IMG/VR virus record: IMGVR_UViG_3300035156_000206
Coordinates: 186,001-250,000 of that record
DNA: 64,000 nt
Reading direction: 5' to 3' (one strand)
From: a virus
Part shown: positions 1-64,000 of the stretch, in pieces
Numbering within the stretch: the first letter of the stretch is position 1
Layout of the letters: every line of letters begins with the position of its first letter
Made by a program: the position numbers and the translations under genes
The notes under the pieces: model-generated
What the model saw: the letters and a program-made list of their open reading frames with translations, nothing else
Database searches by the model: none
Told to the model about the DNA's origin: nothing

Positions 1-375
1 GAGAACATGCCTGAATCAGGTCAGTTCATTTCTGAAGAAGGCAAGAACCGCATTGGTATGTCAACGACTACCCGCTCCAAGCTGAAGGCTTGTCTCAACT
101 TCAAGTCGCTGCTGGAATCAGGCAAGATCACCATCAAGTCGTCACTGCTTGTAACAGAGCTGAAGATGTTCGCTACAGGCAAAGGTTCATACATTGCTCT
201 GCCAGGCGGAACGGACGATATGGTTATGGCTTGTATGATTGTGGTGCGTCTGTTAAGCGAGATCGCTTCGTACGAACAAGAGGCTTTTGACAAGCTGTAT
301 GTGTACTCGGAAGAGGAGATGCAGTTTGGAGATGATGAGGGCAGTATTGAAGAGCCACTCGGAATGATATTCTAA
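1..375 (+). CDS. Terminase large subunit, C-terminal fragment (T4 gp17-like)
   Basis: The frame is open at the left edge of the window, so only the last ~124 residues are present. They match the end of the nuclease domain of T4-type large terminases: a 'GMSTTTRSK' loop, a 'K.C..FKSLLESGKI' helix, an 'LVTELKMFATGKGSY' segment, and the acidic 'GGTDDMVMACMIV' motif whose Asp residues bind metal in the family. The protein would package DNA into the prohead with ATP power and cut concatemers. The next gene starts 9 bases after the stop. The identification rests on motif order recalled from gp17; the ATPase domain is outside the window. Confidence 0.85.
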   Translation, partial: ENMPESGQFISEEGKNRIGMSTTTRSKLKACLNFKSLLESGKITIKSSLLVTELKMFATGKGSYIALPGGTDDMVMACMIVVRLLSEIASYEQEAFDKLYVYSEEEMQFGDDEGSIEEPLGMIF

Positions 376-384
376 AGGAACAAG

Positions 385-921
385 ATGTTACTAGTCGAAA
401 TGACACACCTCCAACTGGACGAGATGACCACGTACCAGTTGGACCGAAGCACCCACACAGCGTTTGGAGACACTCGCGAAGCAAGTGCAGGCCGTACCCA
501 AATTGGTAACATTGAGTTTTCATCCACAACTGCAAAGGGTAAGCAGCAGCTCGTGGTGAAGTCAACTGTAACGGGACCTACAGGAAAAAAGTACACGACC
601 TTGATCATCTTTAAGAACGTCAAGTTCGAGCCGGAAGACACCCCACAGAACATCACCATACAAGGTGTGGATGGGCAACCTCTCCATATTGACCCATATA
701 GCACTGGGATGTCTGATGTTCAGGTGCGTTGCGACTGTATGGACTTCTACTGGCGCTTTGCAAACTGGAACTTCAAGCACCACGCACTCTCGGGTGATAA
801 ACCTCCTCCGTATGTGAAGGTGACAGATCGTCCTCCCGTCAATCCTCTCCAAAAAGCTGGTACGTGTAAGCACCTGTACAAGCTTGTTCAACAGATTCGC
901 GCTAAGCAACTAATTGGCTAG
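385..921 (+). CDS. SWIM-type zinc-finger protein, probably late
   Basis: 178 residues, ATG start behind AAGGAAC. The C-terminal half has a C-x-C pair at residues 116/118 (in 'VRCDCMDFYWRF') and a C-x-H pair at 161/163 (in 'GTCKHL'). This C-x-C-x(n)-C-x-H spacing is that of SWIM zinc fingers. The intervening stretch is rich in aromatic and proline residues and ends with 'RPPVNPLQKAG'. I recall similar proteins beside terminase genes in other T4-like phages, where they are annotated as hypothetical or structural. The position right after terminase suggests a packaging or virion role; that is inference only. Confidence 0.7.
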   Translation: MLLVEMTHLQLDEMTTYQLDRSTHTAFGDTREASAGRTQIGNIEFSSTTAKGKQQLVVKSTVTGPTGKKYTTLIIFKNVKFEPEDTPQNITIQGVDGQPLHIDPYSTGMSDVQVRCDCMDFYWRFANWNFKHHALSGDKPPPYVKVTDRPPVNPLQKAGTCKHLYKLVQQIRAKQLIG

Positions 922-946
922 CAAGTTGTTCCCTAGATGGGTCACA

Positions 947-953
947 CTAAATA
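947..953 (+). promoter_or_regulatory. T4-type late promoter box inside an inverted repeat
   Basis: CTAAATA lies 25 bases before the first fibre ATG. It sits in the loop of a nested inverted repeat: GTTCCCTA (928-935) with TAGGGAAC (966-973), and TCAC with GTGA directly around the box. A second CTAAATA reads on the opposite strand at 968-962. The same box recurs at most late gene starts in the window. Confidence 0.6.
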
Positions 954-977
954 CAGTGATCTATTTAGGGAACACTA

Positions 978-3900
978 ATGAAACTAAAATTCCGCCAAGG
1001 CCTCGTTCGCTGCCAAACAGACAATAATAACAATCCTTTGTTCCTGCAACGCACGGGACATGCTGTTTCTCTGGTCGTATCACCTACCCCAACAATCGTC
1101 ACATTCGCTCACACCGATACAGACTATCTGTACACGGAAGGAAAGAATGTCCCTAGTGCTTGGCTAGGTCCTTTCCTTGCTGATAAAGATTATTGGCTGT
1201 ACTGGGATCTCAATATCATCACAGGACTGCGCACGTTCGGTCACACACTTCGCGCTCCAATCACATCAAGAACTCCTCCAGCACAGCCACTGGTGGATCA
1301 GCACTGGTTTGACTTAAACACAACATCAATGCGTGTGTGGAATGGTAACGTCTGGAATACTGTCATCCGCGTGTTTGCATGTAAGTATGCTCTAGGTACT
1401 GTGTTTGAAACAATGCTGAAGCCTCTGTCGAAGCAATTCACTGGCTCACAAGTGTCTCTTAATGTTCCATGCAAATCGGGAGCACTGATCTTCGATACGG
1501 TTGGAAAGCCCTTGAAGACGTCTACAAATACGTTCTTCACTACTGAAACGGGAGCTGCAGTATCCGGATTCGCAAGTGCCATCAACATCGCATCGTTGTT
1601 CAAGGAAGGTGAGGCTCAAGAAGTTATCCCAGCCTACTCAATGGTATACTTCTCAGGCTTCCACAAGCTCAAGCGTGCCAACAATAATACGTCACCGCTA
1701 ATCCCTGTTGGTATGGTCGAGACGGCGCTGACGCCTGGACAAGTTGGCCAAATGGTAACCGAAGGTTTGGTGGTTAGTGATCAATGGAATTGGACCACTG
1801 TCAACCAGCCTCTGTACATTGGAGTCAATGGGGAACTTACCGTAACACAAATGCAGCCTGATCAAGGTCCAATCGCATTCGTTATGTCACCTGACTCTGT
1901 TATGATCATTCGCACACAGTTATCACGTGGCGATCGAGGTAACGATGGTGTGATTGGTGTAGACGGAGCTGATGGTGCCCCAGGTCCCATTGGACCACAA
2001 GGTTTGCCTGGCGATCAAGGAGAAGTTGGTCCAGAAGGTCCAATCGGACCACAAGGTATTCCAGGTAATGATGGAGCAGATGGATCTCTAAACGCCGTAG
2101 CACGTGCGGGCGACGAGATGACTGGTGCACTGATTCTGCATGCTGATCCAATGACTTCGATGCAAGCTGCCACAAAGCAGTACGCAGACTCAGTATCTAC
2201 AGGCCACTTACGTATCCCATGCCGCGTTGGTTCAAAGACTGCACTGACTCTGTATGGCTCTCAAGTGGTAGACAATGTAGTGGTTGTCGTTGGTGATCGT
2301 GTGCTCGTCAAGAACCAAAGCGGAAATGGTCCGCACAAAGACAATGGTATCTACATAGTTACCAATGGCGAATGGACACGGGCAGGCGATGCTGCCACTA
2401 GCCAAAATATGGTTACTGGTATGATTGTCTATATCAGTGAAGGATCGACTCAAGCAGGACAGGCATTTGTTGTCAGCACTGTTGGTAATATTTTCGTCGG
2501 CACCACACCAATTCAATTTATCTCGTTCAACAACTCGCAGGTAATTGTACTGTCAGGTGCCGCTGGTGGATCGGGAACTACTTCGATCCCTGTCACACTG
2601 ACGAACTCTGGTGTAATCCCCGGCTCGTACACACAAGTGACTGTAAACACTGCTGGTCAAGTAACATATGGACAGAGTCCATCCACTATTGCTGGGTATG
2701 GTATTACCAATGCCGTCAACAAGCAAGGTGACAGCATGTCAGGATTCTTGCAGTTGGTAGCAGATCCAATCCTTGGAGACCATGCTGCGACCAAGAACTA
2801 TGTAGATACTCGCACGTCTGGTCCAGGATTTATCACAGCTGGTGGTCTAGCATTCAACGCAAATAGCCTCAGTGTAGTGTCTGTATCACAAAATCGGATT
2901 GTGGTGAATCCAGGTACCATTGACTTGGCATTGACGGGCGTATCTGCTGGTACATATAACAGCGTAACAGTTGACGGATATGGACGTATCACTGCTGGTT
3001 CGTCAGTAGGAAACTCACAGATCACACTAAGTGGAGATGCTACGGGTTCAGGCACATCCGCAATCAATGTGCAACTATCAAGTACTGGTGTTACAGCAGG
3101 TACGTACACTCAGGTGACAGTCGACGTCAAGGGCCGTATCACTACGGGATCTGCCCCAACAACACTTGCGGGATTCGGAATTACAGATGCGATAAAGAAG
3201 ACCGGCGACACGATGACCGGTAATCTGGTAATGGGTACTTCAGATACGGTATCAGCATCAAATCGTTGGATCCAGCGAGTTCGTGATCCTGTCAACCCAC
3301 AAGACGTTGCTACAAAGAACTATGTGGATACAGCAACTGGTGCGGTACTGACACCAGGCAATGGTTTAGCATTCGAAGGCAATCTACTGAACATTGTACC
3401 AGTAAGTACAAACCGAATCGTTGTTGCTCCAGGCACTATTGATTTAGCTACATCCGGAGCTGCTGCTGGAACATACCAACAAGTTACCGTCGACGTGTAT
3501 GGTCGTGTCACTAGTGGTGCTAATCCTCCACTGGTAAATGCAAACATCACACTATCTGGTGACGTGTCTGGTTCTGGTACTTCTGCAATTGCCGTTACGT
3601 TGGCGAACAGTGGCGTTTCGGCTGGTGCGAACTATACCAAGTTTACGGTCAACTCAAAAGGTATTGTAACTGCAGCTGCTACACCAACGACGTTTGCTGG
3701 ACTGGGGTTAGTAGATGGCCTAGATTCATTAAGTGATGTGGTACTAACTACACCTTCATCATTACAGGTATTGACGTACAATGGTGCCAACTGGATTAAC
3801 TCGTCACCAGCACAAGCAACTGACAAGTTGGTAGCTACCAGTTCTACAGATACTACCCCTGGATACTTACACAGCAAATTGGCATTAACACCACGGTTTT

Positions 3901-4877
3901 CGACATCAATCACTAGCCCAAGTGGAAATGAAACGTTTGCTGTTGACTTAGCCACAACGGGTGTGACGGCTGGTGGTCCATACAACACTTTCAATGTGGA
4001 TGCATATGGTCGCATCACTGTAGCCAATAACACATCTGGCTCTAACCAACCAATCACTCTGTCTGGTGATGCAACAGGAACCGGGTCAACAGCAATTACA
4101 GTAGCCCTGTCCAATACTGGTGTTCCAGCAGGGACGTACACTAAGGTCACTGTCGATGCTAAAGGACGTGTCACTAGTGCTGCCAACCCAACTACCATGT
4201 CTGGGTACGGGCTGACTGATGCTCAGCCATTGAATGGTTTCCTGTCGAACATATCTACAGGCAATGCCGGTATTGTTGCGAAGAACTCAACATCTGCCTA
4301 CTTCATATCGATTGTTGGTACTGCAGGACGAATCAACGTCACCAATGGTGTAGGGTATAATGGAAATCCAACTATCGATCTGGCTTCAGGTGTAATTCCA
4401 GTAGCTGGAACGTATACTAAGTTGACGGTTGATACGTACGGGCGGGTTATTGCTGGTCAAACTATTACAACATCAGATGTTGGTGGATTGGGAACCATTG
4501 CAGGACAGAATGCAAACAACGTAACCCTTACGGGCGGCAGCGTCACCAATACCAAAGTGTTGCCAAGAATTAGCACCGTAGCATATGCCGCAAACGTAAA
4601 TATCGACTGGGCAACTGCGGACATCGTAAGGGTGGTGTTGACGGGGAATATAAATATCACAAACATTGGGGCGGGACCAGGACAGAAATGTATCCTGGAA
4701 TTGATACAAGACGCCACAGGTGGACGTACGGTAACATTCACCACCGAGACCAGGTTTGGCACAGACATCACTGGATTTACCGCATCGACGGGCGCTAACA
4801 AGCTCGACCGCATCGGATTTATCTACAGTGAAATATACACGACATACGATGTCGTTGCAGTTATTCGAGGATTCTAA
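978..4877 (+). CDS. Large tail-fibre protein with shared anchor, collagen-like stretch and beta repeats
   Basis: 1299 residues. Residues 1 to about 318 form an N-terminal module starting MKLKFRQGLV, shared with the fibres at 10372 and 42122 and therefore probably the baseplate or fibre attachment domain. A short Gly-X-Y collagen-like run follows (about 319-365), then phage-fibre repeats with 'ATKQYADS' and 'ATKNYVDT' signatures. After these come at least six copies of a 'GTYTKVTVDxxGRVT' beta motif. The C-terminus ('CILELIQDATGGRTVTF' to 'YDVVAVIRGF') resembles a compact tip domain common at fibre ends. It probably acts as a trimeric adhesin for host recognition. The four following genes begin immediately at its stop codon. 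Confidence 0.85.
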   Translation: MKLKFRQGLVRCQTDNNNNPLFLQRTGHAVSLVVSPTPTIVTFAHTDTDYLYTEGKNVPSAWLGPFLADKDYWLYWDLNIITGLRTFGHTLRAPITSRTPPAQPLVDQHWFDLNTTSMRVWNGNVWNTVIRVFACKYALGTVFETMLKPLSKQFTGSQVSLNVPCKSGALIFDTVGKPLKTSTNTFFTTETGAAVSGFASAINIASLFKEGEAQEVIPAYSMVYFSGFHKLKRANNNTSPLIPVGMVETALTPGQVGQMVTEGLVVSDQWNWTTVNQPLYIGVNGELTVTQMQPDQGPIAFVMSPDSVMIIRTQLSRGDRGNDGVIGVDGADGAPGPIGPQGLPGDQGEVGPEGPIGPQGIPGNDGADGSLNAVARAGDEMTGALILHADPMTSMQAATKQYADSVSTGHLRIPCRVGSKTALTLYGSQVVDNVVVVVGDRVLVKNQSGNGPHKDNGIYIVTNGEWTRAGDAATSQNMVTGMIVYISEGSTQAGQAFVVSTVGNIFVGTTPIQFISFNNSQVIVLSGAAGGSGTTSIPVTLTNSGVIPGSYTQVTVNTAGQVTYGQSPSTIAGYGITNAVNKQGDSMSGFLQLVADPILGDHAATKNYVDTRTSGPGFITAGGLAFNANSLSVVSVSQNRIVVNPGTIDLALTGVSAGTYNSVTVDGYGRITAGSSVGNSQITLSGDATGSGTSAINVQLSSTGVTAGTYTQVTVDVKGRITTGSAPTTLAGFGITDAIKKTGDTMTGNLVMGTSDTVSASNRWIQRVRDPVNPQDVATKNYVDTATGAVLTPGNGLAFEGNLLNIVPVSTNRIVVAPGTIDLATSGAAAGTYQQVTVDVYGRVTSGANPPLVNANITLSGDVSGSGTSAIAVTLANSGVSAGANYTKFTVNSKGIVTAAATPTTFAGLGLVDGLDSLSDVVLTTPSSLQVLTYNGANWINSSPAQATDKLVATSSTDTTPGYLHSKLALTPRFSTSITSPSGNETFAVDLATTGVTAGGPYNTFNVDAYGRITVANNTSGSNQPITLSGDATGTGSTAITVALSNTGVPAGTYTKVTVDAKGRVTSAANPTTMSGYGLTDAQPLNGFLSNISTGNAGIVAKNSTSAYFISIVGTAGRINVTNGVGYNGNPTIDLASGVIPVAGTYTKLTVDTYGRVIAGQTITTSDVGGLGTIAGQNANNVTLTGGSVTNTKVLPRISTVAYAANVNIDWATADIVRVVLTGNINITNIGAGPGQKCILELIQDATGGRTVTFTTETRFGTDITGFTASTGANKLDRIGFIYSEIYTTYDVVAVIRGF

Positions 4878-5813
4878 ATGACAGTCACAGTTTACAGATC
4901 AACAGATGCAGGAGCACCCACGTTGAATGGAGTCCGTGGCTCCTTCACGGCAGTGCTTCGTGCCTGTTTAGCAGATGGATATGGTACAAAACCATCTTCT
5001 GGTTGGACAGTCCCCTTTACGGGAACAAACCTTGCAGTACTGAAAATGCCAGCAACATCAAATGGCAGGTATCTTTGGGTTGATGAACAATCACAAGATA
5101 ACAATGTGGTAATGGTCGGCTTCGAGAACATGACCTCTCTTACTGCTGGAACGGGACGGTTTCCGCTTCCGTCAATGGTTCCTCCCATATTGACTAGATC
5201 GATTTCGTATGGTAGTGCGGCAACTCAGTCGTGGATGATTGTAGCATCGGATAAGATATTTTATATGTGGTGGAATGCTGGTGGCACAATTCCATCTGTG
5301 TACATGTACACGTTTGCATTTGGTGACTTTATCTCGTACTTGCCAAACGACATCTACAACACAATCATGATGTCCCCAACGAGCATAAACAGTTATGCTC
5401 TGCAACAGATCATTCCTACTGCAACAGACAGCACTGTATCACCGGGCCATTACATGCCAAGGAATTACACACAAACAGGTGGAGCTATCCAAGTAACTAA
5501 AACTTCGGACTATGCCAAGATTGGTGGATTGGTATTAGGTGCTCAAGGGATGCCATTTCCTAACCCAGTAGATGGCAAAATCTATGTAGCTCCACTATAC
5601 ATATCTGAGTCTGTTGGATCCACGTATGGCATTCTGCGAGGCGTTTTACCTGGTGTGCATGCACCTTGCTTTAAAGCAGCAGGCACCATTAATGACGGTG
5701 ACGTGCTAACAGATGTGATCGGGTTAGAGGGCAAAACGCTTGAATGCAAGACGGTCAATAGTGCAGGCCAAGGCATCGGTATGGTTATATTAGAAACATC
5801 AAACACGTGGTAA
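4878..5813 (+). CDS. Tandem virion protein paralogue 1 of 4
   Basis: 311 residues, starting directly after the fibre stop codon. It opens with 'MTVTVYRSTDAGAPTLNG' and ends with '...ILETSNTW'. All four paralogues share this opening, a 'GYG.K...GWT.PF.GTN' motif near residue 40, a central 'SWMIVASDKIFYMW' strand, an 'FGDFIS' motif and the closing 'S(N)TW/Y' peptide. I recall this family as structural proteins next to fibre genes in large phages, without a defined function. Predominantly beta, no signal peptide, likely part of the adsorption apparatus. Confidence 0.75.
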   Translation: MTVTVYRSTDAGAPTLNGVRGSFTAVLRACLADGYGTKPSSGWTVPFTGTNLAVLKMPATSNGRYLWVDEQSQDNNVVMVGFENMTSLTAGTGRFPLPSMVPPILTRSISYGSAATQSWMIVASDKIFYMWWNAGGTIPSVYMYTFAFGDFISYLPNDIYNTIMMSPTSINSYALQQIIPTATDSTVSPGHYMPRNYTQTGGAIQVTKTSDYAKIGGLVLGAQGMPFPNPVDGKIYVAPLYISESVGSTYGILRGVLPGVHAPCFKAAGTINDGDVLTDVIGLEGKTLECKTVNSAGQGIGMVILETSNTW

Positions 5814-5825
5814 CAGAGGAATTAT

Positions 5826-6752
5826 ATGCCAGTAACAGTTTATAGCTCCACAGACGTTGGAGCTCCAGTATTGACGGGTGCCGTAGGATCGATGATTACT
5901 GTGTTGGATGCAGTTCTCGTCAATGGATACGGAGCCAAGTTGGCAGCTGGATGGACCAAGCCTTATGCAGGCACCAACGTTGCAATGTATCGTCAAGGTA
6001 CAGGCAACCAGTTGTATATGCGCGTTGACGATACATCAACACTGTCCGCCAACGTGTATGGGTGCGAGACGAGCAACGGAATCAACAGTTTCACTAATAG
6101 GTTTCCAAATGCGGCCGCTTCTACATCAGGTCTATTCTTCAATAAGTCAAATGCAGCGGATACAACCGCTCGAGCTTGGATGATCATCGCAACATCAAAA
6201 GCACTGTACATGTGGGTAAACATTAACAATGAAGCTGGCAGTGCACTAGTAAACTCCGGGCTTGTGTTTTTTGGTGATATTCAACCTACCAAAGCGAATG
6301 ACATTTACCACACAATGATCATTGGCCATTATGCAGCAGGGTCAACTGGTAGTCAATTTCCATTCCTGGCAACATCATTGCCTGTAGGATTGTCTAGTCA
6401 CTTTATGGCTAGGTCATACACTCAAGTGGGTTCATCCGTACAGGTAAGTAAACACTCAGATTACATGCGTGGTGCCTCTGTTGTAGGTCGTGGGAACATT
6501 ACATTCCCCAACCCTATTGATGGTTCAGTTGTATTGGCGCCTATATGGGTTCATGAGAATTTGCTGAGCAGCTACCCCATCCGCGGCGTGATGCCAGGAG
6601 TGTGGAACATTTGCCACACTGCTCCATTTAACCACGGTGATGTGTTTCAAGGAACAGGACTGTTGGTCGGTAAGACATTCATGGCAGTCAACATGTGGTG
6701 GAATGGATCAACTGCTGCACAAGTAGCAATCGAAACATCGAACACGTGGTAA
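5826..6752 (+). CDS. Tandem virion protein paralogue 2 of 4
   Basis: 308 residues; ATG preceded by AGAGGAATTAT. It has the same architecture as its neighbours: opening 'MPVTVYSSTDVGAPVLTG', 'SMITVLDAVLVNGYGAK', 'GWTKPYAGTNVAMY', central 'AWMIIATSKALYMW', 'FFGDIQP', 'VMPGVWNICH' and the closing 'IETSNTW'. It differs from copy 1 mainly in the exposed middle part, which suggests duplication followed by divergence of the surface. Function is inferred only from family and neighbourhood. Confidence 0.75.
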   Translation: MPVTVYSSTDVGAPVLTGAVGSMITVLDAVLVNGYGAKLAAGWTKPYAGTNVAMYRQGTGNQLYMRVDDTSTLSANVYGCETSNGINSFTNRFPNAAASTSGLFFNKSNAADTTARAWMIIATSKALYMWVNINNEAGSALVNSGLVFFGDIQPTKANDIYHTMIIGHYAAGSTGSQFPFLATSLPVGLSSHFMARSYTQVGSSVQVSKHSDYMRGASVVGRGNITFPNPIDGSVVLAPIWVHENLLSSYPIRGVMPGVWNICHTAPFNHGDVFQGTGLLVGKTFMAVNMWWNGSTAAQVAIETSNTW

Positions 6753-6762
6753 AGGAGACCCA

Positions 6763-7728
6763 ATGACAGTTAGAGTATACAGATCTACAGACTTGAATGC
6801 CCCTCAGTTGAATATAAACGCGGGCAGTCTGATTACTGTACTGGACGCATGTTTAGTAAATGGGTACGGAGCAAAGACTGGGTCGGGATGGATTAAAACG
6901 CACAGTGGGACAAATGTAGCCGCATATCAGATGCCGTCGGGTACACTCAGGTACATGCGAATCAATGATACGGGTGATAGTGGTGGAGGTACAGCACGCG
7001 TTCGTGGGTTCGAAACTATCACCAACGTAACTACTGGTACCGGAACAGGGTTGTTCCCGACAGACCCTCAAATGTCTGGTGGGTTCAGCATTATGAAGTC
7101 GTATGGGGTTGGATCGGCCTCAACCACCTGGGTACTAATTGCCACCCAGACTATGTTCTATCTTTGGACTAACCCAACCAATAGCGCAAATATAACCAAT
7201 GAATCGTACGTTGGCCTATTTTGCTTTGGCGATCTTATCTCCTATGTGCCAGGAGACATTGGACATACCTATATGTGTGGTCAGGTATCTACAGAGGTAT
7301 ATGCAACATATGCTAACTTTGCAAGAACGATTGCAGGTGGATTTACTGCTACTCAAGGCCAAGTGTTGTGTCGTGGGTATGGACAAGTAACTTCTTCCAT
7401 CCCATGTGCCAAGTTTACGGATGTTTCGAAAAGTGCAGGGCATGGGTTTGCAGGGAACTATCCATTTTCTGTGCAACCATTTCCTGAACCCATAAATCAG
7501 ACCATAAACGTAAGTAAGTTTTGGGTAATCGAAAATAGTCAACCGTTAGTGCGAGGGCATGTGCCTGGTGCTTGGACGTTGCTGCATATTGACCCGTTCA
7601 AGATGGTGAGCGGGTCAGAAGGTAACACCCTCACATTTACCACAGGTGAAATGGCAGGTAAAACTATTGAGTGCTTCTACACTGGTAACAGCAGTAGAAT
7701 ATGGTTAGAAATATCAAATACATGGTAA
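6763..7728 (+). CDS. Tandem virion protein paralogue 3 of 4
   Basis: 321 residues, the longest copy; AAAGGAG lies 5 bases before the ATG. It keeps the family signature: 'MTVRVYRSTDLNAPQLN', 'LDACLVNGYGAK', 'GWIKTHSGTNVAAY', 'TWVLIATQTMFYLW', 'CFGDLISYVPGD', 'GHVPGAWTLLH', and the end 'WLEISNTW'. Insertions relative to the other copies lie in the centre (residues 60-110 and 170-215). Part of the same late transcript as the fibre; no catalytic motif is visible. Confidence 0.75.
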   Translation: MTVRVYRSTDLNAPQLNINAGSLITVLDACLVNGYGAKTGSGWIKTHSGTNVAAYQMPSGTLRYMRINDTGDSGGGTARVRGFETITNVTTGTGTGLFPTDPQMSGGFSIMKSYGVGSASTTWVLIATQTMFYLWTNPTNSANITNESYVGLFCFGDLISYVPGDIGHTYMCGQVSTEVYATYANFARTIAGGFTATQGQVLCRGYGQVTSSIPCAKFTDVSKSAGHGFAGNYPFSVQPFPEPINQTINVSKFWVIENSQPLVRGHVPGAWTLLHIDPFKMVSGSEGNTLTFTTGEMAGKTIECFYTGNSSRIWLEISNTW

Positions 7729-7738
7729 AGGTAACACA

Positions 7739-8662
7739 ATGACAGTCCGAGTTTATAGATCGACAGACGCCAGTGCACCAATTATGTCTGGCTCTCCTGG
7801 TGCACTAATTTCTCTGCTAGATGCATGTCTAGTGAATGGATATGGTTCGTCTGTCGCAGCTGGCTGGACAAAACCATTCTTCACGGGTGCTACCGTTGCT
7901 GCATACAAGCAAGGCGCTGGTAGCAATGGTATGTATTTTAAGTTTTTTGATACAGGGACTACGTGGTCAAATTGCTACGGCGCCGAGACTATGACTGACA
8001 TTAACACTACGACCGGAGATTTCCCAAGCCCAGGAACTCGCTCGGTATCTGGTTATAACCCAATTGTTTTCAAAAGCGCATATGGAGACTCAAGCGCTGT
8101 TCCATGGATGTTGGTAGCAAGCGAAAAGTGGTTCATGTTGTTCATAACCAGTGTGCGTGATGCGCTCGCTATTCCAAACTACATCACTGGTTTTTATTGT
8201 GGCGATATAGTATCAGAGCGGGCAAATGATGCGTACGCTACAGCGATCCTATCTGGTACATCATTCCAATACTATGACCAGCAGTTTGCAGCAACCCTAA
8301 ATAATTTGAATGGTATACAACCTGGTAACATGCTTGCACGAGCTTGGTATCAATTGGGAAATTGTGTTCACGTGAGTAAAACAGCAGATCCAGTGCGGGC
8401 GTACACAGGCACATACCCATCAATGACAGATAGCCAGATCTCTCTGTCCCCATGGGTTCTTATGGAAGGCGGCATTGTTCGTGGAAGAGTGCCAGGGATT
8501 TATGTTCCTACCTGGAACAATGGAAATGGTAATACATTTACCATGGTAGATGGACAGCGCGTAAGCTTTACAGAGGGTGAATTGGCTGGTAAAACGTTTG
8601 AAGCAAAATTCATAGCACCAAGCCAACAGTTTCTCTTAATCGAAATATCTAACACATACTGA
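7739..8662 (+). CDS. Tandem virion protein paralogue 4 of 4
   Basis: 307 residues with the opening 'MTVRVYRSTDASAPIMSG' and closing 'LIEISNTY'. Family motifs are retained ('LDACLVNGYGS', 'GWTKPFFTGATVAAYKQG', 'VPWMLVASEKWFMLF', 'YCGDIVSERAND', 'GRVPGIYVPTW'). Its stop is 4 bases before the next gene. Together the four copies occupy 3.8 kb between a fibre gene and a discoidin-like gene, so a structural, surface-exposed role is the natural reading. Confidence 0.75.
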   Translation: MTVRVYRSTDASAPIMSGSPGALISLLDACLVNGYGSSVAAGWTKPFFTGATVAAYKQGAGSNGMYFKFFDTGTTWSNCYGAETMTDINTTTGDFPSPGTRSVSGYNPIVFKSAYGDSSAVPWMLVASEKWFMLFITSVRDALAIPNYITGFYCGDIVSERANDAYATAILSGTSFQYYDQQFAATLNNLNGIQPGNMLARAWYQLGNCVHVSKTADPVRAYTGTYPSMTDSQISLSPWVLMEGGIVRGRVPGIYVPTWNNGNGNTFTMVDGQRVSFTEGELAGKTFEAKFIAPSQQFLLIEISNTY

Positions 8663-8666
8663 TACC

Positions 8667-10157
8667 ATGACAGCACATACATACTGGAGACTGACCACAG
8701 AAACCAACAACGGTGGGGCAGTTCTGAACATTAGTGAGATTGAATTCCGTACATCACTAAATGGAGCAAACGTTGCTTTAGCATCGATGACTGCTGCTCC
8801 ATCAATAGTAAACAGGTCTAGCAACGTGTTAGGGGCAGCTGCCCTTACAATGATACAAAATGGATCCGTTGATGATAACTCATTAACTGTTCCACTGCCT
8901 TTCACGGTGTCATTCCTTGGTGTGAGCTACAATACCGTGTATGTTGGATCAAATAGCTATGTCACATTCGGGGCTTCAGCTGGTGGGCTGTATTCGGGAG
9001 TTACAGGGTCAAATCCTGCAATACCTAACATTCAAATATGTACAGGAGATCGCAGCTATCAACGCGTGTATACTGGTACCGAAAATAGTGGTGCTACATT
9101 TCGCATTCGCTGGGAAGGAAGCACCTCCACAGGTGGTACACCAGGCTCGCCTACTATGGTGTGGGAGATAACGTTCAATCGCGATACTCCTGATGTAATC
9201 CTGGTCGACATGGGAACAAATGCGGCAGAAGGCAGTGGAGCAACTGGTGTATCAGATTCGACTCAGTATGTTCTTGGTTTTGCAAATGGCACAACAAATA
9301 CTGGTTACACACTCGCACCCGGCAACACTAATCCAACTGGGTTCATTACTACATCAGCAGGGGGTGGGCTGGCAGCGTTTGATGGAGCACCAGGGACGGC
9401 TTGGTCTGTAGCACCAGGTGCTTGGATCCAATACAGATTTTCAGTAGCCAAAGACATTATCCAGCACGTAGTGCGTGCGGACAATATTGCAGTTAATGCA
9501 CCAAAGCGTTGGTCTATTTCTTATTCAGATGATGGTGTTTCTTGGACCAACACTGTGACCATTATGGCACAAGAAAATTGGGGACCTTCCGAGGCACGAA
9601 CATTTACTGATACACAGTGGCCACCAAAGGCAAATGCGGTTACGTATGGCACTGCTGAACCAATCCCAGGTGCAGTGTCGCCGTCCACAATTGGGACAAC
9701 TGCACCGAGACAGTTTTACGCCGCAAAGCTGACAAATGCTGGATGGCCAGCAACAATTGCACCTATTCAGGTAAAGCTTGATTTGAATTCAACCGCATCC
9801 AGGTATCGGTACCTTCCTTGGTGGGCAGTTGACTACAGAGGATACTTCCCAAATGATGCAACAACATTGAATCTGCCAGCATTCAATAACGGCTACACAT
9901 TGCCTTCGCAAGGTATTTCTGTATCTGGCACAATTTCTGGTCAAGTGCAAGAAGAAGGATTACCGGTAGCTGGGAAATTGGTAAGGTTGTACTACCGCCC
10001 AACAGGAGCATTGATTGCGAATGCAATATCGGATGCAACAGGACGATACACATTCAGGGGGCTAGAGCCTAGCGCGAATGTCTACGTAATCACAGCATTC
10101 AACCAAGCACCACTGCAATACGATGCAGTGATCCACGACAACATATCGGCACTATAA
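8667..10157 (+). CDS. Virion protein with split discoidin-like domain and carboxypeptidase-regulatory-like tail
   Basis: 496 residues. Residues 1-45 ('YWRLTTETNNGGAVLNISEI') look like the start of a discoidin (F5/8 type C) fold, and residues ~235-310 ('DGAPGTAWSVAPGAWIQYRF' ... 'WSISYSDDGVSWTNTVTI') like its remainder. About 180 residues of another beta domain, ending with an 'SDSTQYVLGFANG' strand, lie between them. Residues ~410-496 ('ISGQVQEEGLPVAGKLVRLY' ... 'SDATGRYTFRGLEP') match the carboxypeptidase regulatory-like/FN3-type fold frequent on phage surface proteins. Both folds are usually carbohydrate-binding or spacer modules, so a receptor-binding or decoration role is likely. Confidence 0.65.
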   Translation: MTAHTYWRLTTETNNGGAVLNISEIEFRTSLNGANVALASMTAAPSIVNRSSNVLGAAALTMIQNGSVDDNSLTVPLPFTVSFLGVSYNTVYVGSNSYVTFGASAGGLYSGVTGSNPAIPNIQICTGDRSYQRVYTGTENSGATFRIRWEGSTSTGGTPGSPTMVWEITFNRDTPDVILVDMGTNAAEGSGATGVSDSTQYVLGFANGTTNTGYTLAPGNTNPTGFITTSAGGGLAAFDGAPGTAWSVAPGAWIQYRFSVAKDIIQHVVRADNIAVNAPKRWSISYSDDGVSWTNTVTIMAQENWGPSEARTFTDTQWPPKANAVTYGTAEPIPGAVSPSTIGTTAPRQFYAAKLTNAGWPATIAPIQVKLDLNSTASRYRYLPWWAVDYRGYFPNDATTLNLPAFNNGYTLPSQGISVSGTISGQVQEEGLPVAGKLVRLYYRPTGALIANAISDATGRYTFRGLEPSANVYVITAFNQAPLQYDAVIHDNISAL

Positions 10158-10158
10158 T

Positions 10159-10326
10159 ATGAGCTACAATGCACCGGTTACTCCAAATGTAACACTCAAC
10201 TTTGTGATCAAGCCGTATAACCCACCTGTCACTCCTAATGTGACGCTCAATTTCGGAGCGGTAGCTGGGGGCGGTTCGGGGGGAGGTAACGGCTTCACAT
10301 CATCAAACTTCTTTATGGTGATGTGA
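10159..10326 (+). CDS. Small repeat protein (55 aa), possible fibre accessory
   Basis: ATG lies one base after the previous stop codon, and the frame runs to TGA at 10324. The protein is built from two near-identical units, 'APVTPNVTLNF' and 'PPVTPNVTLNFG', followed by a Gly-rich linker 'GGGSGGGNG' and a hydrophobic end 'FFMVM'. I recall similar 'P-x-N-x-x-L-x-F' repeats in phage tail proteins. It could be a spacer or capping peptide of the fibre complex. Function unknown; coding status is supported by tight spacing and the repeat. Confidence 0.6.
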   Translation: MSYNAPVTPNVTLNFVIKPYNPPVTPNVTLNFGAVAGGGSGGGNGFTSSNFFMVM

Positions 10327-10371
10327 GCTTGAGTAAATACGAGTATCAATCTAACAATCGAGGGTAAACCT

Positions 10372-12522
10372 ATGAAACTAACATTCCGTCAAGGTGTTGT
10401 ACAACACCAGACCGACTCGAACAAGAACCAATTGTTCCTACAGCCAAATGGGCAAGCTGTGACTCTTAACGTGTCGCCAACCCCAACGATCATCTCATTT
10501 GCGCACAAAGACGCCGACTACCTCTACACTGAAGGGACCACAGTACCTAATGCATGGCCTGGTCCGTTTGCACCTGGTGCTGAGTATTGGCTCTACTGGG
10601 ACCTGCACCCAATTACTGGCCTACGCACATTCGGTTACAGCACACGTGCACCAATCGTGTCGGCTATCAAGCCAGGCAGCGCTGCTACATCTCAACATTG
10701 GTTCGACTTAAAAGAGAACACAATGAAGGAGTGGAATGGATTCATCTGGAAGCCAGTGATCCGCGTATTCGCTGCGAAATACAAAGCAGGTGTTGGTTTT
10801 ACTACTGTCGCCCAAGGCGATTCGTTTACTGGTACCCAAGCTGGACTGCGTACTACGAACTTCTCAGGTGCGTTGATTTTTGATGGCCTGGGCAAAGCTG
10901 TTAAAACAGCAAACGGCACATTCTTCACGGCTGAGTCTGGTGCATCCGTTGCTGGTCTGTCAAGCGCTGTTAAGTACGCTGCTATGATGGTTGAAGCTGA
11001 AGTACAAGAACCAATTCCGCGCTACTCGTTTGTTTACTTCTCAGACTTTAGCCAAATTGAACTGGCTGACCCGACTACGTCTATCACTAAGCCAATCGGC
11101 ATGATCGAAGTTGATGCTGTTCAAGGAAATCTGGTACAAGTTATTACTTGTGGCCTGGTCACAAACAACTCGTGGAACTGGCTGGAAGTTAACAAGCGCA
11201 TCTACGTCGGTGATAACGGTACAGTACAAACAGAACCCGTATTCCCAGGACAACCGTCTGTAGGTTTTGTGGTTGCAAAAAATGCAATCTTGATTCGGGA
11301 CGCTGCAGCAGCTGCTACTGATGTGACAATCCCTGACACAGTGACGTACCCTGTGCTGTTCCGCGTTGGTGCAACAGAAGCGATACACAATCATAGTGCA
11401 GCTATGACATTGCTGCAAGCACGCGATTTGATCGAAGGCAATGTATCCCAAGTTGTTCTGACCACGTCAATTAATGGTGCATATGGCGGCGAATTGCACG
11501 ACCATGATATTACCGTTGTGTACAACTACGAAACTGACTGTATGGATGTCATTGACATCACCAACAATGATGGTGATAACCACATTGCAAAAGCAATTGA
11601 CGTTGGCTCTGGTGATACTATCGTAGGTGGATCTGGTGCGGCTGCAATGATCCGCATTGGTACTGATTGGACCGCAACAGACGACGAAAATGACTTGTGG
11701 ATGAACCATAATCACAGTGCTGTACTCTCAGTTGAGGATGCCGAGTCACTGATTCAAGGAACCGCATACGGTGGTGGAATTGAATTGCAGACAAGTTACT
11801 ATACAGGTAATAATCCTGGGCAAAATCATAACCACACAATTTATGTTACGTTCAATGAGCTCACAAACTGTTTCGAAATAGGTAACGTTTACAACAATCA
11901 CTCCGCATTGCCGCACGTGGGTACAGTGGTTGATATTGGTAGTGGCGGAAGTACGGTACCAATTCCAGGTCCAACTATCATGCCTACCGTGTACTACGAA
12001 GTGCCTTATAATGGACAATATGACGTGATGCCACAGACTGTTCAACGCCTGAAGGTACATAACCTCCGTAGATACACACCATTTGCAGGTGAGACACAAG
12101 ATGTAGGTTTTATGATTGACCACCCATGCGGATATGTGTATTCGTACCCGAATGGTCCCGATTACGGCGATGGACCTCCTATGGAGGGCCATTCCTTCAT
12201 GCCTCACAGCAATGGTTTGTATTTGATTGAGATTGGCTTAGTATTGGAGATTGCTACAGAGATCCCATTGCCTATTTCTGTGTCAATGTACAATGGTATG
12301 AATGGAGATACCATTCAGCAGGATATGTTCATTGCTTCGCGTTCACCTGCTCCAACAGAGTTCAAGCGATCGGTGACGTTTACTGGCTTCTTGGGCACGT
12401 ACATTCCATACGAACTGAGCATTGAGAACTTGTCGGCCGTAGATACCTTCGCCGTAAAAGGATACACGTACTTGAAAGCGATTCGATTGTCTGATACTGA
12501 CCTGGCAGAGGTTCCAGGATAA
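10372..12522 (+). CDS. Tail-fibre protein with shared anchor and histidine-rich HxH repeats
   Basis: 716 residues. The first ~315 residues repeat the anchor module of the fibre at 978 ('MKLTFRQGVV', 'YLYTEGTTVPNAWPGPF', 'YWLYWDLHPITGLRTFG', 'QHWFDLKENTMKEWNG'). From about residue 335 two related units follow, each with an 'HNHSA' opening, an 'LIEG/LIQG' helix end, a second 'H.H' strand ('LHDHDITVVY', 'QNHNHTIYV') and a 'VDIGSG' end. The HxH pairs recall the metal-binding HxH motifs of phage fibre tips, though that parallel is inference. Residues 540-716 are a separate beta domain. ATG is preceded by GAGGGTAAACCT. Confidence 0.8.
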   Translation: MKLTFRQGVVQHQTDSNKNQLFLQPNGQAVTLNVSPTPTIISFAHKDADYLYTEGTTVPNAWPGPFAPGAEYWLYWDLHPITGLRTFGYSTRAPIVSAIKPGSAATSQHWFDLKENTMKEWNGFIWKPVIRVFAAKYKAGVGFTTVAQGDSFTGTQAGLRTTNFSGALIFDGLGKAVKTANGTFFTAESGASVAGLSSAVKYAAMMVEAEVQEPIPRYSFVYFSDFSQIELADPTTSITKPIGMIEVDAVQGNLVQVITCGLVTNNSWNWLEVNKRIYVGDNGTVQTEPVFPGQPSVGFVVAKNAILIRDAAAAATDVTIPDTVTYPVLFRVGATEAIHNHSAAMTLLQARDLIEGNVSQVVLTTSINGAYGGELHDHDITVVYNYETDCMDVIDITNNDGDNHIAKAIDVGSGDTIVGGSGAAAMIRIGTDWTATDDENDLWMNHNHSAVLSVEDAESLIQGTAYGGGIELQTSYYTGNNPGQNHNHTIYVTFNELTNCFEIGNVYNNHSALPHVGTVVDIGSGGSTVPIPGPTIMPTVYYEVPYNGQYDVMPQTVQRLKVHNLRRYTPFAGETQDVGFMIDHPCGYVYSYPNGPDYGDGPPMEGHSFMPHSNGLYLIEIGLVLEIATEIPLPISVSMYNGMNGDTIQQDMFIASRSPAPTEFKRSVTFTGFLGTYIPYELSIENLSAVDTFAVKGYTYLKAIRLSDTDLAEVPG

Positions 12523-12525
12523 CCA

Positions 12526-12551
12526 AGAGGAGCCAAGTGCTCCTCTTTTTC
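12526..12551 (+). terminator. Rho-independent terminator after the fibre module
   Basis: AGAGGAGC pairs with GCTCCTCT around a 5-base loop, followed by a T run. It closes the fibre transcription unit 3 bases after the stop codon of the second fibre. Confidence 0.85.
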
Positions 12552-12570
12552 CGTCTGTCACTTCCTCCGC

Positions 12571-12577
12571 CTAAATA
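12571..12577 (+). promoter_or_regulatory. T4-type late promoter box
   Basis: CTAAATA lies 31 bases upstream of the TTG start at 12608 and just after the fibre terminator, so it begins a new transcription unit. Confidence 0.55.
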
Positions 12578-12607
12578 AGTCAAAACCCGTCGTACGCGGA
12601 GGTACCA

Positions 12608-13348
12608 TTGTCTTTACCAACAACACCAGCTTTTAGTTCCGAAGAGATCATCTCCGCCGAACACATACGCCTGATTCAAGCGTACACAGAGTGCATCACA
12701 TCCTTACATAAGTTACTTGGATACAATGCATCACATAACAATTGTTACAGAGAGAAGGCGGCTGTAGCACTTGATCAATCGATCTATCCTCACCTACAGA
12801 TCAAACACAACACCAAAATGACTGGACCGGATGCCACAGACAATGTGGGTCGTGCAAGAGAATACAAGAAGATTGAACTTGGTCCAGGATACAAAAAGCC
12901 ATTTGATCGCACCTATCTAAAAGACTCCACTGTCAAGAAGCACCGCAAGGGCGAGAATGGTTTCCAACCATCAAAGCTGTTTGTGATGCTTAGTAGGTTC
13001 AGAGATGAAGCATCACAAGAGCTATTCATCGCAAATAATGTACTTGTTATTAGTGCCTTCTTTGCAGAGAACGCTATGCCATCAATTAGTTATGTTGTGG
13101 GAGGAATTGACAACTTACGAAAGGTAGTCGAGTTCTACAATAAGAAGGTGATTGATTCCCCAACAGGGACAAATAAATGGGCACACAACAACGTCAGAAT
13201 ACCGGTGTCGTGGATGCTTGAAAATCTAGACCACAAGCACATAGACGTCATCGTAATGGTGAACGGCAAGCACAAGAAGATCTCAGTTGACCATCACAAT
13301 ACCAAGTACGTGGGAGCCAATCTGAATCCCACTGGTTTTTATGTCTGA
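12608..13348 (+). CDS. Hypothetical late protein (246 aa), TTG start
   Basis: The TTG start at 12608 is chosen because GCGGAGG lies at the right distance and no ATG fits. The protein is soluble and mildly basic. Visible segments are 'GRAREYKKIELGPGYKKPF', 'STVKKHRKGENGFQPSKLFV', 'LVISAFFAENAMP' and 'NVRIPVSWMLENL', ending 'NLNPTGFYV'. A lone 'KIEL' stretch could hint at a PD-(D/E)xK nuclease core, but I cannot find the full motif. I do not recognise the family. It is isolated between a late promoter and the gp32 leader. Confidence 0.65.
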   Translation: MSLPTTPAFSSEEIISAEHIRLIQAYTECITSLHKLLGYNASHNNCYREKAAVALDQSIYPHLQIKHNTKMTGPDATDNVGRAREYKKIELGPGYKKPFDRTYLKDSTVKKHRKGENGFQPSKLFVMLSRFRDEASQELFIANNVLVISAFFAENAMPSISYVVGGIDNLRKVVEFYNKKVIDSPTGTNKWAHNNVRIPVSWMLENLDHKHIDVIVMVNGKHKKISVDHHNTKYVGANLNPTGFYV

Positions 13349-13423
13349 TCAAAATAGTTGTCTTGGTTCATCAATTAAGCGTTGTGTTCGTGTTTCAACC
13401 GATGCATAATGCTCCTCATTGGA

Positions 13424-13447
13424 TCGGTTCCAACAACACGGAACCGA
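13424..13447. other. Perfect 8-bp hairpin in the gene 32 leader region
   Basis: TCGGTTCC (13424-13431) pairs with GGAACCGA (13440-13447) around AACAACAC. There is no T tract on either side, so it is not a plain terminator. It lies in the 236-base gap between the preceding gene and gp32, upstream of the late box. Confidence 0.45.
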
Positions 13448-13485
13448 CAGGGTCGAAATACCCCATTTCCTCGTAGTAAATCAAG

Positions 13486-13493
13486 TATAAATA
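13486..13493 (+). promoter_or_regulatory. Late promoter box with exact T4 consensus
   Basis: TATAAATA, identical to the T4 late consensus, lies 92 bases upstream of the gp32 ATG. It would give late expression of the single-stranded DNA-binding protein in addition to any early or middle promoter. Confidence 0.7.
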
Positions 13494-13584
13494 GAGACAC
13501 GACACAAGCAATTGTGAAGTATTGAAAATTAGACCTGAATAGTAAAACTTAACCTTAGACAAACTTAGAACTGGAAACAATATC

Positions 13585-14547
13585 ATGGCAAAATCCTCAT
13601 TTGACGCGATCAAATCGCGCTTCTCAGCACAAAGCGGCAACGCAAACACCAACAACTATTACCCTTTCTTCAAGATGCCAGACGACGCTCAAGCTCGTAT
13701 TCGCTTCCTGCCGGACGGTAACGAAGACAATCCACTTGGCTTCCTGGTTGAAAAGCTGACCCACTCGCTGAAAGTAAATGGCGAAAACAAGACTGTTCCT
13801 TGCTTAACACCACACGGTGAAGAGTGCCCAGTCTGCAAAGTTGCAAAAGACTACTACGACCGTGACGACAAGGTCAACGGTAAACTGTACTACAAGAAAC
13901 GCACCTACCTGGCTCAAGCTCTGGTTGTCGAAGATCCAATCGTCGATGGCAAGCATGAGAACTGCGAAGGTAAAGTCAAACTGATCTCGATCGGCTACAG
14001 CCTGTTCAAGATCATCAAAGACGCGTTTGAATCAGGTGAACTGGACGATGCTCCATTCGCGTACGAAGGTGGTACCGATTTCCTGATCAAGAAAACCAAG
14101 CAAGGTGAGTTCGCTTCTTACACTCTGTCAAAGTTCGCTCGTAAATCGACCGATCTGGACGCTGAGCAGCAAGAGCACGTCAAGGCCGGCCTGGTGGATC
14201 TGTCGACTCTGTTGCCTAAAAAGCCAGACGTCAAGTTCGTTGAAAACGTCCTCGAAGCAGCCCTGACCGGCAAGAGCATCAAGGGTGAAGACGACGAGAC
14301 CGACGAAGACGACATGGGTGCCTTCGCCAAGATGAAAGCCAAAGCAGCTGCAAAGCCTGCCAAAGCTGATTCGGATGACGAAGATGAAGAGTTCGTGAAG
14401 CCTGTAAAAGCAGAAGCTGCGAAACCAGCACCTAAAGCAGCTCCTGCTGCTGATATGGATGAAGATGACGAAGCTGAGGCCCTGCTGGCCCAACTGAAGG
14501 CAAAACGCGAAGCAGCAAAGCGTGCAGCCGCAGGCAGCGACGACTAA
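13585..14547 (+). CDS. 32: Single-stranded DNA-binding protein (T4 gp32-like)
   Basis: 320 residues. Basic N-terminal segment ('FDAIKSRFSAQSG', 'NTNNYYPFFKM'), then the OB-fold core with a zinc knuckle: 'CLTPHGEECPVCKVAKDYYD', i.e. Cys/His ligands spaced as in gp32 homologues. The last ~90 residues are an acidic, Ala/Lys-rich tail ('DDETDEDDMGAF', 'DSDDEDEEFVKP', 'MDEDDEAEALLAQL'), which in gp32 recruits replication and recombination partners. It would coat ssDNA at forks and in UvsX-driven recombination. ATG preceded by CTGGAAACAATATC; a strong terminator follows. UvsX is the next gene. Confidence 0.92.
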   Translation: MAKSSFDAIKSRFSAQSGNANTNNYYPFFKMPDDAQARIRFLPDGNEDNPLGFLVEKLTHSLKVNGENKTVPCLTPHGEECPVCKVAKDYYDRDDKVNGKLYYKKRTYLAQALVVEDPIVDGKHENCEGKVKLISIGYSLFKIIKDAFESGELDDAPFAYEGGTDFLIKKTKQGEFASYTLSKFARKSTDLDAEQQEHVKAGLVDLSTLLPKKPDVKFVENVLEAALTGKSIKGEDDETDEDDMGAFAKMKAKAAAKPAKADSDDEDEEFVKPVKAEAAKPAPKAAPAADMDEDDEAEALLAQLKAKREAAKRAAAGSDD

Positions 14548-14572
14548 TCTCTCATCGAGATGATCTGACCTA

Positions 14573-14605
14573 AAATAAGGGTGGCTTTGGTCACCTTTAT
14601 TTTTT
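14573..14605 (+). terminator. Rho-independent terminator after gene 32
   Basis: AATAAGGGTG pairs with CACCTTTATT (one G-T wobble) around an 8-base loop and runs into six Ts. It isolates the highly expressed gp32 transcript from uvsX, as is common in T4-like phages. Confidence 0.85.
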
Positions 14606-14636
14606 GGGTAAACGCAACTGGTACAGGAGTATAAAC

Positions 14637-15746
14637 ATGGCAGTAAGTATGAGTTTTCTGGCAGACTTCGAGAAAGAAGTCTCCAAAATTGAGGGCGTGA
14701 CTGGTCAATCCATTCCACCTCGTAACTGGTTCAGCTTTGGGAATTATGTTCTCAATCGCGTGATGTCCGGTTCGTTCCGTCGCGGAACACCACAAGGTCG
14801 CATTACTTGTGTAGCAGGTCCATCGGGATCTGGCAAATCATTCGTTGTTGGCAATCTTGTCAAGAACGCACAAATGGCAGGTGCTTATATCCTGGTTATT
14901 GACTCAGAGAATGCTCTGGACAATGATTACATGGAAGGCATTGGAGTTGATACCAATGATGGTTACAACTACAAAGACGTGTCCACGATCAACCAAGTTG
15001 TAAATGTGGTCTCCAAGTTTATCAAAGGTTACCATAAAGCATATGGTACGATTATCGAGAATCCTGATCAACCACCAGTCCTGATCGCAATCGACTCACT
15101 CGATATGTTGTCAACGGACACAGAGCAAGACCACTTTGCTAAGGGTGATGCCAAGGGTGACCAAGGTCAGCGGTCGAAGCAACTGAAAGCAATGTTACGC
15201 AACTTCGTGACTGCAATCAAACACCTGAACATTCAGATGGTAGTGACACACCAAGTGTACCGCGCATCACAAGAGCAGATTCTTGCTGGTGAAGGTGTTT
15301 GGAAAGTCGGCGATGCAATCCGTTACGCATGCTCGCAGATTCTGCTGGTAACAAAGCTGAAGTTGAAAGCAGAGACCGGTGGTGCAATCACGGGTATCCG
15401 AATGAAGTGCGAAGGATTCAAGACGCGCTTTGCTCTGCCATTCCAAACGGTAACGATTGAAGTGCCGTACACTACAGGCATGGATCCGAACTCAGGTATC
15501 ATTGAAGCGTTCGAAGCTGCTGGAATTCTGAAACGTGGTGGTTCGTGGTATTCGGTACCTGATACCGAAATCAAGTTCCAATCCAAAGATCTGGACACGT
15601 ACGTGGACCGTCTGTTGAAGATTGCCGATGACCGCGAAGGACTATCACTGATCGCTTCAGAAGAGGATGACGAAGAGCAAGGCAAGGAAACCTCGAAAGA
15701 CTTGAAGCTCAAGCGTAAGAATGTTGCAGCAGGTACTGAGGAGTAA
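14637..15746 (+). CDS. uvsX: UvsX RecA-like recombinase
   Basis: 369 residues from ATG 14637, chosen for the AGGAG 5 bases upstream; a longer frame starts inside the terminator. The RecA core is clear: Walker A 'GPSGSGKS' near residue 64, 'YILVIDSENALD' as the RecA-type Walker B/Mg strand, 'VLIAIDSLDML' in the core, and 'MVVTHQVYRA' as the L2-side strand. The acidic C-terminus ('EEDDEEQGKET') is typical. It drives strand exchange for recombination-dependent replication with gp32, UvsY and UvsW, all encoded within 4.5 kb here. Confidence 0.93.
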   Translation: MAVSMSFLADFEKEVSKIEGVTGQSIPPRNWFSFGNYVLNRVMSGSFRRGTPQGRITCVAGPSGSGKSFVVGNLVKNAQMAGAYILVIDSENALDNDYMEGIGVDTNDGYNYKDVSTINQVVNVVSKFIKGYHKAYGTIIENPDQPPVLIAIDSLDMLSTDTEQDHFAKGDAKGDQGQRSKQLKAMLRNFVTAIKHLNIQMVVTHQVYRASQEQILAGEGVWKVGDAIRYACSQILLVTKLKLKAETGGAITGIRMKCEGFKTRFALPFQTVTIEVPYTTGMDPNSGIIEAFEAAGILKRGGSWYSVPDTEIKFQSKDLDTYVDRLLKIADDREGLSLIASEEDDEEQGKETSKDLKLKRKNVAAGTEE

Positions 15747-15750
15747 CTGA

Positions 15751-16173
15751 ATGGATAAGGTCGACGTGCTGTATCATGCTCTCCTGGCTCGTGAGGTGGA
15801 GTGGACAAACCGCACCACCGAGATCTTCTCCAAAGCGGAGTATCTCACACAGGGGATTATTAATTACCTAGACCTACCTATTGCATCCATCAAGTGGGAA
15901 TCAATCGATGTATTCGGTCAAGAAATGATGATTCAGGTATCAATCCCGAACACAGATCGTTTCGAGTACGTCGAGCCTGGTGAACGAAATATCCAAACCT
16001 TAACCATTGTGCTTCCAGTATCAGTGGTTGAGGCAGAGGACACAGACTTGATCACGGCATTCCTGCATGATACCGAGGATGTACGAAAGGACGACCACCT
16101 TCAACCTGATACTGAAGAATCAGCTCAGGGCATCGTGGCTTATTCACTGGCTTCAAAGGAAACAATACATTGA
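15751..16173 (+). CDS. Hypothetical protein between uvsX and uvsY
   Basis: 140 residues, ATG 4 bases after the uvsX stop with GAGGAG overlapping that stop. Acidic, with helical 'HALLAREVEWTNRTTEIF', a strand-rich 'KWESIDVFGQEMMIQVSIPN' segment and an acidic C-terminal third. Its end overlaps the uvsY start, so it is translationally coupled into the recombination operon. No known domain recognised. Confidence 0.7.
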   Translation: MDKVDVLYHALLAREVEWTNRTTEIFSKAEYLTQGIINYLDLPIASIKWESIDVFGQEMMIQVSIPNTDRFEYVEPGERNIQTLTIVLPVSVVEAEDTDLITAFLHDTEDVRKDDHLQPDTEESAQGIVAYSLASKETIH

Positions 16174-16628
16174 GTCTGATCGACCGATTAGGCGAGAATG
16201 CTGCAGGACTGCCAGGAATTGTTGATGAGTACGAGGAGCACCTTAGTGGTGCTGCTCGGCATCTCAACATGAAGGGGAAGACAGCCCAAGAAGCAAACGC
16301 CGAACATGCAACATGGCTGTACTTTTACGACCAGAAACGAATTGAGCTGTACATCCTAAAGAAGCACATGGAAAAGGAAGTATCCCGCATCAGAGGTAAA
16401 CTCTGGAAGGAATACACCGAAACACACTCTCGTGAACTGAACGCTCGTGACAAGGACAATTATATCAACCAGGAGAAAGCTTTCCTGAACAAGGACGAGT
16501 TGATGCTGATTGTGCAAGAACTTCATGATCATTACCAAGCCGTAGTCGACGCATTCAAAGCTCGTGGCTATGCCTTGAACAACATCACGAAGCTGCGCAC
16601 CAGTGCAATCGAAAACGATGTCATCTAA
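16170..16628 (+). CDS. uvsY: UvsY-like recombination mediator
   Basis: 152 residues from a TTG start overlapping the previous stop (ATTGA), with AAAGGAAAC upstream. The mostly helical protein ends with 'VVDAFKARGYALNNITKLRT', the counterpart of the T4 UvsY C-terminus ('ALDAIKSRGFAIKHIQ...'). An 'ELYILKKHMEKEVSRIRGKL' helix fits the UvsY coiled-coil region. UvsY loads UvsX on gp32-coated ssDNA. The family is short and divergent, so the call leans on the C-terminal motif and position between uvsX and uvsW. Confidence 0.8.
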   Translation: MSLIDRLGENAAGLPGIVDEYEEHLSGAARHLNMKGKTAQEANAEHATWLYFYDQKRIELYILKKHMEKEVSRIRGKLWKEYTETHSRELNARDKDNYINQEKAFLNKDELMLIVQELHDHYQAVVDAFKARGYALNNITKLRTSAIENDVI

Positions 16629-18123
16629 AAGAACAACCTGCTACATCAAAATTGAGGATGAGGTCAACTGTTTAATCACTGGCCTCCATCCAACCGACGA
16701 ATTAAAGCTGTACAACCAATACGGCTTATTCGCACCGAATCACTTTTTCAACCCACGCTTTAAACTGGGCATCTGGGATGGCAAGCTCCGATTCTTTCAG
16801 AAGTCGGGGCAAACCCTCGTGTATCTGTTGGATGAGATCATTCCAAAGCTCGTCAAGATGGGCTATTCGCCAGAGATCAAGGACCAGCGCAAAGGTCCCT
16901 ATGTCAATGCGAAGAACATTACCAAAGATGTGTTTGCTCATGTACTGAAGGGTGACACACCAATGGAACTGCGTTACTACCAAGTAGATGCAGTGAATGC
17001 CTTGCTGGCTGAAGGCAAGGGAATGATCGAAGCGTCTACCAGTGCTGGTAAGACATGGATCAATGCTGCACTCGTCAATGCATACGGATTGGAAGGGCTG
17101 CGCACAATTACGATCGTGCCTAGTACATCACTGGTCATTCAAACGATCAAGGACTTTCGGGATGCTGGGTTAGACGTAGGTGAGTACACCGGCAAAACAA
17201 AAGACCTTGAGCACCAGCACATTATCTCAACTTGGCAAGCACTGAAGAACCACCCAGAGATTATGCACAACTTCCAGGTTGTTGTCGTCGATGAAGTGCA
17301 CCAAGCAAAGAGTAAGATCCTCAATGAGCTGGTGAACATCCATGGAGCCAACACTCCGTACCGCTTTGGCTTGACTGGTACCTTGCCTAAAGATCCAGTG
17401 GAACGATTGACAATTCACAATGCCTTTGGTGAAGTGAAGTATACAATCCCAGCACACGAGCTAATTGAGCAGGACTATATTTCCTCAGTGGAAGTAACAA
17501 TCGCACAATTGTTTGAGAATCATCCGAAAGGCTACTTCCCAGACTTCACAGCTGAAAAGTCCTACCTACAGATCCGCAAGGAACGTCTGGAGTGGATTGC
17601 TGACAAGGTGATTGAGCGAGCGGCTCTACCCAAAGGTAATGCAATGGTTCTGGTGTCAAGCGTTGGCATCGGTAAGAAGTTGCAGAAGCTGATCCCAAAT
17701 TCGATCTTCTTGCATGGTACGGATAGTGCCGAAGACCGGAAGAAGGTATACGACCTGTTTGAGACGAACGACAACATGACCGTCATAGCGACAGTTCAGA
17801 TTGCTGGTACCGGTTTGAGTATTGACCGCATCTTCAACCTGTTCCTAATCGACATCGGTAAGTCATTCACTCGCGTGATTCAGGCGATCGGACGAGGCCT
17901 ACGTCGCAATAGTAGCGATAAAGACCACGTCAATGTGTTTGACATTTGCAGCAACCTCAAGTATAGTAAGAACCACTTGCTGATGCGAATCCAGTACTAC
18001 ACGGATGCAAAGTACCCGTTCACTAAGAATGTTGTAAAATACCGCAACTACGATGACAAGTTCAGCGAGACGCAGGATGACATTTTAAAGCAGATCGAAA
18101 GTGAAACATCGCTTGACTATTGA
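16618..18123 (+). CDS. uvsW: UvsW-like DNA/RNA helicase (SF2)
   Basis: 501 residues from ATG 16618, overlapping uvsY by 11 bases. The N-terminal part contains the UvsW signature 'FFNPRFKLGIWDGKLRFF'. Helicase motifs follow: 'EASTSAGKTWI' (motif I), 'VVVDEVHQAKS' (DEVH, motif II), 'RFGLTGTL' (motif III), 'VASVQIAGTGLS'-type region at 'TVQIAGTGLSID', and 'QAIGRGLRR' (motif VI). In T4 UvsW remodels forks and unwinds R-loops at origins, switching origin to recombination-dependent replication. Confidence 0.92.
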   Translation: MSSKRTTCYIKIEDEVNCLITGLHPTDELKLYNQYGLFAPNHFFNPRFKLGIWDGKLRFFQKSGQTLVYLLDEIIPKLVKMGYSPEIKDQRKGPYVNAKNITKDVFAHVLKGDTPMELRYYQVDAVNALLAEGKGMIEASTSAGKTWINAALVNAYGLEGLRTITIVPSTSLVIQTIKDFRDAGLDVGEYTGKTKDLEHQHIISTWQALKNHPEIMHNFQVVVVDEVHQAKSKILNELVNIHGANTPYRFGLTGTLPKDPVERLTIHNAFGEVKYTIPAHELIEQDYISSVEVTIAQLFENHPKGYFPDFTAEKSYLQIRKERLEWIADKVIERAALPKGNAMVLVSSVGIGKKLQKLIPNSIFLHGTDSAEDRKKVYDLFETNDNMTVIATVQIAGTGLSIDRIFNLFLIDIGKSFTRVIQAIGRGLRRNSSDKDHVNVFDICSNLKYSKNHLLMRIQYYTDAKYPFTKNVVKYRNYDDKFSETQDDILKQIESETSLDY

Positions 18124-18174
18124 TCCAACTGGATGTATAGTTGACTCATCAACTGTAATGGGAATAGAAGCAAC

Positions 18175-18663
18175 ATGCTAATTTTTGACGAAAACTACCA
18201 GACGATTATCTTGGACAGCATCCATACACCGGTGCGTTCGGATTACTTCTGGTGTCTGGACACAGACGACAAGGATTTCATGCTGGCGCAACTTCTGGTT
18301 CTCGAAGAGATTACCGCTCCAACGTTCACATTGAACTTGGGCGGTTTCGAATTCGATGTTCCAGCAAGTTGGAATGTACTGATTTACGATGCAGAGACAA
18401 TGCAAATTGATAGTGTAGAACTGGCAAATGCGGCTGGTAAAGACTTCACAGCCTTTATCTATGGACCACGAGAGAATCATCAACGCGGTGAGATTATCAC
18501 CATCACCGGTTACAAGCCAGTGAGCAAGTCGGTGGCTCCTCTGCTTAACAAGCACCAAATGCTATGTCACCCTATCTCTCCAAAGCACTGGATCTGCATT
18601 ACGCCACATGATGTCCAAAAACACCTTAAAAACGTGTTTGTGGGAACCATTCTGAACTTTTAA
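18175..18663 (+). CDS. Hypothetical protein after uvsW
   Basis: 162 residues. Beta-rich, with 'ILDSIHTPVRSDYFWCLD', 'LNLGGFEFDVPASWNVLIYD' and 'PISPKHWICITPHDVQKHL'. The PxSWxxLI pattern and a closing 'FVGTILNF' suggest a small globular domain; I recall similar hypothetical proteins in T4-like phages but no function. A 51-base gap separates it from uvsW. Confidence 0.65.
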   Translation: MLIFDENYQTIILDSIHTPVRSDYFWCLDTDDKDFMLAQLLVLEEITAPTFTLNLGGFEFDVPASWNVLIYDAETMQIDSVELANAAGKDFTAFIYGPRENHQRGEIITITGYKPVSKSVAPLLNKHQMLCHPISPKHWICITPHDVQKHLKNVFVGTILNF

Positions 18664-18672
18664 GGAACCAGG

Positions 18673-18867
18673 ATGTTTTTTGACAGCAAAGCAGAATACA
18701 CAGGTCCACAAGAGTGCCCAGCTTGTGGCACTCTAGACTGTGGTCATACAACAAATGAAATGCAAGGATTTGCACTCGATGCACTAGTCGAAGCGAGTCA
18801 ACTCATGGGGTTGTATGATATCGAACCAACAAAAGGAGAAACAAATGGCAAAGAAAAAAGCGACTGA
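18673..18867 (+). CDS. Small zinc-ribbon-like protein (64 aa)
   Basis: ATG preceded by AAGGAACCAGG. The N-terminal third holds four candidate metal ligands in 'CPACGTLDCGH' (two Cys, then Cys and His). The rest is an amphipathic helix and a charged tail that overlaps the start of the next gene. Function unknown; may bind Zn. Confidence 0.6.
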   Translation: MFFDSKAEYTGPQECPACGTLDCGHTTNEMQGFALDALVEASQLMGLYDIEPTKGETNGKEKSD

Positions 18868-19207
18868 CGGAGTCACTCTAGCAGAGTTCCGCGCTTGGCT
18901 GCAAGGTGTAGAAGAAATGCAAGGTGCTGATTGGGCCCCTTCCGCTGAACAGTGGCGTAAGATCAAAGCTAAGTTCAATGATATCGTAGAAGAGGAAGCT
19001 TCTGCCCCTGTATTGGCACCACAGGGGCACACTCTACGCCAGCCGTATCAGCCACCACCATTCCAACAATTTGCACCAGGAACGATGCCAGCGCCGGAAC
19101 GTCCATCAATGCCTCAGCCACTCCCACAAGGATTGCAGTCAGGACTTGGCGGAACAAAGACGCCTGATATCGATTCGACAAACGGTTACTCATCGAGCCT
19201 CGTATGA
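18845..19207 (+). CDS. Hypothetical protein with 'EFRAWLQG' motif and proline-rich tail
   Basis: 120 residues from ATG 18845 (AAAGGAGAAACAA upstream), overlapping the previous gene. Residues 10-45 ('LAEFRAWLQGVEEMQG', 'PSAEQWRKIKAKF') match the start of the small - strand protein at 52581-52913 ('QFAYWLTGFVEL', 'PTPEQWLSICQHL'), so the two are distant paralogues. The second half is Pro/Gln-rich and probably disordered. A frequent small phage family of unknown role. Confidence 0.65.
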   Translation: MAKKKATDGVTLAEFRAWLQGVEEMQGADWAPSAEQWRKIKAKFNDIVEEEASAPVLAPQGHTLRQPYQPPPFQQFAPGTMPAPERPSMPQPLPQGLQSGLGGTKTPDIDSTNGYSSSLV

Positions 19208-19671
19208 AATACTTTGAATGTCCAGCCATCTTCCGATCCTCCTTGCATGACGACTTCTGTGTCTTCATGGGTGGAGGAATCACCGGATGCCCAGATTGGC
19301 AAGCCGACGCGGTGGACTACCTTAAAGATGTGGCTGACCTCGCATTGGTGAACCCTCGACGTGCAAGCTTCGATGTTACGAATGCCAACATGACAGTTGA
19401 GCAAATTGCATGGGAACATCATCACCTGACCAATGCGGACGCCATCATGTTTTGGTTTCCTTGTGAGACCCTTTGCCCGATCACCCTATTCGAGTTAGGT
19501 GTTTATGCAGCTAAAGGGTACAACATCTTTGTGGGCTGTCATCCTGACTATGCACGCAAGGTTGATGTAATCGAACAGCTGAAGAACCTACGACCAGATG
19601 TCAAAGTGCATCAACACTTGCATAACATGCTTGATGATGTACACGAACGCGTTAAGGCCATATTCGGATGA
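19204..19671 (+). CDS. Nucleoside 2-deoxyribosyltransferase-like protein
   Basis: 155 residues, ATGA-type overlap with the previous gene. It carries the signature of the phage branch of this family: 'VFMGGGITGCPDWQ' (nucleotide-binding loop), 'NPRRASFD', 'IAWEHHHLTNADAIMFWFP' and 'PITLFELGVYA', which includes the catalytic Glu region. Family enzymes hydrolyse or exchange the base of deoxynucleosides; in phages they are thought to take part in nucleotide salvage or host DNA turnover. Overlaps the next gene by 4 bases. Confidence 0.8.
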   Translation: MKYFECPAIFRSSLHDDFCVFMGGGITGCPDWQADAVDYLKDVADLALVNPRRASFDVTNANMTVEQIAWEHHHLTNADAIMFWFPCETLCPITLFELGVYAAKGYNIFVGCHPDYARKVDVIEQLKNLRPDVKVHQHLHNMLDDVHERVKAIFG

Positions 19672-20201
19672 AGACACAGCTCAAGTCATACGAACTTTGG
19701 TATGATGGGGACGTGGTAATTAAGGCCAATGACATCGAACGGTTCATTACTAAAGTACCAAGTAATAAGCTGTTCGTTGACAAGGTCACTAAAGATATCA
19801 AGCAGTTCAATGCTCTGATGTCACGAGACGATGCGATCACAACCAAAGAAGAATGCAAGCCACTCAACTTTGATTGGGACCTACCTGAGTATTATTTGAC
19901 CCTAGACGTAAAGTCACATGTGTTGCGTAAGCTTGAGCAGGAAAAGCTGACATCTGATGAAGAGCTGGAAGAACGGTTTGCACGCGTTTTGACGGAGGTT
20001 AAAGCGTTTGCCAAACTTAACTTGATCAATCTGCTACGTTGCCTGATTTATATCGTGGATACGTTTACCAAATGTGGCATCGTTTGGGGAGTGGGTCGTG
20101 GAAGTAGCGTTTCGTCGTATGTCCTGTATCTCATTGGGGTTCATGACATTGACAGCGTGCAATTTGAGCTGCCATTCACAGATTTTGTGAAACACGAGTA
20201 A
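19668..20201 (+). CDS. DnaE-like (C-family polymerase) fragment, N-terminal part of split core
   Basis: 177 residues, ATG overlapping the previous stop. The C-terminal 40 residues contain 'WGVGRGSSVSSYVLYLIGV', followed by 'HDIDSVQFELPFTDFVKHE'. This corresponds to the DnaE palm segment with the 'GRGS(A)AGS' phosphate-binding loop, 'ITDLDPL' and 'FERFLN'. Residues 100-135 resemble the helix that precedes this loop in DnaE. There is no PHP domain. The protein stops exactly where DnaE would continue into its catalytic D-x-D strand; that strand is the first thing encoded by the gene at 25990. Whether the two halves work together is unknown. Confidence 0.7.
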   Translation: MKTQLKSYELWYDGDVVIKANDIERFITKVPSNKLFVDKVTKDIKQFNALMSRDDAITTKEECKPLNFDWDLPEYYLTLDVKSHVLRKLEQEKLTSDEELEERFARVLTEVKAFAKLNLINLLRCLIYIVDTFTKCGIVWGVGRGSSVSSYVLYLIGVHDIDSVQFELPFTDFVKHE

Positions 20202-20202
20202 G

Positions 20203-20227
20203 TATTTATGTTTTCAGGACATAAATA
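20203..20227. promoter_or_regulatory. Divergent pair of late promoter boxes in a 9-bp inverted repeat
   Basis: ACATAAATA (20219-20227) reads rightward and its exact complement TATTTATGT (20203-20211) gives the same box leftward. The rightward box serves the gene at 20256. The leftward box would run antisense into the DnaE-like gene. Confidence 0.55.
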
Positions 20228-20255
20228 GGCGATAGAACTTTATAGGAGCAGCTCC

Positions 20256-20471
20256 ATGACAAAGATGGTACGTAGCGCACGAGGCGATTTGGTCGACTTC
20301 GATTTAATCAAACTCAAGCAACAACTGGCAGACGCGCCAGCCCCAACCGAAGTAGCGGCCAGGGAGAATTTCGTCGAGAAGCGTCTCAAGCGCAAACTCA
20401 GAACTAAAACCGTGCCAGCAGTTACACCTGTTGGCAAAGATGAATCAGAAAAAGAGGAAGCATCAGAATGA
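20256..20471 (+). CDS. Small basic/charged hypothetical protein (71 aa)
   Basis: ATG behind AGGAGCAGCTCC. Begins 'MTKMVRSARGDLVDFDLIK', then 'FVEKRLKRKLRTKT' and an acidic C-terminus. I recall this short family next to gp31-like genes in T4-like phages, without known function. It overlaps the chaperonin start by 4 bases. Confidence 0.65.
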   Translation: MTKMVRSARGDLVDFDLIKLKQQLADAPAPTEVAARENFVEKRLKRKLRTKTVPAVTPVGKDESEKEEASE

Positions 20472-20758
20472 ATGTAACAACAATGCGCAACAACATCCTG
20501 TTCCACTTCAAGGACAAAGTCAAAGACGGCAAGTTCGTCGAAGTCACTGAATCAGGATTGTATCTGGGTTTCCAGGCAGTCGACAGCAGCCAGAAGCCGC
20601 GCGAAGGGATTGTCCTCGTTGTTGGTCCAAAGTGCACTGACGTCAAGGTGGGTGATACTATCCTGATCGAACCACTGAAGTGGACTGAGGAAACAAAGTT
20701 TGGTGGCGAGAAGTTTTGGCTCACTACCGAAGACAATGTAATTGGTATCGTGACCTAA
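20468..20758 (+). CDS. GroES-like co-chaperonin (T4 gp31 counterpart)
   Basis: 96 residues. GroES fold signatures are visible: 'MRNNILFHFKDK' first strand, a mobile-loop region 'TESGLYLGFQAVDSSQKPRE', then 'GIVLVVGPKCTDVKVGDTIL' and 'DNVIGIV' at the end. The usual 'GGI(V/L)L' mobile loop is replaced by 'SGLYLGF'. In T4, gp31 replaces host GroES in GroEL for folding of the major capsid protein. Late promoter boxes lie upstream of the two-gene unit. Confidence 0.82.
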   Translation: MNVTTMRNNILFHFKDKVKDGKFVEVTESGLYLGFQAVDSSQKPREGIVLVVGPKCTDVKVGDTILIEPLKWTEETKFGGEKFWLTTEDNVIGIVT

Positions 20759-20769
20759 AAAGAGAGCCT

Positions 20770-22233
20770 ATGTTATTCATCGCCTTAATGCTTATAACCA
20801 CCACCTGCGTTGCAGGAGCTGCTGCATTCTTCAGTGTGTACGGGCTTGCCCACACATTTGCTGCTTCGTTCTGGTCTGTTGTATTCATGGGCGGTTCTCT
20901 GGAGGCTGGCAAACTAATGCTGGCCTCCTATTTGTACCGTTTCAAGGATGCAATAACCTACAAGACCAAAGCTCTTGGTTACGTCTTCGTCGTGGTACTG
21001 ATGCTAATCACATCATTAGGTATCTACGGATATCTTGCTGAGGCGTATCAAGCCGGCTCTACAGACATGAAGCAAGTCAACGCCTCCATGGACCTGAAGA
21101 AGCAGGAGCAGGCAACCCTGCAAAAACGTAAGGGCGAAATTGACGCCCAGATTGCCCAAGTACCTGTAAAGGACGTTCGTGGCAAGCAACGTTTGATGAA
21201 ACAATTTGGACCAGAAGTAAACACCATCAATACCCGCCTGATTGCACTAACATCCGAAGTCCAAGTAGAAGCACAAAAGCAGATCACCACTGATTCACAT
21301 GTGGGACCTATTGTCTTTGTGGCCAAGATTGTTGGCATCGAGCCGGATAATGCAATCAGCTTGCTGATCCTCGCAATTGTGTTCGCATTTGACCCACTTG
21401 CTATCTACCTGACCATTGCATGCAACACAGCAATTGCCAAGTACAAAGCCAAGAAGGCTGAACCCGAAGATGAACCACCAATGGAAGATTATTGGTCAAC
21501 GGACCCCGATCCTGTCCATACTGCAGACTTCAGGAAAGAGTTCGTGGACAAGTTCAAGGCTGATATGGGGGACACTATCCTTGATGTCAAGCTTGCTGAG
21601 CAGCAGGACGACAATCCTGAGCACATCGATCTTCTAATCAAGCCAATCCCAGCTGCTGAATACGTCACCATGCCTCCAATGGGAGACTTGTCAGAGTTTG
21701 TAGAAGTTGATGCTCTTCCTGAGCCACTCACATTCCCTGAGATCGATTTGGACCTGCCTGGTGTCCCACTAGTTGAAGAGGATACTATTCATGTACCAGA
21801 AGAGATTGTGAAACGGGCAGCGGACATTGATGTTGTCGGAGCAACTTTTGATGACAGCATGTCGACCGATGAAGTACACGAGAAGTTCAACCAGCTGGTA
21901 AAAGAATCACGAGCTAGATTGGTTTCTCCTGGTGTACCTGTAATCATGACAGAGGTCAATGAGTGGTGGGATGGGATGAAGCGGCCTCGAGAACCAATCG
22001 CTGACATGAAAGCATTGGGCGAACTTTTCTCGAAAGAGGAAACAGAAGACGTCACTTTCGAAGAAGGTACAGAAGCACCTCCAGTCCAACAACTGGTTAA
22101 AATCTATGAAGAGACTGCAGCGAAAGATGTTGCAGAGCAAACTCCGATGGATATCGAGACGATGGATCGCATCACGCGATTCTTCAAGCGTCAAGAACTT
22201 ATCAAAAATGTTCGCAGTGGTACAGTGGAATAA
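20770..22233 (+). CDS. Integral membrane protein with long acidic cytoplasmic tail
   Basis: 487 residues from ATG 20770. About four membrane spans: 'MLFIALMLITTTCVAGAAAF', ~35-60 ('FWSVVFMGGSLEAGKLML'), ~75-98 ('LGYVFVVVLMLITSLGIYGY') and ~205-225 ('AISLLILAIVFAFDPLAIYL'). A coiled-coil-prone stretch ('KKQEQATLQKRKGEIDAQIA') lies between the third and fourth spans. Residues 240-487 are acidic and probably disordered. I recall similar proteins in T4-like marine phages; function unknown. Terminator follows. Confidence 0.75.
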   Translation: MLFIALMLITTTCVAGAAAFFSVYGLAHTFAASFWSVVFMGGSLEAGKLMLASYLYRFKDAITYKTKALGYVFVVVLMLITSLGIYGYLAEAYQAGSTDMKQVNASMDLKKQEQATLQKRKGEIDAQIAQVPVKDVRGKQRLMKQFGPEVNTINTRLIALTSEVQVEAQKQITTDSHVGPIVFVAKIVGIEPDNAISLLILAIVFAFDPLAIYLTIACNTAIAKYKAKKAEPEDEPPMEDYWSTDPDPVHTADFRKEFVDKFKADMGDTILDVKLAEQQDDNPEHIDLLIKPIPAAEYVTMPPMGDLSEFVEVDALPEPLTFPEIDLDLPGVPLVEEDTIHVPEEIVKRAADIDVVGATFDDSMSTDEVHEKFNQLVKESRARLVSPGVPVIMTEVNEWWDGMKRPREPIADMKALGELFSKEETEDVTFEEGTEAPPVQQLVKIYEETAAKDVAEQTPMDIETMDRITRFFKRQELIKNVRSGTVE

Positions 22234-22266
22234 CTGTTGAACCCCTTGGTGGGGACGATACTTCTC

Positions 22267-22300
22267 AATAAATACCTCCTTCGTGGAGGTATTTTCTTTT
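22267..22300 (+). promoter_or_regulatory. Late promoter box fused to a terminator whose right arm is also a ribosome binding site
   Basis: AATAAATA (22267-22274) overlaps the left arm of the hairpin AATACCTCC (22271-22279) / GGAGGTATT (22285-22293) + TTTTCTTTT. A transcript started about 6 bases after the box begins in the loop and cannot form the hairpin. The right arm supplies GGAGGT 8 bases before the TTG start of the GIY-YIG gene. Confidence 0.6.
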
Positions 22301-22976
22301 GGCACACATTTACAAAATAACAAACGCGGTTGATGGTAAGGTATATGTAGGCAAGACCAACCGTACGATCAGCAAGCGATTCAAGCTGCATATATCAAAA
22401 CACAACACCGGCACCACTTATTTGTATAGAGCAATGCGGTTGCATGGACTGGCTAACTTTAGTATATCAGAAATTGAAGAAGTGTGTGAAGTGGATGCAT
22501 CAACACGAGAACAGTTCTGGATAGTAAAACTTGGTACCAAAGTACCTTTGGGATATAATATGACAAATGGTGGGGATGGTGGCGACACTAGTGATTCTCC
22601 ACAATTCCAGAAATATTTAGCCAACCGTGACTATCGTGGTGTTAAAAATCCAATGTACGGTAAACGTGGGAAGGAAAATCCCAACTATGGCAGCTGTCGA
22701 TCAGATGAACAGAAGATAAACATGTCAGTTGGGCTGACTACTGCATGGGAAGCAAATGCCGACCGCAAGGACAAACAGTCCAATAAAATGCAAGGTGTGG
22801 GTAACCCCATGTTTGGGAAAAAGCCTAAAAACACCAAACGTGTTGTCTTTGACGGTGTTCTGTACGATAGTATCGCGGACTGCATGAAAGCAACAAAACG
22901 GTCCTCCTATTATATACAACGACACGGGCACATACAACATGACATTACTACACAAGCTTTGGCAGGAGAAATATAG
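22299..22976 (+). CDS. GIY-YIG homing endonuclease with NUMOD-like motifs
   Basis: 225 residues, TTG start at 22299 (GGAGGT 8 bases upstream). N-terminal GIY-YIG domain: 'IYKITNAVDGKVYVGKT' (the GIY/YIG strand pair appears as IYK/VYVG), an Arg-containing helix 'RFKLHISKHNTG', and Glu in 'STREQFWIV'. Two copies of a NUMOD3-type motif follow ('NPMYGKRGKENPNYG' and 'NPMFGKK'). The C-terminal region resembles a DNA-binding helix ('SIADCMKATKRSSYYI'). It overlaps the gp44 start by 38 bases, the usual placement of a free-standing homing endonuclease next to a conserved replication gene. Confidence 0.85.
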   Translation: MAHIYKITNAVDGKVYVGKTNRTISKRFKLHISKHNTGTTYLYRAMRLHGLANFSISEIEEVCEVDASTREQFWIVKLGTKVPLGYNMTNGGDGGDTSDSPQFQKYLANRDYRGVKNPMYGKRGKENPNYGSCRSDEQKINMSVGLTTAWEANADRKDKQSNKMQGVGNPMFGKKPKNTKRVVFDGVLYDSIADCMKATKRSSYYIQRHGHIQHDITTQALAGEI

Positions 22977-23874
22977 GCCAACTGAAGTCGAAGACTACCT
23001 TTTCCAGAACAAAGCGCAAAAATCCAAGTTTCTCAAAATGATTCTTGACCAGTCGATTCCACACCTACTGCTTTCGGGTGTGCAAGGAACCGGCAAGACA
23101 TCACTCGCATGGCTGCTGATGAAGCAGATTGGCGTGGATGAAGACGACATCCTGGTAATCGATTGCTCACTGACCACGTCGGTTGATGTAGTCCGAAACG
23201 ACATCGATTGCTTCATCAAGCAGTTTCCAACTGGCGACTTCCGTGTAGTTCTGATGGAAGAAGCGGACCAGTTTACTCCTGCAGCCCAGAAGGCTCTCAA
23301 AGTCACGCTGGAAGAGTATGCCGATGTAGTTCGATTCATCTTCACAACCAATCACGAACAGAAGATTCTGCCAGCAATCAAGTCGCGTTGCACACACGCT
23401 CGCTTCAAAGCACACAATGTCCCGCAAGTGACTAATCTGTGCATGAACATTCTTGAAGCTGAGGGAATGCTGTACGACCCGGACGAAGTGGACAAGTATA
23501 TTGCGTTGTGCTATCCAGACATTCGCAAGACGATTGGCATGTTACAAGATAACTGCCCGAATGGCAAACTGCTTCCAGCTTCGGACTCGACCTCCGAAAA
23601 TTCTGACTATAAGTACAAGATGCTCGAGATGATCGAGAGCGATGCGTGGGATCAATTGCGCATTGAAGTACTGCCAAGCATTGCCACCGAAGAGTGGGAT
23701 GATGCGTACCGGTTCTTGTATGAGAACATCCATCGTAGTCCAAAAATGGTTGAAGATGTAGCGAACATGAAACAAGCGGTTGTCGCAATCGCTGAATATC
23801 TGTATCGTCACTCATTCTTTGCCGACCCCATCATCAATGCCTCTGCCTTGATGATCCGAATCTCCGATATTTAA
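22939..23874 (+). CDS. 44: Clamp-loader large subunit (T4 gp44-like AAA+ ATPase)
   Basis: 311 residues. 'LWQEKYRPTEVEDY' at the start is typical of clamp loaders. Walker A 'GVQGTGKTSLAW' near residue 49; Walker B 'VVLMEEADQ' (E-E in place of D-E); sensor 1 'FIFTTNHEQKI'; 'IKSRCTHARF' contains the SRC motif Arg finger. It would load the sliding clamp together with the gp62-like subunit encoded at 24803. ATG 22939 lies inside the end of the GIY-YIG gene, so the homing gene probably replaced the original leader. Confidence 0.92.
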   Translation: MTLLHKLWQEKYRPTEVEDYLFQNKAQKSKFLKMILDQSIPHLLLSGVQGTGKTSLAWLLMKQIGVDEDDILVIDCSLTTSVDVVRNDIDCFIKQFPTGDFRVVLMEEADQFTPAAQKALKVTLEEYADVVRFIFTTNHEQKILPAIKSRCTHARFKAHNVPQVTNLCMNILEAEGMLYDPDEVDKYIALCYPDIRKTIGMLQDNCPNGKLLPASDSTSENSDYKYKMLEMIESDAWDQLRIEVLPSIATEEWDDAYRFLYENIHRSPKMVEDVANMKQAVVAIAEYLYRHSFFADPIINASALMIRISDI

Positions 23875-23882
23875 GGAACACC

Positions 23883-24218
23883 ATGAGCACACTTGACGAC
23901 CAAACCGAACAAACCAAAGAAGACCGCGCCATCCTTGAGACGATTGCTGGTCACGCCGTAAAAGGCGAGATCGCTGCCTGGAATCGCAAACGCAAGTCCA
24001 TCGAGCGCATCATTACCAACAACATCCATCCGCTTGAGCAAAAGTTGATCGAGCTGAATGCACAGTTGATGCCACTGTACGATGAGCTGAAGTCGGCCCG
24101 ATCTGCCATGATCGAGTTTTGCATCCACCCTATTGACATGTTGGTCAAAGTTGAAGGCCATGTAGAATGTAAATTCTGTGATGCCAAGATGGTTGTGCCA
24201 GCAAAGGCAGCAGAATAA
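23883..24218 (+). CDS. Coiled-coil zinc-knuckle hypothetical protein
   Basis: 111 residues; AAGGAACACC before the ATG. Residues 20-85 form long helices likely to pair as a coiled coil ('NRKRKSIERIITNN', 'PLEQKLIELNAQLMPLYDEL'). The end has 'HVECKFCDAKMVVP', a Cys-x2-Cys with a nearby His. No recognised family. ATGA-type overlap with the next gene places it in the clamp-loader operon. Confidence 0.65.
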   Translation: MSTLDDQTEQTKEDRAILETIAGHAVKGEIAAWNRKRKSIERIITNNIHPLEQKLIELNAQLMPLYDELKSARSAMIEFCIHPIDMLVKVEGHVECKFCDAKMVVPAKAAE

Positions 24219-24619
24219 TGAGCATTCGACCACTTAAACTGAAGGATCCTACCCTACCTTCTAACCAACAGGGTATGTACGAGAAGTTTGTTGTTGCTCG
24301 TACTGATGGCAGTGATGAGCCGGGCGGTAAGCATGAAGACTGTGACTACTTTGTGCTTGATCTGACACACGACAAGCATGCTGTAGCTGCACTAGCGGCG
24401 TATGCTGTATCGTGCAAAGATACGCACCCACAGTTACATGCTGATATTACCAAACGGCTCTTCAAGATCATGCCATACACTCGAGAGGATATCCTGGTGG
24501 GTGCATATTCCTTGAACCTCGAAAAAGGTATTGGGTTTGATTCCCTCGAGATGCAAGAGTCCGTCAACAAAACTATGGCTGAATATGATGATCTGGTCGA
24601 AGCGACGAAAAAAGGTTAG
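24218..24619 (+). CDS. Hypothetical protein in clamp-loader operon
   Basis: 133 residues. Contains 'GKHEDCDYFVLDLTHDKHAV' and 'ALAAYAVSCKDTHPQLHADI', a pattern I recall from a family of short phage and bacterial proteins whose function is unknown. Soluble, no catalytic motif that I can defend. Confidence 0.65.
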   Translation: MSIRPLKLKDPTLPSNQQGMYEKFVVARTDGSDEPGGKHEDCDYFVLDLTHDKHAVAALAAYAVSCKDTHPQLHADITKRLFKIMPYTREDILVGAYSLNLEKGIGFDSLEMQESVNKTMAEYDDLVEATKKG

Positions 24620-24620
24620 T

Positions 24621-24803
24621 GTGCAGCCACAGGATGACAGTTCTGATATTGTGAAGGAACTGTTCTCTGAGTATATTAGAGCTAGCGTGAGAACCGCAAT
24701 GGCGAAGCTGTATGACAAGGCACAGTATGTACCACGTCTGAAGGAAGAGATGGATGCGTTCAATCTCTTCATGTACCAATTCAAGAGAGAGAACCAAGAC
24801 TAA
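24621..24803 (+). CDS. Small helical hypothetical protein (60 aa), GTG start
   Basis: GTG 24621 is chosen because AAAAAAGG lies upstream and it leaves a one-base gap to the previous stop; a longer upstream frame would overlap it heavily. Sequence is helical and charged ('DIVKELFSEYIRASVRT', 'VPRLKEEMDAFNLFM'). Overlaps the gp62 start by one base. Unknown role. Confidence 0.55.
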   Translation: MQPQDDSSDIVKELFSEYIRASVRTAMAKLYDKAQYVPRLKEEMDAFNLFMYQFKRENQD

Positions 24804-25288
24804 TGAGCGAAGACACAAAAGCCAGGCCTCTTGACATCTTTGAGGCATTGGACCGGATCAACCACAACGACTTCGGCTACTTTGCCACTCTATCGGAAGA
24901 GCAGCAGAAGTCATTCTCACCTTACGTGGCGATGAAGTGGATGCAAGGTACCAACAAGAAGAAGCAACTGGTTCGCCTGAACAACCGCGTCAATCCGTAC
25001 GTGTTTGCTTTAGGCAACAATCACAAGCAGTTGATGTTCATGCTGATGTGCTCCTGCACTGAAGGCAATGGGCAACGTTACACATGGTCCAAAGGATCTA
25101 CAAAGGCACCTGCCAAGGCACATTCCGTTGGAGTGATCATGGAAGCCTACAAGTACACACAGAAGCAAGCGCGTGAAGTACTTCATATGTTCAATATGGA
25201 CGAAATATTAGAACTGGCACAATACCTCGGAAGACAAACGGATGAGCTTACAAAAATTAAGTCTGAACACAAATCAAAGTCAAAATAG
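24803..25288 (+). CDS. 62: Clamp-loader small subunit (T4 gp62-like)
   Basis: 161 residues. The layout fits phage clamp-loader subunit A: 'LDIFEALDRINHND' near the start, 'FSPYVAMKWMQG', 'RLNNRVNPYVFAL', 'QRYTWSKGST', and the closing helices 'VIMEAYKYTQKQAREVLHMF' and 'DEILELAQYLG'. Gp62 completes the gp44 pentamer. It is shorter than T4 gp62 (187 aa), like the marine T4-like versions. Position downstream of gp44 in the same operon supports the call. Confidence 0.8.
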   Translation: MSEDTKARPLDIFEALDRINHNDFGYFATLSEEQQKSFSPYVAMKWMQGTNKKKQLVRLNNRVNPYVFALGNNHKQLMFMLMCSCTEGNGQRYTWSKGSTKAPAKAHSVGVIMEAYKYTQKQAREVLHMFNMDEILELAQYLGRQTDELTKIKSEHKSKSK

Positions 25289-25295
25289 AGTCCCA

Positions 25296-25988
25296 ATGCC
25301 ACTGATCGCAAAAGAGAAGCCAGTTTACGAGTGCACGTGGTGTAAGAAAAACTACACGCGCGAGAAGGCTTTCATGGAACACAAGTGCCCTGTCCGTGCT
25401 CGGATGGAGCAACTGCGTTCGCCTCTTGGTCAGGCAGCATATATGTTCTATGCAAAGTGGATGCACGCTTCAAAGCGAGCTATCCCTGAACAGGCAACAT
25501 TCATGACATCCAAGTTCTACGAATCGTTTATTCGGTTTGCCAAGTTCAACAAGGCTCTGCAGTTGCCATCGACTGAGCTGTACGTGCAAGTGATGATGCA
25601 AAAAGACATCCCTCCTAACCTCTGGACGGACGATCGGGCGTATTCCATTTACCTGGAGCATATGGAGTATCACATTGATCCAAAGCTGTCGATCATTATG
25701 ACATCTGAAAGTTTGGCAAAGCTGTGTAAGGAGTATGAATGCGAGATTAGCGATGTTTTCGCTCGTGTTAATAAGAATGATGTTATACAATTGATTCGTG
25801 AGCGAAAGTTGTCGCCTTGGATTCTGTTGCGTAGCCCACGCTTTCACGAGTTCTTGGGTGATTGTTCACGTGAGCAGTTGGCCATGATTGAGACATTGAT
25901 TGATGCTCCGTTCTGGAAGAAGAAGTTTAAGGCTGACCCAAAGACTACCAAGTTTGTTGGCCTCTGCATACAAGAGTTAGGACTGTAA
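25296..25988 (+). CDS. C2HC-type zinc-finger protein of the replication operon
   Basis: 230 residues from ATG 25296 (an upstream ATG at 25242 in frame would overlap gp62 by 47 bases). Residues ~10-32 form a zinc finger 'YECTWCKKNYTREKAFMEHK' followed by C-P-V (C-x2-C...H-x-C). The remainder is helical with 'EYECEISDVFARVNKNDVIQ' and 'LSPWILLRSPRFHEFL'. In T4 the equivalent place holds regA, but I see no RegA motifs. Function unknown; nucleic-acid binding is likely. Confidence 0.65.
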   Translation: MPLIAKEKPVYECTWCKKNYTREKAFMEHKCPVRARMEQLRSPLGQAAYMFYAKWMHASKRAIPEQATFMTSKFYESFIRFAKFNKALQLPSTELYVQVMMQKDIPPNLWTDDRAYSIYLEHMEYHIDPKLSIIMTSESLAKLCKEYECEISDVFARVNKNDVIQLIRERKLSPWILLRSPRFHEFLGDCSREQLAMIETLIDAPFWKKKFKADPKTTKFVGLCIQELGL

Positions 25989-25989
25989 A

Positions 25990-26568
25990 TTGGATATCGA
26001 CATTGATCTTCCCACCAACTTCGACCCAAAGAAGATTTTCACCAGCGTTAGGGTGGCATCGATGCTGAAGGGTTCGGAATTTGTGAAGCATCCGTGTGGT
26101 GCATACTTCCAAGGCATTGCGGTAGATCCAATAACGGGACTGGCTGCAATTCCCCACAAGGAGGCACAAGACTTAGGCTTCTTCAAGATCGACTTCCTGC
26201 ACCTGAGTGTATTGGATGACTTTACCACAAAGGAACAGATTCGGAAGCTGATGAAGTACAAGCCAGACTGGACCTTGCTAAATAGTCAGGAGGTAGTGGA
26301 GAAGCTCTTCCACATCAAGAACCACTTCGATTTAGTAAATAGGGTAAAGCCTACGTCAGTACAAGAACTGGCAGACATTATGGCATTGATTCGTCCTGGC
26401 AGGCGCCAGCTGGTAGATCAGTACATGATGAACAAGGAAGCTGTACGAAAGAAACAACTGTATGAACGCCAGGCTCATGATGAGTATTCGTTCAAACGCA
26501 GTCACGCAATTGCGTATGCCTACAATGTGGTATTGCAGTTGCACCTAATCAAAAAAGGTCTACTATGA
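25990..26568 (+). CDS. DnaE-like (C-family polymerase) fragment with the catalytic aspartates
   Basis: 192 residues, TTG start one base after the previous stop. It begins directly with 'MDIDIDLP', equivalent to the DnaE 'PDFDVDF' strand carrying two catalytic Asp. 'FVKHPCGAYFQGIAV' matches the 'KHAGGVVI' loop and 'FFKIDFLHLSVLDD' matches 'VKFDFLGLRTL' with the third catalytic Asp. 'IMALIRPGRRQLVDQY' matches 'ALFRPGP', and 'FKRSHAIAYAYNVVLQLHL' matches 'FNKSHSAAYALVSYQTLWL'. Most of the fingers, the PHP domain and the C-terminal domains are missing. The preceding DnaE segment is in the gene at 19668. All three Asp being kept argues against simple decay. Confidence 0.75.
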   Translation: MDIDIDLPTNFDPKKIFTSVRVASMLKGSEFVKHPCGAYFQGIAVDPITGLAAIPHKEAQDLGFFKIDFLHLSVLDDFTTKEQIRKLMKYKPDWTLLNSQEVVEKLFHIKNHFDLVNRVKPTSVQELADIMALIRPGRRQLVDQYMMNKEAVRKKQLYERQAHDEYSFKRSHAIAYAYNVVLQLHLIKKGLL

Positions 26569-26909
26569 AATTAACAGAAGTGGTAATGCCATCGAACAAC
26601 CAAATGACGTCACATCAGCAAGTGGCTCTACTGTCGGTGTTCATTGCACTATCTAATTCGCCAGAAGCTGGTGCAGAAGCACTGAAGGGCGACGAGAAGA
26701 AAATGGCTGCAGGTGAGTATCTCATCCAACGTGGATTGGTACAAGTATCTGGTGCAGGTATCTCAATCACCCAACGTGGCGTCACAGAACTGACATCAAT
26801 GGGGTTGATCCAGCAGGGCATGGTCACTGACAAAGGTCAACAACTGATCAACCCCAAGGCGAAGGCAGTCCCAGCACCAACACAACAACCAAAAGGATTG
26901 GAATTATGA
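26565..26909 (+). CDS. Winged-helix-like small protein
   Basis: 114 residues, ATGA overlap with the DnaE-like gene. 'AGEYLIQRGLVQVSGAGISI' and 'ITQRGVTELTSMGLIQQGMV' look like the recognition-helix and wing part of a MarR-type winged helix, with an N-terminal 'QQVALLSVFIALS' helix. C-terminus is Pro/Gln-rich. Could regulate transcription; no direct evidence. Confidence 0.6.
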   Translation: MKLTEVVMPSNNQMTSHQQVALLSVFIALSNSPEAGAEALKGDEKKMAAGEYLIQRGLVQVSGAGISITQRGVTELTSMGLIQQGMVTDKGQQLINPKAKAVPAPTQQPKGLEL

Positions 26910-27097
26910 CAACCGAAGTTGAGAGACTGAAGCAACGCCTGATCGAAGGTGGGATCAGTCTCATTAGTGTGTTCCCGGGCACAAACCCAATGACAACACG
27001 GGAAGACTTGGCAGCAGAAATGAACAAAGCACTCGACATGATAGAAGCAGGCGAGTTTAAAGAATCAACATTTAACGACAGGGAGTTAGTAGAATGA
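26906..27097 (+). CDS. Small hypothetical protein (63 aa)
   Basis: ATGA overlaps on both sides tie it into the operon. 'VERLKQRLIEGGISLISVF' and 'REDLAAEMNKALDMIEAG' are two helices flanking a 'PGTNPMT' loop. No known domain. Confidence 0.6.
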   Translation: MTTEVERLKQRLIEGGISLISVFPGTNPMTTREDLAAEMNKALDMIEAGEFKESTFNDRELVE

Positions 27098-27441
27098 ACC
27101 AAGTACCATTAGAGGACTATGTCCGTGTAGGAAACATCATCAAAATTATCGATGGTGACACAATTGATGTTGACACGGACATGGGATGTGATATCCGCCT
27201 CAAGCAGCGCATCCGCTTGTACGGTATCAATGCACCAGAACGCCGTGAAGCTGCAGGAATGGCTGCAAAAGCATTCCTGGAACAGCTGTTAGCTGGTCAC
27301 ACTCTGATTGTTCTGAAGACGCACAAGAACAGGAAAGAGAAGTACGGGCGTTACCTGGGCGAGATCTTTATCCCAGGTGAGTCAGTCAGCATCAACATGC
27401 AAATGGTCAATGCTGGACACGCAGTAGAATTTATGGTTTGA
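27094..27441 (+). CDS. Staphylococcal-nuclease-like (thermonuclease) protein
   Basis: 115 residues. OB-fold nuclease motifs are present: 'KIIDGDTIDVDTD' (Ca-binding Asp), 'RIRLYGINAPERRE' (catalytic Arg and Glu region), 'EKYGRYLGEIFIPG' (second Arg) and 'NMQMVNAGHAVEF'. No signal peptide, so it would act in the cytoplasm, perhaps on host DNA or RNA. Slightly shorter than S. aureus nuclease (149 aa). The facing - strand gene begins 2 bases after its stop. Confidence 0.85.
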   Translation: MNQVPLEDYVRVGNIIKIIDGDTIDVDTDMGCDIRLKQRIRLYGINAPERREAAGMAAKAFLEQLLAGHTLIVLKTHKNRKEKYGRYLGEIFIPGESVSINMQMVNAGHAVEFMV

Positions 27442-27443
27442 TT

Positions 27444-27872
27444 TTAGACGGTTTCGTCTGATTGAACTTTTGGGAATGGCTTACGTTTGCGGCGTTTGAT
27501 GGTTTGGCACTGGCTAATGGTGTACTTGTTAGCTGGTCCAATAAATCGCGTTACGAAGTTGATGTTGAGGATTCGGTAGATGCGTGATGTCTCAGAGATG
27601 AGGTTATGCTTCGCGAACTCGATGGAGATGGGATAATTGTCTCGGCTATTCTCAAACCAATCCATAGCAACACGCAACATCATCTGCTCATCCACACGTT
27701 CCGGGCCGCAATAGTCCAGCACATACGCCATAATCTTGGCATCATCCATATTATCGACGATAGCTAGCAGCGTTTGATCCTGGTATTGGATCAACGAAAT
27801 GAATGGATAGCCGTTATACTCCCGCGGGTGGGATTCAATCAATAACGAACACTTGGGTTTTCTTGTTGCCAA
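27444..27872 (-). CDS. Isolated - strand hypothetical protein
   Basis: 142 residues on the - strand inside a long + strand block. The start is TTG at 27872 (preceded by AGGAGGTACGTAT), converging on the nuclease gene. Sequence: 'SLLIESHPREYNGYPFISLI', 'LLAIVDNMDDAKIMAYVLDY', and a basic C-terminus 'KRRKRKPF'. I recall this as a recurrent unknown phage family. It has its own leftward late box at 27896-27902, with an 18-base leader. The isolated orientation suggests a moron-like insertion. Confidence 0.7.
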   Translation of the reverse strand: MATRKPKCSLLIESHPREYNGYPFISLIQYQDQTLLAIVDNMDDAKIMAYVLDYCGPERVDEQMMLRVAMDWFENSRDNYPISIEFAKHNLISETSRIYRILNINFVTRFIGPANKYTISQCQTIKRRKRKPFPKVQSDETV

Positions 27873-27895
27873 AATACGTACCTCCTAGATGTGTA

Positions 27896-27916
27896 TATTT
27901 AGTTTGGTTATAAATA
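27896..27916. promoter_or_regulatory. Divergent late promoters
   Basis: TATAAATA (27909-27916, +) has the exact T4 late consensus and serves the acidic protein gene at 27948. CTAAATA on the - strand (27902-27896) serves the TTG-started gene at 27872. Confidence 0.65.
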
Positions 27917-27947
27917 GTCCGATAGATCCTCACTAAAGGTTACAACA

Positions 27948-28868
27948 ATGAAAAATCCATTCACCGCGATGTTAGCTGAACTGAACATCTCCCTGGGCAA
28001 CAAACTGATCGCTCCTTCCTCGAGCAGTGAAGTTGATGCCCTGAGCGACAAAGAAGAAGACAAAGTAGGTGGTATGGAGTTGCCATCTGACGAAGAGGTC
28101 ACAGACCTTGATGATGCCGAAACAGATCTGAGCAAACTAACACTTGACCAGATTATTGCTGCCCTGCAAGCTATCAAGAAAAGCCAAGAACAAGAGGCTG
28201 ATATTGGTGGTCAACGCATTGAGCCACACAGCGACTTTGCAGATGTGGACCCAATGGATCCTCCTGAGAATGTCAATCCTGCTGACAACCGTATGCCAGA
28301 TGAGAATCTGCTGGACGATGAAGGTATCCCTGCTCTGCCAGGTATGCGTCGTTCCCCAGAAGATGAACAGCTTGCTGGTCCTAAGAAGTCCAATCCTTTT
28401 AGCAACGACGAAGAGGAAGACAATTTGGACGATCCAGAAGGCGCGTCTTTTGATGGCTTTGATGCCGATCCTGAAGGCGATGCTGGTGATGTTGACCTCG
28501 ACAAAGAAGGCGACGATGCCGACCCAGTAGATGACTTCGGAGCTGATGTTACCAAAGGTGAAGACCCGATGGGTGGTGATGACATGGGTGCTGAAGATGA
28601 GCCCGATGAAAACCACATGGGAACTATCCGTGCTGTTAAGGGTGCCCACTTAGTCTACAAGCGCCAAGCTGGTGACGGTACATTCTCTGAGCTGTGGACG
28701 TACAACATTGGCGAACACGTCAATGATGCTATTGCCATCAAAAAAGCTATTGTTGCTGGTACAGATATCCCAGAAAACAAGCTACGTTCAGATGACGGTA
28801 CTCAGTCATATGAGCTGGTCACCATGGGTAATGCTCAGTTGCTGAAAATTACTGGACTGCCTAACTAA
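27948..28868 (+). CDS. Highly acidic late protein, probable head/scaffold or virion component
   Basis: 306 residues; ATG preceded by AAAGGTTACAACA and by an exact late promoter box. Residues 25-225 are extremely rich in Asp, Glu, Gly and Pro ('DDEGIPALPGMRR', 'DPEGDAGDVDLDKEGDD'), likely disordered. Residues ~230-306 form a small folded domain ('GTIRAVKGAHLVYKRQAGDG', 'TFSELWTYNIGEH', 'YELVTMGNAQLLKITGL'). Acidic late proteins of this kind are often prohead core or internal proteins. I do not recognise a named homologue. Confidence 0.65.
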   Translation: MKNPFTAMLAELNISLGNKLIAPSSSSEVDALSDKEEDKVGGMELPSDEEVTDLDDAETDLSKLTLDQIIAALQAIKKSQEQEADIGGQRIEPHSDFADVDPMDPPENVNPADNRMPDENLLDDEGIPALPGMRRSPEDEQLAGPKKSNPFSNDEEEDNLDDPEGASFDGFDADPEGDAGDVDLDKEGDDADPVDDFGADVTKGEDPMGGDDMGAEDEPDENHMGTIRAVKGAHLVYKRQAGDGTFSELWTYNIGEHVNDAIAIKKAIVAGTDIPENKLRSDDGTQSYELVTMGNAQLLKITGLPN

Positions 28869-28875
28869 TTAGGTG

Positions 28876-28904
28876 TTGCCTTTCCGGTCTGGAACAGATA
28901 TAAT
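28876..28904 (+). promoter_or_regulatory. Sigma70-type promoter
   Basis: TTGCCT-N17-TATAAT, 43 bases upstream of the P-loop protein ATG at 28947. It marks the beginning of the early/middle nucleotide-metabolism block. Confidence 0.65.
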
Positions 28905-28946
28905 GTGTCCAACACATTATTATCCCCGGTTCCGGAAAGGACTAAC

Positions 28947-29555
28947 ATGCTAGTACCAGTATCAGGCAGTCAAGGCTGCGGCAAGACAACCATTATCAAT
29001 GAGTTGTATAAAGCAGGCCACCCAATCATCCAACGCAAGACCTCGCGATCTATTCTGAGTGAATGGGGCGTATCCCTAAACGAAGTCAACCAAGATCCAC
29101 AGTTGACGATGAAGTTCCAGGAAGAAATCATCCGTCGCAAGTTTCTGGACGAAAAAGAAGCCATTGAATCAGACCAAATCGTGTTCACCGAGCGTACGTA
29201 CGCCGACTTGTTCACGTATGCATTGGTTGCATTAGGTCGTGATAACGACTTTGATGACTGGCTTCGTGACTACTACCTTCGGTGTATGACTTACCAACAG
29301 TCGTACTCGATGGTGTTCTATCTCACTGCTGGACACTTCACAGTGCAAAAGGATGGCGTGCGTGCATCCAACAAACAGTACAGCACACTGGTTGACTTGA
29401 GCATGCAAGAGTTCACCCGACAAATGACGTCGCACAATCGACTAAATATCGTCTCCACACCAGTTCTGCAAGAGCGCAAGACCATCATCGAAGTACAGAC
29501 GCTGTCAGCGCTCAACCCAGCTGCATTCAATTTGAACCTTCTCCAGTCGCTGTAA
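28947..29555 (+). CDS. P-loop NTPase / NadR-like nucleotide kinase
   Basis: 202 residues from ATG 28947 (GGAAAGGACTAAC upstream). Walker A 'SGSQGCGKTTIINEL' at residues ~6-16. 'IIQRKTSRSILSEWGVSLNE' and 'DQIVFTERTYADLFTYALV' resemble the AAA_28/NadR-like kinase core seen in many phages, where the second strand gives the catalytic acidic residue. Substrate unknown: deoxynucleotide or cofactor precursor. Ends 117 bases before folE2. Confidence 0.7.
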   Translation: MLVPVSGSQGCGKTTIINELYKAGHPIIQRKTSRSILSEWGVSLNEVNQDPQLTMKFQEEIIRRKFLDEKEAIESDQIVFTERTYADLFTYALVALGRDNDFDDWLRDYYLRCMTYQQSYSMVFYLTAGHFTVQKDGVRASNKQYSTLVDLSMQEFTRQMTSHNRLNIVSTPVLQERKTIIEVQTLSALNPAAFNLNLLQSL

Positions 29556-29564
29556 CATCATAGC

Positions 29565-29619
29565 AAGGACACCAGTCGAACAAATAATTGGTGTCTTTGT
29601 TCAGAACATGATGTATCAT
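29565..29619 (+). promoter_or_regulatory. Hairpin plus candidate middle-type promoter before folE2
   Basis: AAGGACACCA (29565-29574) pairs with TGGTGTCTTT (29589-29598) but lacks a T tract. GAACAAA (29578-29584) also matches TTTGTTC (29596-29602). TTGTTC (29597-29602) stands 11 bases before TATCAT (29614-29619). The same TTGTTC-N11-TATAAT arrangement occurs at 31654 and 31977. Confidence 0.4.
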
Positions 29620-29672
29620 GCGTAGCGTCAGCAGTCTACAAATTGACCAAACATTTGAAAACAGGAAATTAC

Positions 29673-30698
29673 ATGGAATACAACAAAATTCGCAGCACGG
29701 ACTACTCGGAAAAGATGGACGACACCATCTTCACATACGACGAGCAGTTCTACCCACTGGACAGTGACCTACCAGATCCTCAGGTCGATCCTGTGATTCC
29801 TGGCAAGCGTGTCATGATCCAGAAAGTTGGTATTGCTCCAGTCGATCTGCCAGTGAAGTTGCTGCGTCGTGATGGTGGTGTACAGGTTCTCCAGACAGAA
29901 GCATCGCTGTATTGCTCACTGGATGACATGAACGCAAAAGGCCTAAACCTGAGCCGTCTGTATCTGATCATGCACGACACGATCGAAAACCAACTGTCAC
30001 TCGATGGCATCAAGGCAGCTCTGCACAATCTGGCAACCAAGCAAGGTAGCAAGAATGCATACTGCAAGCTGCGCTTCAAGTACCCATGGCATCAGGAAGC
30101 TCTGCGTACCCGTAAGGAACTTGCGGCAATCCCTGAAGGCGCAGTTCACGATCCAATGCTGACGCAGACTCTGTCTGATGGCACTGTGATCAACCGTGAG
30201 AAGATGGTTGGCCACATCGCTTATAAGACCGAGATCGAAGGTCAATACATCGACGGCAAGTACAAGTTCTTCCTGACGGTGGACTATGTGTACTCTTCAA
30301 CTTGCCCATGCAGCTTCGAACTGTCACACAATGCTCGCAACTATCGCAAGCAAGCGGCCAATGCACACAGCCAGCGTTCGATCGCAAAAGTCAAAGTGCA
30401 ATTCAATCCAGACAACGTTGTGTGGGTCGAAGATGTGGTTGAACTGTGCCGTCATCAGATCCCAACGGAAGTTCAGATCGTGGTCAAGCGTCGTGATGAA
30501 CAAGCATTTGCTGAACTGAACGGTTCGAACCTGCTGTTCTCGGAAGACACGGCCCGCCTGTTGTACGAATCACTCGATCAGTGGTACGACTCAGGCAAGA
30601 TCAGCGACTTCAGTGTATCGATCTCCCACGAAGAGTCGTTGCACCCATGGAACGCAATCGCGGTTGTCTACAAAGACATCCCAGGCGGTCTGCGCTAA
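29673..30698 (+). CDS. folE2: GTP cyclohydrolase IB (FolE2-like)
   Basis: 341 residues from ATG 29673 (CAGGAAATTAC upstream). T-fold signatures of FolE2: 'GLNLSRLYLIMHDTIE' (equivalent of 'G-x-H-M-S-R'), 'TCPCSFELS' with the metal-binding Cys, 'ANAHSQRSIAKVKV' (the 'AHNQRS' motif), 'ARLLYESLDQW' and 'DFSVSISHEESLHPWNAIAV' near the end. The enzyme makes 7,8-dihydroneopterin triphosphate from GTP, the first step of 7-deazaguanine synthesis. The 'H-M-S-R' motif reads 'N-L-S-R' here. QueD follows, and DpdA-like and QueE genes lie within 8 kb. A QueF identity was rejected because the QueF active-site motifs are absent. Confidence 0.82.
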   Translation: MEYNKIRSTDYSEKMDDTIFTYDEQFYPLDSDLPDPQVDPVIPGKRVMIQKVGIAPVDLPVKLLRRDGGVQVLQTEASLYCSLDDMNAKGLNLSRLYLIMHDTIENQLSLDGIKAALHNLATKQGSKNAYCKLRFKYPWHQEALRTRKELAAIPEGAVHDPMLTQTLSDGTVINREKMVGHIAYKTEIEGQYIDGKYKFFLTVDYVYSSTCPCSFELSHNARNYRKQAANAHSQRSIAKVKVQFNPDNVVWVEDVVELCRHQIPTEVQIVVKRRDEQAFAELNGSNLLFSEDTARLLYESLDQWYDSGKISDFSVSISHEESLHPWNAIAVVYKDIPGGLR

Positions 30699-30703
30699 TC
30701 AAT

Positions 30704-30724
30704 AGGCCCTTCGGGGCCTGTTTT
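30704..30724 (+). terminator. Short Rho-independent terminator after folE2
   Basis: AGGCCC (30704-30709), TTCG loop, GGGCCT, then G and TTTT. A compact UUCG-loop hairpin only 6 bases after the folE2 stop. Confidence 0.75.
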
Positions 30725-30742
30725 AACTAACAAAGGAACAAC

Positions 30743-31222
30743 ATGTCAGAAGTAAAGAAACCAATTTATGTCAGTACGAAAACTTACGGTGCTGAGCGTG
30801 GATTCGCAGTAGCATACCGTCAGTTCAAAGCAGAAAGCCATTGCAACCTAATTCACGGTTATGCGATGGGCTTCCACTTTGAGTTCGAGTCGACCGAACT
30901 AGACGTGCGCAATTGGGTAGTTGACTTTGGCTCACTGAAGACTCTCAAAGAAAAGCTGGACGACTGGTTCGATCATACGTGCCTTGTTGCAACAGACGAT
31001 CCAGAGATCGAGCTGTTCAAGGAAATGCACAAGCGTAAGCTGATCAAGATGGTCGAAGTTGAGCGTACTGGCTGCGAAGGCCTGGCAACGTTCCTCGCAG
31101 AGTACATCAACGAAATCTGGATGGAAGAGAATGGATACCACGGGCGCGTGAAGCTGCGCAAGGTGGAAGTCCGCGAAACCCCAAGCAATTCGGCCATGTG
31201 GCTGAATCCAGACCGCGCTTAA
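30743..31222 (+). CDS. queD: QueD / 6-pyruvoyl-tetrahydropterin synthase-like protein
   Basis: 159 residues; CAAAGGAACAAC before the ATG. T-fold motifs: 'FAVAYRQFKAESHCNLIHGY' (zinc-binding region; His-x-His is partly replaced, 'HGY' instead of 'HGH'), 'WVVDFGSLKTLKEKLDDWFD' followed by H, 'GCEGLATFLAEYI' and 'VEVRETPSNSAMW' (the 'V-x-E-T' strand). QueD makes 6-carboxytetrahydropterin from the FolE product. This Phe/Tyr-Arg variant of the metal site is one I recall in T4-like phage QueD proteins. Confidence 0.82.
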   Translation: MSEVKKPIYVSTKTYGAERGFAVAYRQFKAESHCNLIHGYAMGFHFEFESTELDVRNWVVDFGSLKTLKEKLDDWFDHTCLVATDDPEIELFKEMHKRKLIKMVEVERTGCEGLATFLAEYINEIWMEENGYHGRVKLRKVEVRETPSNSAMWLNPDRA

Positions 31223-31229
31223 ACGCCTT

Positions 31230-31266
31230 ATAGATGTGATCTTATAGTGTATAAGATCACATCTAT
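31230..31266. repeat. Perfect 17-bp inverted repeat
   Basis: ATAGATGTGATCTTATA (31230-31246), a GTG centre, and its exact complement (31250-31266). It lies between queD and the HAD gene, ending 16 bases before the ATG. There is no T run, so it could be an operator, an RNase processing hairpin or a translation-control stem. Confidence 0.8.
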
Positions 31267-31282
31267 CATCCACAGAGGAAGT

Positions 31283-31603
31283 ATGAATATTAGCCTAGAT
31301 TATGACGATACCTACACACGAGATCCCGCAACTTGGGATAAGGTTATACAAACCTTTCGTGAAGCTGGCAGCAAAGTGTACATAGTCACCTGGCGGTTTG
31401 ACAAACAAACCGCCTTTGATTATGGTGGGCTGTTCGGTGACGAAAGTGGTGTGGTTCGCGAAGCTCTGGATGGTAAAGTCGACGGGATGTTCTTTACAGG
31501 ACGCACAGCTAAGGCAATGTTTATGTATAACCAAGGCATACGAATTGACGTGTGGATTGACGATGACCCACAAGCAATCCTCAGAAACATGCAAGGGCAT
31601 TAA
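31283..31603 (+). CDS. Small HAD-like phosphatase
   Basis: 106 residues from ATG 31283 (AGAGGAAGT upstream). HAD motifs: 'MNISLDYDDTYTRDP' (nucleophile D-x-D), 'KVYIVTWRF' (motif II with T) and 'IDVWIDDDPQAI' (motif IV acidic pair). No cap domain, so it is a minimal HAD. Likely removes phosphate from a nucleotide or other small substrate. Confidence 0.75.
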   Translation: MNISLDYDDTYTRDPATWDKVIQTFREAGSKVYIVTWRFDKQTAFDYGGLFGDESGVVREALDGKVDGMFFTGRTAKAMFMYNQGIRIDVWIDDDPQAILRNMQGH

Positions 31604-31617
31604 ACTGCAGTAACCCT

Positions 31618-31674
31618 AACAAGATCAATTTGTTTTAGAAACATGTTGATCTTGTTCACGTCCTACCCTATAAT
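31618..31674 (+). promoter_or_regulatory. Consensus promoter overlapped by an 11-bp inverted repeat
   Basis: TTGATC (31646-31651)-N17-TATAAT (31669-31674). AACAAGATCAA (31618-31628) pairs exactly with TTGATCTTGTT (31646-31656), which covers the -35. The arrangement suggests either a weak terminator upstream or operator control of the Acb2-like gene. Confidence 0.7.
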
Positions 31675-31705
31675 GTTCTGATCGCCACCACACCTGAGAT
31701 CGAAC

Positions 31706-31957
31706 ATGGACAGCAACATTGCACAAGACGTATTCCACACCACCTACCGTGACCTTACGGAAGAAGAGGTGCAACAACTGACCTTGATCAAGCAAACGGC
31801 AGCATTGCTGTATTCACAGATCAGCCAAATTGCCTACATGCACACTGAAATCAACGTGGTGCGTGAGGTACAAATTGCCCAAGAACGTCTTGAAGAAGCC
31901 ATTATGTGGGCTGGCAAGGCAATGTCGAGCCAACTTTACAACTTGAAGCACAATTAA
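31706..31957 (+). CDS. Acb2/Tad1-like hairpin protein, candidate cyclic-nucleotide sponge
   Basis: 83 residues. Two helices: 'YRDLTEEEVQQLTLIKQTAA' continuing to 'LLYSQISQI', and 'REVQIAQERLEEAIMWAGKA' ending in 'MS'. This pattern (Y-R-x-L-[ST]-E-E-E ... L-x-x-A-x-x-x-L-E-E-A-x-M-W-A) is the one I recall for the Acb2/Tad1 hairpin family, which binds cyclic nucleotide signals of CBASS and Thoeris defences. Binding residues cannot be checked here. It has its own consensus promoter. An unrelated short helical protein is possible. Confidence 0.5.
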   Translation: MDSNIAQDVFHTTYRDLTEEEVQQLTLIKQTAALLYSQISQIAYMHTEINVVREVQIAQERLEEAIMWAGKAMSSQLYNLKHN

Positions 31958-31998
31958 GAACAACACCTGTTGATATTGTTCTGAACCTCACCTATAAT
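31957..31998 (+). promoter_or_regulatory. Consensus promoter with inverted repeat
   Basis: TTGATA (31970-31975)-N17-TATAAT (31993-31998), with AGAACAA (31957-31963) / TTGTTCT (31976-31982) around the -35. It is similar in sequence to the promoter at 31646, so the two genes are probably co-regulated. Confidence 0.7.
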
Positions 31999-32027
31999 AT
32001 TCGTACAGTAACTTAACAAGGAAACAC

Positions 32028-32435
32028 ATGCCATACATCACAAAAGAAGACGGCTCCAAGTGGCGCATCACTGACACCAAAGTTGTGTTTGCATCATTGC
32101 AGTTCCAAGGCATCCACAACTGGCCTGGTTGTCCGTTTGACGAAGTCGCCTATCTGCGCGACCCACACCGTCATATGTTCCACATCAAAGCCTACAAGGA
32201 AGTCTTCCATGACGACCGCGACGTCGAGTTCATCATGCTCAAGAATGCCATCCAAAAGTACATTGGGGAAACGTATCCTAATGGTGTGTTGGGTGCCAAG
32301 TCGTGCGAAATGCTCGCAGTAGAACTGATCGAAAAGTTCGAGCTCTGCCAGTGTGAAGTAAATGAAGATAACGAGAACGGTGCGATCGTTACTCGCGAAA
32401 CAATGCAACTCGGTAGCCTGTGCGTGGAGCCTTAA
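32028..32435 (+). CDS. Second QueD-like T-fold protein
   Basis: 135 residues; AAGGAAACAC before the ATG. I see a degenerate QueD/PTPS layout: 'FASLQFQGIHNWPGCPF' (His ligand), 'LRDPHRHMFHIKAYKEV' (His-x-His followed by beta strand), 'RDVEFIMLKNAIQKYI', 'SCEMLAVELIEKF' (counterpart of 'T-S-E-x-x-A') and 'CEVNEDNENGAIV' (counterpart of 'V-x-E-T'). I recall the family as a conserved unknown in phages and actinobacteria. It is separated from the DpdA-like gene by one base, so a role in 7-deazaguanine chemistry is plausible but unproven. Confidence 0.55.
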   Translation: MPYITKEDGSKWRITDTKVVFASLQFQGIHNWPGCPFDEVAYLRDPHRHMFHIKAYKEVFHDDRDVEFIMLKNAIQKYIGETYPNGVLGAKSCEMLAVELIEKFELCQCEVNEDNENGAIVTRETMQLGSLCVEP

Positions 32436-32436
32436 T

Positions 32437-33288
32437 ATGATGAACCCATCTATCCCTCTCCAGTCCAATCTGGTCAAAGAGCCACAGTTTTGCATCATCA
32501 CTCCAACGGCATATCTGGAGCAGTACGCTTCACAATCGTCGATGCACCTGATTCTTGCTCACCTGGTTGATACTGATGATGCGTATGCTGCTTACTACGC
32601 AAATCGTGACACCGACGAACTGAAGATCATGGACAACGGCGCCTTTGAATTGGGTCAGTCGTATGATCCAGAAAAGCTGATTGAGCTGGCTCGCAAGTGC
32701 CGTGCTGATGCAATCGTGCTGCCAGACTATCCAGGCCAGAATCAAGACAAGACCATCGAAGCAGCTATCGAATGGGCACCAAAGGTCAAAGCAGCTGGAT
32801 TCAAGACGATGTTCGTTCCTCAGTCGGTAGTTGGTGACACTGAAGGCTGGATCGAAGCATACACTTGGGCTACTCTCGACAACGACCTGATTGATATCAT
32901 CGGTATGTCGATTCTGGGTATCCCGAATGCGCTTCCACGCATTAACCGTGCATATGCTCGTGTTGTGATGACGTCGATGTTGATTGACCAGAACATCTTC
33001 AACTTCCAGAAGCATCACCACTATCTGGGCCTCAATTCGGGACCAGCACTGGAGATTCCTTCGTTGATCAATATGGGTGCTCTCGGATCGTGCGATAGCT
33101 CGAGCCCTGTATGGGCTGGTATTTGTGCAAACGAGTATTCAGAGAACACTGACAGCTTCATGTCAACCAAGAAGATCTCGAAGCATGTTGACTTCAATTA
33201 CCCAATGGTCAAGGATCCAAACGTACACCGTATGATCCAGCGCAACGTTGACCTCACCCTCAGCCTCTTTAAAAAGGAAACAAAGTAA
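32437..33288 (+). CDS. dpdA: DpdA-like DNA 7-deazaguanine transglycosylase
   Basis: 283 residues from ATG 32437 (a second ATG follows at 32440). TIM-barrel-type features: 'KIMDNGAFELGQSYDP' early, 'ADAIVLPDYPGQNQDKTIEA', 'GFKTMFVPQSVVGDTEGWIE', 'IDIIGMSILGIPNALPRINR' and 'LGLNSGPALEIPSLINMGAL'. This matches my recollection of short phage DpdA proteins, related to tRNA-guanine transglycosylase, which swap guanine in DNA for preQ0 or a derivative. It lies with folE2, queD and queE. The exact DpdA subfamily and the inserted base cannot be decided from sequence. Confidence 0.72.
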   Translation: MMNPSIPLQSNLVKEPQFCIITPTAYLEQYASQSSMHLILAHLVDTDDAYAAYYANRDTDELKIMDNGAFELGQSYDPEKLIELARKCRADAIVLPDYPGQNQDKTIEAAIEWAPKVKAAGFKTMFVPQSVVGDTEGWIEAYTWATLDNDLIDIIGMSILGIPNALPRINRAYARVVMTSMLIDQNIFNFQKHHHYLGLNSGPALEIPSLINMGALGSCDSSSPVWAGICANEYSENTDSFMSTKKISKHVDFNYPMVKDPNVHRMIQRNVDLTLSLFKKETK

Positions 33289-33500
33289 TGACCACAGCAG
33301 TTGAAGTCCAAGCAATGGACGAATTGTGGGTCGAAATCGTCGGTTTCGTCCCAAAAAAAGAGCAGAAAGACCTAGCTCTGAAGGTTGTCCGCATCTTCGA
33401 AGATAACCTAGATGCCAATGGCGCCGAATCAGACCACCCGATGCTGCGTAAGGCATCGAATGAGCTGAATGGTGAAGAAGACGAAGAGGACGAAGACTGA
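33288..33500 (+). CDS. Small acidic hypothetical protein (70 aa)
   Basis: Overlaps dpdA and the next gene by one base each. 'MDELWVEIVGFVPKKEQKDL' and 'ALKVVRIFEDNLDANG' are the conserved part of a short family common in T4-like phages; the tail is Glu/Asp-rich. Function unknown. Confidence 0.65.
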   Translation: MTTAVEVQAMDELWVEIVGFVPKKEQKDLALKVVRIFEDNLDANGAESDHPMLRKASNELNGEEDEEDED

Positions 33501-34018
33501 TGTTGGCGAACCCTACCGATATGATCGCGCAGGGGTTCGTCAAGAACCTCAAAGACGTGAACAAGCAAGTACAGCCAAATGCAATCGACTTCACTGTTGA
33601 CCAGATCCAGATGATCGGTGATGGCACATCAGAGCACGATTGCATCATTGGCGAGAGCAAGAAAGAGATGGCTCCACAAACGCCAATCGCTGCGAATATG
33701 GAGGGATTCTTTCCTCTAATTGCCAACCGGTCGTACGATATCTCGTCAGATATGTACGTTGAAGTGCCAGCGGGATATGCTGCCATCCTAGTGCTACGGT
33801 CGACCTTTGTTCGAAACGGTATGATCTTGGCATCCGGTCTCTATGACAGTGGCTTCAAAGGCAACATTGGTGCTGTTCTGCACACCAACAATGCAAATGC
33901 ACTGGTTGAAAAGGGCGTTCGCATTGGCCAAATCATGTTTGTTGAATCCAACTCACATGGCGTCTATGCAGGTGGCTACAACACAGCAGATGGCATTCAC
34001 TGGAAAGACAAAGCATGA
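33500..34018 (+). CDS. dCTP deaminase / dUTPase family protein
   Basis: 172 residues. 'VQPNAIDFTVDQI' is the family's N-terminal signature and 'LRSTFVRNGMILASGLYDSG' plus 'FKGNIGAVLH' is the active-site region (R-S-T-x-x-R ... G-x-x-D-x-G-F-x-G). The Asp in 'GLYDSGF' would activate water. It would supply dUMP for thymidylate synthesis and keep dUTP low. Deaminase and diphosphatase activities cannot be separated by eye. Confidence 0.8.
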   Translation: MLANPTDMIAQGFVKNLKDVNKQVQPNAIDFTVDQIQMIGDGTSEHDCIIGESKKEMAPQTPIAANMEGFFPLIANRSYDISSDMYVEVPAGYAAILVLRSTFVRNGMILASGLYDSGFKGNIGAVLHTNNANALVEKGVRIGQIMFVESNSHGVYAGGYNTADGIHWKDKA

Positions 34019-34386
34019 TCAATGTTACTCCTACTACAATGAGCCTCAAGCCAGGAGAAGTTCTGGTATTGACGGTCGATGTAGCCAACCTACCTGCACA
34101 AAAGGCAGCCGAAGTAATGAGGCACGTCAAGGAGTTCAACGAATTGGCGGTGCATGCCCGGGAGAACGGCAACGTTGTATTGGTAAAATCCAACCGGGTG
34201 CAAGCAGAAGTGCTGTCGTATGGTCCAGAAGATCGTGTTGTGGCATACGTAGATATTGGTAATCTGCCTAGACAGGCGGCCGAAAAGTATCTGGAGCATG
34301 TGCGGGAGCAGTTGAAAGAATCGATCCCGTCGGACCAAACGTTGGTGGTAGCCAAGGGCAACAAGTTTGAGGTCCAGAAAGCATGA
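34015..34386 (+). CDS. Hypothetical protein with internal duplication
   Basis: 123 residues. Two copies of one unit: 'VLTVDVANLPAQKAAEVMRH' and 'VAYVDIGNLPRQAAEKYLEH', each a strand followed by a helix. The family is unknown to me; such strand-helix repeats could form a pseudo-dimer. Overlaps both neighbours by 4 bases. Confidence 0.65.
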   Translation: MINVTPTTMSLKPGEVLVLTVDVANLPAQKAAEVMRHVKEFNELAVHARENGNVVLVKSNRVQAEVLSYGPEDRVVAYVDIGNLPRQAAEKYLEHVREQLKESIPSDQTLVVAKGNKFEVQKA

Positions 34387-34646
34387 AAACGATCATTCAC
34401 GTCAACCAACACGTCATCAAGTCGAACCGTAAGGATGGGGTGAATGATCCTGTTCTTACAGTCAAGACCTACAAGGACAACACATACGCGCACAGCGTCG
34501 AAATCAAAGGCGATAGCAAGGTGGTATATAGCCCTGACAAGCCTTTGAGTTGTGGGGCCCACGTATGGATTGAGACCCATGCAGAGGTTATCTGCCACCT
34601 AAACCCAACAGAAGAAGAAAATGAAAAAACGACCAGCAATGTTTGA
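34383..34646 (+). CDS. Small conserved phage protein (87 aa)
   Basis: 'MKTIIHVNQHVIKSNRKDG', 'PVLTVKTYKDNTYAHSVEIK' and 'PLSCGAHVWIETHAEV' form a short beta-rich domain that I recall from many unrelated phages. No function is known. Its tail overlaps the exonuclease gene by 26 bases. Confidence 0.7.
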   Translation: MKTIIHVNQHVIKSNRKDGVNDPVLTVKTYKDNTYAHSVEIKGDSKVVYSPDKPLSCGAHVWIETHAEVICHLNPTEEENEKTTSNV

Positions 34647-35244
34647 CCTAGTCCTGGCACTAGATTCTGAAACGTCCGGAATTGCCATGGGCTCTCTTGA
34701 TCCCACTTACAGGTCCGATCCGGGCGTGGGTGCCGAACGGTACCAAGCCGTATCCTTTGGACTGATTGTGGCAGATGTCCACACTCTGAAACCTATCGAT
34801 TCGTTGTACGTCGAGATTAAGCACGATGACAACTACTACAATTGGTCCGATGGCGCTGAGCGAGTGCACGGCCTGTCCCGTGAATACCTGGAAGCTAACG
34901 GCATGTCACTGGTTGACGCCGCCACTAAAATCCTGAACTTCATCGAAAAGTACTTCGGTCCGTATCAGGCAATCCGTAAGCTGCCAATGCTCGGCCACAA
35001 CGTAGCCACATTCGACCGCTACTTTTTGCATGACCTACTGAGCCACATCGACGTTGAGATCCAATTCGGCAATCGACACATCGATACGTTCTCGCTGGGT
35101 GTAGTTCTGATGGATCTATTTTCTTCGGATGAACTGTTTGACTTTTTCGAACTAAAGCGTGATGCTGAGAAGCATAATGCACTTGATGATGCGAAGTATG
35201 CTCTCAAGGTGGCTCGTCTGATGAAAAAGAACTTCCAAGCCTAA
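34621..35244 (+). CDS. DnaQ-like 3'-5' exonuclease (DEDDh)
   Basis: 207 residues. Exo I 'VLALDSETSG' (D-x-E), Exo II 'MLGHNVATFDRYFLHDLL' (N-x-x-x-F-D), Exo III 'KHNALDDAKYALKVA' (H-x(4)-D). About 40 residues longer than a minimal RNase T/epsilon domain. It may proofread, process RNA ends or degrade DNA. The window also holds a split DnaE-like core, which needs such a subunit in bacteria, but a link is speculative. Confidence 0.85.
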   Translation: MKKRPAMFDLVLALDSETSGIAMGSLDPTYRSDPGVGAERYQAVSFGLIVADVHTLKPIDSLYVEIKHDDNYYNWSDGAERVHGLSREYLEANGMSLVDAATKILNFIEKYFGPYQAIRKLPMLGHNVATFDRYFLHDLLSHIDVEIQFGNRHIDTFSLGVVLMDLFSSDELFDFFELKRDAEKHNALDDAKYALKVARLMKKNFQA

Positions 35245-35254
35245 GGGGAACCGT

Positions 35255-35704
35255 ATGACCGTAGCAAAAATTCGTTATTCGTACAACCAAATCACGCAGA
35301 TGTGCGAAGATCTGGCTGAAATTATTAACGACATGGATGAAGCCGAGAAGCCAAAGACTATCGTTGGCTTGATCCGTGGTGGTTGCATTCCAGCTGTGAT
35401 CTTGTCGCACTTGACCAAGATCCCTTGCAAGATGTTGTCCTATTCTTCGCATCAAGGATTTGGCGGCGGTGAGAATGACAACCAGATCCCAGGTGACATT
35501 CTGGAAGGTGTGATGCAACTGTTTGTAGATGATATCTGCGATTCAGGCTACACCCTGAAAGAAGTGATGGAAGCGTGTGGTGAAGGTATGGGCAACCTAT
35601 CAGCCTCATTGATCTACCGTGATCACACTAAGTCACAATTCGATCCAGACATGTATGCCACGCGCATCACCGATTCAAGCTGGGTAGTGTTTCCCTGGGA
35701 ATAA
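35255..35704 (+). CDS. Phosphoribosyltransferase
   Basis: 149 residues. PRPP-binding motif 'LFVDDICDSGYTLKEV' (D-D-x-x-D/T-G/S-x-T) and an early 'IVGLIRGGCIPAVILSH' loop are diagnostic for type I PRTases. 'DSSWVVFPWE' at the end is the usual C-terminal hood sequence of xanthine/hypoxanthine-type enzymes. Likely purine salvage for phage DNA synthesis. ATG after AAGGGGAACCGT. Confidence 0.85.
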   Translation: MTVAKIRYSYNQITQMCEDLAEIINDMDEAEKPKTIVGLIRGGCIPAVILSHLTKIPCKMLSYSSHQGFGGGENDNQIPGDILEGVMQLFVDDICDSGYTLKEVMEACGEGMGNLSASLIYRDHTKSQFDPDMYATRITDSSWVVFPWE

Positions 35705-35746
35705 TCCCAAGCATTGCCCATCCACTACAATAGTACAAGGTATAAA

Positions 35747-36199
35747 ATGAAATTAAGCTCCACACTGTCATGGGCCGATAAGCTGGTCCTGGTTAGCCGC
35801 TACGAATTGAGCGAGACCGAAGCATGTACCGCATTTGGCGTCACCAAGCAAGAGCTAGTCGTCGCAAAGAATCTGCTCGCTAAAGGTGTGTTTGCACCGA
35901 ATGAAACGCTGAATACATCCATTTACAGCGACTTCTTTGTCAAGCTCCGCAGTGGTGAATTGGATCACCTTCAGAAGACGTTTAAACCGAAAGGTGCACG
36001 TCCAAGCAAGATCACGATGGCATTTGAAGCCATCACGGATTCGCCACAAAAGGTATCCGAGATCATCGAGCGCTATGGCGTATCTTTGGCAGTACTACGG
36101 CAGAGCAAGCGCTTTGACAAAGGCAACGTTGGTCAAATCCATATCCGGAAGGATAAGGATACCAGCGAATTGATGGTGTGGCGCGACAAACAGGACTAA
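35747..36199 (+). CDS. Helix-turn-helix-like DNA-binding protein
   Basis: 150 residues from ATG 35747. 'WADKLVLVSRYELSETEACT' and 'AFGVTKQELVVAKNLLA' form an HTH; a second 'KVSEIIERYGVSLAVLRQSK' stretch also fits an HTH, followed by 'VGQIHIRKDKD'. I recall a similar conserved protein in T4-like phages. It probably binds DNA, target unknown. Confidence 0.65.
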   Translation: MKLSSTLSWADKLVLVSRYELSETEACTAFGVTKQELVVAKNLLAKGVFAPNETLNTSIYSDFFVKLRSGELDHLQKTFKPKGARPSKITMAFEAITDSPQKVSEIIERYGVSLAVLRQSKRFDKGNVGQIHIRKDKDTSELMVWRDKQD

Positions 36200-36201
36200 A
36201 C

Positions 36202-36402
36202 ATGAACATTACTGAAGCGTTTGCTCCCCAAATTGGGGATGAAAGTACCAACTTGTATTTTGTTGGGTTTGCCGAAGGCAAAATGGAAATCCTGAAGGTC
36301 AAGGAAAGCGACCTTCCTTCGATGGATGCTAAGTGGGAACTGATGGACCCCGCATATGATGTTGGGTCCGTACTGCCACGACTGAAACAGAAGCTGGATT
36401 GA
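36202..36402 (+). CDS. Small hypothetical protein (66 aa)
   Basis: ATG 36202, 2 bases after the previous stop. 'NLYFVGFAEGKMEILKVKES' suggests one beta hairpin; the rest is helical. No known family. Confidence 0.55.
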   Translation: MNITEAFAPQIGDESTNLYFVGFAEGKMEILKVKESDLPSMDAKWELMDPAYDVGSVLPRLKQKLD

Positions 36403-36404
36403 AT

Positions 36405-36821
36405 ATGAGCATACTTGAGCAACCAATGTATTCAAAAGACTTCACTATTCAGTTCACTGATCTTGATGGAGTACCGCATGAGGCAACTGTAGCATTGGGG
36501 CGCAACGTCGTGGCGATATCAAAAATCGATTACGCCGAAGCCTCATTTGGGATAGGCGTAGGTAGTACGGATGTCAAATTCTACGATAGTGTGGGTGCAC
36601 TAAAGGGGTTGGACTTTTTGGTTGCTGAAGGTGCCTTTAATGTTGTGATCCACCTAATGGATAAGCACCACAACGTCAAAGTGGTTCGGACACTGCAAGG
36701 CTGTGGGATTCGGAAGACCGTCTTTCAGTCTCTACTGGCTCATTCGTGCAATGATGTGATGGGGACATCCTTCGGAATCATGTTCAACACATACACAAAC
36801 ACTTACCCAGATACGGAGTAA
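36405..36821 (+). CDS. Hypothetical protein
   Basis: 138 residues from ATG 36405 (a TTG two codons earlier is possible). Mixed alpha/beta: 'KDFTIQFTDLDGVPHEATVA', 'AEGAFNVVIHLMDKHHNVKV'. No known domain; sits just before the NADAR gene. Confidence 0.6.
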   Translation: MSILEQPMYSKDFTIQFTDLDGVPHEATVALGRNVVAISKIDYAEASFGIGVGSTDVKFYDSVGALKGLDFLVAEGAFNVVIHLMDKHHNVKVVRTLQGCGIRKTVFQSLLAHSCNDVMGTSFGIMFNTYTNTYPDTE

Positions 36822-36825
36822 TACC

Positions 36826-37356
36826 ATGGTAGTAAACACAGGCGAGATGATCCTCTTCTGGCAACCCGATTCGATCTACTCGAACTGGTATCCAAACACT
36901 CCGTTGGTGCTAGCCGAGTACCCAAAGCTGAAGTTTGACAACTCTGAGGCAGCATTCATGTTCCTCAAAGCAAAGGCCTTTGGGGATGATGTGATGGCTC
37001 TCATGATTCTGAACAACCAGGATCCTTGGGAGACCAAGAAGATGGGTCGCCGCATCAATGCGTACAATGAAGAAAAGTGGGCAGAAGTTCGCGAAGATGC
37101 GATGTTTGCGGCCTGCTACGCAAAGTTCTCCCAGAATGAAGACCTGAAAGCAGAGTTGCTTTCAACTGGTACTTTGCTGTTGGTCGAAGCAAGTCCAGTA
37201 GATAAGATCTGGGGAATCGGCCTGGCACCTAATGAGCCAAGGGCTCGTCGAGTTGAAACGTGGCAGGGCCTCAATCTGTTGGGTAAAATCCTGATGGAAG
37301 TACGGACGGTACTTGTCAATGAAATGGCTCGCGATGTAGCGGAGACGGCACAATGA
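36826..37356 (+). CDS. NADAR (YbiA/DUF1768) family protein
   Basis: 176 residues; CGGAGTAATACC before the ATG. Family motifs in order: 'MILFWQPDSIYSNWYPNTPL', 'FDNSEAAFMFLKAKAFGDDV', 'KKMGRRINAYNEEKWAEVRE', 'MFAACYAKFSQN', 'LVEASPVDKIWGIGLA' and 'WQGLNLLGKILMEVR'. NADAR proteins are N-glycosidases; some reverse guanine ADP-ribosylation by DarT-type toxins, others act in riboflavin damage control. In a phage an anti-ADP-ribosylation role is an attractive inference. Confidence 0.82.
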   Translation: MVVNTGEMILFWQPDSIYSNWYPNTPLVLAEYPKLKFDNSEAAFMFLKAKAFGDDVMALMILNNQDPWETKKMGRRINAYNEEKWAEVREDAMFAACYAKFSQNEDLKAELLSTGTLLLVEASPVDKIWGIGLAPNEPRARRVETWQGLNLLGKILMEVRTVLVNEMARDVAETAQ

Positions 37357-37619
37357 GGATCGACACACTAATTTCACTGTGCCAGATGTATTCACGAGAA
37401 GGACACTCCATTCATGAACAAATGGATGATGTGATGGAGGGGAGGGACCTGGAAGAACTGAACCCAAACGCTCTAAAAATCATTCGTGCATTCTTTGAGA
37501 GAGCAGCCCGTGCCGACGTGGATGGTGCTGACGGTCTGGCAGAGATGATCGAGGATCACCAAGCCACGCTTGTCGTTTCTGACAATCGCATATATAATAG
37601 TTCATTATCACAGGAGTAA
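37353..37619 (+). CDS. Small hypothetical protein (88 aa)
   Basis: ATGA overlap with the NADAR gene. Helical and acidic: 'IDTLISLCQMYSREGHSIHE', 'NALKIIRAFFERAARADV'. The queE promoter lies within its 3' end. Unknown. Confidence 0.6.
   Translation: MRIDTLISLCQMYSREGHSIHEQMDDVMEGRDLEELNPNALKIIRAFFERAARADVDGADGLAEMIEDHQATLVVSDNRIYNSSLSQE
37570..37598 (+). promoter_or_regulatory. Sigma70-type promoter before queE
   Basis: TTGTCG-N17-TATAAT inside the end of the preceding gene; CAGGAG and the queE ATG follow at 37611 and 37625. Confidence 0.65.
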
Positions 37620-37624
37620 TTTTT

Positions 37625-38524
37625 ATGGCAAAGTACGAATGGTCGGAAGTATTTCAATCGATCGAAGGTGAGGCTCGATATTCAGGCCACCCAACGGCTT
37701 ATATCCGTTTCACGATGTGCAACTTCCAATGCCGTGGGTTCAACAACCCAGAGAAGCTGGATACCACATCACTAGACGTGTTGGGTTTCAACCCAGCCGA
37801 CTACAAAGACATCTACTCGATCCCGCTGATCACGCGCGGCTGCGACTCGATCTATTCGTGGGATGACAAATTCAAGCATATGTGGAAGAAAGGCACTCAG
37901 GATGACCTCGTAAAGGAACTGATTGAAGTGCTGCCACACAACAGCTTCGTTAATCCTAATTCGGGCAAGCGCACTATTCTGTCGTTGACGGGCGGAGAGC
38001 CAACGCTGCGCATGAAGTTCATCCCTGAGCTGCTTGCGCACCCAGACATGAAAGAATGTCGCCACATCCTGATCGAGACGAACTGCTCTGTCAAGCTGAA
38101 AGAAGAGCACATGCACCAACTGGCTGAATGGGCAGGCGATCATGGCGGGCGTGGTCCCGGACGCGTAACGTGGAGCAATTCACCAAAGCTGTCGGTGAGT
38201 GGTGAAGACTGGTCGGAAGCAATTCGTCCTGAAATTGCTGTGATGCAATTGCAATCAGCGTCGATGTCTGGTTATTTTGACCAGTACTTCAAGTTCGTAT
38301 GTGGACCAAACGAAGCAGACTTCGCTGAAGTGGAGAATGCGATGGAAGAGTACTACAGTGCTGGCATTTCGCGCGACACTGATGTGTACGTAATGCCAAC
38401 TGCTTGTACCGAAGAGCAACAGCAGACTGTGTCCGCTACAGTGGCCAACATGTGCATTCAACGTGGTTACATCTACTGCCACCGCATCCAGAACTCTGTA
38501 TTCGGAAACGGTGTGGGGACATAA
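37625..38524 (+). CDS. queE: QueE-like radical SAM 7-carboxy-7-deazaguanine synthase
   Basis: 299 residues. 'EVFQSIEGEARYSGHPTAYI' and 'RFTMCNFQCRGF' begin like QueE, with two Cys of the cluster. The third Cys appears only after ~43 residues, in 'LITRGCDSIYSW', whereas host QueE has C-x2-C. The S-adenosylmethionine motif 'LSLTGGEPTLR' and 'ILIETNCSVKL' are intact. The later 'WSNSPKLSVSGEDWSEAIRP' strand matches the 'SPK' motif of QueE. The product would be 7-carboxy-7-deazaguanine, the precursor of preQ0. It is longer than typical bacterial QueE (~210-240 aa), in part because of the insertion. Confidence 0.85.
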   Translation: MAKYEWSEVFQSIEGEARYSGHPTAYIRFTMCNFQCRGFNNPEKLDTTSLDVLGFNPADYKDIYSIPLITRGCDSIYSWDDKFKHMWKKGTQDDLVKELIEVLPHNSFVNPNSGKRTILSLTGGEPTLRMKFIPELLAHPDMKECRHILIETNCSVKLKEEHMHQLAEWAGDHGGRGPGRVTWSNSPKLSVSGEDWSEAIRPEIAVMQLQSASMSGYFDQYFKFVCGPNEADFAEVENAMEEYYSAGISRDTDVYVMPTACTEEQQQTVSATVANMCIQRGYIYCHRIQNSVFGNGVGT

Positions 38525-38886
38525 TGACAAATTGGACAATTACGCACCCAATCTCGGGTGCAACTATTCAAGTTGCAACCGTAGGGTATCCACAGTTAGT
38601 ATTTGAAGAAGTGGACGTATTCACGGGCAATTCTTCTACAGCTTGGGTTGCAGGTGCAATGGCATGGCAACCAATCGAATTGGTCGCTGATTCACAACAA
38701 CCATTGAAAGATTTCCTGGTAGCACAGGGAGCTGTTGTGGGATTCACCATGCTTGAAATTGGAGGTGTGGAGAACGATCCTTGTCATTACGTTGTGGGAG
38801 GTCTAACCACGGCCGGGGCATACTTGTCCAAAGACGGAACACACATCCACTCCCAACAGATCACCCGAGTGATGAACCTTAAATAA
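38524..38886 (+). CDS. Hypothetical protein after queE
   Basis: 120 residues from ATG 38524, overlapping the queE stop by one base. Beta-rich ('WTITHPISGATIQVATVGYP', 'GVENDPCHYVVGGLTTAGAY'). No recognised family. Confidence 0.6.
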   Translation: MTNWTITHPISGATIQVATVGYPQLVFEEVDVFTGNSSTAWVAGAMAWQPIELVADSQQPLKDFLVAQGAVVGFTMLEIGGVENDPCHYVVGGLTTAGAYLSKDGTHIHSQQITRVMNLK

Positions 38887-38894
38887 GGAGTAAT

Positions 38895-39176
38895 ATGGAA
38901 CAGTACCAACTTCAGATCATGGTTGCCGGCTGTGCCGGCACAGGAAAGTCTGCAGTAGCTCAGCTGATTGCTGATACACTGAAGGCAAATGGGTTTAATG
39001 TCGATCTCGTGGAAGAGGAGCATGCTCCTCGTACGCCAGAGATGTTGGCCCAGATTGTCCAGACCATGAGCGCGCGTGATACCAAACTGGCGATCAAGAT
39101 GACCGAAATGAGGATCACAGTTGGTTCTGTTCAATTAGCTCGTGATTCAGCCCCATCGTGGCGGGTAGTATCATGA
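38895..39176 (+). CDS. Miniature P-loop protein (93 aa)
   Basis: 'QIMVAGCAGTGKSAVAQLIA' is a complete Walker A motif in the first 25 residues, followed by 'KANGFNVDLVEEEHAP'. There is no room for a full NTPase core. ATGA overlap with the next gene, which looks like a degenerate copy of it. Possibly a nucleotide-binding adaptor. Confidence 0.6.
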   Translation: MEQYQLQIMVAGCAGTGKSAVAQLIADTLKANGFNVDLVEEEHAPRTPEMLAQIVQTMSARDTKLAIKMTEMRITVGSVQLARDSAPSWRVVS

Positions 39177-39421
39177 GTAACGTTGAGATTGTCATTTCCG
39201 GGCCCGGTGGGTGCATTGAATTTGAAGCAGAGCTTGTGATCCAGGCTCTGCAAAAAGCCGGCTTTTCGGTTAGCACCGAAACGAACCACAAGCGTGATTC
39301 AACAGTCGAAGGCACCGAGGAGTACATGGCTCGGCGCCACAAGCTCCTTCAAGATCGATTGGCCCAAGGCAAGGAAGAGACCATCCACGTCCGAATCAAT
39401 CACTGTCCATGGGGCGGCTAA
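39173..39421 (+). CDS. Degenerate P-loop paralogue (82 aa)
   Basis: 'VEIVISGPGGCIEFEAELVI' and 'QALQKAGFSVSTE' align with the preceding protein ('QIMVAGCAGTGKSAVAQ', 'KANGFNVDL'), but the Walker A Gly-Lys-Ser has become Cys-Ile-Glu. It should not bind ATP in the usual way. ATGA/TAATG coupling on both sides. Confidence 0.6.
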   Translation: MSNVEIVISGPGGCIEFEAELVIQALQKAGFSVSTETNHKRDSTVEGTEEYMARRHKLLQDRLAQGKEETIHVRINHCPWGG

Positions 39422-39699
39422 TGAAATCTGAATGCCAATGTAAGATACACATCCGCCAACGAGCAATCGAAGCTCGGATGGAAGGCCTCTGTCCAGATCA
39501 CAAGGAGTTGGTAGAAGATCTTATGGAGATCTTGTACGAAGCTGAAATGGATCGCGATTACTACCGTGCATTGTGTCGTGGAGTATGGCCCAATTCCGAT
39601 GAAGTGATCAAAAGCATTCGGCACGTCCATGCCATTAAGAACCCACCAATTCCAGGAGAAGATAATGCCGCAGCTGTACATCCCACCACTCCGGGTTAA
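39421..39699 (+). CDS. Small hypothetical protein (92 aa)
   Basis: ATG 39421 overlaps the previous stop by one base. 'CQCKIHIRQRAIEARMEGLC' has three Cys that could bind metal; 'LVEDLMEILYEAEMDRDYYR' is helical. Its 3' end overlaps the next gene. Unknown. Confidence 0.55.
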   Translation: MKSECQCKIHIRQRAIEARMEGLCPDHKELVEDLMEILYEAEMDRDYYRALCRGVWPNSDEVIKSIRHVHAIKNPPIPGEDNAAAVHPTTPG

Positions 39700-40009
39700 G
39701 TTCATCCTGCTCGAAGATTGGACATTCCCTCTTCATGTCGAGATGCGGAATCGTGTGTTTGCTGAATTCATAGAAGCAAAGTATGAGCTAAATGAATCTG
39801 GTTACGTGGCCTATGATTCGCCACCCGTGAATGTCACTGTTCCGAAAGGTACTGTCATGCACATCGAGCGGTACTACATCAAGAATGGCGGTCGAGACGA
39901 TTTCGATAGCGTCACATTCAGAGCATGGTTCGGAAAGAAGTCACAACGATTCTGGAGTAAGTTGGCGGATGCCAATAGAATCCAGGCAGTCTTTACTGTT
40001 CCTGCATAA
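39665..40009 (+). CDS. Conserved small phage protein (114 aa)
   Basis: ATG 39665 (AGGAGAATA upstream... within the preceding gene). 'MPQLYIPPLRVKFILLEDWT', 'NVTVPKGTVMHIERYYIKNG' and 'DDFDSVTFRAWFG' are typical of a short beta-rich family recurrent in phages of many hosts. Function unknown. Terminator follows 5 bases after the stop. Confidence 0.7.
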   Translation: MPQLYIPPLRVKFILLEDWTFPLHVEMRNRVFAEFIEAKYELNESGYVAYDSPPVNVTVPKGTVMHIERYYIKNGGRDDFDSVTFRAWFGKKSQRFWSKLADANRIQAVFTVPA

Positions 40010-40013
40010 AACA

Positions 40014-40036
40014 AAGCCGCATTGTGCGGCTTTTTT
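40014..40036 (+). terminator. Rho-independent terminator
   Basis: AAGCCGCA (40014-40021), TTG loop, TGCGGCTT (40025-40032) followed by Ts. It ends the nucleotide-metabolism block. Confidence 0.85.
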
Positions 40037-40055
40037 GTTACCTGGACACAAAAAG

Positions 40056-40083
40056 CATAAATAGCCCTATCGTGGAATAAATA
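40056..40083 (+). promoter_or_regulatory. Two late promoter boxes in tandem
   Basis: CATAAATA (40056-40063) and AATAAATA (40076-40083), 72 and 52 bases before the ATG at 40135. Confidence 0.55.
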
Positions 40084-40134
40084 TCGGAAACACATGCCAC
40101 ATGTTTCACACACAATACCGTACAGGAGAAATAC

Positions 40135-41418
40135 ATGAAATTACTACTCGCCCTTTTACAAGAGGCTAAGAAAAGTGAGATGGACCCATCTCAAGTGACT
40201 GCTTCGGACGTATCAGCTTATGTTCGCCAGGTCAAATCAGCTCTGAAGGGCCAGAAGATGACCAAAGGTTCTATCGGAAGTGCTGTTCGTGACATCGCAG
40301 AAGATGATCCAAAGTTTGGTGCCCATCCAGGTGCTCTGTCGAAATTGGCCGCTGCTGTTGCTGCAAAGCTCCTAGTTGTGCCTGTCAAAGAAGGCCTGGA
40401 TGACGAAGACTTTAGTGCACCAGCTGCAACTGAGCCTCCAGCACCCAAGCAACCAGATGCTGCTACTATTGCTGCCCTGTCACTGCAATTCACAGCTGGT
40501 GAGATCTCATTTGATGAGTTCAAGGCCCAACTGGCAAGTCTGGAAGCCGGCCCTGAAGCAACTACTGATGCACCACACGGTGAGCACCCAACTGGTGGTA
40601 TGGATGATGATCTCGATGGCATGGACGATGATGAATTCGATTCACACCGCTATAATGAGAGCGCAGATGCTGACGATGAAGATGATTCAATTCCTGCCAA
40701 GTTCTCTGCATCGTCTACAAAGGCTGAACTGAGCAAGCAAGCTTCGTACCTGAAGGCTGAAATCGCCAAAGCTAGTGATCGTATGTTGGCTGCTAAGCTG
40801 AAGCAGGCACTAACCAAGATCCAAGGATTCCAGAAGTCACAAGTATCGGAAAGCCTGTCGCCACGTGCTGAGAAAGCCTTGTCAAACAAGCTTTCAAAGG
40901 TGTCTGAGAGCGCTGACAGTGCTTCCAAAGAAGTTGTTGAAGAGTCTAGCCATATCGACGTGGATGAACTGACTACGACTGAAATCAGTTCGAAGTTGCT
41001 GGCTGCTGCTAAAGCTGGACACCCTGGTGTTGAAGGTATGAAGGTACATGCCGATGCAACAATGATGCGTGTTGAAGTACCTGGCACAGATCGTTGCTAC
41101 GCAACCCTGAATCTGGACACTGGCGCATTGACGGTGCTCAAAGAAGGTTGGGACTCGGAAGAGGAAGAAGAAGCCTGTGATGGTAAAGAAATGGCTGCTG
41201 CAAAGAAGCCAAAAACTAAACTGTCACCACGTGCTACAGTCGCCATGACCAAGAAATTGGCTAAGGCACCAAAGAAAGTAGCCGAAACTGTTGAAGTCAA
41301 GCCTGAAGTTGCAGTAGTAGAAGAGAAGGTTGCTGAAGTTAAAGTGGTAGAAGCAGCAGCGCCTAAAACTCTGGGACGTTTTGCTCAATCTATCGTGGAT
41401 GCCAAATCTGCTGAGTAA
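40135..41418 (+). CDS. Ala/Lys/Glu-rich late protein, probable head or internal virion component
   Basis: 427 residues; AGGAGAAATAC before the ATG. Low-complexity regions alternate with helices. N-terminal 'LLLALLQEAKKSEMDPSQVT' and an acidic centre 'DDDLDGMDDDEFDSH'. Two 'SPRA' repeats ('SPRAEKALSNKLSK' near 238 and 'SPRATVAMTKKLAK' near 362) flank a small folded part ('MRVEVPGTDRCYATLNLDTG'). The end is Val/Glu/Ala-rich. Late promoters and composition suggest a scaffold or packaged internal protein. No named homologue recognised. Confidence 0.65.
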   Translation: MKLLLALLQEAKKSEMDPSQVTASDVSAYVRQVKSALKGQKMTKGSIGSAVRDIAEDDPKFGAHPGALSKLAAAVAAKLLVVPVKEGLDDEDFSAPAATEPPAPKQPDAATIAALSLQFTAGEISFDEFKAQLASLEAGPEATTDAPHGEHPTGGMDDDLDGMDDDEFDSHRYNESADADDEDDSIPAKFSASSTKAELSKQASYLKAEIAKASDRMLAAKLKQALTKIQGFQKSQVSESLSPRAEKALSNKLSKVSESADSASKEVVEESSHIDVDELTTTEISSKLLAAAKAGHPGVEGMKVHADATMMRVEVPGTDRCYATLNLDTGALTVLKEGWDSEEEEEACDGKEMAAAKKPKTKLSPRATVAMTKKLAKAPKKVAETVEVKPEVAVVEEKVAEVKVVEAAAPKTLGRFAQSIVDAKSAE

Positions 41419-41439
41419 AGGGTAGGACGGCTAGGTAGC

Positions 41440-41474
41440 CTAAATAGAAGGGATCCATTTGGATCCCTTTTTTA
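41440..41474 (+). promoter_or_regulatory. Late promoter box abutting a terminator hairpin
   Basis: CTAAATA (41440-41446) is followed after one base by the terminator AAGGGATCC (41448-41456) / GGATCCCTT (41461-41469) plus a T run. T4-type initiation 6 bases after the box would start inside the left arm, so late transcripts escape the terminator that stops upstream transcription. Confidence 0.65.
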
Positions 41475-41486
41475 TTGGGTAGCCCT

Positions 41487-41681
41487 ATGTCAATCTTTGA
41501 CCCGAAATCTGTTTCACACGCGTTCTATGCCGAGTTGTTTACAAAAATCTCCATCAATCAGCTACTAGCGGAATCTGGACACTGCAAGCTCATCAAGGAC
41601 ATGACCAAAGGTGAATTTATCAGCTACCAGATGTATCTCCTAGAAAGCGTGAACGATGTTCAGAAGCCCTTGAAGAAATAG
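41487..41681 (+). CDS. Small hypothetical late protein (64 aa)
   Basis: ATG 41487, 13 bases after the terminator/late promoter unit; ribosome site is weak (GGGTAG). 'AFYAELFTKISINQLLAESG' and 'GEFISYQMYLLESVNDVQ' form two helices. Its 3' end overlaps the facing - strand gene by 62 bases. Confidence 0.5.
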   Translation: MSIFDPKSVSHAFYAELFTKISINQLLAESGHCKLIKDMTKGEFISYQMYLLESVNDVQKPLKK

Positions 41682-41943
41682 CACGGCCATGCAAACGGCC
41701 TGATCGTACTTCAAATTCGTCCCCAACTTGTGGAGCGAAATCGAGGCGATCAGCCCTAGGTTCCTTTCGGTCCGAACTCTTTTGGACCCACCACACGTCG
41801 TAGCCAACCAATACTGGCATATTACAACCCTGACAGCTCGCACGCACGTAGTGTGGCTTGACCGCAACCACAATTGCAGGCTCAGCCGCATAAGTAGCTG
41901 TAACAGACATCGTTGCAATAAGCAAAAACAGCAATCGTTTCAT
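41620..41943 (-). CDS. Putative secreted/periplasmic small protein
   Basis: 107 residues on the - strand; GGGAG 6 bases before the ATG. N-terminal signal peptide 'MKRLLFLLIATMSVTATYAA' with an A-x-A cleavage site. The mature part starts near 'AEPAIVVAVKPHYVRASCQG' with a C-x2-C pair and 'GYDVWWVQKSSDRK'. It could act in the periplasm, for example in superinfection exclusion or lysis control. A near-consensus sigma70 promoter drives it. Isolated - strand gene among late + strand genes. Confidence 0.7.
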   Translation of the reverse strand: MKRLLFLLIATMSVTATYAAEPAIVVAVKPHYVRASCQGCNMPVLVGYDVWWVQKSSDRKEPRADRLDFAPQVGDEFEVRSGRLHGRAISSRASEHRSRFLGDTSGS

Positions 41944-41967
41944 AATGACTCCCAGTTATTAATCTTC

Positions 41968-41995
41968 ATTATATACAAAATTTTATTTTTGTCAA
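41968..41995 (-). promoter_or_regulatory. Near-consensus sigma70 promoter
   Basis: On the - strand TTGACA (41995-41990)-N16-TATAAT (41973-41968), 25 bases before the ATG of the secreted protein. Both hexamers are exact consensus, so expression should begin early. Confidence 0.8.
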
Positions 41996-42081
41996 CGATG
42001 TCGATACTGCCGAGGACTTGCGGTACCTGCGCACCATTATGACGATTGTAAACTCAAACCCGCCGAACGTACGGCGGTCGT

Positions 42082-42089
42082 GATAAATA
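42082..42089 (+). promoter_or_regulatory. Late promoter box flanked by inverted repeats
   Basis: GATAAATA lies between TCGTG (42078-42082) and CACGA (42091-42095), preceded by the hairpin CCGCCG (42060-42065) / CGGCGG (42072-42077). It serves the collagen-like fibre 33 bases downstream. Confidence 0.6.
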
Positions 42090-42121
42090 CCACGATCAAT
42101 ACTAGAACGGAGCAAAAATTA

Positions 42122-45454
<3,333 letters not shown>

Positions 45455-45485
45455 ACACAACAAACAAGCAATCTGAGTTCATTAC

Positions 45486-45521
45486 CTAAATAGGGGAGTA
45501 GAGAAATCTACTCCCTTTTTT
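45486..45521 (+). promoter_or_regulatory. Late promoter box abutting a GAAA-loop terminator
   Basis: CTAAATA (45486-45492), then one base, then GGGAGTAGA (45494-45502), GAAA loop, TCTACTCCC (45507-45515) and six Ts. Same arrangement as at 41440: initiation would fall inside the left arm. Confidence 0.65.
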
Positions 45522-45551
45522 ATTCGATCAAACAGTTCTTAGGAGACAAGC

Positions 45552-46100
45552 ATGGAATACAACAAAGTAAGAGACACGCTCAAGGATGGACAAGTTGTGT
45601 TCATCCTGGCGAAGACCTGGAAACAAAAATTAATCTGCTTGGTGACAGGTGGGCGATTCTCACACGTTGGATTCCTCGTGTGGATGTATGATGGATTAGG
45701 GCGGAAACGTCTCATGTGCATCGAATCAAACTTCGGCGGAGCACGTCTTGTGCAAGCAAGTGCATACATTCCACGTGGAATGACAGTGCTCGACATAGGA
45801 ATCGATTGGACAGAATACGAGGACAGTGCATTTGGAGATACAGGCAAGTTGCCGTACAGCATACCGAACTTAGTACTGATCGGCATGAAGACCTTGCTGA
45901 ATAAGGTGGGTTTGCGCAAGCTGGCAAAACTGGTACCACGTGATCACCACGGTGAGGTGTGCAGTGAGTATGTTGCTACCTTGCTTGTTGAAGTTGGTAG
46001 ATACCAACTGGATGCATTTATCAGCCCACACGAACTATATGAAATGCTGATGTCTGCACCTGTGTTGCGGGGCGTGACGGTAATTGAAGCGGTTGACTAA
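45552..46100 (+). CDS. Papain-like (NlpC/P60, YiiX-type) hydrolase-like protein
   Basis: 182 residues; CTTAGGAGACAAGC before the ATG. 'LKDGQVVFILAKTWKQKLIC' and 'TGGRFSHVGFLVWM' carry the His of the permuted papain-like (YiiX/YaeF) family. 'HHGEVCSEYVATLL' carries the candidate nucleophile Cys, and an acidic 'IESNFGGA' strand lies between. Such enzymes hydrolyse amides or thioesters; in phages they are found with virion or lysis genes. Last + strand gene of the late block. Confidence 0.7.
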   Translation: MEYNKVRDTLKDGQVVFILAKTWKQKLICLVTGGRFSHVGFLVWMYDGLGRKRLMCIESNFGGARLVQASAYIPRGMTVLDIGIDWTEYEDSAFGDTGKLPYSIPNLVLIGMKTLLNKVGLRKLAKLVPRDHHGEVCSEYVATLLVEVGRYQLDAFISPHELYEMLMSAPVLRGVTVIEAVD

Positions 46101-46174
46101 AAGGGCTTTCCTTTATGTTGATAACGCATAACCCATAGTTTATCCCCCTCATTCCACATCGCAAACCGTTTCCA

Positions 46175-46204
46175 AAATGATAAACGTTTACGCGATTATC
46201 ATTT
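46175..46204. repeat. Inverted repeat with nested palindrome
   Basis: AAATGATAA (46175-46183) and TTATCATTT (46196-46204) flank a region holding the palindrome TAAACGTTTA (46181-46190). Located in the 172-base gap between convergent transcription units. Purpose unknown. Confidence 0.5.
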
Positions 46205-46231
46205 GTTTTGGAATGCTAATCCACCAGACGT

Positions 46232-46257
46232 AAAAAAAGCCCCGAAGGGCTTTTTTT
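46232..46257. terminator. Bidirectional terminator between convergent operons
   Basis: AAAAAAAGCCC, CGAA loop, GGGCTTTTTTT works in both directions. It ends the + strand late block and the - strand terD gene. A near-identical hairpin occurs at 55361. Confidence 0.9.
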
Positions 46258-46272
46258 ATTGCTTGTGTGGTA

Positions 46273-46866
46273 TTAACCCTTGACGTTGCCGCCGTAGCCG
46301 ATGACGAATTCTGCCAGGCCCATCGCATAGCCGGCGCCGACCGCTTTGAAGGTCCAGTCGCCCGACGATTTCTTGTAGACCGAACCGAACTGGACAGCGG
46401 TTTCGTTGCTAAAGTCGTCTTCCAGTTTGTAACCGCCGATGATGTCGTTGGTTTCGTCGTTGAACAGCGTAATCGATGCTTTGGAAACCTGGCCGAAGTT
46501 CTGGCGGCGCGCTTCGGCGTCGTGGATGGTAACAACGAATGCGATCTCGTCGACTGCTGCATCCAGCTTGGTGAAGTCGACAACTGCATCTTCGCCATCG
46601 CCACCGCCGGTGGTGTTGTCTGGGCTCTTGACCACGGAACCGTTCGGGAGCGCCAGCATGTTGTAGAAGACGAAGTGGCCATCATCGATCAGCTTTGGAT
46701 CGCCAGCGGTATCGTAGTGGCAAACGAAGATGCTCAGGTCGAGATCGAAGTCGCTTCCGGTATCGGTTGCGTTTGTAGTCCACTTCAATTCCGCGCGAAC
46801 GCGATTCAGGCCGACGACTTTGGACAGGTCAATGCGACCGCCTTTGGAAAGATTGATTCCCGACAT
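46273..46866 (-). CDS. terD: TerD-family protein
   Basis: 197 residues from ATG 46866 (GGAGTTATT upstream). Typical TerD features: 'INLSKGGRIDLSK' start, 'TGSDFDLDLSIFVC' (Ca-binding Asp cluster), 'NTTGGGDGEDAVVDF' second acidic site, 'IAFVVTIHDAEARRQNFGQV' and 'GSVYKKSSGDWTFKAVGAGY'. TerD proteins are calcium-dependent, membrane-associated stress proteins linked to tellurite resistance and phage inhibition. Codons are more GC-rich than in the late genes, consistent with acquisition from bacteria. Confidence 0.9.
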   Translation of the reverse strand: MSGINLSKGGRIDLSKVVGLNRVRAELKWTTNATDTGSDFDLDLSIFVCHYDTAGDPKLIDDGHFVFYNMLALPNGSVVKSPDNTTGGGDGEDAVVDFTKLDAAVDEIAFVVTIHDAEARRQNFGQVSKASITLFNDETNDIIGGYKLEDDFSNETAVQFGSVYKKSSGDWTFKAVGAGYAMGLAEFVIGYGGNVKG

Positions 46867-46919
46867 AATAACTCCAGTGTGATGTTTTGTGAGATTGGGC
46901 GTCATCGCTGACAACACCC

Positions 46920-46948
46920 ACTTTACTGCAAGCTGACAAAATTGTCAA
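46920..46948 (-). promoter_or_regulatory. Early promoter for terD
   Basis: TTGACA (46948-46943)-N17-TAAAGT (46925-46920). One of nine similar - strand promoters. Confidence 0.7.
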
Positions 46949-46971
46949 CAATTACTTTTTACTACTGTCGA

Positions 46972-47616
46972 TCAGATCGAGTCAAACTTGGCATCGGACA
47001 TGCGCTGGAAGTGACCGCTAACTGCACGGTAGATTGCTTCTGCCAGTTCGGTGACCAGATCTGCAACGATGAACCAGATGACCGAGATTGGCCAGTAAGC
47101 GATCCAGATCACGATCGATCCTTTGTTCGTGCTCGCTTGTGGAGCCACCAGCTTCAGCAGTTCCGACATCTTGGTGATATCTGCCCAGTTGGTCCCACGT
47201 GGAGCACCATACTTGATTTCTTTGACAAATGATGCCAGCATTTCAGCATCTGCTGAGTGAGCCTTGAAGTAGTCCAATGGCAGATTCTTCTGCCTCAGGA
47301 ACGCTGCGCGCGAAGCAACAAACGCTTCGGCCTTCTTGGTCAGAAAGTTTGACCACTTGTATCGTGCCCAAAGTACCCCAATCACGGCATACAGTACGAG
47401 GGCGCCGGCCACGTAGAGTGGATTGGTGATGAAGTCGATGACTACTGGGAACTTTGCGGCAATGGCCACGCCCAGTGCGATGGTGGCAATTGTTGCCCAA
47501 CCTCCGCGTTCGTGGACAACGAAACACCAGAGAATGATCGTGATGATTGCCAATGGCACCCAGAAAATTGGGAGTAAGGCAAGTAGTGCCAAATCTGCGA
47601 AAAGGGATGTGATCAT
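46972..47616 (-). CDS. Membrane protein of the ter cluster
   Basis: 214 residues from ATG 47616. Three or four membrane spans: 'LALLALLPIFWVPLAIITII', 'WATIATIALGVAIAAKFPVV', 'PLYVAGALVLYAVIGVLWA', and near the end 'IVIWIAY...VIWFIVADLV'. A cytoplasmic stretch ('SADAEMLASFVKEIKYGAPR') lies between. No family recognised. No separate promoter seen: the TerC terminator lies just upstream, so it may depend on read-through. Confidence 0.7.
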   Translation of the reverse strand: MITSLFADLALLALLPIFWVPLAIITIILWCFVVHERGGWATIATIALGVAIAAKFPVVIDFITNPLYVAGALVLYAVIGVLWARYKWSNFLTKKAEAFVASRAAFLRQKNLPLDYFKAHSADAEMLASFVKEIKYGAPRGTNWADITKMSELLKLVAPQASTNKGSIVIWIAYWPISVIWFIVADLVTELAEAIYRAVSGHFQRMSDAKFDSI

Positions 47617-47640
47617 TTGAGATCCTGTAAGTGGGGTTAG

Positions 47641-47668
47641 AAAAAGGCTTGCTAGATTCAGCAAGCCT
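47641..47668 (-). terminator. Terminator after the TelA-vWA-TerC operon
   Basis: On the - strand AGGCTTGCT, GAATCT loop, AGCAAGCCT and TTTTT, 15 bases after the TerC stop. Confidence 0.85.
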
Positions 47669-47682
47669 CTTGGTGTTTCAGA

Positions 47683-48753
47683 TCAGTACTCGTTGGTTAC
47701 TGGCTCGTAAGGTGGCTTGATGACAGCACGGTCTTTGCGATTGTGCATGATCGATGAGATCAGCGCGACGACAATGAATGCTGCACCAATTGTTCCCGAT
47801 ACCAGCTCGGACATGTGGTGGAATGTGCTGATGAACATGATCGTTGCCAGAGCACCAATTGCGTAGAACGCACCGTGTTCAAGGTATCGGAATTCAGCCA
47901 GCGTGCCCTTGTCGACGAGATACAGTGTCATTGACCGGACGAACATTGCACCAACACCCAGGCCAAGCGCAATCACGAGCAGGTTGTTTGTCACAGCAAA
48001 TGCACCAATCACACCATCGAACGAGAAGGACGCATCCAACACTTCGAGGTACAAGAAGCCCATCAGACCGTTCTTTGCAACCATCACGGCCGTGCCGTTG
48101 GTAACAACTTCCTCTTCCTCGTTACCAGTGAACAACTCGAGGCTATCAACAAGCACGTATGTGATGATGCCAGCCCCGCCTGCCATGAGGAACGAGATAG
48201 CTTCTGCAGGGATCGCAATATATTTGCTGACGATGTACAGGATAGCCATGGTAATGACGATCTGGATGGATTCAGCATTGCCGATCTTGGCGAGCGGTTT
48301 CTCAATCATAGCAACCCAGTGCGTATCTTTCTCAGCGTCCAGAAAGAACTTGAGGAAGACCAACATCAGGAATGCTCCACCAAAGCCGGCGATCATGGAA
48401 TGGGTTGCGGTCAATGTAGCAGCGTACTTGGCAGGATCATTCATTGCCATGACACTAACATCCCACATGCCCATGCCTGTCGTGATTGCCACGATCAAGA
48501 TAGGGAACACGATCCGCATGCCAAATACAGCGATCACCATACCGACGGTGAGGAACATCTTGCGCCAGAATGGCGTCATTTTGTTCAACTGCTTTGCATT
48601 TACCACCGCGTTGTCGATAGACAGCGATGTTTCGAGCAGACCCAACATCAGGACTGCGTAGAGGCCTGGCATACCACCGAAGTAGTAGCCCGCCCCTACA
48701 GCCAAGATCGTGAAAACGAACGACCAGTTAAAATAGCTGAGGGTGGACTTCAT
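47683..48753 (-). CDS. TerC-like / DUF475 integral membrane protein
   Basis: 356 residues with about nine hydrophobic segments. Signature motifs 'LLETSLSIDNAVVNA' and 'EVLDASFSFDGVIGAFAVTN' hold the acidic residues (D in 'SIDN' and 'SFDG') characteristic of the TerC superfamily; the length and spacing fit the DUF475 branch. TerC proteins are linked to metal (Mn) efflux and tellurite resistance and form membrane complexes with TerD-like proteins. ATG 4 bases after the vWA gene end region, same operon. Confidence 0.88.
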   Translation of the reverse strand: MKSTLSYFNWSFVFTILAVGAGYYFGGMPGLYAVLMLGLLETSLSIDNAVVNAKQLNKMTPFWRKMFLTVGMVIAVFGMRIVFPILIVAITTGMGMWDVSVMAMNDPAKYAATLTATHSMIAGFGGAFLMLVFLKFFLDAEKDTHWVAMIEKPLAKIGNAESIQIVITMAILYIVSKYIAIPAEAISFLMAGGAGIITYVLVDSLELFTGNEEEEVVTNGTAVMVAKNGLMGFLYLEVLDASFSFDGVIGAFAVTNNLLVIALGLGVGAMFVRSMTLYLVDKGTLAEFRYLEHGAFYAIGALATIMFISTFHHMSELVSGTIGAAFIVVALISSIMHNRKDRAVIKPPYEPVTNEY

Positions 48754-48757
48754 GGTA

Positions 48758-49543
48758 TTAGGCGCCCGTCTTTGCTTTGTACCATTCGATGAATTCGCGG
48801 TTCAGCAGCTTGCCGTACAGGTCTTCATCGGACATATTTTCGATCTGGTTGGCATTGAAGAAGCCAACATTGTCGTACTTGTCTGCCATGCGCTGCAGGA
48901 AGCGGAACGCGCAGCCCGAACCTGGGTCGCTGATGCCGATGAACTGGTAGTAGACGGCGGCATCTTTGAATTCTTCGAACAGCGTTTCGGTGGCCGTTTC
49001 GTCACCATTGTCACCATCGGTTACGATGATTGCGTAAGCTGGTGGCTTGGCTTTACCAGTAGCAGCCGGGGCAACAGGCTCAGGAGCCGGGGTCGCTTTG
49101 CCAAACAGCTTGCCGAGGATGCCCTTTGCTGCGGTAGTGGCGCCGGCAATACTGGCCGAGACGGCACTTGGCTTGTAACGATCGTTGATCAGGCGCAGCA
49201 GTGGCGAATAGTTGGTGCCGGACCAAAGACGCAGGGAGCTGTTGTTCAGGATATGCTTGTTGACGTAGTCACCGAACATTGATTCTTTGACGTCCGGTGC
49301 TTCTTGTGCGTTTGAACCGAACACGAATGCATCGAGCGTTGCATTGTCGTCGAACTTCATGGCCAGCGGGAAGACGCGCTGCACGGTGTTGTGCATGACG
49401 CCGCGCGAGAACAACCCTTGGGCGGAGCCGGACACGTCCAGCGAAATGCTGACCTGGGCACAGATTTTCGGTGCCGAGCGTTTCATCAGGATGATATCGA
49501 CTTTCTTGCGCAGGTCGATGAGGTTTGGTTGGTCAATGGCCAT
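48758..49543 (-). CDS. von Willebrand A domain protein (TerF/TerY-like)
   Basis: 261 residues. MIDAS start 'VSISLDVSGSAQGLFSRGVM' (D-x-S-x-S), 'LDAFVFGSNAQEAPDV', 'GTNYSPLLRLINDRY' (Thr of the MIDAS) and 'AYAIIVTDGDNGDETATETL' (second Asp). A Pro/Ala linker ('TPAPEPVAPAATG') is inserted near residue 150. It matches the vWA module of TerF in ter clusters, where it binds metal and partner proteins. Ends 2 bases from the TelA-like gene. Confidence 0.85.
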   Translation of the reverse strand: MAIDQPNLIDLRKKVDIILMKRSAPKICAQVSISLDVSGSAQGLFSRGVMHNTVQRVFPLAMKFDDNATLDAFVFGSNAQEAPDVKESMFGDYVNKHILNNSSLRLWSGTNYSPLLRLINDRYKPSAVSASIAGATTAAKGILGKLFGKATPAPEPVAPAATGKAKPPAYAIIVTDGDNGDETATETLFEEFKDAAVYYQFIGISDPGSGCAFRFLQRMADKYDNVGFFNANQIENMSDEDLYGKLLNREFIEWYKAKTGA

Positions 49544-49545
49544 GG

Positions 49546-50694
49546 TTATTTCCTTTGGATAAGTTTGGTTTGCAACTCTTTTTGCATCTCGGCTACGCGG
49601 TTTGACACGAGCTTACGATGTTTGGCACCTTCTTCGGTGATCTGGAATACTCCCTGGATCCCCGAAATAAGTTCTGATTGGACATGCTCGATCGTTGTTA
49701 GATCGATAATGCCACGCTGACTTTGTTGCGCAACCGCAATGGACGTCTGCTTCAGCTTGGTAGCTGTATCGCGAGCCATTTGGTTGGTAAAGTCATTGAT
49801 TTGGGTTGACAGCTGGGCACCACGAGCTTGCTCGTCTACCATCATCCCGACCATGAACTGACGCTTCCAGTTCGGGACAACGTGTGCCTTCACGAGCTTG
49901 AACTGCTCGATCAGGTGAACACCATTCTGTTGCATCAAGCGAATTGCCGGTGCCGTTTGATAGGCAGCCATTTTCAGGCGCTCGAAGTTCGATGCCTTCA
50001 TGTCGAGACTTACCAAATAGTTCTTGGCATCATTGACTTGTTGGACATCGTAAGGATCTGGGTTGGGGCCAAGGCTGGCTACGAAGGCATCGGTCTCGAC
50101 CTGCAGCTCTTCAATCGCCAAGCGGGAAGCAAGCACGAGCTTGTCCAGAGCATGGTACTGATCCATGTTGGCTTCGTACAGGTCTTCCATGATGTCGAGT
50201 CGCTTGCTGATGCCCGAGGAGAATACATCCACCTCATTGACGATCTTTTCCACCTGGGTGGTAGCCAAATCAAATTGGCCAACGACGCGATCTTTTGTAT
50301 TGCGGAATTTGTCGAGCCAGCCACCAATGACAGGCAGGCGGCTCTTCTGGTTCAGCACACCAATGTTGATACCTTTGGCTGCGATGATGATGTTAGTGAG
50401 CTTGTCACCAACAAAGTCCAAATCGCTGGACTTGCTGTGTTGCAGCATATTGTCTGCCATATCGGCAATACGATCCTGCACATCATCACCGAACGCTACC
50501 AGAGCCGTAGGATCTACCTTCACCAGCTGATCCTTGAGCTTACGGATCTCGGCCATTCCTTCTGAGCTGTACTTGGCCATCGCCGTGTTTAATACAGAAG
50601 GACTACCGTTCAGCGAAGCATTTGTCGCTACAGCGGATGAGCCAAAAGGACTCGATTCGCTTGTGCGCGCAGACTGCGATTTGAACTGTTTCAT
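49546..50694 (-). CDS. telA: TelA/KlaA-like toxic anion resistance protein
   Basis: 382 residues from ATG 50694 (AGGGAG upstream). Long helical protein with the TelA layout: 'VDPTALVAFGDDVQDRIADM', 'DLDFVGDKLTNIIIAAKGIN', 'RLPVIGGWLDKFRNTKDRVV', 'AAYQTAPAIRLMQQNGVHLI' and 'VVPNWKRQFM'. TelA proteins accompany TerD/TerC in tellurite resistance operons; the mechanism is unclear. First gene of the operon telA-vWA-TerC under the 50748 promoter. Confidence 0.85.
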   Translation of the reverse strand: MKQFKSQSARTSESSPFGSSAVATNASLNGSPSVLNTAMAKYSSEGMAEIRKLKDQLVKVDPTALVAFGDDVQDRIADMADNMLQHSKSSDLDFVGDKLTNIIIAAKGINIGVLNQKSRLPVIGGWLDKFRNTKDRVVGQFDLATTQVEKIVNEVDVFSSGISKRLDIMEDLYEANMDQYHALDKLVLASRLAIEELQVETDAFVASLGPNPDPYDVQQVNDAKNYLVSLDMKASNFERLKMAAYQTAPAIRLMQQNGVHLIEQFKLVKAHVVPNWKRQFMVGMMVDEQARGAQLSTQINDFTNQMARDTATKLKQTSIAVAQQSQRGIIDLTTIEHVQSELISGIQGVFQITEEGAKHRKLVSNRVAEMQKELQTKLIQRK

Positions 50695-50718
50695 TCGATC
50701 TCCCTTAACAATGACATC

Positions 50719-50748
50719 ATTATACGGATGGGCTATACGAAAAGTCAA
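50719..50748 (-). promoter_or_regulatory. Early promoter for the telA operon
   Basis: TTGACT (50748-50743)-N18-TATAAT (50724-50719), 25 bases before the telA ATG. Confidence 0.75.
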
Positions 50749-50781
50749 CAAATATTTCTGCTAACTTTGAAACTGAAGGGT

Positions 50782-52026
50782 CTAAGCCAGAATTTGTTTC
50801 AGGGAGGTGAACGATTGCTCGATTTCAGCCAATACACCTTTCTTGCGAATGAACTGCTTATCCATCTGCAAGTCGGCGATCTTGGATGCCGAGGATGTCT
50901 CGAGAGCGGACATCAACACAACACATTGCTGTTTCCACGTGGGAACAACTGTCTGCGATATTTGTTGAATTCGATCTGCCTTGTCTTTACTTGCCATCTG
51001 CAACATTCGGATCGCAGGTGCATTCAGAATAACTGAGTGGGCAAGCTTTTCAAGTTCAGTGACCTTACGCTCAAACCGAGTAACACTGTCACGGAAGTAT
51101 GCCAAGTCCTGCCCAGCAAAAATGTTGGTAGTATCGACTGTCTTTTCCATTTCAGGAAGAGTCTTGGTGAGGTGACGTTCTGTAATGATCTTGCCAGCAA
51201 TAACGTGCAGGTTCAATAAGGTGAAGTTGTCACGATTGTTCTTGAATACATCATCAAACGAATCAATCAATTTGAGCAGTTCAGACACGCTAGACTTCAG
51301 TTCCACAACCAGCACGTCCACTCTATTGATATTGTTTTGGAACTTCTGTACAACTTCGTTAACGGAAGGTACGTACGCTCCTTGACGGATCCAACGCATC
51401 AGACCAGATTCTTGTGGAGTGGTGAGGATGGTGGTGAGCTCTTTGGATGCTTCCATTGTGATCAATAGGTCTTGGATCTTGTCATTGACCTGGGAAGTCT
51501 TACCAGATGTCTGCTCTTTGATGATCCCATCGATCAGCGTACCAAACCGAACGCGCTGCTCGTCGGAATAATGCAACACGTAGGATGCGTCTGCAATGTC
51601 GGCAGCATCAACGATGTTACGTACTCGAGCTATGTCTTTGTGGGAGAGTTTAACACAAAGTGGGTGGTCGCGGTAGAATGGATCCACCACATCAACACCA
51701 ACAGCTTTACTCGGGAAAAGTACTTTCCCGGCAGTGCCCTTGGGAGCAGGCTTAGGTATAGGTATAGGTATAGGTATAGGGGATTTTGGTGCCCGTTCGA
51801 GTTCCATCCGCTTCTGCAATTCCTCCCGGACCATGCGCCGTTGTTCTTCGAGGCGCAGATGTTCTTCGTTGGTCATTACCGATTTGGTAGGATCGTCTAC
51901 AACAGGAGAAGGCTTTGGTGCTGGAGTAGGCATAGTCCGCGCAGGAGCGGACTTGAATACCTGCTTCGGTTTGTTTGGTTGTGCCATGGTCGTTACTTTA
52001 TTTGGGAAGAGCGGTTTCGGTTCCAT
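50782..52026 (-). CDS. Second TelA-like protein with proline-rich N-terminus
   Basis: 414 residues from ATG 52026 (ATG 51987 is an alternative; neither has a strong ribosome site). Residues 1-110 are Pro/Lys/Arg-rich with an 'IPIPIPIPKPAPK' tract coded by a 6-base tandem repeat. From ~125 on it follows the TelA pattern: 'DIARVRNIVDAADIADASYV', 'NKIQDLL'-like 'VNDKIQDLLITMEASKELTT', 'LMRWIRQGAYVPSVNEV', 'LNAPAIRMLQMASKDKADRI' and 'VVPTWKQQCVV'. A diverged paralogue of the telA product, in a separate operon. Confidence 0.75.
   Translation of the reverse strand: MEPKPLFPNKVTTMAQPNKPKQVFKSAPARTMPTPAPKPSPVVDDPTKSVMTNEEHLRLEEQRRMVREELQKRMELERAPKSPIPIPIPIPKPAPKGTAGKVLFPSKAVGVDVVDPFYRDHPLCVKLSHKDIARVRNIVDAADIADASYVLHYSDEQRVRFGTLIDGIIKEQTSGKTSQVNDKIQDLLITMEASKELTTILTTPQESGLMRWIRQGAYVPSVNEVVQKFQNNINRVDVLVVELKSSVSELLKLIDSFDDVFKNNRDNFTLLNLHVIAGKIITERHLTKTLPEMEKTVDTTNIFAGQDLAYFRDSVTRFERKVTELEKLAHSVILNAPAIRMLQMASKDKADRIQQISQTVVPTWKQQCVVLMSALETSSASKIADLQMDKQFIRKKGVLAEIEQSFTSLKQILA
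51754..51780. repeat. Hexanucleotide tandem repeat
   Basis: AGGTAT repeated 4.5 times; on the - strand it codes the Ile-Pro dipeptide tract of the TelA-like protein. Slippage in whole units keeps the frame. Confidence 0.9.
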
Positions 52027-52039
52027 TACACAACTTTGG

Positions 52040-52510
52040 TTACTTCCCTGAGGCTAATTTGTAGATGTCGAGCCAAGTGCCCTCGTGGTAGATCTTTTCG
52101 ACCGTCACTGGGTTGATAATCGTCTCGCTGTGTATTGGAGGAGTGAAATCCACCGCAGCATTGCCGGTCACTTCACGGGCGGCAATACGCTCTGGTTCCA
52201 CAAGCATTACGATGTATGAGGACTTTTTGCCAGTGATCTTAATAACATCACCTGGCTTAAGCTGAGTTACAGCCCAACGGCCGCAAATGGATTGCATGGT
52301 AGCTTTCCGGGCAGTTTTGGCGGCAGCAGCTTTCTCGCGCACCTTGTTCCAGCCATTAGCTTTTTCGCTGATGTGTTCGTCTAACATCACATTCAATGCC
52401 TTCTTGAAGGCAACCATCTGACCTTTGTTCTTGAAAGGCAAAGACTTAAATCGGCCTACCATTCCTTGAATGATAGTTGCATGTGGTACTACTTTTGTTT
52501 CGTCAGTCAT
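52040..52510 (-). CDS. Hypothetical protein (156 aa), early
   Basis: AAAGGACATC before the ATG. 'IIQGMVGRFKSLPFKNKGQM' and a basic 'REKAAAAKTARKATMQSICG' region suggest nucleic-acid contact; 'LKPGDVIKITGKKSSYIVML' is a small beta barrel. First gene of the operon with the second TelA-like gene. Confidence 0.65.
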   Translation of the reverse strand: MTDETKVVPHATIIQGMVGRFKSLPFKNKGQMVAFKKALNVMLDEHISEKANGWNKVREKAAAAKTARKATMQSICGRWAVTQLKPGDVIKITGKKSSYIVMLVEPERIAAREVTGNAAVDFTPPIHSETIINPVTVEKIYHEGTWLDIYKLASGK

Positions 52511-52545
52511 GATGTCCTTTAGGGAATCGCTTCACAATTACCTAT

Positions 52546-52574
52546 ACTGTAAAGCAATTCCTCTTAATAGTCAA
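52546..52574 (-). promoter_or_regulatory. Early promoter
   Basis: TTGACT (52574-52569)-N17-TACAGT (52551-52546), 36 bases before the ATG at 52510. Confidence 0.7.
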
Positions 52575-52580
52575 CAAAAA

Positions 52581-52913
52581 TTAGCAGGTGAGAATGTTCT
52601 TCCCAATGCCTGGCATCATCGGTGGATTGACGTCTACTGGATGATACGGAAACTGTGGGTACACCGGGAGGACATTAGGTGATGGTGCCTGCTTGTCAAT
52701 CTCCTTCATCAGGCGCTGAAGCGCTTCATTAGGAGACACCTTAACTGTACCTGGTGCTACTACCGCTGCTGGCTTAGCCAATGGCGGTGTTGTTTTTGTC
52801 AACACAGTGTCCAAATGTTGACAAATCGATAACCATTGCTCTGGTGTAGGGACTTTGTCCCCCGCCAGCTCAACGAAACCTGTTAACCAATATGCGAATT
52901 GTTCTGGGTTCAT
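52581..52913 (-). CDS. Small protein with 'QFAYWLTG' motif and Pro-rich tail
   Basis: 110 residues from ATG 52913 (AAAGGAAATAGC upstream), overlapping the RNA ligase stop. 'NPEQFAYWLTGFVELAG' and 'PTPEQWLSICQHLDTV' match the + strand protein at 18845; the C-terminus is Pro-rich with 'PQFPYHPVDVNPPMMPG'. A paralogue pair kept in early and replication regions. Function unknown. Confidence 0.7.
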   Translation of the reverse strand: MNPEQFAYWLTGFVELAGDKVPTPEQWLSICQHLDTVLTKTTPPLAKPAAVVAPGTVKVSPNEALQRLMKEIDKQAPSPNVLPVYPQFPYHPVDVNPPMMPGIGKNILTC

Positions 52914-53941
52914 GCTATTTCCTTTCCGATGTTTGCGATATACCAATCTTTACCTACACGATTGACCTTGCCCATTACTTCTTTTGCGACCAGACCACTT
53001 GCTTCAATGGTATCCAGTTCTTCTTTGATGACGTCCGAACCCAGGAACTTCAGGAATGTTCCGATGTTCTTCACATCATCAGCATCTAGGCCCATTTCGA
53101 CCACTTTGCCCTTCATCTGCATCAGACGGTTCTCCGTAACCACTTTGGTTGCGAATTCGTTGATGCTGTTGACCTTCTCCACATCCACCTCAGCCAGAAC
53201 TTTGACCTTCGATGCCGAGTGCTTCTCGCCTTTTACTTTGAACAGAAGTCCACGCTGGTAAAAACGCTCGTCTGTGTCTACACAGCTCCAAACAATGCCT
53301 TCACCTACGCCATTGTCAACGCCAAAGTGCTTAGCTACTGGGCACTCTGTTTCGACCTCAATTGTCAGTTCAACCAGTTTGTTTTGGCTCAGCTCAGGGT
53401 TGGTGAAATCAATGTCCATCTCCCAAGTTGGGAATTCGAAGATTGAGTACACGTTCTGTGAACTGAATGCTTCGCCCATTGCTGAGAAGAGTTCGTCCTG
53501 GATGTTTTTGCCTAGGTAGCGAGTTGTTTCGCCCGTGCCGTGACGGATACCAAAGATCACAAACATCTTTGGTAAGCCACTGATCCCAACACCCTTTTGG
53601 ATGTTGCCACCGCACCACTCACCGTAGATCGTGAGGGTTTCATCAGTACCCAGGCCGGCCAGTTGGCGGATATTGCCGAAAGCCAGTTCCCACATTGCTG
53701 TACGGGTGTGGACATACTGAGCAAACCCTGCATTGTCACTTTCAGGTGTGATGATGCGCTCACGCGATTGAGCCCAAAGTACACCGGACTCTTGCACCAC
53801 TGACGAATTGGTTCCGTGCAGCTTAACAGTTCCACGGAACTTCAGCACCGGAGCTGGGATTGTGTGATAGTTGCACATATCACGGACGTGTTTGACGATC
53901 GAGCGAAATTGGTCGATCGATGGGTATTTAATGTGTTCCAT
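52910..53941 (-). CDS. RNA ligase, T4 Rnl2-like
   Basis: 343 residues from ATG 53941 (AAGGAG 7 bases upstream), close to T4 Rnl2 (334 aa). Nucleotidyltransferase motifs: I 'FRGTVKLHGTNSSVV' (K-x-x-G, adenylated Lys), III/IIIa 'TIYGEWCGGNIQKGVG' and 'MFVIFGIRHG', IV 'GEGIVWSC', V 'GLLFKVKGEKHS'. A helical C-terminal domain (residues ~240-343) matches Rnl2's nick-recognition domain. Rnl2 seals nicks in structured RNA. The nearby permuted tRNA genes would need such an activity. Confidence 0.88.
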   Translation of the reverse strand: MEHIKYPSIDQFRSIVKHVRDMCNYHTIPAPVLKFRGTVKLHGTNSSVVQESGVLWAQSRERIITPESDNAGFAQYVHTRTAMWELAFGNIRQLAGLGTDETLTIYGEWCGGNIQKGVGISGLPKMFVIFGIRHGTGETTRYLGKNIQDELFSAMGEAFSSQNVYSIFEFPTWEMDIDFTNPELSQNKLVELTIEVETECPVAKHFGVDNGVGEGIVWSCVDTDERFYQRGLLFKVKGEKHSASKVKVLAEVDVEKVNSINEFATKVVTENRLMQMKGKVVEMGLDADDVKNIGTFLKFLGSDVIKEELDTIEASGLVAKEVMGKVNRVGKDWYIANIGKEIA

Positions 53942-53943
53942 GG

Positions 53944-54144
53944 TCATTCTCCTTGTTTGGGGACCCAATAAAATATGGGATTGTTTCGTTTGTGTTGGCG
54001 TTGCCGCTCTTCTACGCCGTACCAATAGGTGCCGCTCCATTCCATCAGAAAGCTCACCACTCCACACCGCAGTTGCATCACTACAATATAATGCCCCGGG
54101 TTGATTGGTGTTCTTTCGTATATCCCAAAGCGGCGGTTACTCAT
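53944..54144 (-). CDS. Small hypothetical protein (66 aa)
   Basis: ATG overlaps the previous stop region; its TGA lies 3 bases before the ligase ATG and its end carries the ligase ribosome site. 'MQLRCGVVSFLMEWSGTYWY' looks like one beta hairpin; basic. Unknown. Confidence 0.6.
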   Translation of the reverse strand: MSNRRFGIYERTPINPGHYIVVMQLRCGVVSFLMEWSGTYWYGVEERQRQHKRNNPIFYWVPKQGE

Positions 54145-54503
54145 TTTGAATTGTGCTGATCGTACCAGCTCACATGGAAGTGATCATCAACCGTCTGCAC
54201 AATATCGCTCACATTGAATCGCAACGCTTGTTGGATATTGGCAAACAGCGTCTTCGCATCATCTCCAAACCACAAAAATCCATAGCCTGGTAACCCATAG
54301 TTGGTATTTGGCTTGATGATGCCGCTGAACCGATCGCACACCAACTCCAGATGTTTGCCTTGTACTTCAATTGACTCGACTTGTTCCGGACGAATCCACG
54401 TCTTGAATTGTGCGATCACTGTCTCGTACTCTTCTCGCTTGTACTCGTATGGAAGGTCCGAGAGCGTTACTCCACGACCACCTTCTGTAGTGACGATGAT
54501 CAT
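54141..54503 (-). CDS. Hypothetical protein (120 aa)
   Basis: Overlaps both neighbours by 4 bases. 'VTTEGGRGVTLSDLPYEYKR' and 'GLPGYGFLWFGDDAKTLFAN' suggest a small alpha/beta domain. No known family. Confidence 0.65.
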   Translation of the reverse strand: MIIVTTEGGRGVTLSDLPYEYKREEYETVIAQFKTWIRPEQVESIEVQGKHLELVCDRFSGIIKPNTNYGLPGYGFLWFGDDAKTLFANIQQALRFNVSDIVQTVDDHFHVSWYDQHNSK

Positions 54504-55033
54504 TCTGGTACCCTGTCAGCTACACTATCTCCCACCGGGTCAAACTGCAGCAGGAAGTTGAGCACTTGAGCCCAGCTCTGGTATTCGTTCTGGTGACCAT
54601 AAGTCAACAGAGTGCCAGCAAACTCTTCGATGTGAGCCTTGTGTGGCCGATCATCGATCAGGAAGTCCCGCTGGGTACCAAGAGTACCTTTATTTGGGGT
54701 GATGATCACACTTTTGAACAGCTCAGGGATGTGCTCTTGGACCCAGAACAGCTTTTCGGCCGCTGCATACGGGTTATCATGAGGAATCTTGGTAGCGATC
54801 CAGACATCAAACCCATGAGCGATCAGGATGCGTATGCTGTCGATTGCGTGAGGAAGGGGCTTCAGATTGCGGTATGCACCAGGACGAAGTTTGAACTCTT
54901 CAGAGGTAAGACCGGATTTGTCTCGGCATGAGCCGAAGTCAGCAGTGACACCATCAAGGTCAACGAAGACGCGACGGGCGCCACCATTGTAGCCTTTGGC
55001 GGTATAGAATTTGCGACGGGTAATGTTGGACAT
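54500..55033 (-). CDS. HAD-family 5'(3')-deoxyribonucleotidase
   Basis: 177 residues, first gene of the RNA-ligase operon. HAD motifs: 'RRVFVDLDGVTADFGS' (D-x-D-G), 'GFDVWIATKIPHDN' (motif II Thr), 'VIITPNKGTLGTQRDFLIDD' (motif III Lys and IV D-D), then 'RPHKAHIEEFAGTLL'. This layout is that of NT5C-type nucleotidases. It would dephosphorylate dNMPs to balance pools. Confidence 0.85.
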   Translation of the reverse strand: MSNITRRKFYTAKGYNGGARRVFVDLDGVTADFGSCRDKSGLTSEEFKLRPGAYRNLKPLPHAIDSIRILIAHGFDVWIATKIPHDNPYAAAEKLFWVQEHIPELFKSVIITPNKGTLGTQRDFLIDDRPHKAHIEEFAGTLLTYGHQNEYQSWAQVLNFLLQFDPVGDSVADRVPE

Positions 55034-55065
55034 CGATGTCTCTCAGGTTGTTTGTTCCAGATGGA

Positions 55066-55094
55066 ACTATACGACAACCTGATCAACATGTCAA
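55066..55094 (-). promoter_or_regulatory. Early promoter for the HAD-RNA ligase operon
   Basis: TTGACA (55094-55089)-N17-TATAGT (55071-55066), 33 bases before the ATG at 55033. Confidence 0.75.
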
Positions 55095-55104
55095 CTGAGG
55101 GAAA

Positions 55105-55299
55105 CTACTTTTTCTTTGGAAAGGTGTCTAACCAGCACTCGTGGACGAACGGAGGCACTTGAGTCGTAGGCTCAGAGCGACCATTGCACAACAGTTGCAT
55201 GGTAGTTACTTGCCAATAAATCTTGAAGCATAGCAGGACAGCAATGATGCATGAGACAGCAAAGACTAGGCCAGCAAAGACGCGTAGAAGCTTCTTCAT
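55105..55299 (-). CDS. Small membrane-anchored protein (64 aa)
   Basis: GGAGGTACATT before the ATG. 'VFAGLVFAVSCIIAVLLCFK' is one membrane span or signal anchor; the outer part has two Cys ('LLCNGRSEP', 'HECWLDTF') that could form a disulphide. A CTAAATA box reads leftward at 55318-55312 but is very close to the ribosome site. Possibly an inner-membrane effector. Confidence 0.65.
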   Translation of the reverse strand: MKKLLRVFAGLVFAVSCIIAVLLCFKIYWQVTTMQLLCNGRSEPTTQVPPFVHECWLDTFPKKK

Positions 55300-55360
55300 A
55301 ATGTACCTCCATATTTAGGGTATATTGGTATATAGTACCATATCCCTAAACAATGGACGG

Positions 55361-55385
55361 AAAAAAAGCCCCGAAGGGCTTTTTT
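55361..55385. terminator. Bidirectional-type terminator after the three-paralogue operon
   Basis: AAAAAAAGCCC, CGAA, GGGCTTTTTT: the same hairpin as at 46232. It ends the - strand operon at 55392-56832. Confidence 0.9.
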
Positions 55386-55391
55386 GATGTC

Positions 55392-55820
55392 TTAGTGAAT
55401 GCGCTTGTATCCACGTTTCAGGCGAGCAAGTGCCAGATCCTTGTGTTCTTGTTTTGTTACAGATCCCCACTTCCGGCCTAGGTGATTATCCCACAACCCA
55501 CTTCCATACGGCGTGAAGTATTTGTCCCAGGCTTCTTTACCAAACAGATACTCTGCAGCGTCCTCTTGATACATCTCTTCGCCATTGGCAAGCTTGAGAT
55601 ATACTTGGCCTTGGCTCAGAAACAATCCTTGAGCAGTGAAGTATGGGTGCATGGACAGCCAACCAAACGTACAACCAATAGTACCACATGTTGGTTTGGT
55701 TGTACGATTGTTTGAACAGATTTTGTCCAGGTCAAAGTTCTTAGGTGGGATACCACCGACAATCGAAAAAGCTACCGCAAGGTTTTCCTTGCGGACGGCC
55801 ATAGGCAACATCTTGGTCAT
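55392..55820 (-). CDS. Tandem early paralogue 3 of 3
   Basis: 142 residues, shortest of the set; start overlaps the previous stop (ATGA type). Shared motifs: 'RKENLAVAFSIVGGIPPKNF', 'CGTIGCTFGWLSMHPYF', 'AAEYLFGKEAWDKYF' and 'HKDLALARLKRGYKRIH'. Ends differently from the other two copies. Two Cys in 'C-G-T-I-G-C' are constant. Family function unknown to me; soluble. Confidence 0.75.
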   Translation of the reverse strand: MTKMLPMAVRKENLAVAFSIVGGIPPKNFDLDKICSNNRTTKPTCGTIGCTFGWLSMHPYFTAQGLFLSQGQVYLKLANGEEMYQEDAAEYLFGKEAWDKYFTPYGSGLWDNHLGRKWGSVTKQEHKDLALARLKRGYKRIH

Positions 55821-56329
55821 TTTGGAACTTCCAGTTTGGAGTTGAACTTCGAGTAGTAACCACGCTTAAGACGAGCTAGGGCAAGTGCTTTATGTTCCTG
55901 TTGGGTCCCACTGCCATAATCTTTGGGCTGGTTTAGTTCTTTGAGTAGAAACTTATCAGCTGCACCATCCCCGTATGCATCGAAGAATCGATTGAAGGCA
56001 CGCCGTCCAAACAAGCGTTGTGCAATTAATTCAACGTCGGTGCCGTAACCGTACCCATAACCATGTGGGTTATCAGCAGTATCAATCACACTGCCGTTGC
56101 GCAGCCCCAGTCCTTGGGCAGTAAAGTACGGGTGAATAGCTAGCCATCCCAAGGTACACCCAATGGTACCACAGCGGTGCTTACTGGCAACCTCAATATC
56201 TTCTGGTTTTTGGACCTTGTAACTATTACAGAAAGTGTCCAGATTGAACTGTTCTGGCGGAATACCACCAATGATGGAATAGGCTACGGCGATGTTTTCG
56301 CGTTGTTGTTCCGGTGTAATACGTTTCAT
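55817..56329 (-). CDS. Tandem early paralogue 2 of 3
   Basis: 170 residues. 'RENIAVAYSIIGGIPPEQFN', 'CGTIGCTLGWLAIHPYF', 'RLFGRRAFNRFFDAYGDGAA' and the C-terminal 'LALARLKRGYYSKFNSKLEV' are shared with copy 1. A 'GYGYGYGT' stretch is inserted in the middle. Its last ~50 bases of coding sequence are nearly identical to those of copy 1, which suggests recent duplication or gene conversion. Confidence 0.75.
   Translation of the reverse strand: MKRITPEQQRENIAVAYSIIGGIPPEQFNLDTFCNSYKVQKPEDIEVASKHRCGTIGCTLGWLAIHPYFTAQGLGLRNGSVIDTADNPHGYGYGYGTDVELIAQRLFGRRAFNRFFDAYGDGAADKFLLKELNQPKDYGSGTQQEHKALALARLKRGYYSKFNSKLEVPK
55818..55867. repeat. Near-identical 50-bp direct repeat, copy A
   Basis: Covers the 3' end of paralogue 2 and the start codon of paralogue 3; matches 56327-56376 with two differences. 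Confidence 0.85.
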
Positions 56330-56832
56330 TTTGGGACTTCCAGTTTGGAGTTGAACTTCGAGTAGTAGCCACGCTTCAGCCGTGCAAGAGCTAGCGTCTT
56401 TTGTTGTTCTTTGGTGGCATCATGATCACAGTACTCATGATCATATGGAAGACCCAACTCCTTGCACAATGCAGAATCAGCCGAACCACCACCATACGGC
56501 TCAAAGAAACGCTTGAATGCGCGGCGCCCGAACAGTGCATCAGCAATGTAAACTACATTGACCTTCTGGTAATAATACTTGTCCTGGTCACCATCACGAA
56601 TTACTTCGCCTTGGTGCAAGCGGATACCTTGGGACACAAAGTGTGGGTGAGTAGCGAGCCAGCCTAACGTACAACCAGTTGAGCCACAAGACTTTACAAT
56701 GTCTTCTGCTGTTGTGGCACTTGATGTGCTACAAAAACTGTCTAGGTCGAAGTGCTTCGCTGGGATACCACCAATGATGGAATAGGCTACGGCAATGTTT
56801 TCGCGTTTTTGTGCTGCGGAGAGTCGTTTCAT
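56326..56832 (-). CDS. Tandem early paralogue 1 of 3
   Basis: 168 residues from ATG 56832, directly behind the early promoter at 56894. 'RENIAVAYSIIGGIPAKHFD', 'CGSTGCTLGWLATHPHF', 'ALFGRRAFKRFFEPYGGGSA' and the C-terminal 'LALARLKRGYYSKFNSKLEV'. As with its copies no enzymatic motif is obvious; strong early promoters and three copies point to host-takeover or anti-defence use. Confidence 0.75.
   Translation of the reverse strand: MKRLSAAQKRENIAVAYSIIGGIPAKHFDLDSFCSTSSATTAEDIVKSCGSTGCTLGWLATHPHFVSQGIRLHQGEVIRDGDQDKYYYQKVNVVYIADALFGRRAFKRFFEPYGGGSADSALCKELGLPYDHEYCDHDATKEQQKTLALARLKRGYYSKFNSKLEVPK
56327..56376. repeat. Near-identical 50-bp direct repeat, copy B
   Basis: Covers the 3' end of paralogue 1 and the start codon of paralogue 2. 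Recombination between copies would delete or add exactly one gene. Confidence 0.85.
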
Positions 56833-56865
56833 AATTTGAGTCCAATTTGTTGAAGACAGATGCAA

Positions 56866-56894
56866 ACTGTAGATGAAACAAAACTACAAGTCAA
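56866..56894 (-). promoter_or_regulatory. Early promoter for the three-paralogue operon
   Basis: TTGACT (56894-56889)-N17-TACAGT (56871-56866). The -35 overlaps the stop codon region of the preceding small gene. Confidence 0.75.
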
Positions 56895-57063
56895 CAACTT
56901 TTTGTTCAAGTTGCGACTGAAGCTCACGGATTGTGTACAACAGCTGGTCAACTATGATCTCGTGGTCTGTATGGTACACAAGATGTCCATGAGCAGCAGG
57001 GAGAACACATTCAACTACATCTGGGTTGGTATCGTACCGGGTGATATCTGGTGCTTCGATCAT
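56884..57063 (-). CDS. Very small early protein (59 aa)
   Basis: ATG 57063 overlaps the previous TGA (ATGA); TAG at 56884. 'MIEAPDITRYDTNPDVVECV', 'HGHLVYHTDHEIIVDQLLYT', ending in a helix 'IRELQSQLEQKVVDL'. Coding is supported by the coupled start and a continuous frame. Unknown function. Confidence 0.65.
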   Translation of the reverse strand: MIEAPDITRYDTNPDVVECVLPAAHGHLVYHTDHEIIVDQLLYTIRELQSQLEQKVVDL

Positions 57064-57278
57064 GTGTGTAGGAACTTTTTGTAAAAGGCTTCGAAATGGC
57101 GTTCACAAGCAATCAGCACCATCTCTTCTTCGGATGGGCGACCTTTTAGTGACTTACGGCGACGGCGGATCTCTTCGAAATCCTGCTGCATCTTGGAATA
57201 GAACTCCTTATCAAAGAAGTCCTTGTTGGGCATGGGAGGCTTATAAGGCTTCTCGTGCTCTTCTTTACTTGGCTTCAT
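57060..57278 (-). CDS. Small basic early protein (72 aa)
   Basis: 'KPSKEEHEKPYKPPMPNKDF' then 'DFEEIRRRRKSLKGRPSEEE' and an 'ERHFEAFYKKFL' helix. Highly charged; might bind nucleic acid or a host protein. Coupled to both neighbours by overlaps. Confidence 0.6.
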   Translation of the reverse strand: MKPSKEEHEKPYKPPMPNKDFFDKEFYSKMQQDFEEIRRRRKSLKGRPSEEEMVLIACERHFEAFYKKFLHT

Positions 57279-57507
57279 TTCGTGCCTTCATCCATTCAGA
57301 ACATTGCAAATGGCCTCCACGTGAATCCAACCGTGGGATGATGCCACCGAACATCCCGCCGCTGATATACTGCAAGCCAGTCCGCTGATCGGTGTAGACG
57401 GTCAGCCCACTACGACGTCTCCCAGTCTTTGGGTCACTATCGTCCCGTGGGGCAAGGCGGCCATTGATCACCATTACGACAATGACAACCACAATCAAAT
57501 AAAACAT
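57265..57507 (-). CDS. DUF6440-like small protein with N-terminal membrane helix
   Basis: 80 residues; AAGGAACAGC before the ATG. 'MFYLIVVVIVVMVINGRLAP' is a membrane span; 'LTVYTDQRTGLQYISGGMFG' and 'GIIPRLDSRGGHL' match the 'Y-x-D-x-x-T-G-x-x-Y ... P-R-L-D' pattern I recall for DUF6440. Function of that family is unknown. Confidence 0.65.
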   Translation of the reverse strand: MFYLIVVVIVVMVINGRLAPRDDSDPKTGRRRSGLTVYTDQRTGLQYISGGMFGGIIPRLDSRGGHLQCSEWMKARNEAK

Positions 57508-57515
57508 GCTGTTCC

Positions 57516-57728
57516 TTAAATTGAACCATCGATCATTGTGAATTTGGTATACTTCATTGATGCTTCAGAAAAGGTATCGTACGACACACTTTCAAACTCA
57601 ACATCAATGATGTTCATATTACGCAGCTTGCTCCAACGAGACAACCGCTTTTGTGATGAGGCTACAGTCCTCGCTTGCACGAACAGGTGATTCTTACCCA
57701 CACCATTTGAATACACAAACCATTGCAT
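57516..57728 (-). CDS. Small early protein (70 aa)
   Basis: ATG 57728 with AAAGGAATAGTGC upstream. 'MQWFVYSNGVGKNHLFVQAR' and 'VEFESVSYDTFSEASMKYTK' form a short alpha/beta unit. Unknown. Confidence 0.6.
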   Translation of the reverse strand: MQWFVYSNGVGKNHLFVQARTVASSQKRLSRWSKLRNMNIIDVEFESVSYDTFSEASMKYTKFTMIDGSI

Positions 57729-57732
57729 TGCA

Positions 57733-57897
57733 CTATTCCTTTGTTTCGGGCATTTCGTGAGTTGACCAGGCTTTGCCATCCCATTTCCAAAGCTTACCCC
57801 AGATTACCATTTCCATCGGAAATACAACTGGTGGTAGGGTTGGCGCTTTTGGTAAATTGCCCATCATTATGTTGAACATGCTCAGACCGGACATCAT
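57733..57897 (-). CDS. Very small early protein (54 aa)
   Basis: ATG 57897 (AAGGAACAATC upstream), stop TAG at 57733. 'MMSGLSMFNIMMGNLPKAPT' is Met-rich, then 'VFPMEMVIWGKLWKWDGKAW' and an acidic end. Overlaps the upstream gene by 4 bases. Unknown. Confidence 0.6.
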   Translation of the reverse strand: MMSGLSMFNIMMGNLPKAPTLPPVVFPMEMVIWGKLWKWDGKAWSTHEMPETKE

Positions 57898-58085
57898 GAT
57901 TGTTCCTTTGGAACATAGATCACACCACTCTTGCCCTTGTCCTGGATTTGTGCAACGCCCTCAACTTCGTAGTTGTCTTCGTTGACGCGCTTATATGTGA
58001 AGCCCCCGTATTCGGAGGTATCTTCAATGATGTTCTGTTTGATCTTCTCGATGATGTCGAGTAGGGCGAATTTGTCGATTAGCAT
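57894..58085 (-). CDS. Small early protein (63 aa)
   Basis: 'MLIDKFALLDIIEKIKQNII' helix followed by 'GGFTYKRVNEDNYEVEGVAQ' and 'GKSGVIYVPKEQS'. Overlaps both neighbours. Unknown. Confidence 0.6.
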   Translation of the reverse strand: MLIDKFALLDIIEKIKQNIIEDTSEYGGFTYKRVNEDNYEVEGVAQIQDKGKSGVIYVPKEQS

Positions 58086-58255
58086 GAGGCAGCCTGTATG
58101 AGTTGTACGTTGCGGATCACATCTTGGGCACGCATCTCTTTTAGAACAGCACCAACACGGACACGAGTGGGAAGCGACAGCGTCTGCTCCTTCCAGGTAT
58201 TACCTGATTTGGTCTCGTATGTGATGACGTGTTTATCGATAGTTTGCTTGGACAT
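58079..58255 (-). CDS. Small early protein (58 aa)
   Basis: ATG 58255 (GGAGCCACAA upstream), first gene behind the 58314 promoter. 'KHVITYETKSGNTWKEQTLS' and 'VRVGAVLKEMRAQDVIRNVQ'. Heads a run of seven tightly coupled tiny genes down to 56884. Confidence 0.65.
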   Translation of the reverse strand: MSKQTIDKHVITYETKSGNTWKEQTLSLPTRVRVGAVLKEMRAQDVIRNVQLIQAASC

Positions 58256-58285
58256 TTGTGGCTCCGTGATTGAATTTGTGCAATA

Positions 58286-58314
58286 ATCATAGAACAAAAC
58301 ACAGAATGAGACAA
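58286..58314 (-). promoter_or_regulatory. Early promoter for the seven-gene small-ORF operon
   Basis: TTGTCT (58314-58309)-N17-TATGAT (58291-58286), 31 bases before the ATG at 58255. Confidence 0.7.
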
Positions 58315-58390
58315 CAAATTTTGCTGTGGATTCAGCTGAATGCCAAAATCGTTAGATAGCTTGTAAGCAGGGGAAATGTAAAATGTTCGG

Positions 58391-58879
58391 CTATTCGATT
58401 GAAGCCTGAAGGTAGTTGATGGCTGATTGGAGCCGCAGAATATCGTCCTTAGCCAATCCAATCATCTTATTGCACTTACCACATAATAGCCCACGCACAT
58501 TACCTGTACTATGGCAATGATCTAAGTTGGCGGCTGTAGATTGGTTTCCTGTCCCAATGAACAGTTGAAAACATATTGCACATTTGTGATCTTGTTTTGC
58601 CAACAAAGTGGCATGTTGCTCTAATGTGATCCCATAGTTTCGGAGCAAGTGATTACGACGGGTAGAGAGTTTGACTTGGTCTGTCTGAAGGTATTCTTGA
58701 TAGTTCTTGCTGGCTCTGTACTTAGCCCTGGCTGCGGTCTTGGCCTCAGAAGGAATGTAGGTGCATTCAATACACCTGCCAGAGACGTGGCGCTCACCTA
58801 TGTGACCACGCTTGCATGGTGTGGTTGACATGTATTTGGTTAAGCCTGCAGCAATGGCTTGTTGTCTTGGTGAATTCAT
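58391..58879 (-). CDS. HNH endonuclease, recombination endonuclease VII-like
   Basis: 162 residues from ATG 58879 (GGAAAGCAATA upstream). An N-terminal zinc site ('TPCKRGHIGERHVSGRCIEC') precedes the endonuclease VII-type core: 'YGITLEQHATLLAKQDHKCA', then I-C, 'ANLDHCHSTGNVRGLLCGKC' and 'NKMIGLAKDDILRLQSAINY'. The D-H-C-H motif is the beta-beta-alpha metal catalytic site; the Cys pairs bind zinc. T4 endonuclease VII resolves branched DNA, but free-standing relatives act as homing endonucleases. Placement beside the tRNA-like genes fits a homing element. Confidence 0.85.
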   Translation of the reverse strand: MNSPRQQAIAAGLTKYMSTTPCKRGHIGERHVSGRCIECTYIPSEAKTAARAKYRASKNYQEYLQTDQVKLSTRRNHLLRNYGITLEQHATLLAKQDHKCAICFQLFIGTGNQSTAANLDHCHSTGNVRGLLCGKCNKMIGLAKDDILRLQSAINYLQASIE

Positions 58880-58905
58880 TATTGCTTTCCGGTTCTGGAA
58901 TAGGT

Positions 58906-58936
58906 GAAGGCCCGACACTAACCTGGCCGGGCCTTC
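58906..58936 (-). other. Perfect 9-bp hairpin downstream of the permuted tRNA-Asp
   Basis: GAAGGCCCG (58906-58914) pairs with CGGGCCTTC (58928-58936). No T run on either strand. It lies 12 bases beyond the 5'-half of the permuted tRNA, so it could mark or protect the precursor end. Confidence 0.55.
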
Positions 58937-58947
58937 TATTTGATTTG

Positions 58948-59057
58948 ATGACAAGTCAATGTGTTTACCAATTTCACCAACCCCGCATCAGAAGTACTCT
59001 GCTGATGCAACGCACTTTTGGTGCGGGGTGAAGGACTCGAACCTCCAAGGAGTTAAC
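58948..59057 (-). tRNA. Circularly permuted tRNA-Asp (GUC) gene
   Basis: On the - strand the 3' half comes first: anticodon-stem strand GTTAA (59057-59053), variable CTCCTT, T arm GGAGG-TTCGAGT-CCTTC (59046-59030), acceptor ACCCCGC (59029-59023), A73 and encoded CCA (ends 59019). A 32-base spacer follows. Then comes the 5' half: acceptor GCGGGGT (58986-58980), TG, D arm GTG...CAC with GG in the loop, A26, stem TTGAC (58959-58955), loop TTGTCAT with U33, anticodon GTC (58952-58950) and A37. Acceptor pairing is perfect over 7 bp, anticodon stem 5 bp with one G-U. In linear order neither half has a partner. How the ends in the anticodon loop would be cut and joined is unknown. Confidence 0.72.
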
Positions 59058-59106
59058 TATATGTCATTGGTTCCAGATTATGTATCACGTCGACTGCTGA
59101 GCTTTG

Positions 59107-59213
59107 CTAATAAAATGGCACTCTACCTCTGAGCTACCAGCCACCAAAAGAGACTATTGCGAATCTGTTTTGGTTGGCCGGGATGGATTCGAACCACCGA
59201 CTTCCGATTTGGG
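59107..59213 (-). tRNA. Second permuted tRNA-like gene, anticodon unresolved
   Basis: Same order as its neighbour. 3' half: AAGTC (variable, 59203-59199), T arm GGTGG-TTCGAAT-CCATC (59198-59182), acceptor CCGGCCA (59181-59175), A73 and CCA (ends 59171). A 27-base spacer follows. 5' half: acceptor TGGCTGG (59143-59137), TA, D arm GCTC-AGAGGTA-GAGT, G26, then CCATT-TTATTAG. The acceptor pairs over 7 bp with one G-U. The anticodon stem is imperfect: CCATT against AAT(C)GG needs a bulged C. Anticodon could be ATT from the 5' half or CCC from the 3' half. Decay or another split position are alternatives. Confidence 0.5.
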
Positions 59214-59391
59214 ACTCAACACCGCGCTTTATTGTACAATCCAATAAACCGATAAAGCTGTATAGGCAAGAAACTAAGGCTGACTAGATACTAAATGTAC
59301 CTGTTAAGCTAAGACTAATGATAAAGCTACCTATTCTTTAATACCTTGCGTGCGGTGGGAATCACTAACTATGACCCCACCCACATATTTC
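59214..59391. other. Non-coding leader of the tRNA region
   Basis: 178 bases between the DUF7873-like gene and the first tRNA half. It contains the hairpin TTTATTG (59228-59234) / CAATAAA (59242-59248) and a tRNA-like D-arm resemblance ('AGCTTAACAGGTA' on the - strand) without a T arm. No open frame or clear promoter seen. Confidence 0.4.
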
Positions 59392-60192
59392 TTAGAAGCC
59401 TTCTGGGTGCAAGAACGAGATCAGCTTTTGCCCGATCTTGGTCTGGCGCACTGGCGTCGCGTTTGCACGCATACGCGCTTGCTTCGTGGCCTGGATCAGA
59501 TCGTCCAGACGACCCAGCAAGGCCGATTTTTCGGTGGTGGTCATTGCCGACGACCAGGTTTCTTTGGTGAAGGTGCCGACGTTGACGGTCTCTTCCCACT
59601 TTTCGATCTGTGCCGGATGCTTGTCCGTTGGAGCGACCAGCACTTTGTGCTTGATTTCTTTCGCGGTCTTGGCGCGAACTTCGGCATTTGCCTGGCGGAA
59701 GACGTGCTTGCCGCGGGCCGAATCAGGAACCCAGTTGATGCCTGGCGCCAGCGTAGGAATGACTTCGTACACGGTGCGCAGCGCTTTCAGCTTGGTTTCC
59801 ATGCCCAGCAGGAAGCCGACTGGCAGCTTTTCTGCCAACACGGTGCCGTCAGTCAGGACCAGGTCAGCGACGGCGTCTTGATTCGTTGCTTCTTTTTGCA
59901 GCACGACGTCGTAGTAACGGGTGACGCCGTCGAGTACGTACTGCAGCTTTTCGTGGACGGTGGTAACCATTTCCAGGTGCTGCTCTTCAGCCTTTTCCGT
60001 TGCTGCGGTTGCCGCTTCGTTACTGGCGTCGCCGGAGAACATTTTCAGGGTACGATGCGAACCGGTGAAGTGGGTTGCTTTGTCCGAGAAGGTCTTGATT
60101 GCTTCAGGGATGATCTTGTTTGCAACGCCTTGAACATCGACTTCAACTGCCAGAATCTCATGCAGCATTGGTGCTTTTTTGTTATCGCTCAT
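59392..60192 (-). CDS. DUF7873-like conserved protein
   Basis: 266 residues. Opening 'MLHEILAVEVDVQGVANKII', then 'THFTGSHRTLKMFSG', 'TTVHEKLQYVLDGVTRYYDV', 'QKEATNQDAVADLVLTDGTV', 'LPVGFLLGMETKLKALRTVY', 'LAPGINWVPDSARGKHVFRQ' and the end 'IGQKLISFLH'. I recall near-full-length relatives in actinobacteria and phages, with no known function. Codons are clearly more GC-rich than those of neighbours, as in terD, which suggests bacterial origin. Two early promoters lie upstream. Confidence 0.8.
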   Translation of the reverse strand: MSDNKKAPMLHEILAVEVDVQGVANKIIPEAIKTFSDKATHFTGSHRTLKMFSGDASNEAATAATEKAEEQHLEMVTTVHEKLQYVLDGVTRYYDVVLQKEATNQDAVADLVLTDGTVLAEKLPVGFLLGMETKLKALRTVYEVIPTLAPGINWVPDSARGKHVFRQANAEVRAKTAKEIKHKVLVAPTDKHPAQIEKWEETVNVGTFTKETWSSAMTTTEKSALLGRLDDLIQATKQARMRANATPVRQTKIGQKLISFLHPEGF

Positions 60193-60268
60193 ATACCCTC
60201 AAAATGGTTACGTGTTAATCTGATATTTGTTGTTCAGAGGATTTCTCTCTCAAAACATCATGAAGTGC

Positions 60269-60297
60269 ACTTTAAACTGTTTACTTCATTTTGACAA
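60269..60297 (-). promoter_or_regulatory. Proximal early promoter of the DUF7873-like gene
   Basis: TTGTCA (60297-60292)-N17-TAAAGT (60274-60269). The -35 is embedded in the GACAACGATTATTT motif repeated at 60469 and 61582. Confidence 0.7.
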
Positions 60298-60327
60298 CGA
60301 TTATTTCAACTGATTTTTCAACAACTC

Positions 60328-60420
60328 TTGGGAGTGGATATGCTTCTTCGGACCGCACTCCCAAAACTACTTACTACCGCCCTTCCTCCTACAAACCATC
60401 CGCATGCACATCTCTGTAGG
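60328..60420 (-). other. Structured leader RNA between tandem promoters
   Basis: On the - strand a hairpin CCTACA/TGTAGG (60420-60388) with an internal GCATGC is followed by TTGGGAGTG/CACTCCCAA (60364-60328), a perfect 9-bp stem with a 19-base loop. No frame of note. Transcripts from the distal promoter would carry both stems; this could be a regulatory leader or a small RNA. Confidence 0.5.
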
Positions 60421-60443
60421 CAGTCTCTAACGTGACAGAGATC

Positions 60444-60473
60444 AGTATATAGAAATCTCCGTTTGGTTGACAA
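60444..60473 (-). promoter_or_regulatory. Distal early promoter of the DUF7873-like gene
   Basis: TTGTCA (60473-60468)-N18-TATACT (60449-60444), right after the AAA gene stop. It gives a leader of about 240 bases. Confidence 0.65.
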
Positions 60474-60482
60474 CGATTATTT

Positions 60483-61520
60483 TTATGGACGAAAGTGGCG
60501 TGGTGGCATCTCTGCCAGCTGTTTGATGCGGTTCTTTTTGCTGGACGTAAATCCGAAGTCGCCTTCCGATTCTGATGATGAGGGGCTCTCAGTCATCATA
60601 GCACGCAGCTTCTGTGCCGCCCAATCGACATCACGCCGGAACACACGGGTCAGAATGATGAACTCGCGCAGGTGGGCAATCGAGAACCCTTCTGACAGGT
60701 TTACGTACTTTTCCACTTCCTCTGCTGTCAGCCCTGGCTCTTTGGCTTTCAGGTAAATTGCCCGCGCCGCTGATGTTGGCATACCAACCTTGATCACCGA
60801 ATCGAAACGGGATGGACGGTCGATGAACCGACGATCCATTCGTTCAGGGTAGTTTGTGGTAGCAACAAAGATGATGTTGTCCACTTGGTTCTCCCCGTCC
60901 AGAATGGAAAGGTAGTTTGCTTCACCGTATGTTTGTACCAGTGCATCCATATCTTCCAACAGCGCCACGATTTGGCGATGTGGTTCGATTTTTCGGATCA
61001 GCTTCAGGCACTCAGCGGCATAATGTGGATGACCAACCACAAATGCGATACCTTGCATTTTGTTGATAACGATATCTACCAGCTGGGCAAGGGTAGACGT
61101 CTTTCCTGAACCAGGAGGACCCCACAGAAAAATACCACGCTTGTAGATCATCTTGCGGGCAATGAATTCAGGCTTGAGGTCAGCAAACTCCTCAATCTCA
61201 CGCAGTACCGATTCGGACGCGCTATCAGGGAGATGAATGAGGCCATCAGTGGCATTCTCTACCTTGGTCAGGTAGAATCCAGCAGCATCTGAGTGGCCCC
61301 CTGTATACATGCCACATTCGAGAGCTGGAGTAGAATCTTGCACACCCCAGTAAGTCTTACCACTTCGTGCCCAACGAGATGGGTTATTGGAGCTGGAAAT
61401 ATCAGACGAGTTGGTAGAGACAGGTGTCTCTGATACCGCCACACAGTCTCCGCTAGACGTTGGTTTGAGATCGGTACCAACTGTGGACATCAACTCACTG
61501 ATTTCATCTACATTACTCAT
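60483..61520 (-). CDS. AAA+ ATPase (classic AAA, FtsH/Cdc48-type core)
   Basis: 345 residues. A Ser/Thr-rich N-terminus (1-50) and a beta segment precede the core: Walker A 'GIFLWGPPGSGKTSTLAQLV' near residue 133, Walker B 'QIVALLEDMDAL' (E-D rather than D-E), sensor 1 'IIFVATTNYPERMDRRFIDR', and 'PSRFDSVIKVGMP' with an Arg finger. The C-terminal helical lid 'NLSEGFSIAHLREFIILT' fits. It probably remodels proteins; partner unknown. Own promoter at 61586. Confidence 0.85.
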   Translation of the reverse strand: MSNVDEISELMSTVGTDLKPTSSGDCVAVSETPVSTNSSDISSSNNPSRWARSGKTYWGVQDSTPALECGMYTGGHSDAAGFYLTKVENATDGLIHLPDSASESVLREIEEFADLKPEFIARKMIYKRGIFLWGPPGSGKTSTLAQLVDIVINKMQGIAFVVGHPHYAAECLKLIRKIEPHRQIVALLEDMDALVQTYGEANYLSILDGENQVDNIIFVATTNYPERMDRRFIDRPSRFDSVIKVGMPTSAARAIYLKAKEPGLTAEEVEKYVNLSEGFSIAHLREFIILTRVFRRDVDWAAQKLRAMMTESPSSSESEGDFGFTSSKKNRIKQLAEMPPRHFRP

Positions 61521-61556
61521 TATTGCTCCAGGGTGTGTTGTGGAAAACTAAGGTGA

Positions 61557-61586
61557 ACTATATCTTTTTTCGTTGCTGGTGGACAA
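61557..61586 (-). promoter_or_regulatory. Early promoter of the AAA gene
   Basis: TTGTCC (61586-61581)-N18-TATAGT (61562-61557), 37 bases before the AAA ATG. Confidence 0.7.
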
Positions 61587-61589
61587 CGA

Positions 61590-62138
61590 TTATTTCTTCG
61601 GATGTTTGGCTAATATGTCCTTCATGATGAAGTGGCTCATGATACGAGTCTCTATCATCTGCCTGTTAGGGTTATCAATCTTAGCCAATTTTGGATCCCC
61701 ATCGTACGCCTCCCACCAAGCCTGCATCTCCTTCATCAGAGCAAGACCTTCAGATCGTTTGAAGTACCCTGCTTGGTCCGTTAAATGCCAACTTGGTCTG
61801 TAGCCATCAATGGTTGGGTGACCACGAACGATTCCCTCAAAGGAACACCAATGAAATGTACCATCGGTATCTTCTGTGTATTCGTGAAGCATTGTCCGGA
61901 CTTCTGTAGCATTCTCAGGTGTGTCTGGCTTATACATAGCATGGTAATCGTCAGCAGATGCATTCATGTATTGCCCCGGCGCCCGATATGTTGCTAAACG
62001 GACGTCTACAAGTTGCCAACACCTGGTGCCTTCGTAAAGTTCCATTAGAGCTACTCTATCACTTTCCCATGGCTTCATATCTGGATTGACTAGGATTAGG
62101 GCAATCTGTCCCCGGCGCATTATGATTCTGGTTTTCAT
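61590..62138 (-). CDS. Hypothetical early protein (182 aa)
   Basis: ATG 62138 behind GTGAGCACAATA. 'MRRGQIALILVNPDMKPWES' and 'DRVALMELYEGTRCWQLVDV' start an alpha/beta domain; 'WHLTDQAGYFKRSEGLALMK' and 'YDGDPKLAKIDNPNRQMIET' follow. No known family. A terminator lies just upstream, so a promoter in the 62139-62177 interval would be needed; none is clear. Confidence 0.65.
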   Translation of the reverse strand: MKTRIIMRRGQIALILVNPDMKPWESDRVALMELYEGTRCWQLVDVRLATYRAPGQYMNASADDYHAMYKPDTPENATEVRTMLHEYTEDTDGTFHWCSFEGIVRGHPTIDGYRPSWHLTDQAGYFKRSEGLALMKEMQAWWEAYDGDPKLAKIDNPNRQMIETRIMSHFIMKDILAKHPKK

Positions 62139-62150
62139 TATTGTGCTCAC

Positions 62151-62175
62151 AAAAAAGGCGCACAAGGCGCCTTTT
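62151..62175 (-). terminator. Rho-independent terminator
   Basis: On the - strand AAAAGGCGC, short loop, GCGCCTTTTTT, directly after the stop of the gene at 62178. Confidence 0.85.
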
Positions 62176-62177
62176 GG

Positions 62178-62609
62178 TTACAGAGATGCCATCAGGCGTT
62201 CGACCTCAATCCGACGACGCTCATCTGGTGATAGTACCGTGTTGAGACGGTCTTCAAGTTCATCCAGTGCCTTCTTTTCTTCACGGATGGTAATACCAGC
62301 AAGGCGCTTCTTGCTGTCTTCTACCCACGAGTTGAATGTGTAGCCTTGATAGCTCTTCGGTGGATCCAGCTCCAACAGCATTGCAGCCTCTTCACGAGCC
62401 TTGCGCTGGATCATCAGATCAGCCACCACATCAAGTACTTGGCTAGCAGTGCTAGTGCCAAGGCTCACAGGGGTGGTAGATCCCAGCAGACGGTAGCTGC
62501 AATTTGTAGTCCAGCTTTTTGCCAGCTGGGATTCCAATTCGGCTACTTTTGCCTTGCGTGCATTCAGTTTGTCGAATAGGGTACGAATTTGGTCGTCAAG
62601 TGTTGACAT
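62178..62609 (-). CDS. Coiled-coil hypothetical protein (143 aa)
   Basis: AAGGAGAAATA before the ATG. N-terminal coiled coil 'IRTLFDKLNARKAKVAELES', a central 'TASQVLDVVADLMIQRKARE' and a C-terminal helix 'EEKKALDELEDRLNTVL' with 'SPDERRRIEVERLM'. Unknown family, downstream of the 448-residue conserved protein. Confidence 0.65.
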   Translation of the reverse strand: MSTLDDQIRTLFDKLNARKAKVAELESQLAKSWTTNCSYRLLGSTTPVSLGTSTASQVLDVVADLMIQRKAREEAAMLLELDPPKSYQGYTFNSWVEDSKKRLAGITIREEKKALDELEDRLNTVLSPDERRRIEVERLMASL

Positions 62610-62623
62610 ATTATTTCTCCTTG

Positions 62624-63970
62624 TTAGTAAATTTGTGTTTTGCTTACATGGCTATTCTGCAGAATTGCATACAGATCACCGAAGTTGTGTGCCCGCGCTA
62701 CGGCAATTAACCTTTCCAGGCCATGGAGAATATCCTCGGTTAGTGGAGCAGCGCCATGGTGCATTGGTACCCAGCCCACCAGAGCTTCTGTGAAGTCATT
62801 ATGCACACCATTGATTCGCTCAGCAACACCAGGGGTGCGCTCATTGAAGTCTTCCAATACCAATTTGGGCTGATTGCGACCGTAGTAGCCAGTTGCACCG
62901 GGATTGCTGAACCGCACCCGACGTTCAGCAGGATCATACACTGCCACACGAGAATACGTGACCGAATATTTTGGTGGTTGTGGGCCCGGGGCGTAGTGCG
63001 ACGATGGGTGTAGATCAATCTCCACACAGATCTCGATGAAGCGCGTCTCGTCGAATTGGATCCAATGGTTGCCCTTGACTGAGTGGTCAATCCCGTTGCT
63101 GCAGGCATAATATCCCAGGTTTTGAGTGTATGAATCATGATCCTTGTAGTGCTTGAGGAAATCATCATTGCGCACATCAGGGAAATTATTGGGCACCAGT
63201 TTGACACCGATCATTGGTTGTGACGAGTACAGCTTGTAGAAGGTGTCCATGAGCTCAGCGTACTGAGGATGGCACTCTTCGCTCACCACTTGAGCCAGGT
63301 ACTGGGTTGGCGACTTGAATTCCACTGCACCAGTTTCGGGGTTGATGAAGACGTGTTGCGGCTTCTTATCTACCTGGGTGCTTGTTAGACTACTACCCCA
63401 ATTTTCAGCACGTTCGCTCACCATGTCGTACGTAGGAAAGCGACCCAAATACACCACTTGTTTGCGGTCAGTTTTGATCTCGTAGGTGTACCCAATGCCC
63501 AGTTCTTTAGCACCAACCTTCATTCCTTGCTTGTCAGTGTGTGTTACGGATTCTTGGTATTCCACGGAGTTCGTAGGCAACAATACCAAGTCGGCGCCAT
63601 GCCAAGCATATACGCACGGCTCGACGATATCACGCTTTGACACATCTGAGTGCATCAGGATGCCAATAAGGTTGTCGACCTCAATTTCCATCTCGAAGTT
63701 GCGTGGATCCCAGACGCGAATCTTGGACCGACCACTACCCCAATGGCCATCGCGTTGGATACCCTTGTTGAATGTGAAGTTTGGTTGTGGCGTGTTGTCG
63801 AAAGTCTCGACCTCGATATTCTTATCGCGCCAGTTTTCCCAGGACGTTTGCTTACGCAGTTTGCCCTTGTGATCCGTGTAGATGACGTACGCCAGCTTTC
63901 CTGTGAATGTATCGGGGCGTGATACGTACCCTACGGTAATTGTTTTTGGTATATAGAGATCTGTTTTCAT
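62624..63970 (-). CDS. Large conserved phage protein of unknown function (448 aa)
   Basis: 'MKTDLYIPKTITVGYVSRPD', 'TGKLAYVIYTDHKGKLRKQT', 'SWENWRDKNIEVETFDNTPQ' and 'FTFNKGIQRDGHWGSGRSKI' form an N-terminal region that I recall as highly conserved among many phages of unrelated hosts. It has no accepted function. Later parts include 'VLLPTNSVEYQESVTHTDKQ' and 'FINPETGAVEFKSPTQYLAQ'. GGGGAG lies just upstream of the ATG at 63970. No catalytic motif is apparent. Confidence 0.8.
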   Translation of the reverse strand: MKTDLYIPKTITVGYVSRPDTFTGKLAYVIYTDHKGKLRKQTSWENWRDKNIEVETFDNTPQPNFTFNKGIQRDGHWGSGRSKIRVWDPRNFEMEIEVDNLIGILMHSDVSKRDIVEPCVYAWHGADLVLLPTNSVEYQESVTHTDKQGMKVGAKELGIGYTYEIKTDRKQVVYLGRFPTYDMVSERAENWGSSLTSTQVDKKPQHVFINPETGAVEFKSPTQYLAQVVSEECHPQYAELMDTFYKLYSSQPMIGVKLVPNNFPDVRNDDFLKHYKDHDSYTQNLGYYACSNGIDHSVKGNHWIQFDETRFIEICVEIDLHPSSHYAPGPQPPKYSVTYSRVAVYDPAERRVRFSNPGATGYYGRNQPKLVLEDFNERTPGVAERINGVHNDFTEALVGWVPMHHGAAPLTEDILHGLERLIAVARAHNFGDLYAILQNSHVSKTQIY

Positions 63971-64000
63971 TCGGCCAATATGATGGGGAGTTAGTAAAAA

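Follow-up and report, generated by a model that had tools for sequence, protein, structure and literature searches.

The window analyzed here, a 64,000-nucleotide stretch of DNA, comprises bases 186001 to 250000 of a 291,967-base virus record; positions below are those of the window unless the record is named. This 292-kb record belongs to the jumbo phages of the RaK2/CBB/XacN1 kind, and the nearest relatives of its UvsX are found in Stenotrophomonas phages CM1 and RAS14 and Xanthomonas phage XacN1. Positions 41000 to 46000 were compared with a phage collection, and no DNA-level relative of this region was found. Three plus-strand sites are the subject of this work. Site 1 (41440) and site 2 (45486) lie among late-boxed genes on either side of a tail-fiber gene (42122 to 45454), and site 3 (22267) immediately precedes a homing endonuclease gene (22299 to 22976). 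At each, a late-type promoter box lies against the left arm of a T-tailed hairpin or shares bases with it, as an earlier sequence-only reading had described.

Genes were called across the whole record with a simple script, and late boxes and terminators were scanned. TAAATA occurs 119 times, and 80 of these 119 copies are intergenic, versus 18 expected. Among the intergenic copies, 47 are ATAAATA and 19 are CTAAATA, the late box published for phage Aeh1 (PMC1524935). A gp55-like late sigma factor gene is present at 148601 to 148954 of the record (E values of 6e-23 and 2e-21). Enrichment of TAAATA 5' of genes, occurrence of the Aeh1-type form, and a gp55 homolog in the same genome are what gp55-dependent late promoters predict, and on these grounds the premise that the boxes are late promoter elements is sound. 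Several other promoter features were observed. Exact matches to the early promoter GTTGAC...TATAAT number 29 on the minus strand and 8 on the plus strand, so they are mostly on the minus strand, toward both record ends. Pairs of late boxes separated by a few bases, one box on each strand, occur at 948 to 967, 20208 to 20222, and 27901 to 27911. At record positions 109101 and 276773, both on the minus strand, a hairpin with a late box at its left flank stands before a sigma70-like early promoter sequence, an arrangement like that of cassettes in which an early promoter follows a terminator. An array of CGCCAACGCC with a period of 6 bases lies at the extreme end of the record (291747 to 291963, minus strand).

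The boxes at the three sites are of T4 type (CTAAATA or ATAAATA). T4-type late boxes span positions -13 to -6 (PMC1524935), and applying this spacing reproduced the predicted starts of the sequence-only reading at 41452 and 45498, within left arms, and at 22280, within a loop. Each hairpin consists of a GC stem followed by a T tract, as intrinsic terminators do. We infer RNA starts, termination, and translational block at these sites from such features. The predicted folding energy was -16.6 kcal/mol for read-through RNA and -5.9 kcal/mol for late RNA at site 1, -19.3 and -4.8 kcal/mol at site 2, and -13.9 and -0.4 kcal/mol at site 3. The proposal that late RNA cannot form the hairpin is thus borne out on paper insofar as the arm is lost partly or wholly, but not at site 1 in full, where late RNA from 41452 would retain a 5-bp stem. 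A late box overlapping the 5' arm, with a predicted late RNA that lacks that arm, is the arrangement of the T4 I-TevI and e locks; it is seen at sites 1 to 3 and is strongest at site 3.

At site 3, the box AATAAATA (22267 to 22274, plus strand) shares bases with the left arm of the hairpin AAATACCTCC TTCGT GGAGGTATTT (22270 to 22294, plus strand), and the predicted start falls in the loop. The stem is followed by a T-rich tail (TCTTTT; TATTTTCTTTT). The Shine-Dalgarno sequence GGAGG (22285 to 22289, plus strand) lies in the right arm, and 9 nt separate it from the TTG start at 22299. The downstream gene, on the plus strand between a conserved gene and a gp44-like clamp-loader gene, encodes a GIY-YIG homing endonuclease related to I-TevI. 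Its product has both the GIY-YIG and the I-TevI DNA-binding domains of that family (Pfam PF01541 and PF20987, both above cut-off, PF20987 by the small margin of 27.5 versus 27 bits) and is 30% identical to T4 I-TevI. In the read-through RNA, the unpaired probability was 0.0 at all five Shine-Dalgarno bases; in the predicted late RNA, three of the five were unpaired at 0.86 to 0.99. The same computation on the T4 I-TevI and e leaders gave a change in the same direction. Site 3 tolerates a shift of the start by two bases in either direction. The leaders are also alike letter by letter (I-TevI, AATAAATACTTC...GAGGTATTTATG; e, TATAAATACCTTC...AGGAGGTATTATG; site 3, AATAAATACCTCC...GGAGGTATTTTCTTTTG), and those of site 3 are nearly T4's (AATAAATACTTC...GAGGTATTT in I-TevI).

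The most fitting interpretation of site 3 is a translational lock on the endonuclease, in the arrangement of T4 I-TevI and gene e, whether or not the site terminates transcription too. This reading follows from the Shine-Dalgarno sequence in the right arm, the T4-like leader letters, and the homologous endonuclease. Read-through RNA from the upstream gene would fold and bury the Shine-Dalgarno sequence, and the late promoter, with its box within the left arm, would start RNA in the loop, leaving the Shine-Dalgarno sequence free so that the enzyme would be made late only. The T-rich tail after the stem would also suit a terminator that stands before the endonuclease by coincidence. We consider that explanation very improbable, given a Shine-Dalgarno sequence that lies wholly in the right arm at 9-nt spacing, the T4 leader letters, and the homologous enzyme; with such a tail, the lock may terminate as well. 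At the same junction, six relatives have neither the endonuclease nor TAAATA nor such a hairpin, for which reason the endonuclease and its leader look like an insertion, and the mobile endonuclease seems to have brought its own lock. Several relatives carry a sigma70-type early promoter sequence at this junction in place of the endonuclease. In RAS14, the only such endonuclease found has an equivalent leader of box, hairpin, and buried Shine-Dalgarno sequence. Site 3 extends a textbook form of T4 control, a late promoter embedded in an inhibitory hairpin, to jumbo phages, with RAS14 as a second case.

The surroundings of sites 1 and 2 are different. The plus-strand early promoters of the window lie at 28875, 31645, and 31969, and the early run that they drive is closed by an ordinary bidirectional terminator (40013 to 40033, both strands). 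Two plus-strand ATAAATA boxes follow at 40057 and 40077 (40057 to 40083), upstream of a gene at 40135 to 41418. Another ATAAATA (42083 to 42089, plus strand) precedes the tail-fiber gene, the transcript of which reaches site 2. Because both genes have late boxes upstream, the RNA that reaches sites 1 and 2 is expected to be late itself. The claim that the sites insulate late genes from early and middle read-through therefore does not hold for these two, which lie inside a late unit already closed off at 40013 to 40083. The genes flanking them have no alignable relatives in IMG/VR or phage records; matches of the collagen-like tail fiber, apparently mainly to repeats, were left out of the results. 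Neither right arm contains a Shine-Dalgarno sequence that could be locked, and a single device operating at all three sites is accordingly not what we find: site 3 is of the translational-lock type, and sites 1 and 2 are of the terminator type.

Site 2 has the strongest terminator-like hairpin of the three. Its box, CTAAATA (45486 to 45492, plus strand), adjoins a hairpin and T tract at 45493 to 45524 (hairpin, 45493 to 45516; tail, TTTTTATT) that was detected on the plus strand only in the scan. The next gene (45552 to 46100, plus strand; 182 amino acids, with a weak match to phrog_1128) has its own Shine-Dalgarno sequence, AGGAG, outside the hairpin and an ATG 54 nt past the predicted start at 45498, and no other TAAATA was found between the site and this gene. 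Since the terminator is one-directional, the box is CTAAATA, the gene behind it has a good AGGAG and ATG, and no other late box intervenes, site 2 is a better candidate than site 1 for a true promoter-terminator overlap, and a plausible counterpart of the lock at the level of transcription.

Site 1 combines an Aeh1-type box, CTAAATA (41440 to 41446, plus strand; PMC1524935), with a hairpin and T tract at 41449 to 41476 (hairpin, 41449 to 41468; AGGGATCC ATTT GGATCCCT, with the same tail as site 2) that scores as a terminator in both directions. A start two bases earlier than predicted would retain a 7-bp stem of -12.9 kcal/mol; a valve at this site would be fragile because it depends on the exact start base. 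The small protein that follows (41487 to 41681) is doubtful and has no clear Shine-Dalgarno sequence. The only early promoter near site 1 is a perfect early-type one, TTGACA-16-TATAAT, on the minus strand (41968 to 41995). It precedes a probable convergent early gene with a signal-peptide-like start (41620 to 41943, minus strand), the transcript of which heads into the site 1 hairpin. No convincing homolog of this gene was found, and its product is probably secreted. This lone early-type promoter with its signal-peptide-like open reading frame (41995 to 41620) lies within a late region, opposite in direction to its neighbors. Leftward early RNA from this gene probably ends at the hairpin too, and the simplest account of site 1 is a bidirectional terminator accompanied by a doubtful promoter.

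Whether the geometry exceeds chance was evaluated across the record. Among 118 intergenic terminators, 7 have a TAAATA whose first base lies 11 to 2 bases ahead of the stem, and an eighth has TAAATA in its loop. Box density alone predicts 0.93 such terminators (P of 4e-5), and none of 1,000 dinucleotide shuffles reached 7. Terminator flanks are A/T rich, and control hexamers of four A's and two T's are elevated there too (10 versus 5.2, or 1.9-fold, in the record and about 3.8-fold at the same position in other phages), which makes a correction necessary. The composition-corrected expectation is 1.8 versus the 7 counted, with a P of about 0.0025 that is post hoc because three of the seven sites are those of the sequence-only reading itself. 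In 11 related, T4-like, or jumbo phages, the corrected expectation was 28.1 and 28 were observed. The geometry is thus modestly overrepresented in this genome but not generally. A pooled enrichment over 12 phages (35 versus 8.3) was rejected as general evidence, as control hexamers of the same composition rise similarly. Late boxes inside hairpin loops are not in excess either (10 TAAATA versus 1 to 14 per control hexamer). The ordinary arrangement, a terminator with a late box 5 to 60 bases on, occurs 14 times versus 3.5 expected, a figure uncorrected for composition. The argument that the same geometry three times indicates design is partly supported by the excess in this genome and weakened in that much of the raw excess reflects A/T-rich flanks. 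More broadly, the control-hexamer test illustrates how easily such flanks mimic AT-rich promoter boxes.

The other sites in the record adjoin a terminase gene, NrdA/NrdB, a regulator/DNA polymerase pair, and an unassigned gene at the record's early end, where promoters are dense; the loop box lies at a topoisomerase gene. Several of these sites adjoin early or middle genes, and a recognized late gene, that for terminase, lies beside one of the four further sites, where a second, ordinary late box stands 3' of the hairpin. Beyond the record, two orthologous small genes of RAS14 and XacN1 each have a T-tailed hairpin that contains a late box directly ahead of the start codon (RAS14, 208222 to 208261 and 203566 to 203606; XacN1, 118496 to 118455 and 123150 to 123118), with stems that differ completely between the two phages. 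Two such pairs were found versus 0.38 by permutation (P of 0.05), and at least two of the four sites also bury a Shine-Dalgarno sequence; as evidence for a terminator version beyond the record, these pairs are suggestive only.

These results bear on how the three sites should be interpreted together. If all three sites were one-way valves acting on transcription to shield late genes from early and middle read-through, as originally proposed, the geometry and the predicted hairpin loss in late RNA would be accounted for. Both the excess in the genome (7 versus 0.9 to 1.8 expected) and the RAS14 and XacN1 orthologs, in which the late box persists within terminator-like hairpins although the stems are unrelated, are in keeping with this proposal. 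We nevertheless regard it as unlikely: the Shine-Dalgarno sequence is buried at site 3, sites 1 and 2 lie downstream of the ordinary early/late boundary at 40013 to 40083 and should receive late RNA, and terminase is the one recognized late gene among the four further sites. A stronger competitor, to which we assign somewhat less than an even chance, is that sites 1 and 2 are plain terminators and that TAAATA is not a promoter but a by-product of an A-rich left flank and, at site 1, also of a bidirectional terminator's T tract. The rise of control hexamers in this record and in other phages is what this explanation predicts. Moreover, site 1 scores as a terminator in either direction, with a perfect early promoter opposite it, and of 58 plus-strand intergenic terminators, 33 overlap with one on the minus strand. 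On the other hand, TAAATA exceeds the controls in the record, albeit post hoc, both sites carry CTAAATA, the form of 19 intergenic boxes, and the scan scored site 2 in one direction only, with no other TAAATA before its downstream gene.

On balance, we favor one geometry with two jobs as the probable interpretation: a translational lock at site 3 and end-and-restart terminators at 45486 and, less surely, at 41440. In this interpretation, the latter two would be intrinsic terminators that each end one late transcription unit, that of the tail-fiber gene at 45486 and that of the late-boxed gene at 41440. The late box at each would start a new late RNA inside the left arm, which would escape the terminator, and the sites would serve as compact punctuation among late genes, not as a barrier between early and late transcription. 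A terminator version of the lock is plausible, and it would act on every upstream polymerase and vanish for late starts, serving as punctuation between late genes. That RaK2/XacN1-like jumbo phages in general use such a transcriptional version of the T4 lock, with a late box in the left arm or loop of a terminator, is a more tentative proposal that we consider doubtful. If the terminator version at 45486 is true, the same trick would operate at the level of transcription and provide a very compact genetic insulator. No description of a late promoter inside an intrinsic terminator was found in the open-access literature searched.

Several known systems resemble parts of this arrangement. PeSL cassettes consist of a terminator and then an early promoter. 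They share the compact stop-and-start; however, their early promoter follows the stem, whereas here a late promoter overlaps it, and no plus-strand early promoter was found beside the three sites. The T4-type gp55 late promoters, in the Aeh1 form, have the same box and spacing as the three sites but are free-standing, whereas here the box lies inside or against a terminator. Bidirectional intrinsic terminators, with the two strands' terminators facing each other, occur in T4-like phages such as pf16 where transcription switches strand (PMC5587285); they fit site 1, except that one flank there also reads as a late box. In the T4 e, soc, and 49 leaders, the Shine-Dalgarno sequence or start codon is held in a helix, and at e, the 5' strand of the helix contains late promoters, with the result that late but not early RNA is translated (PMC3014915). 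Those genes encode lysozyme, capsid, and recombination functions, in contrast to the endonuclease at site 3, and sites 1 and 2 differ from them in having no Shine-Dalgarno sequence in the hairpin. The closest counterpart of site 3 is the T4 I-TevI leader, in which a hairpin sequesters the endonuclease Shine-Dalgarno sequence and a late promoter at its left arm yields late RNA without that arm; leaders of the same kind precede I-TevII, I-TevIII, segB, and Aeh1 mobE (PMC2988022). Site 3 differs in its jumbo phage host, TTG start, T-rich tail, and free-standing rather than intron-borne gene, yet it shares with I-TevI the AATAAATAC..TC and GAGGTATTT letters and a related protein.
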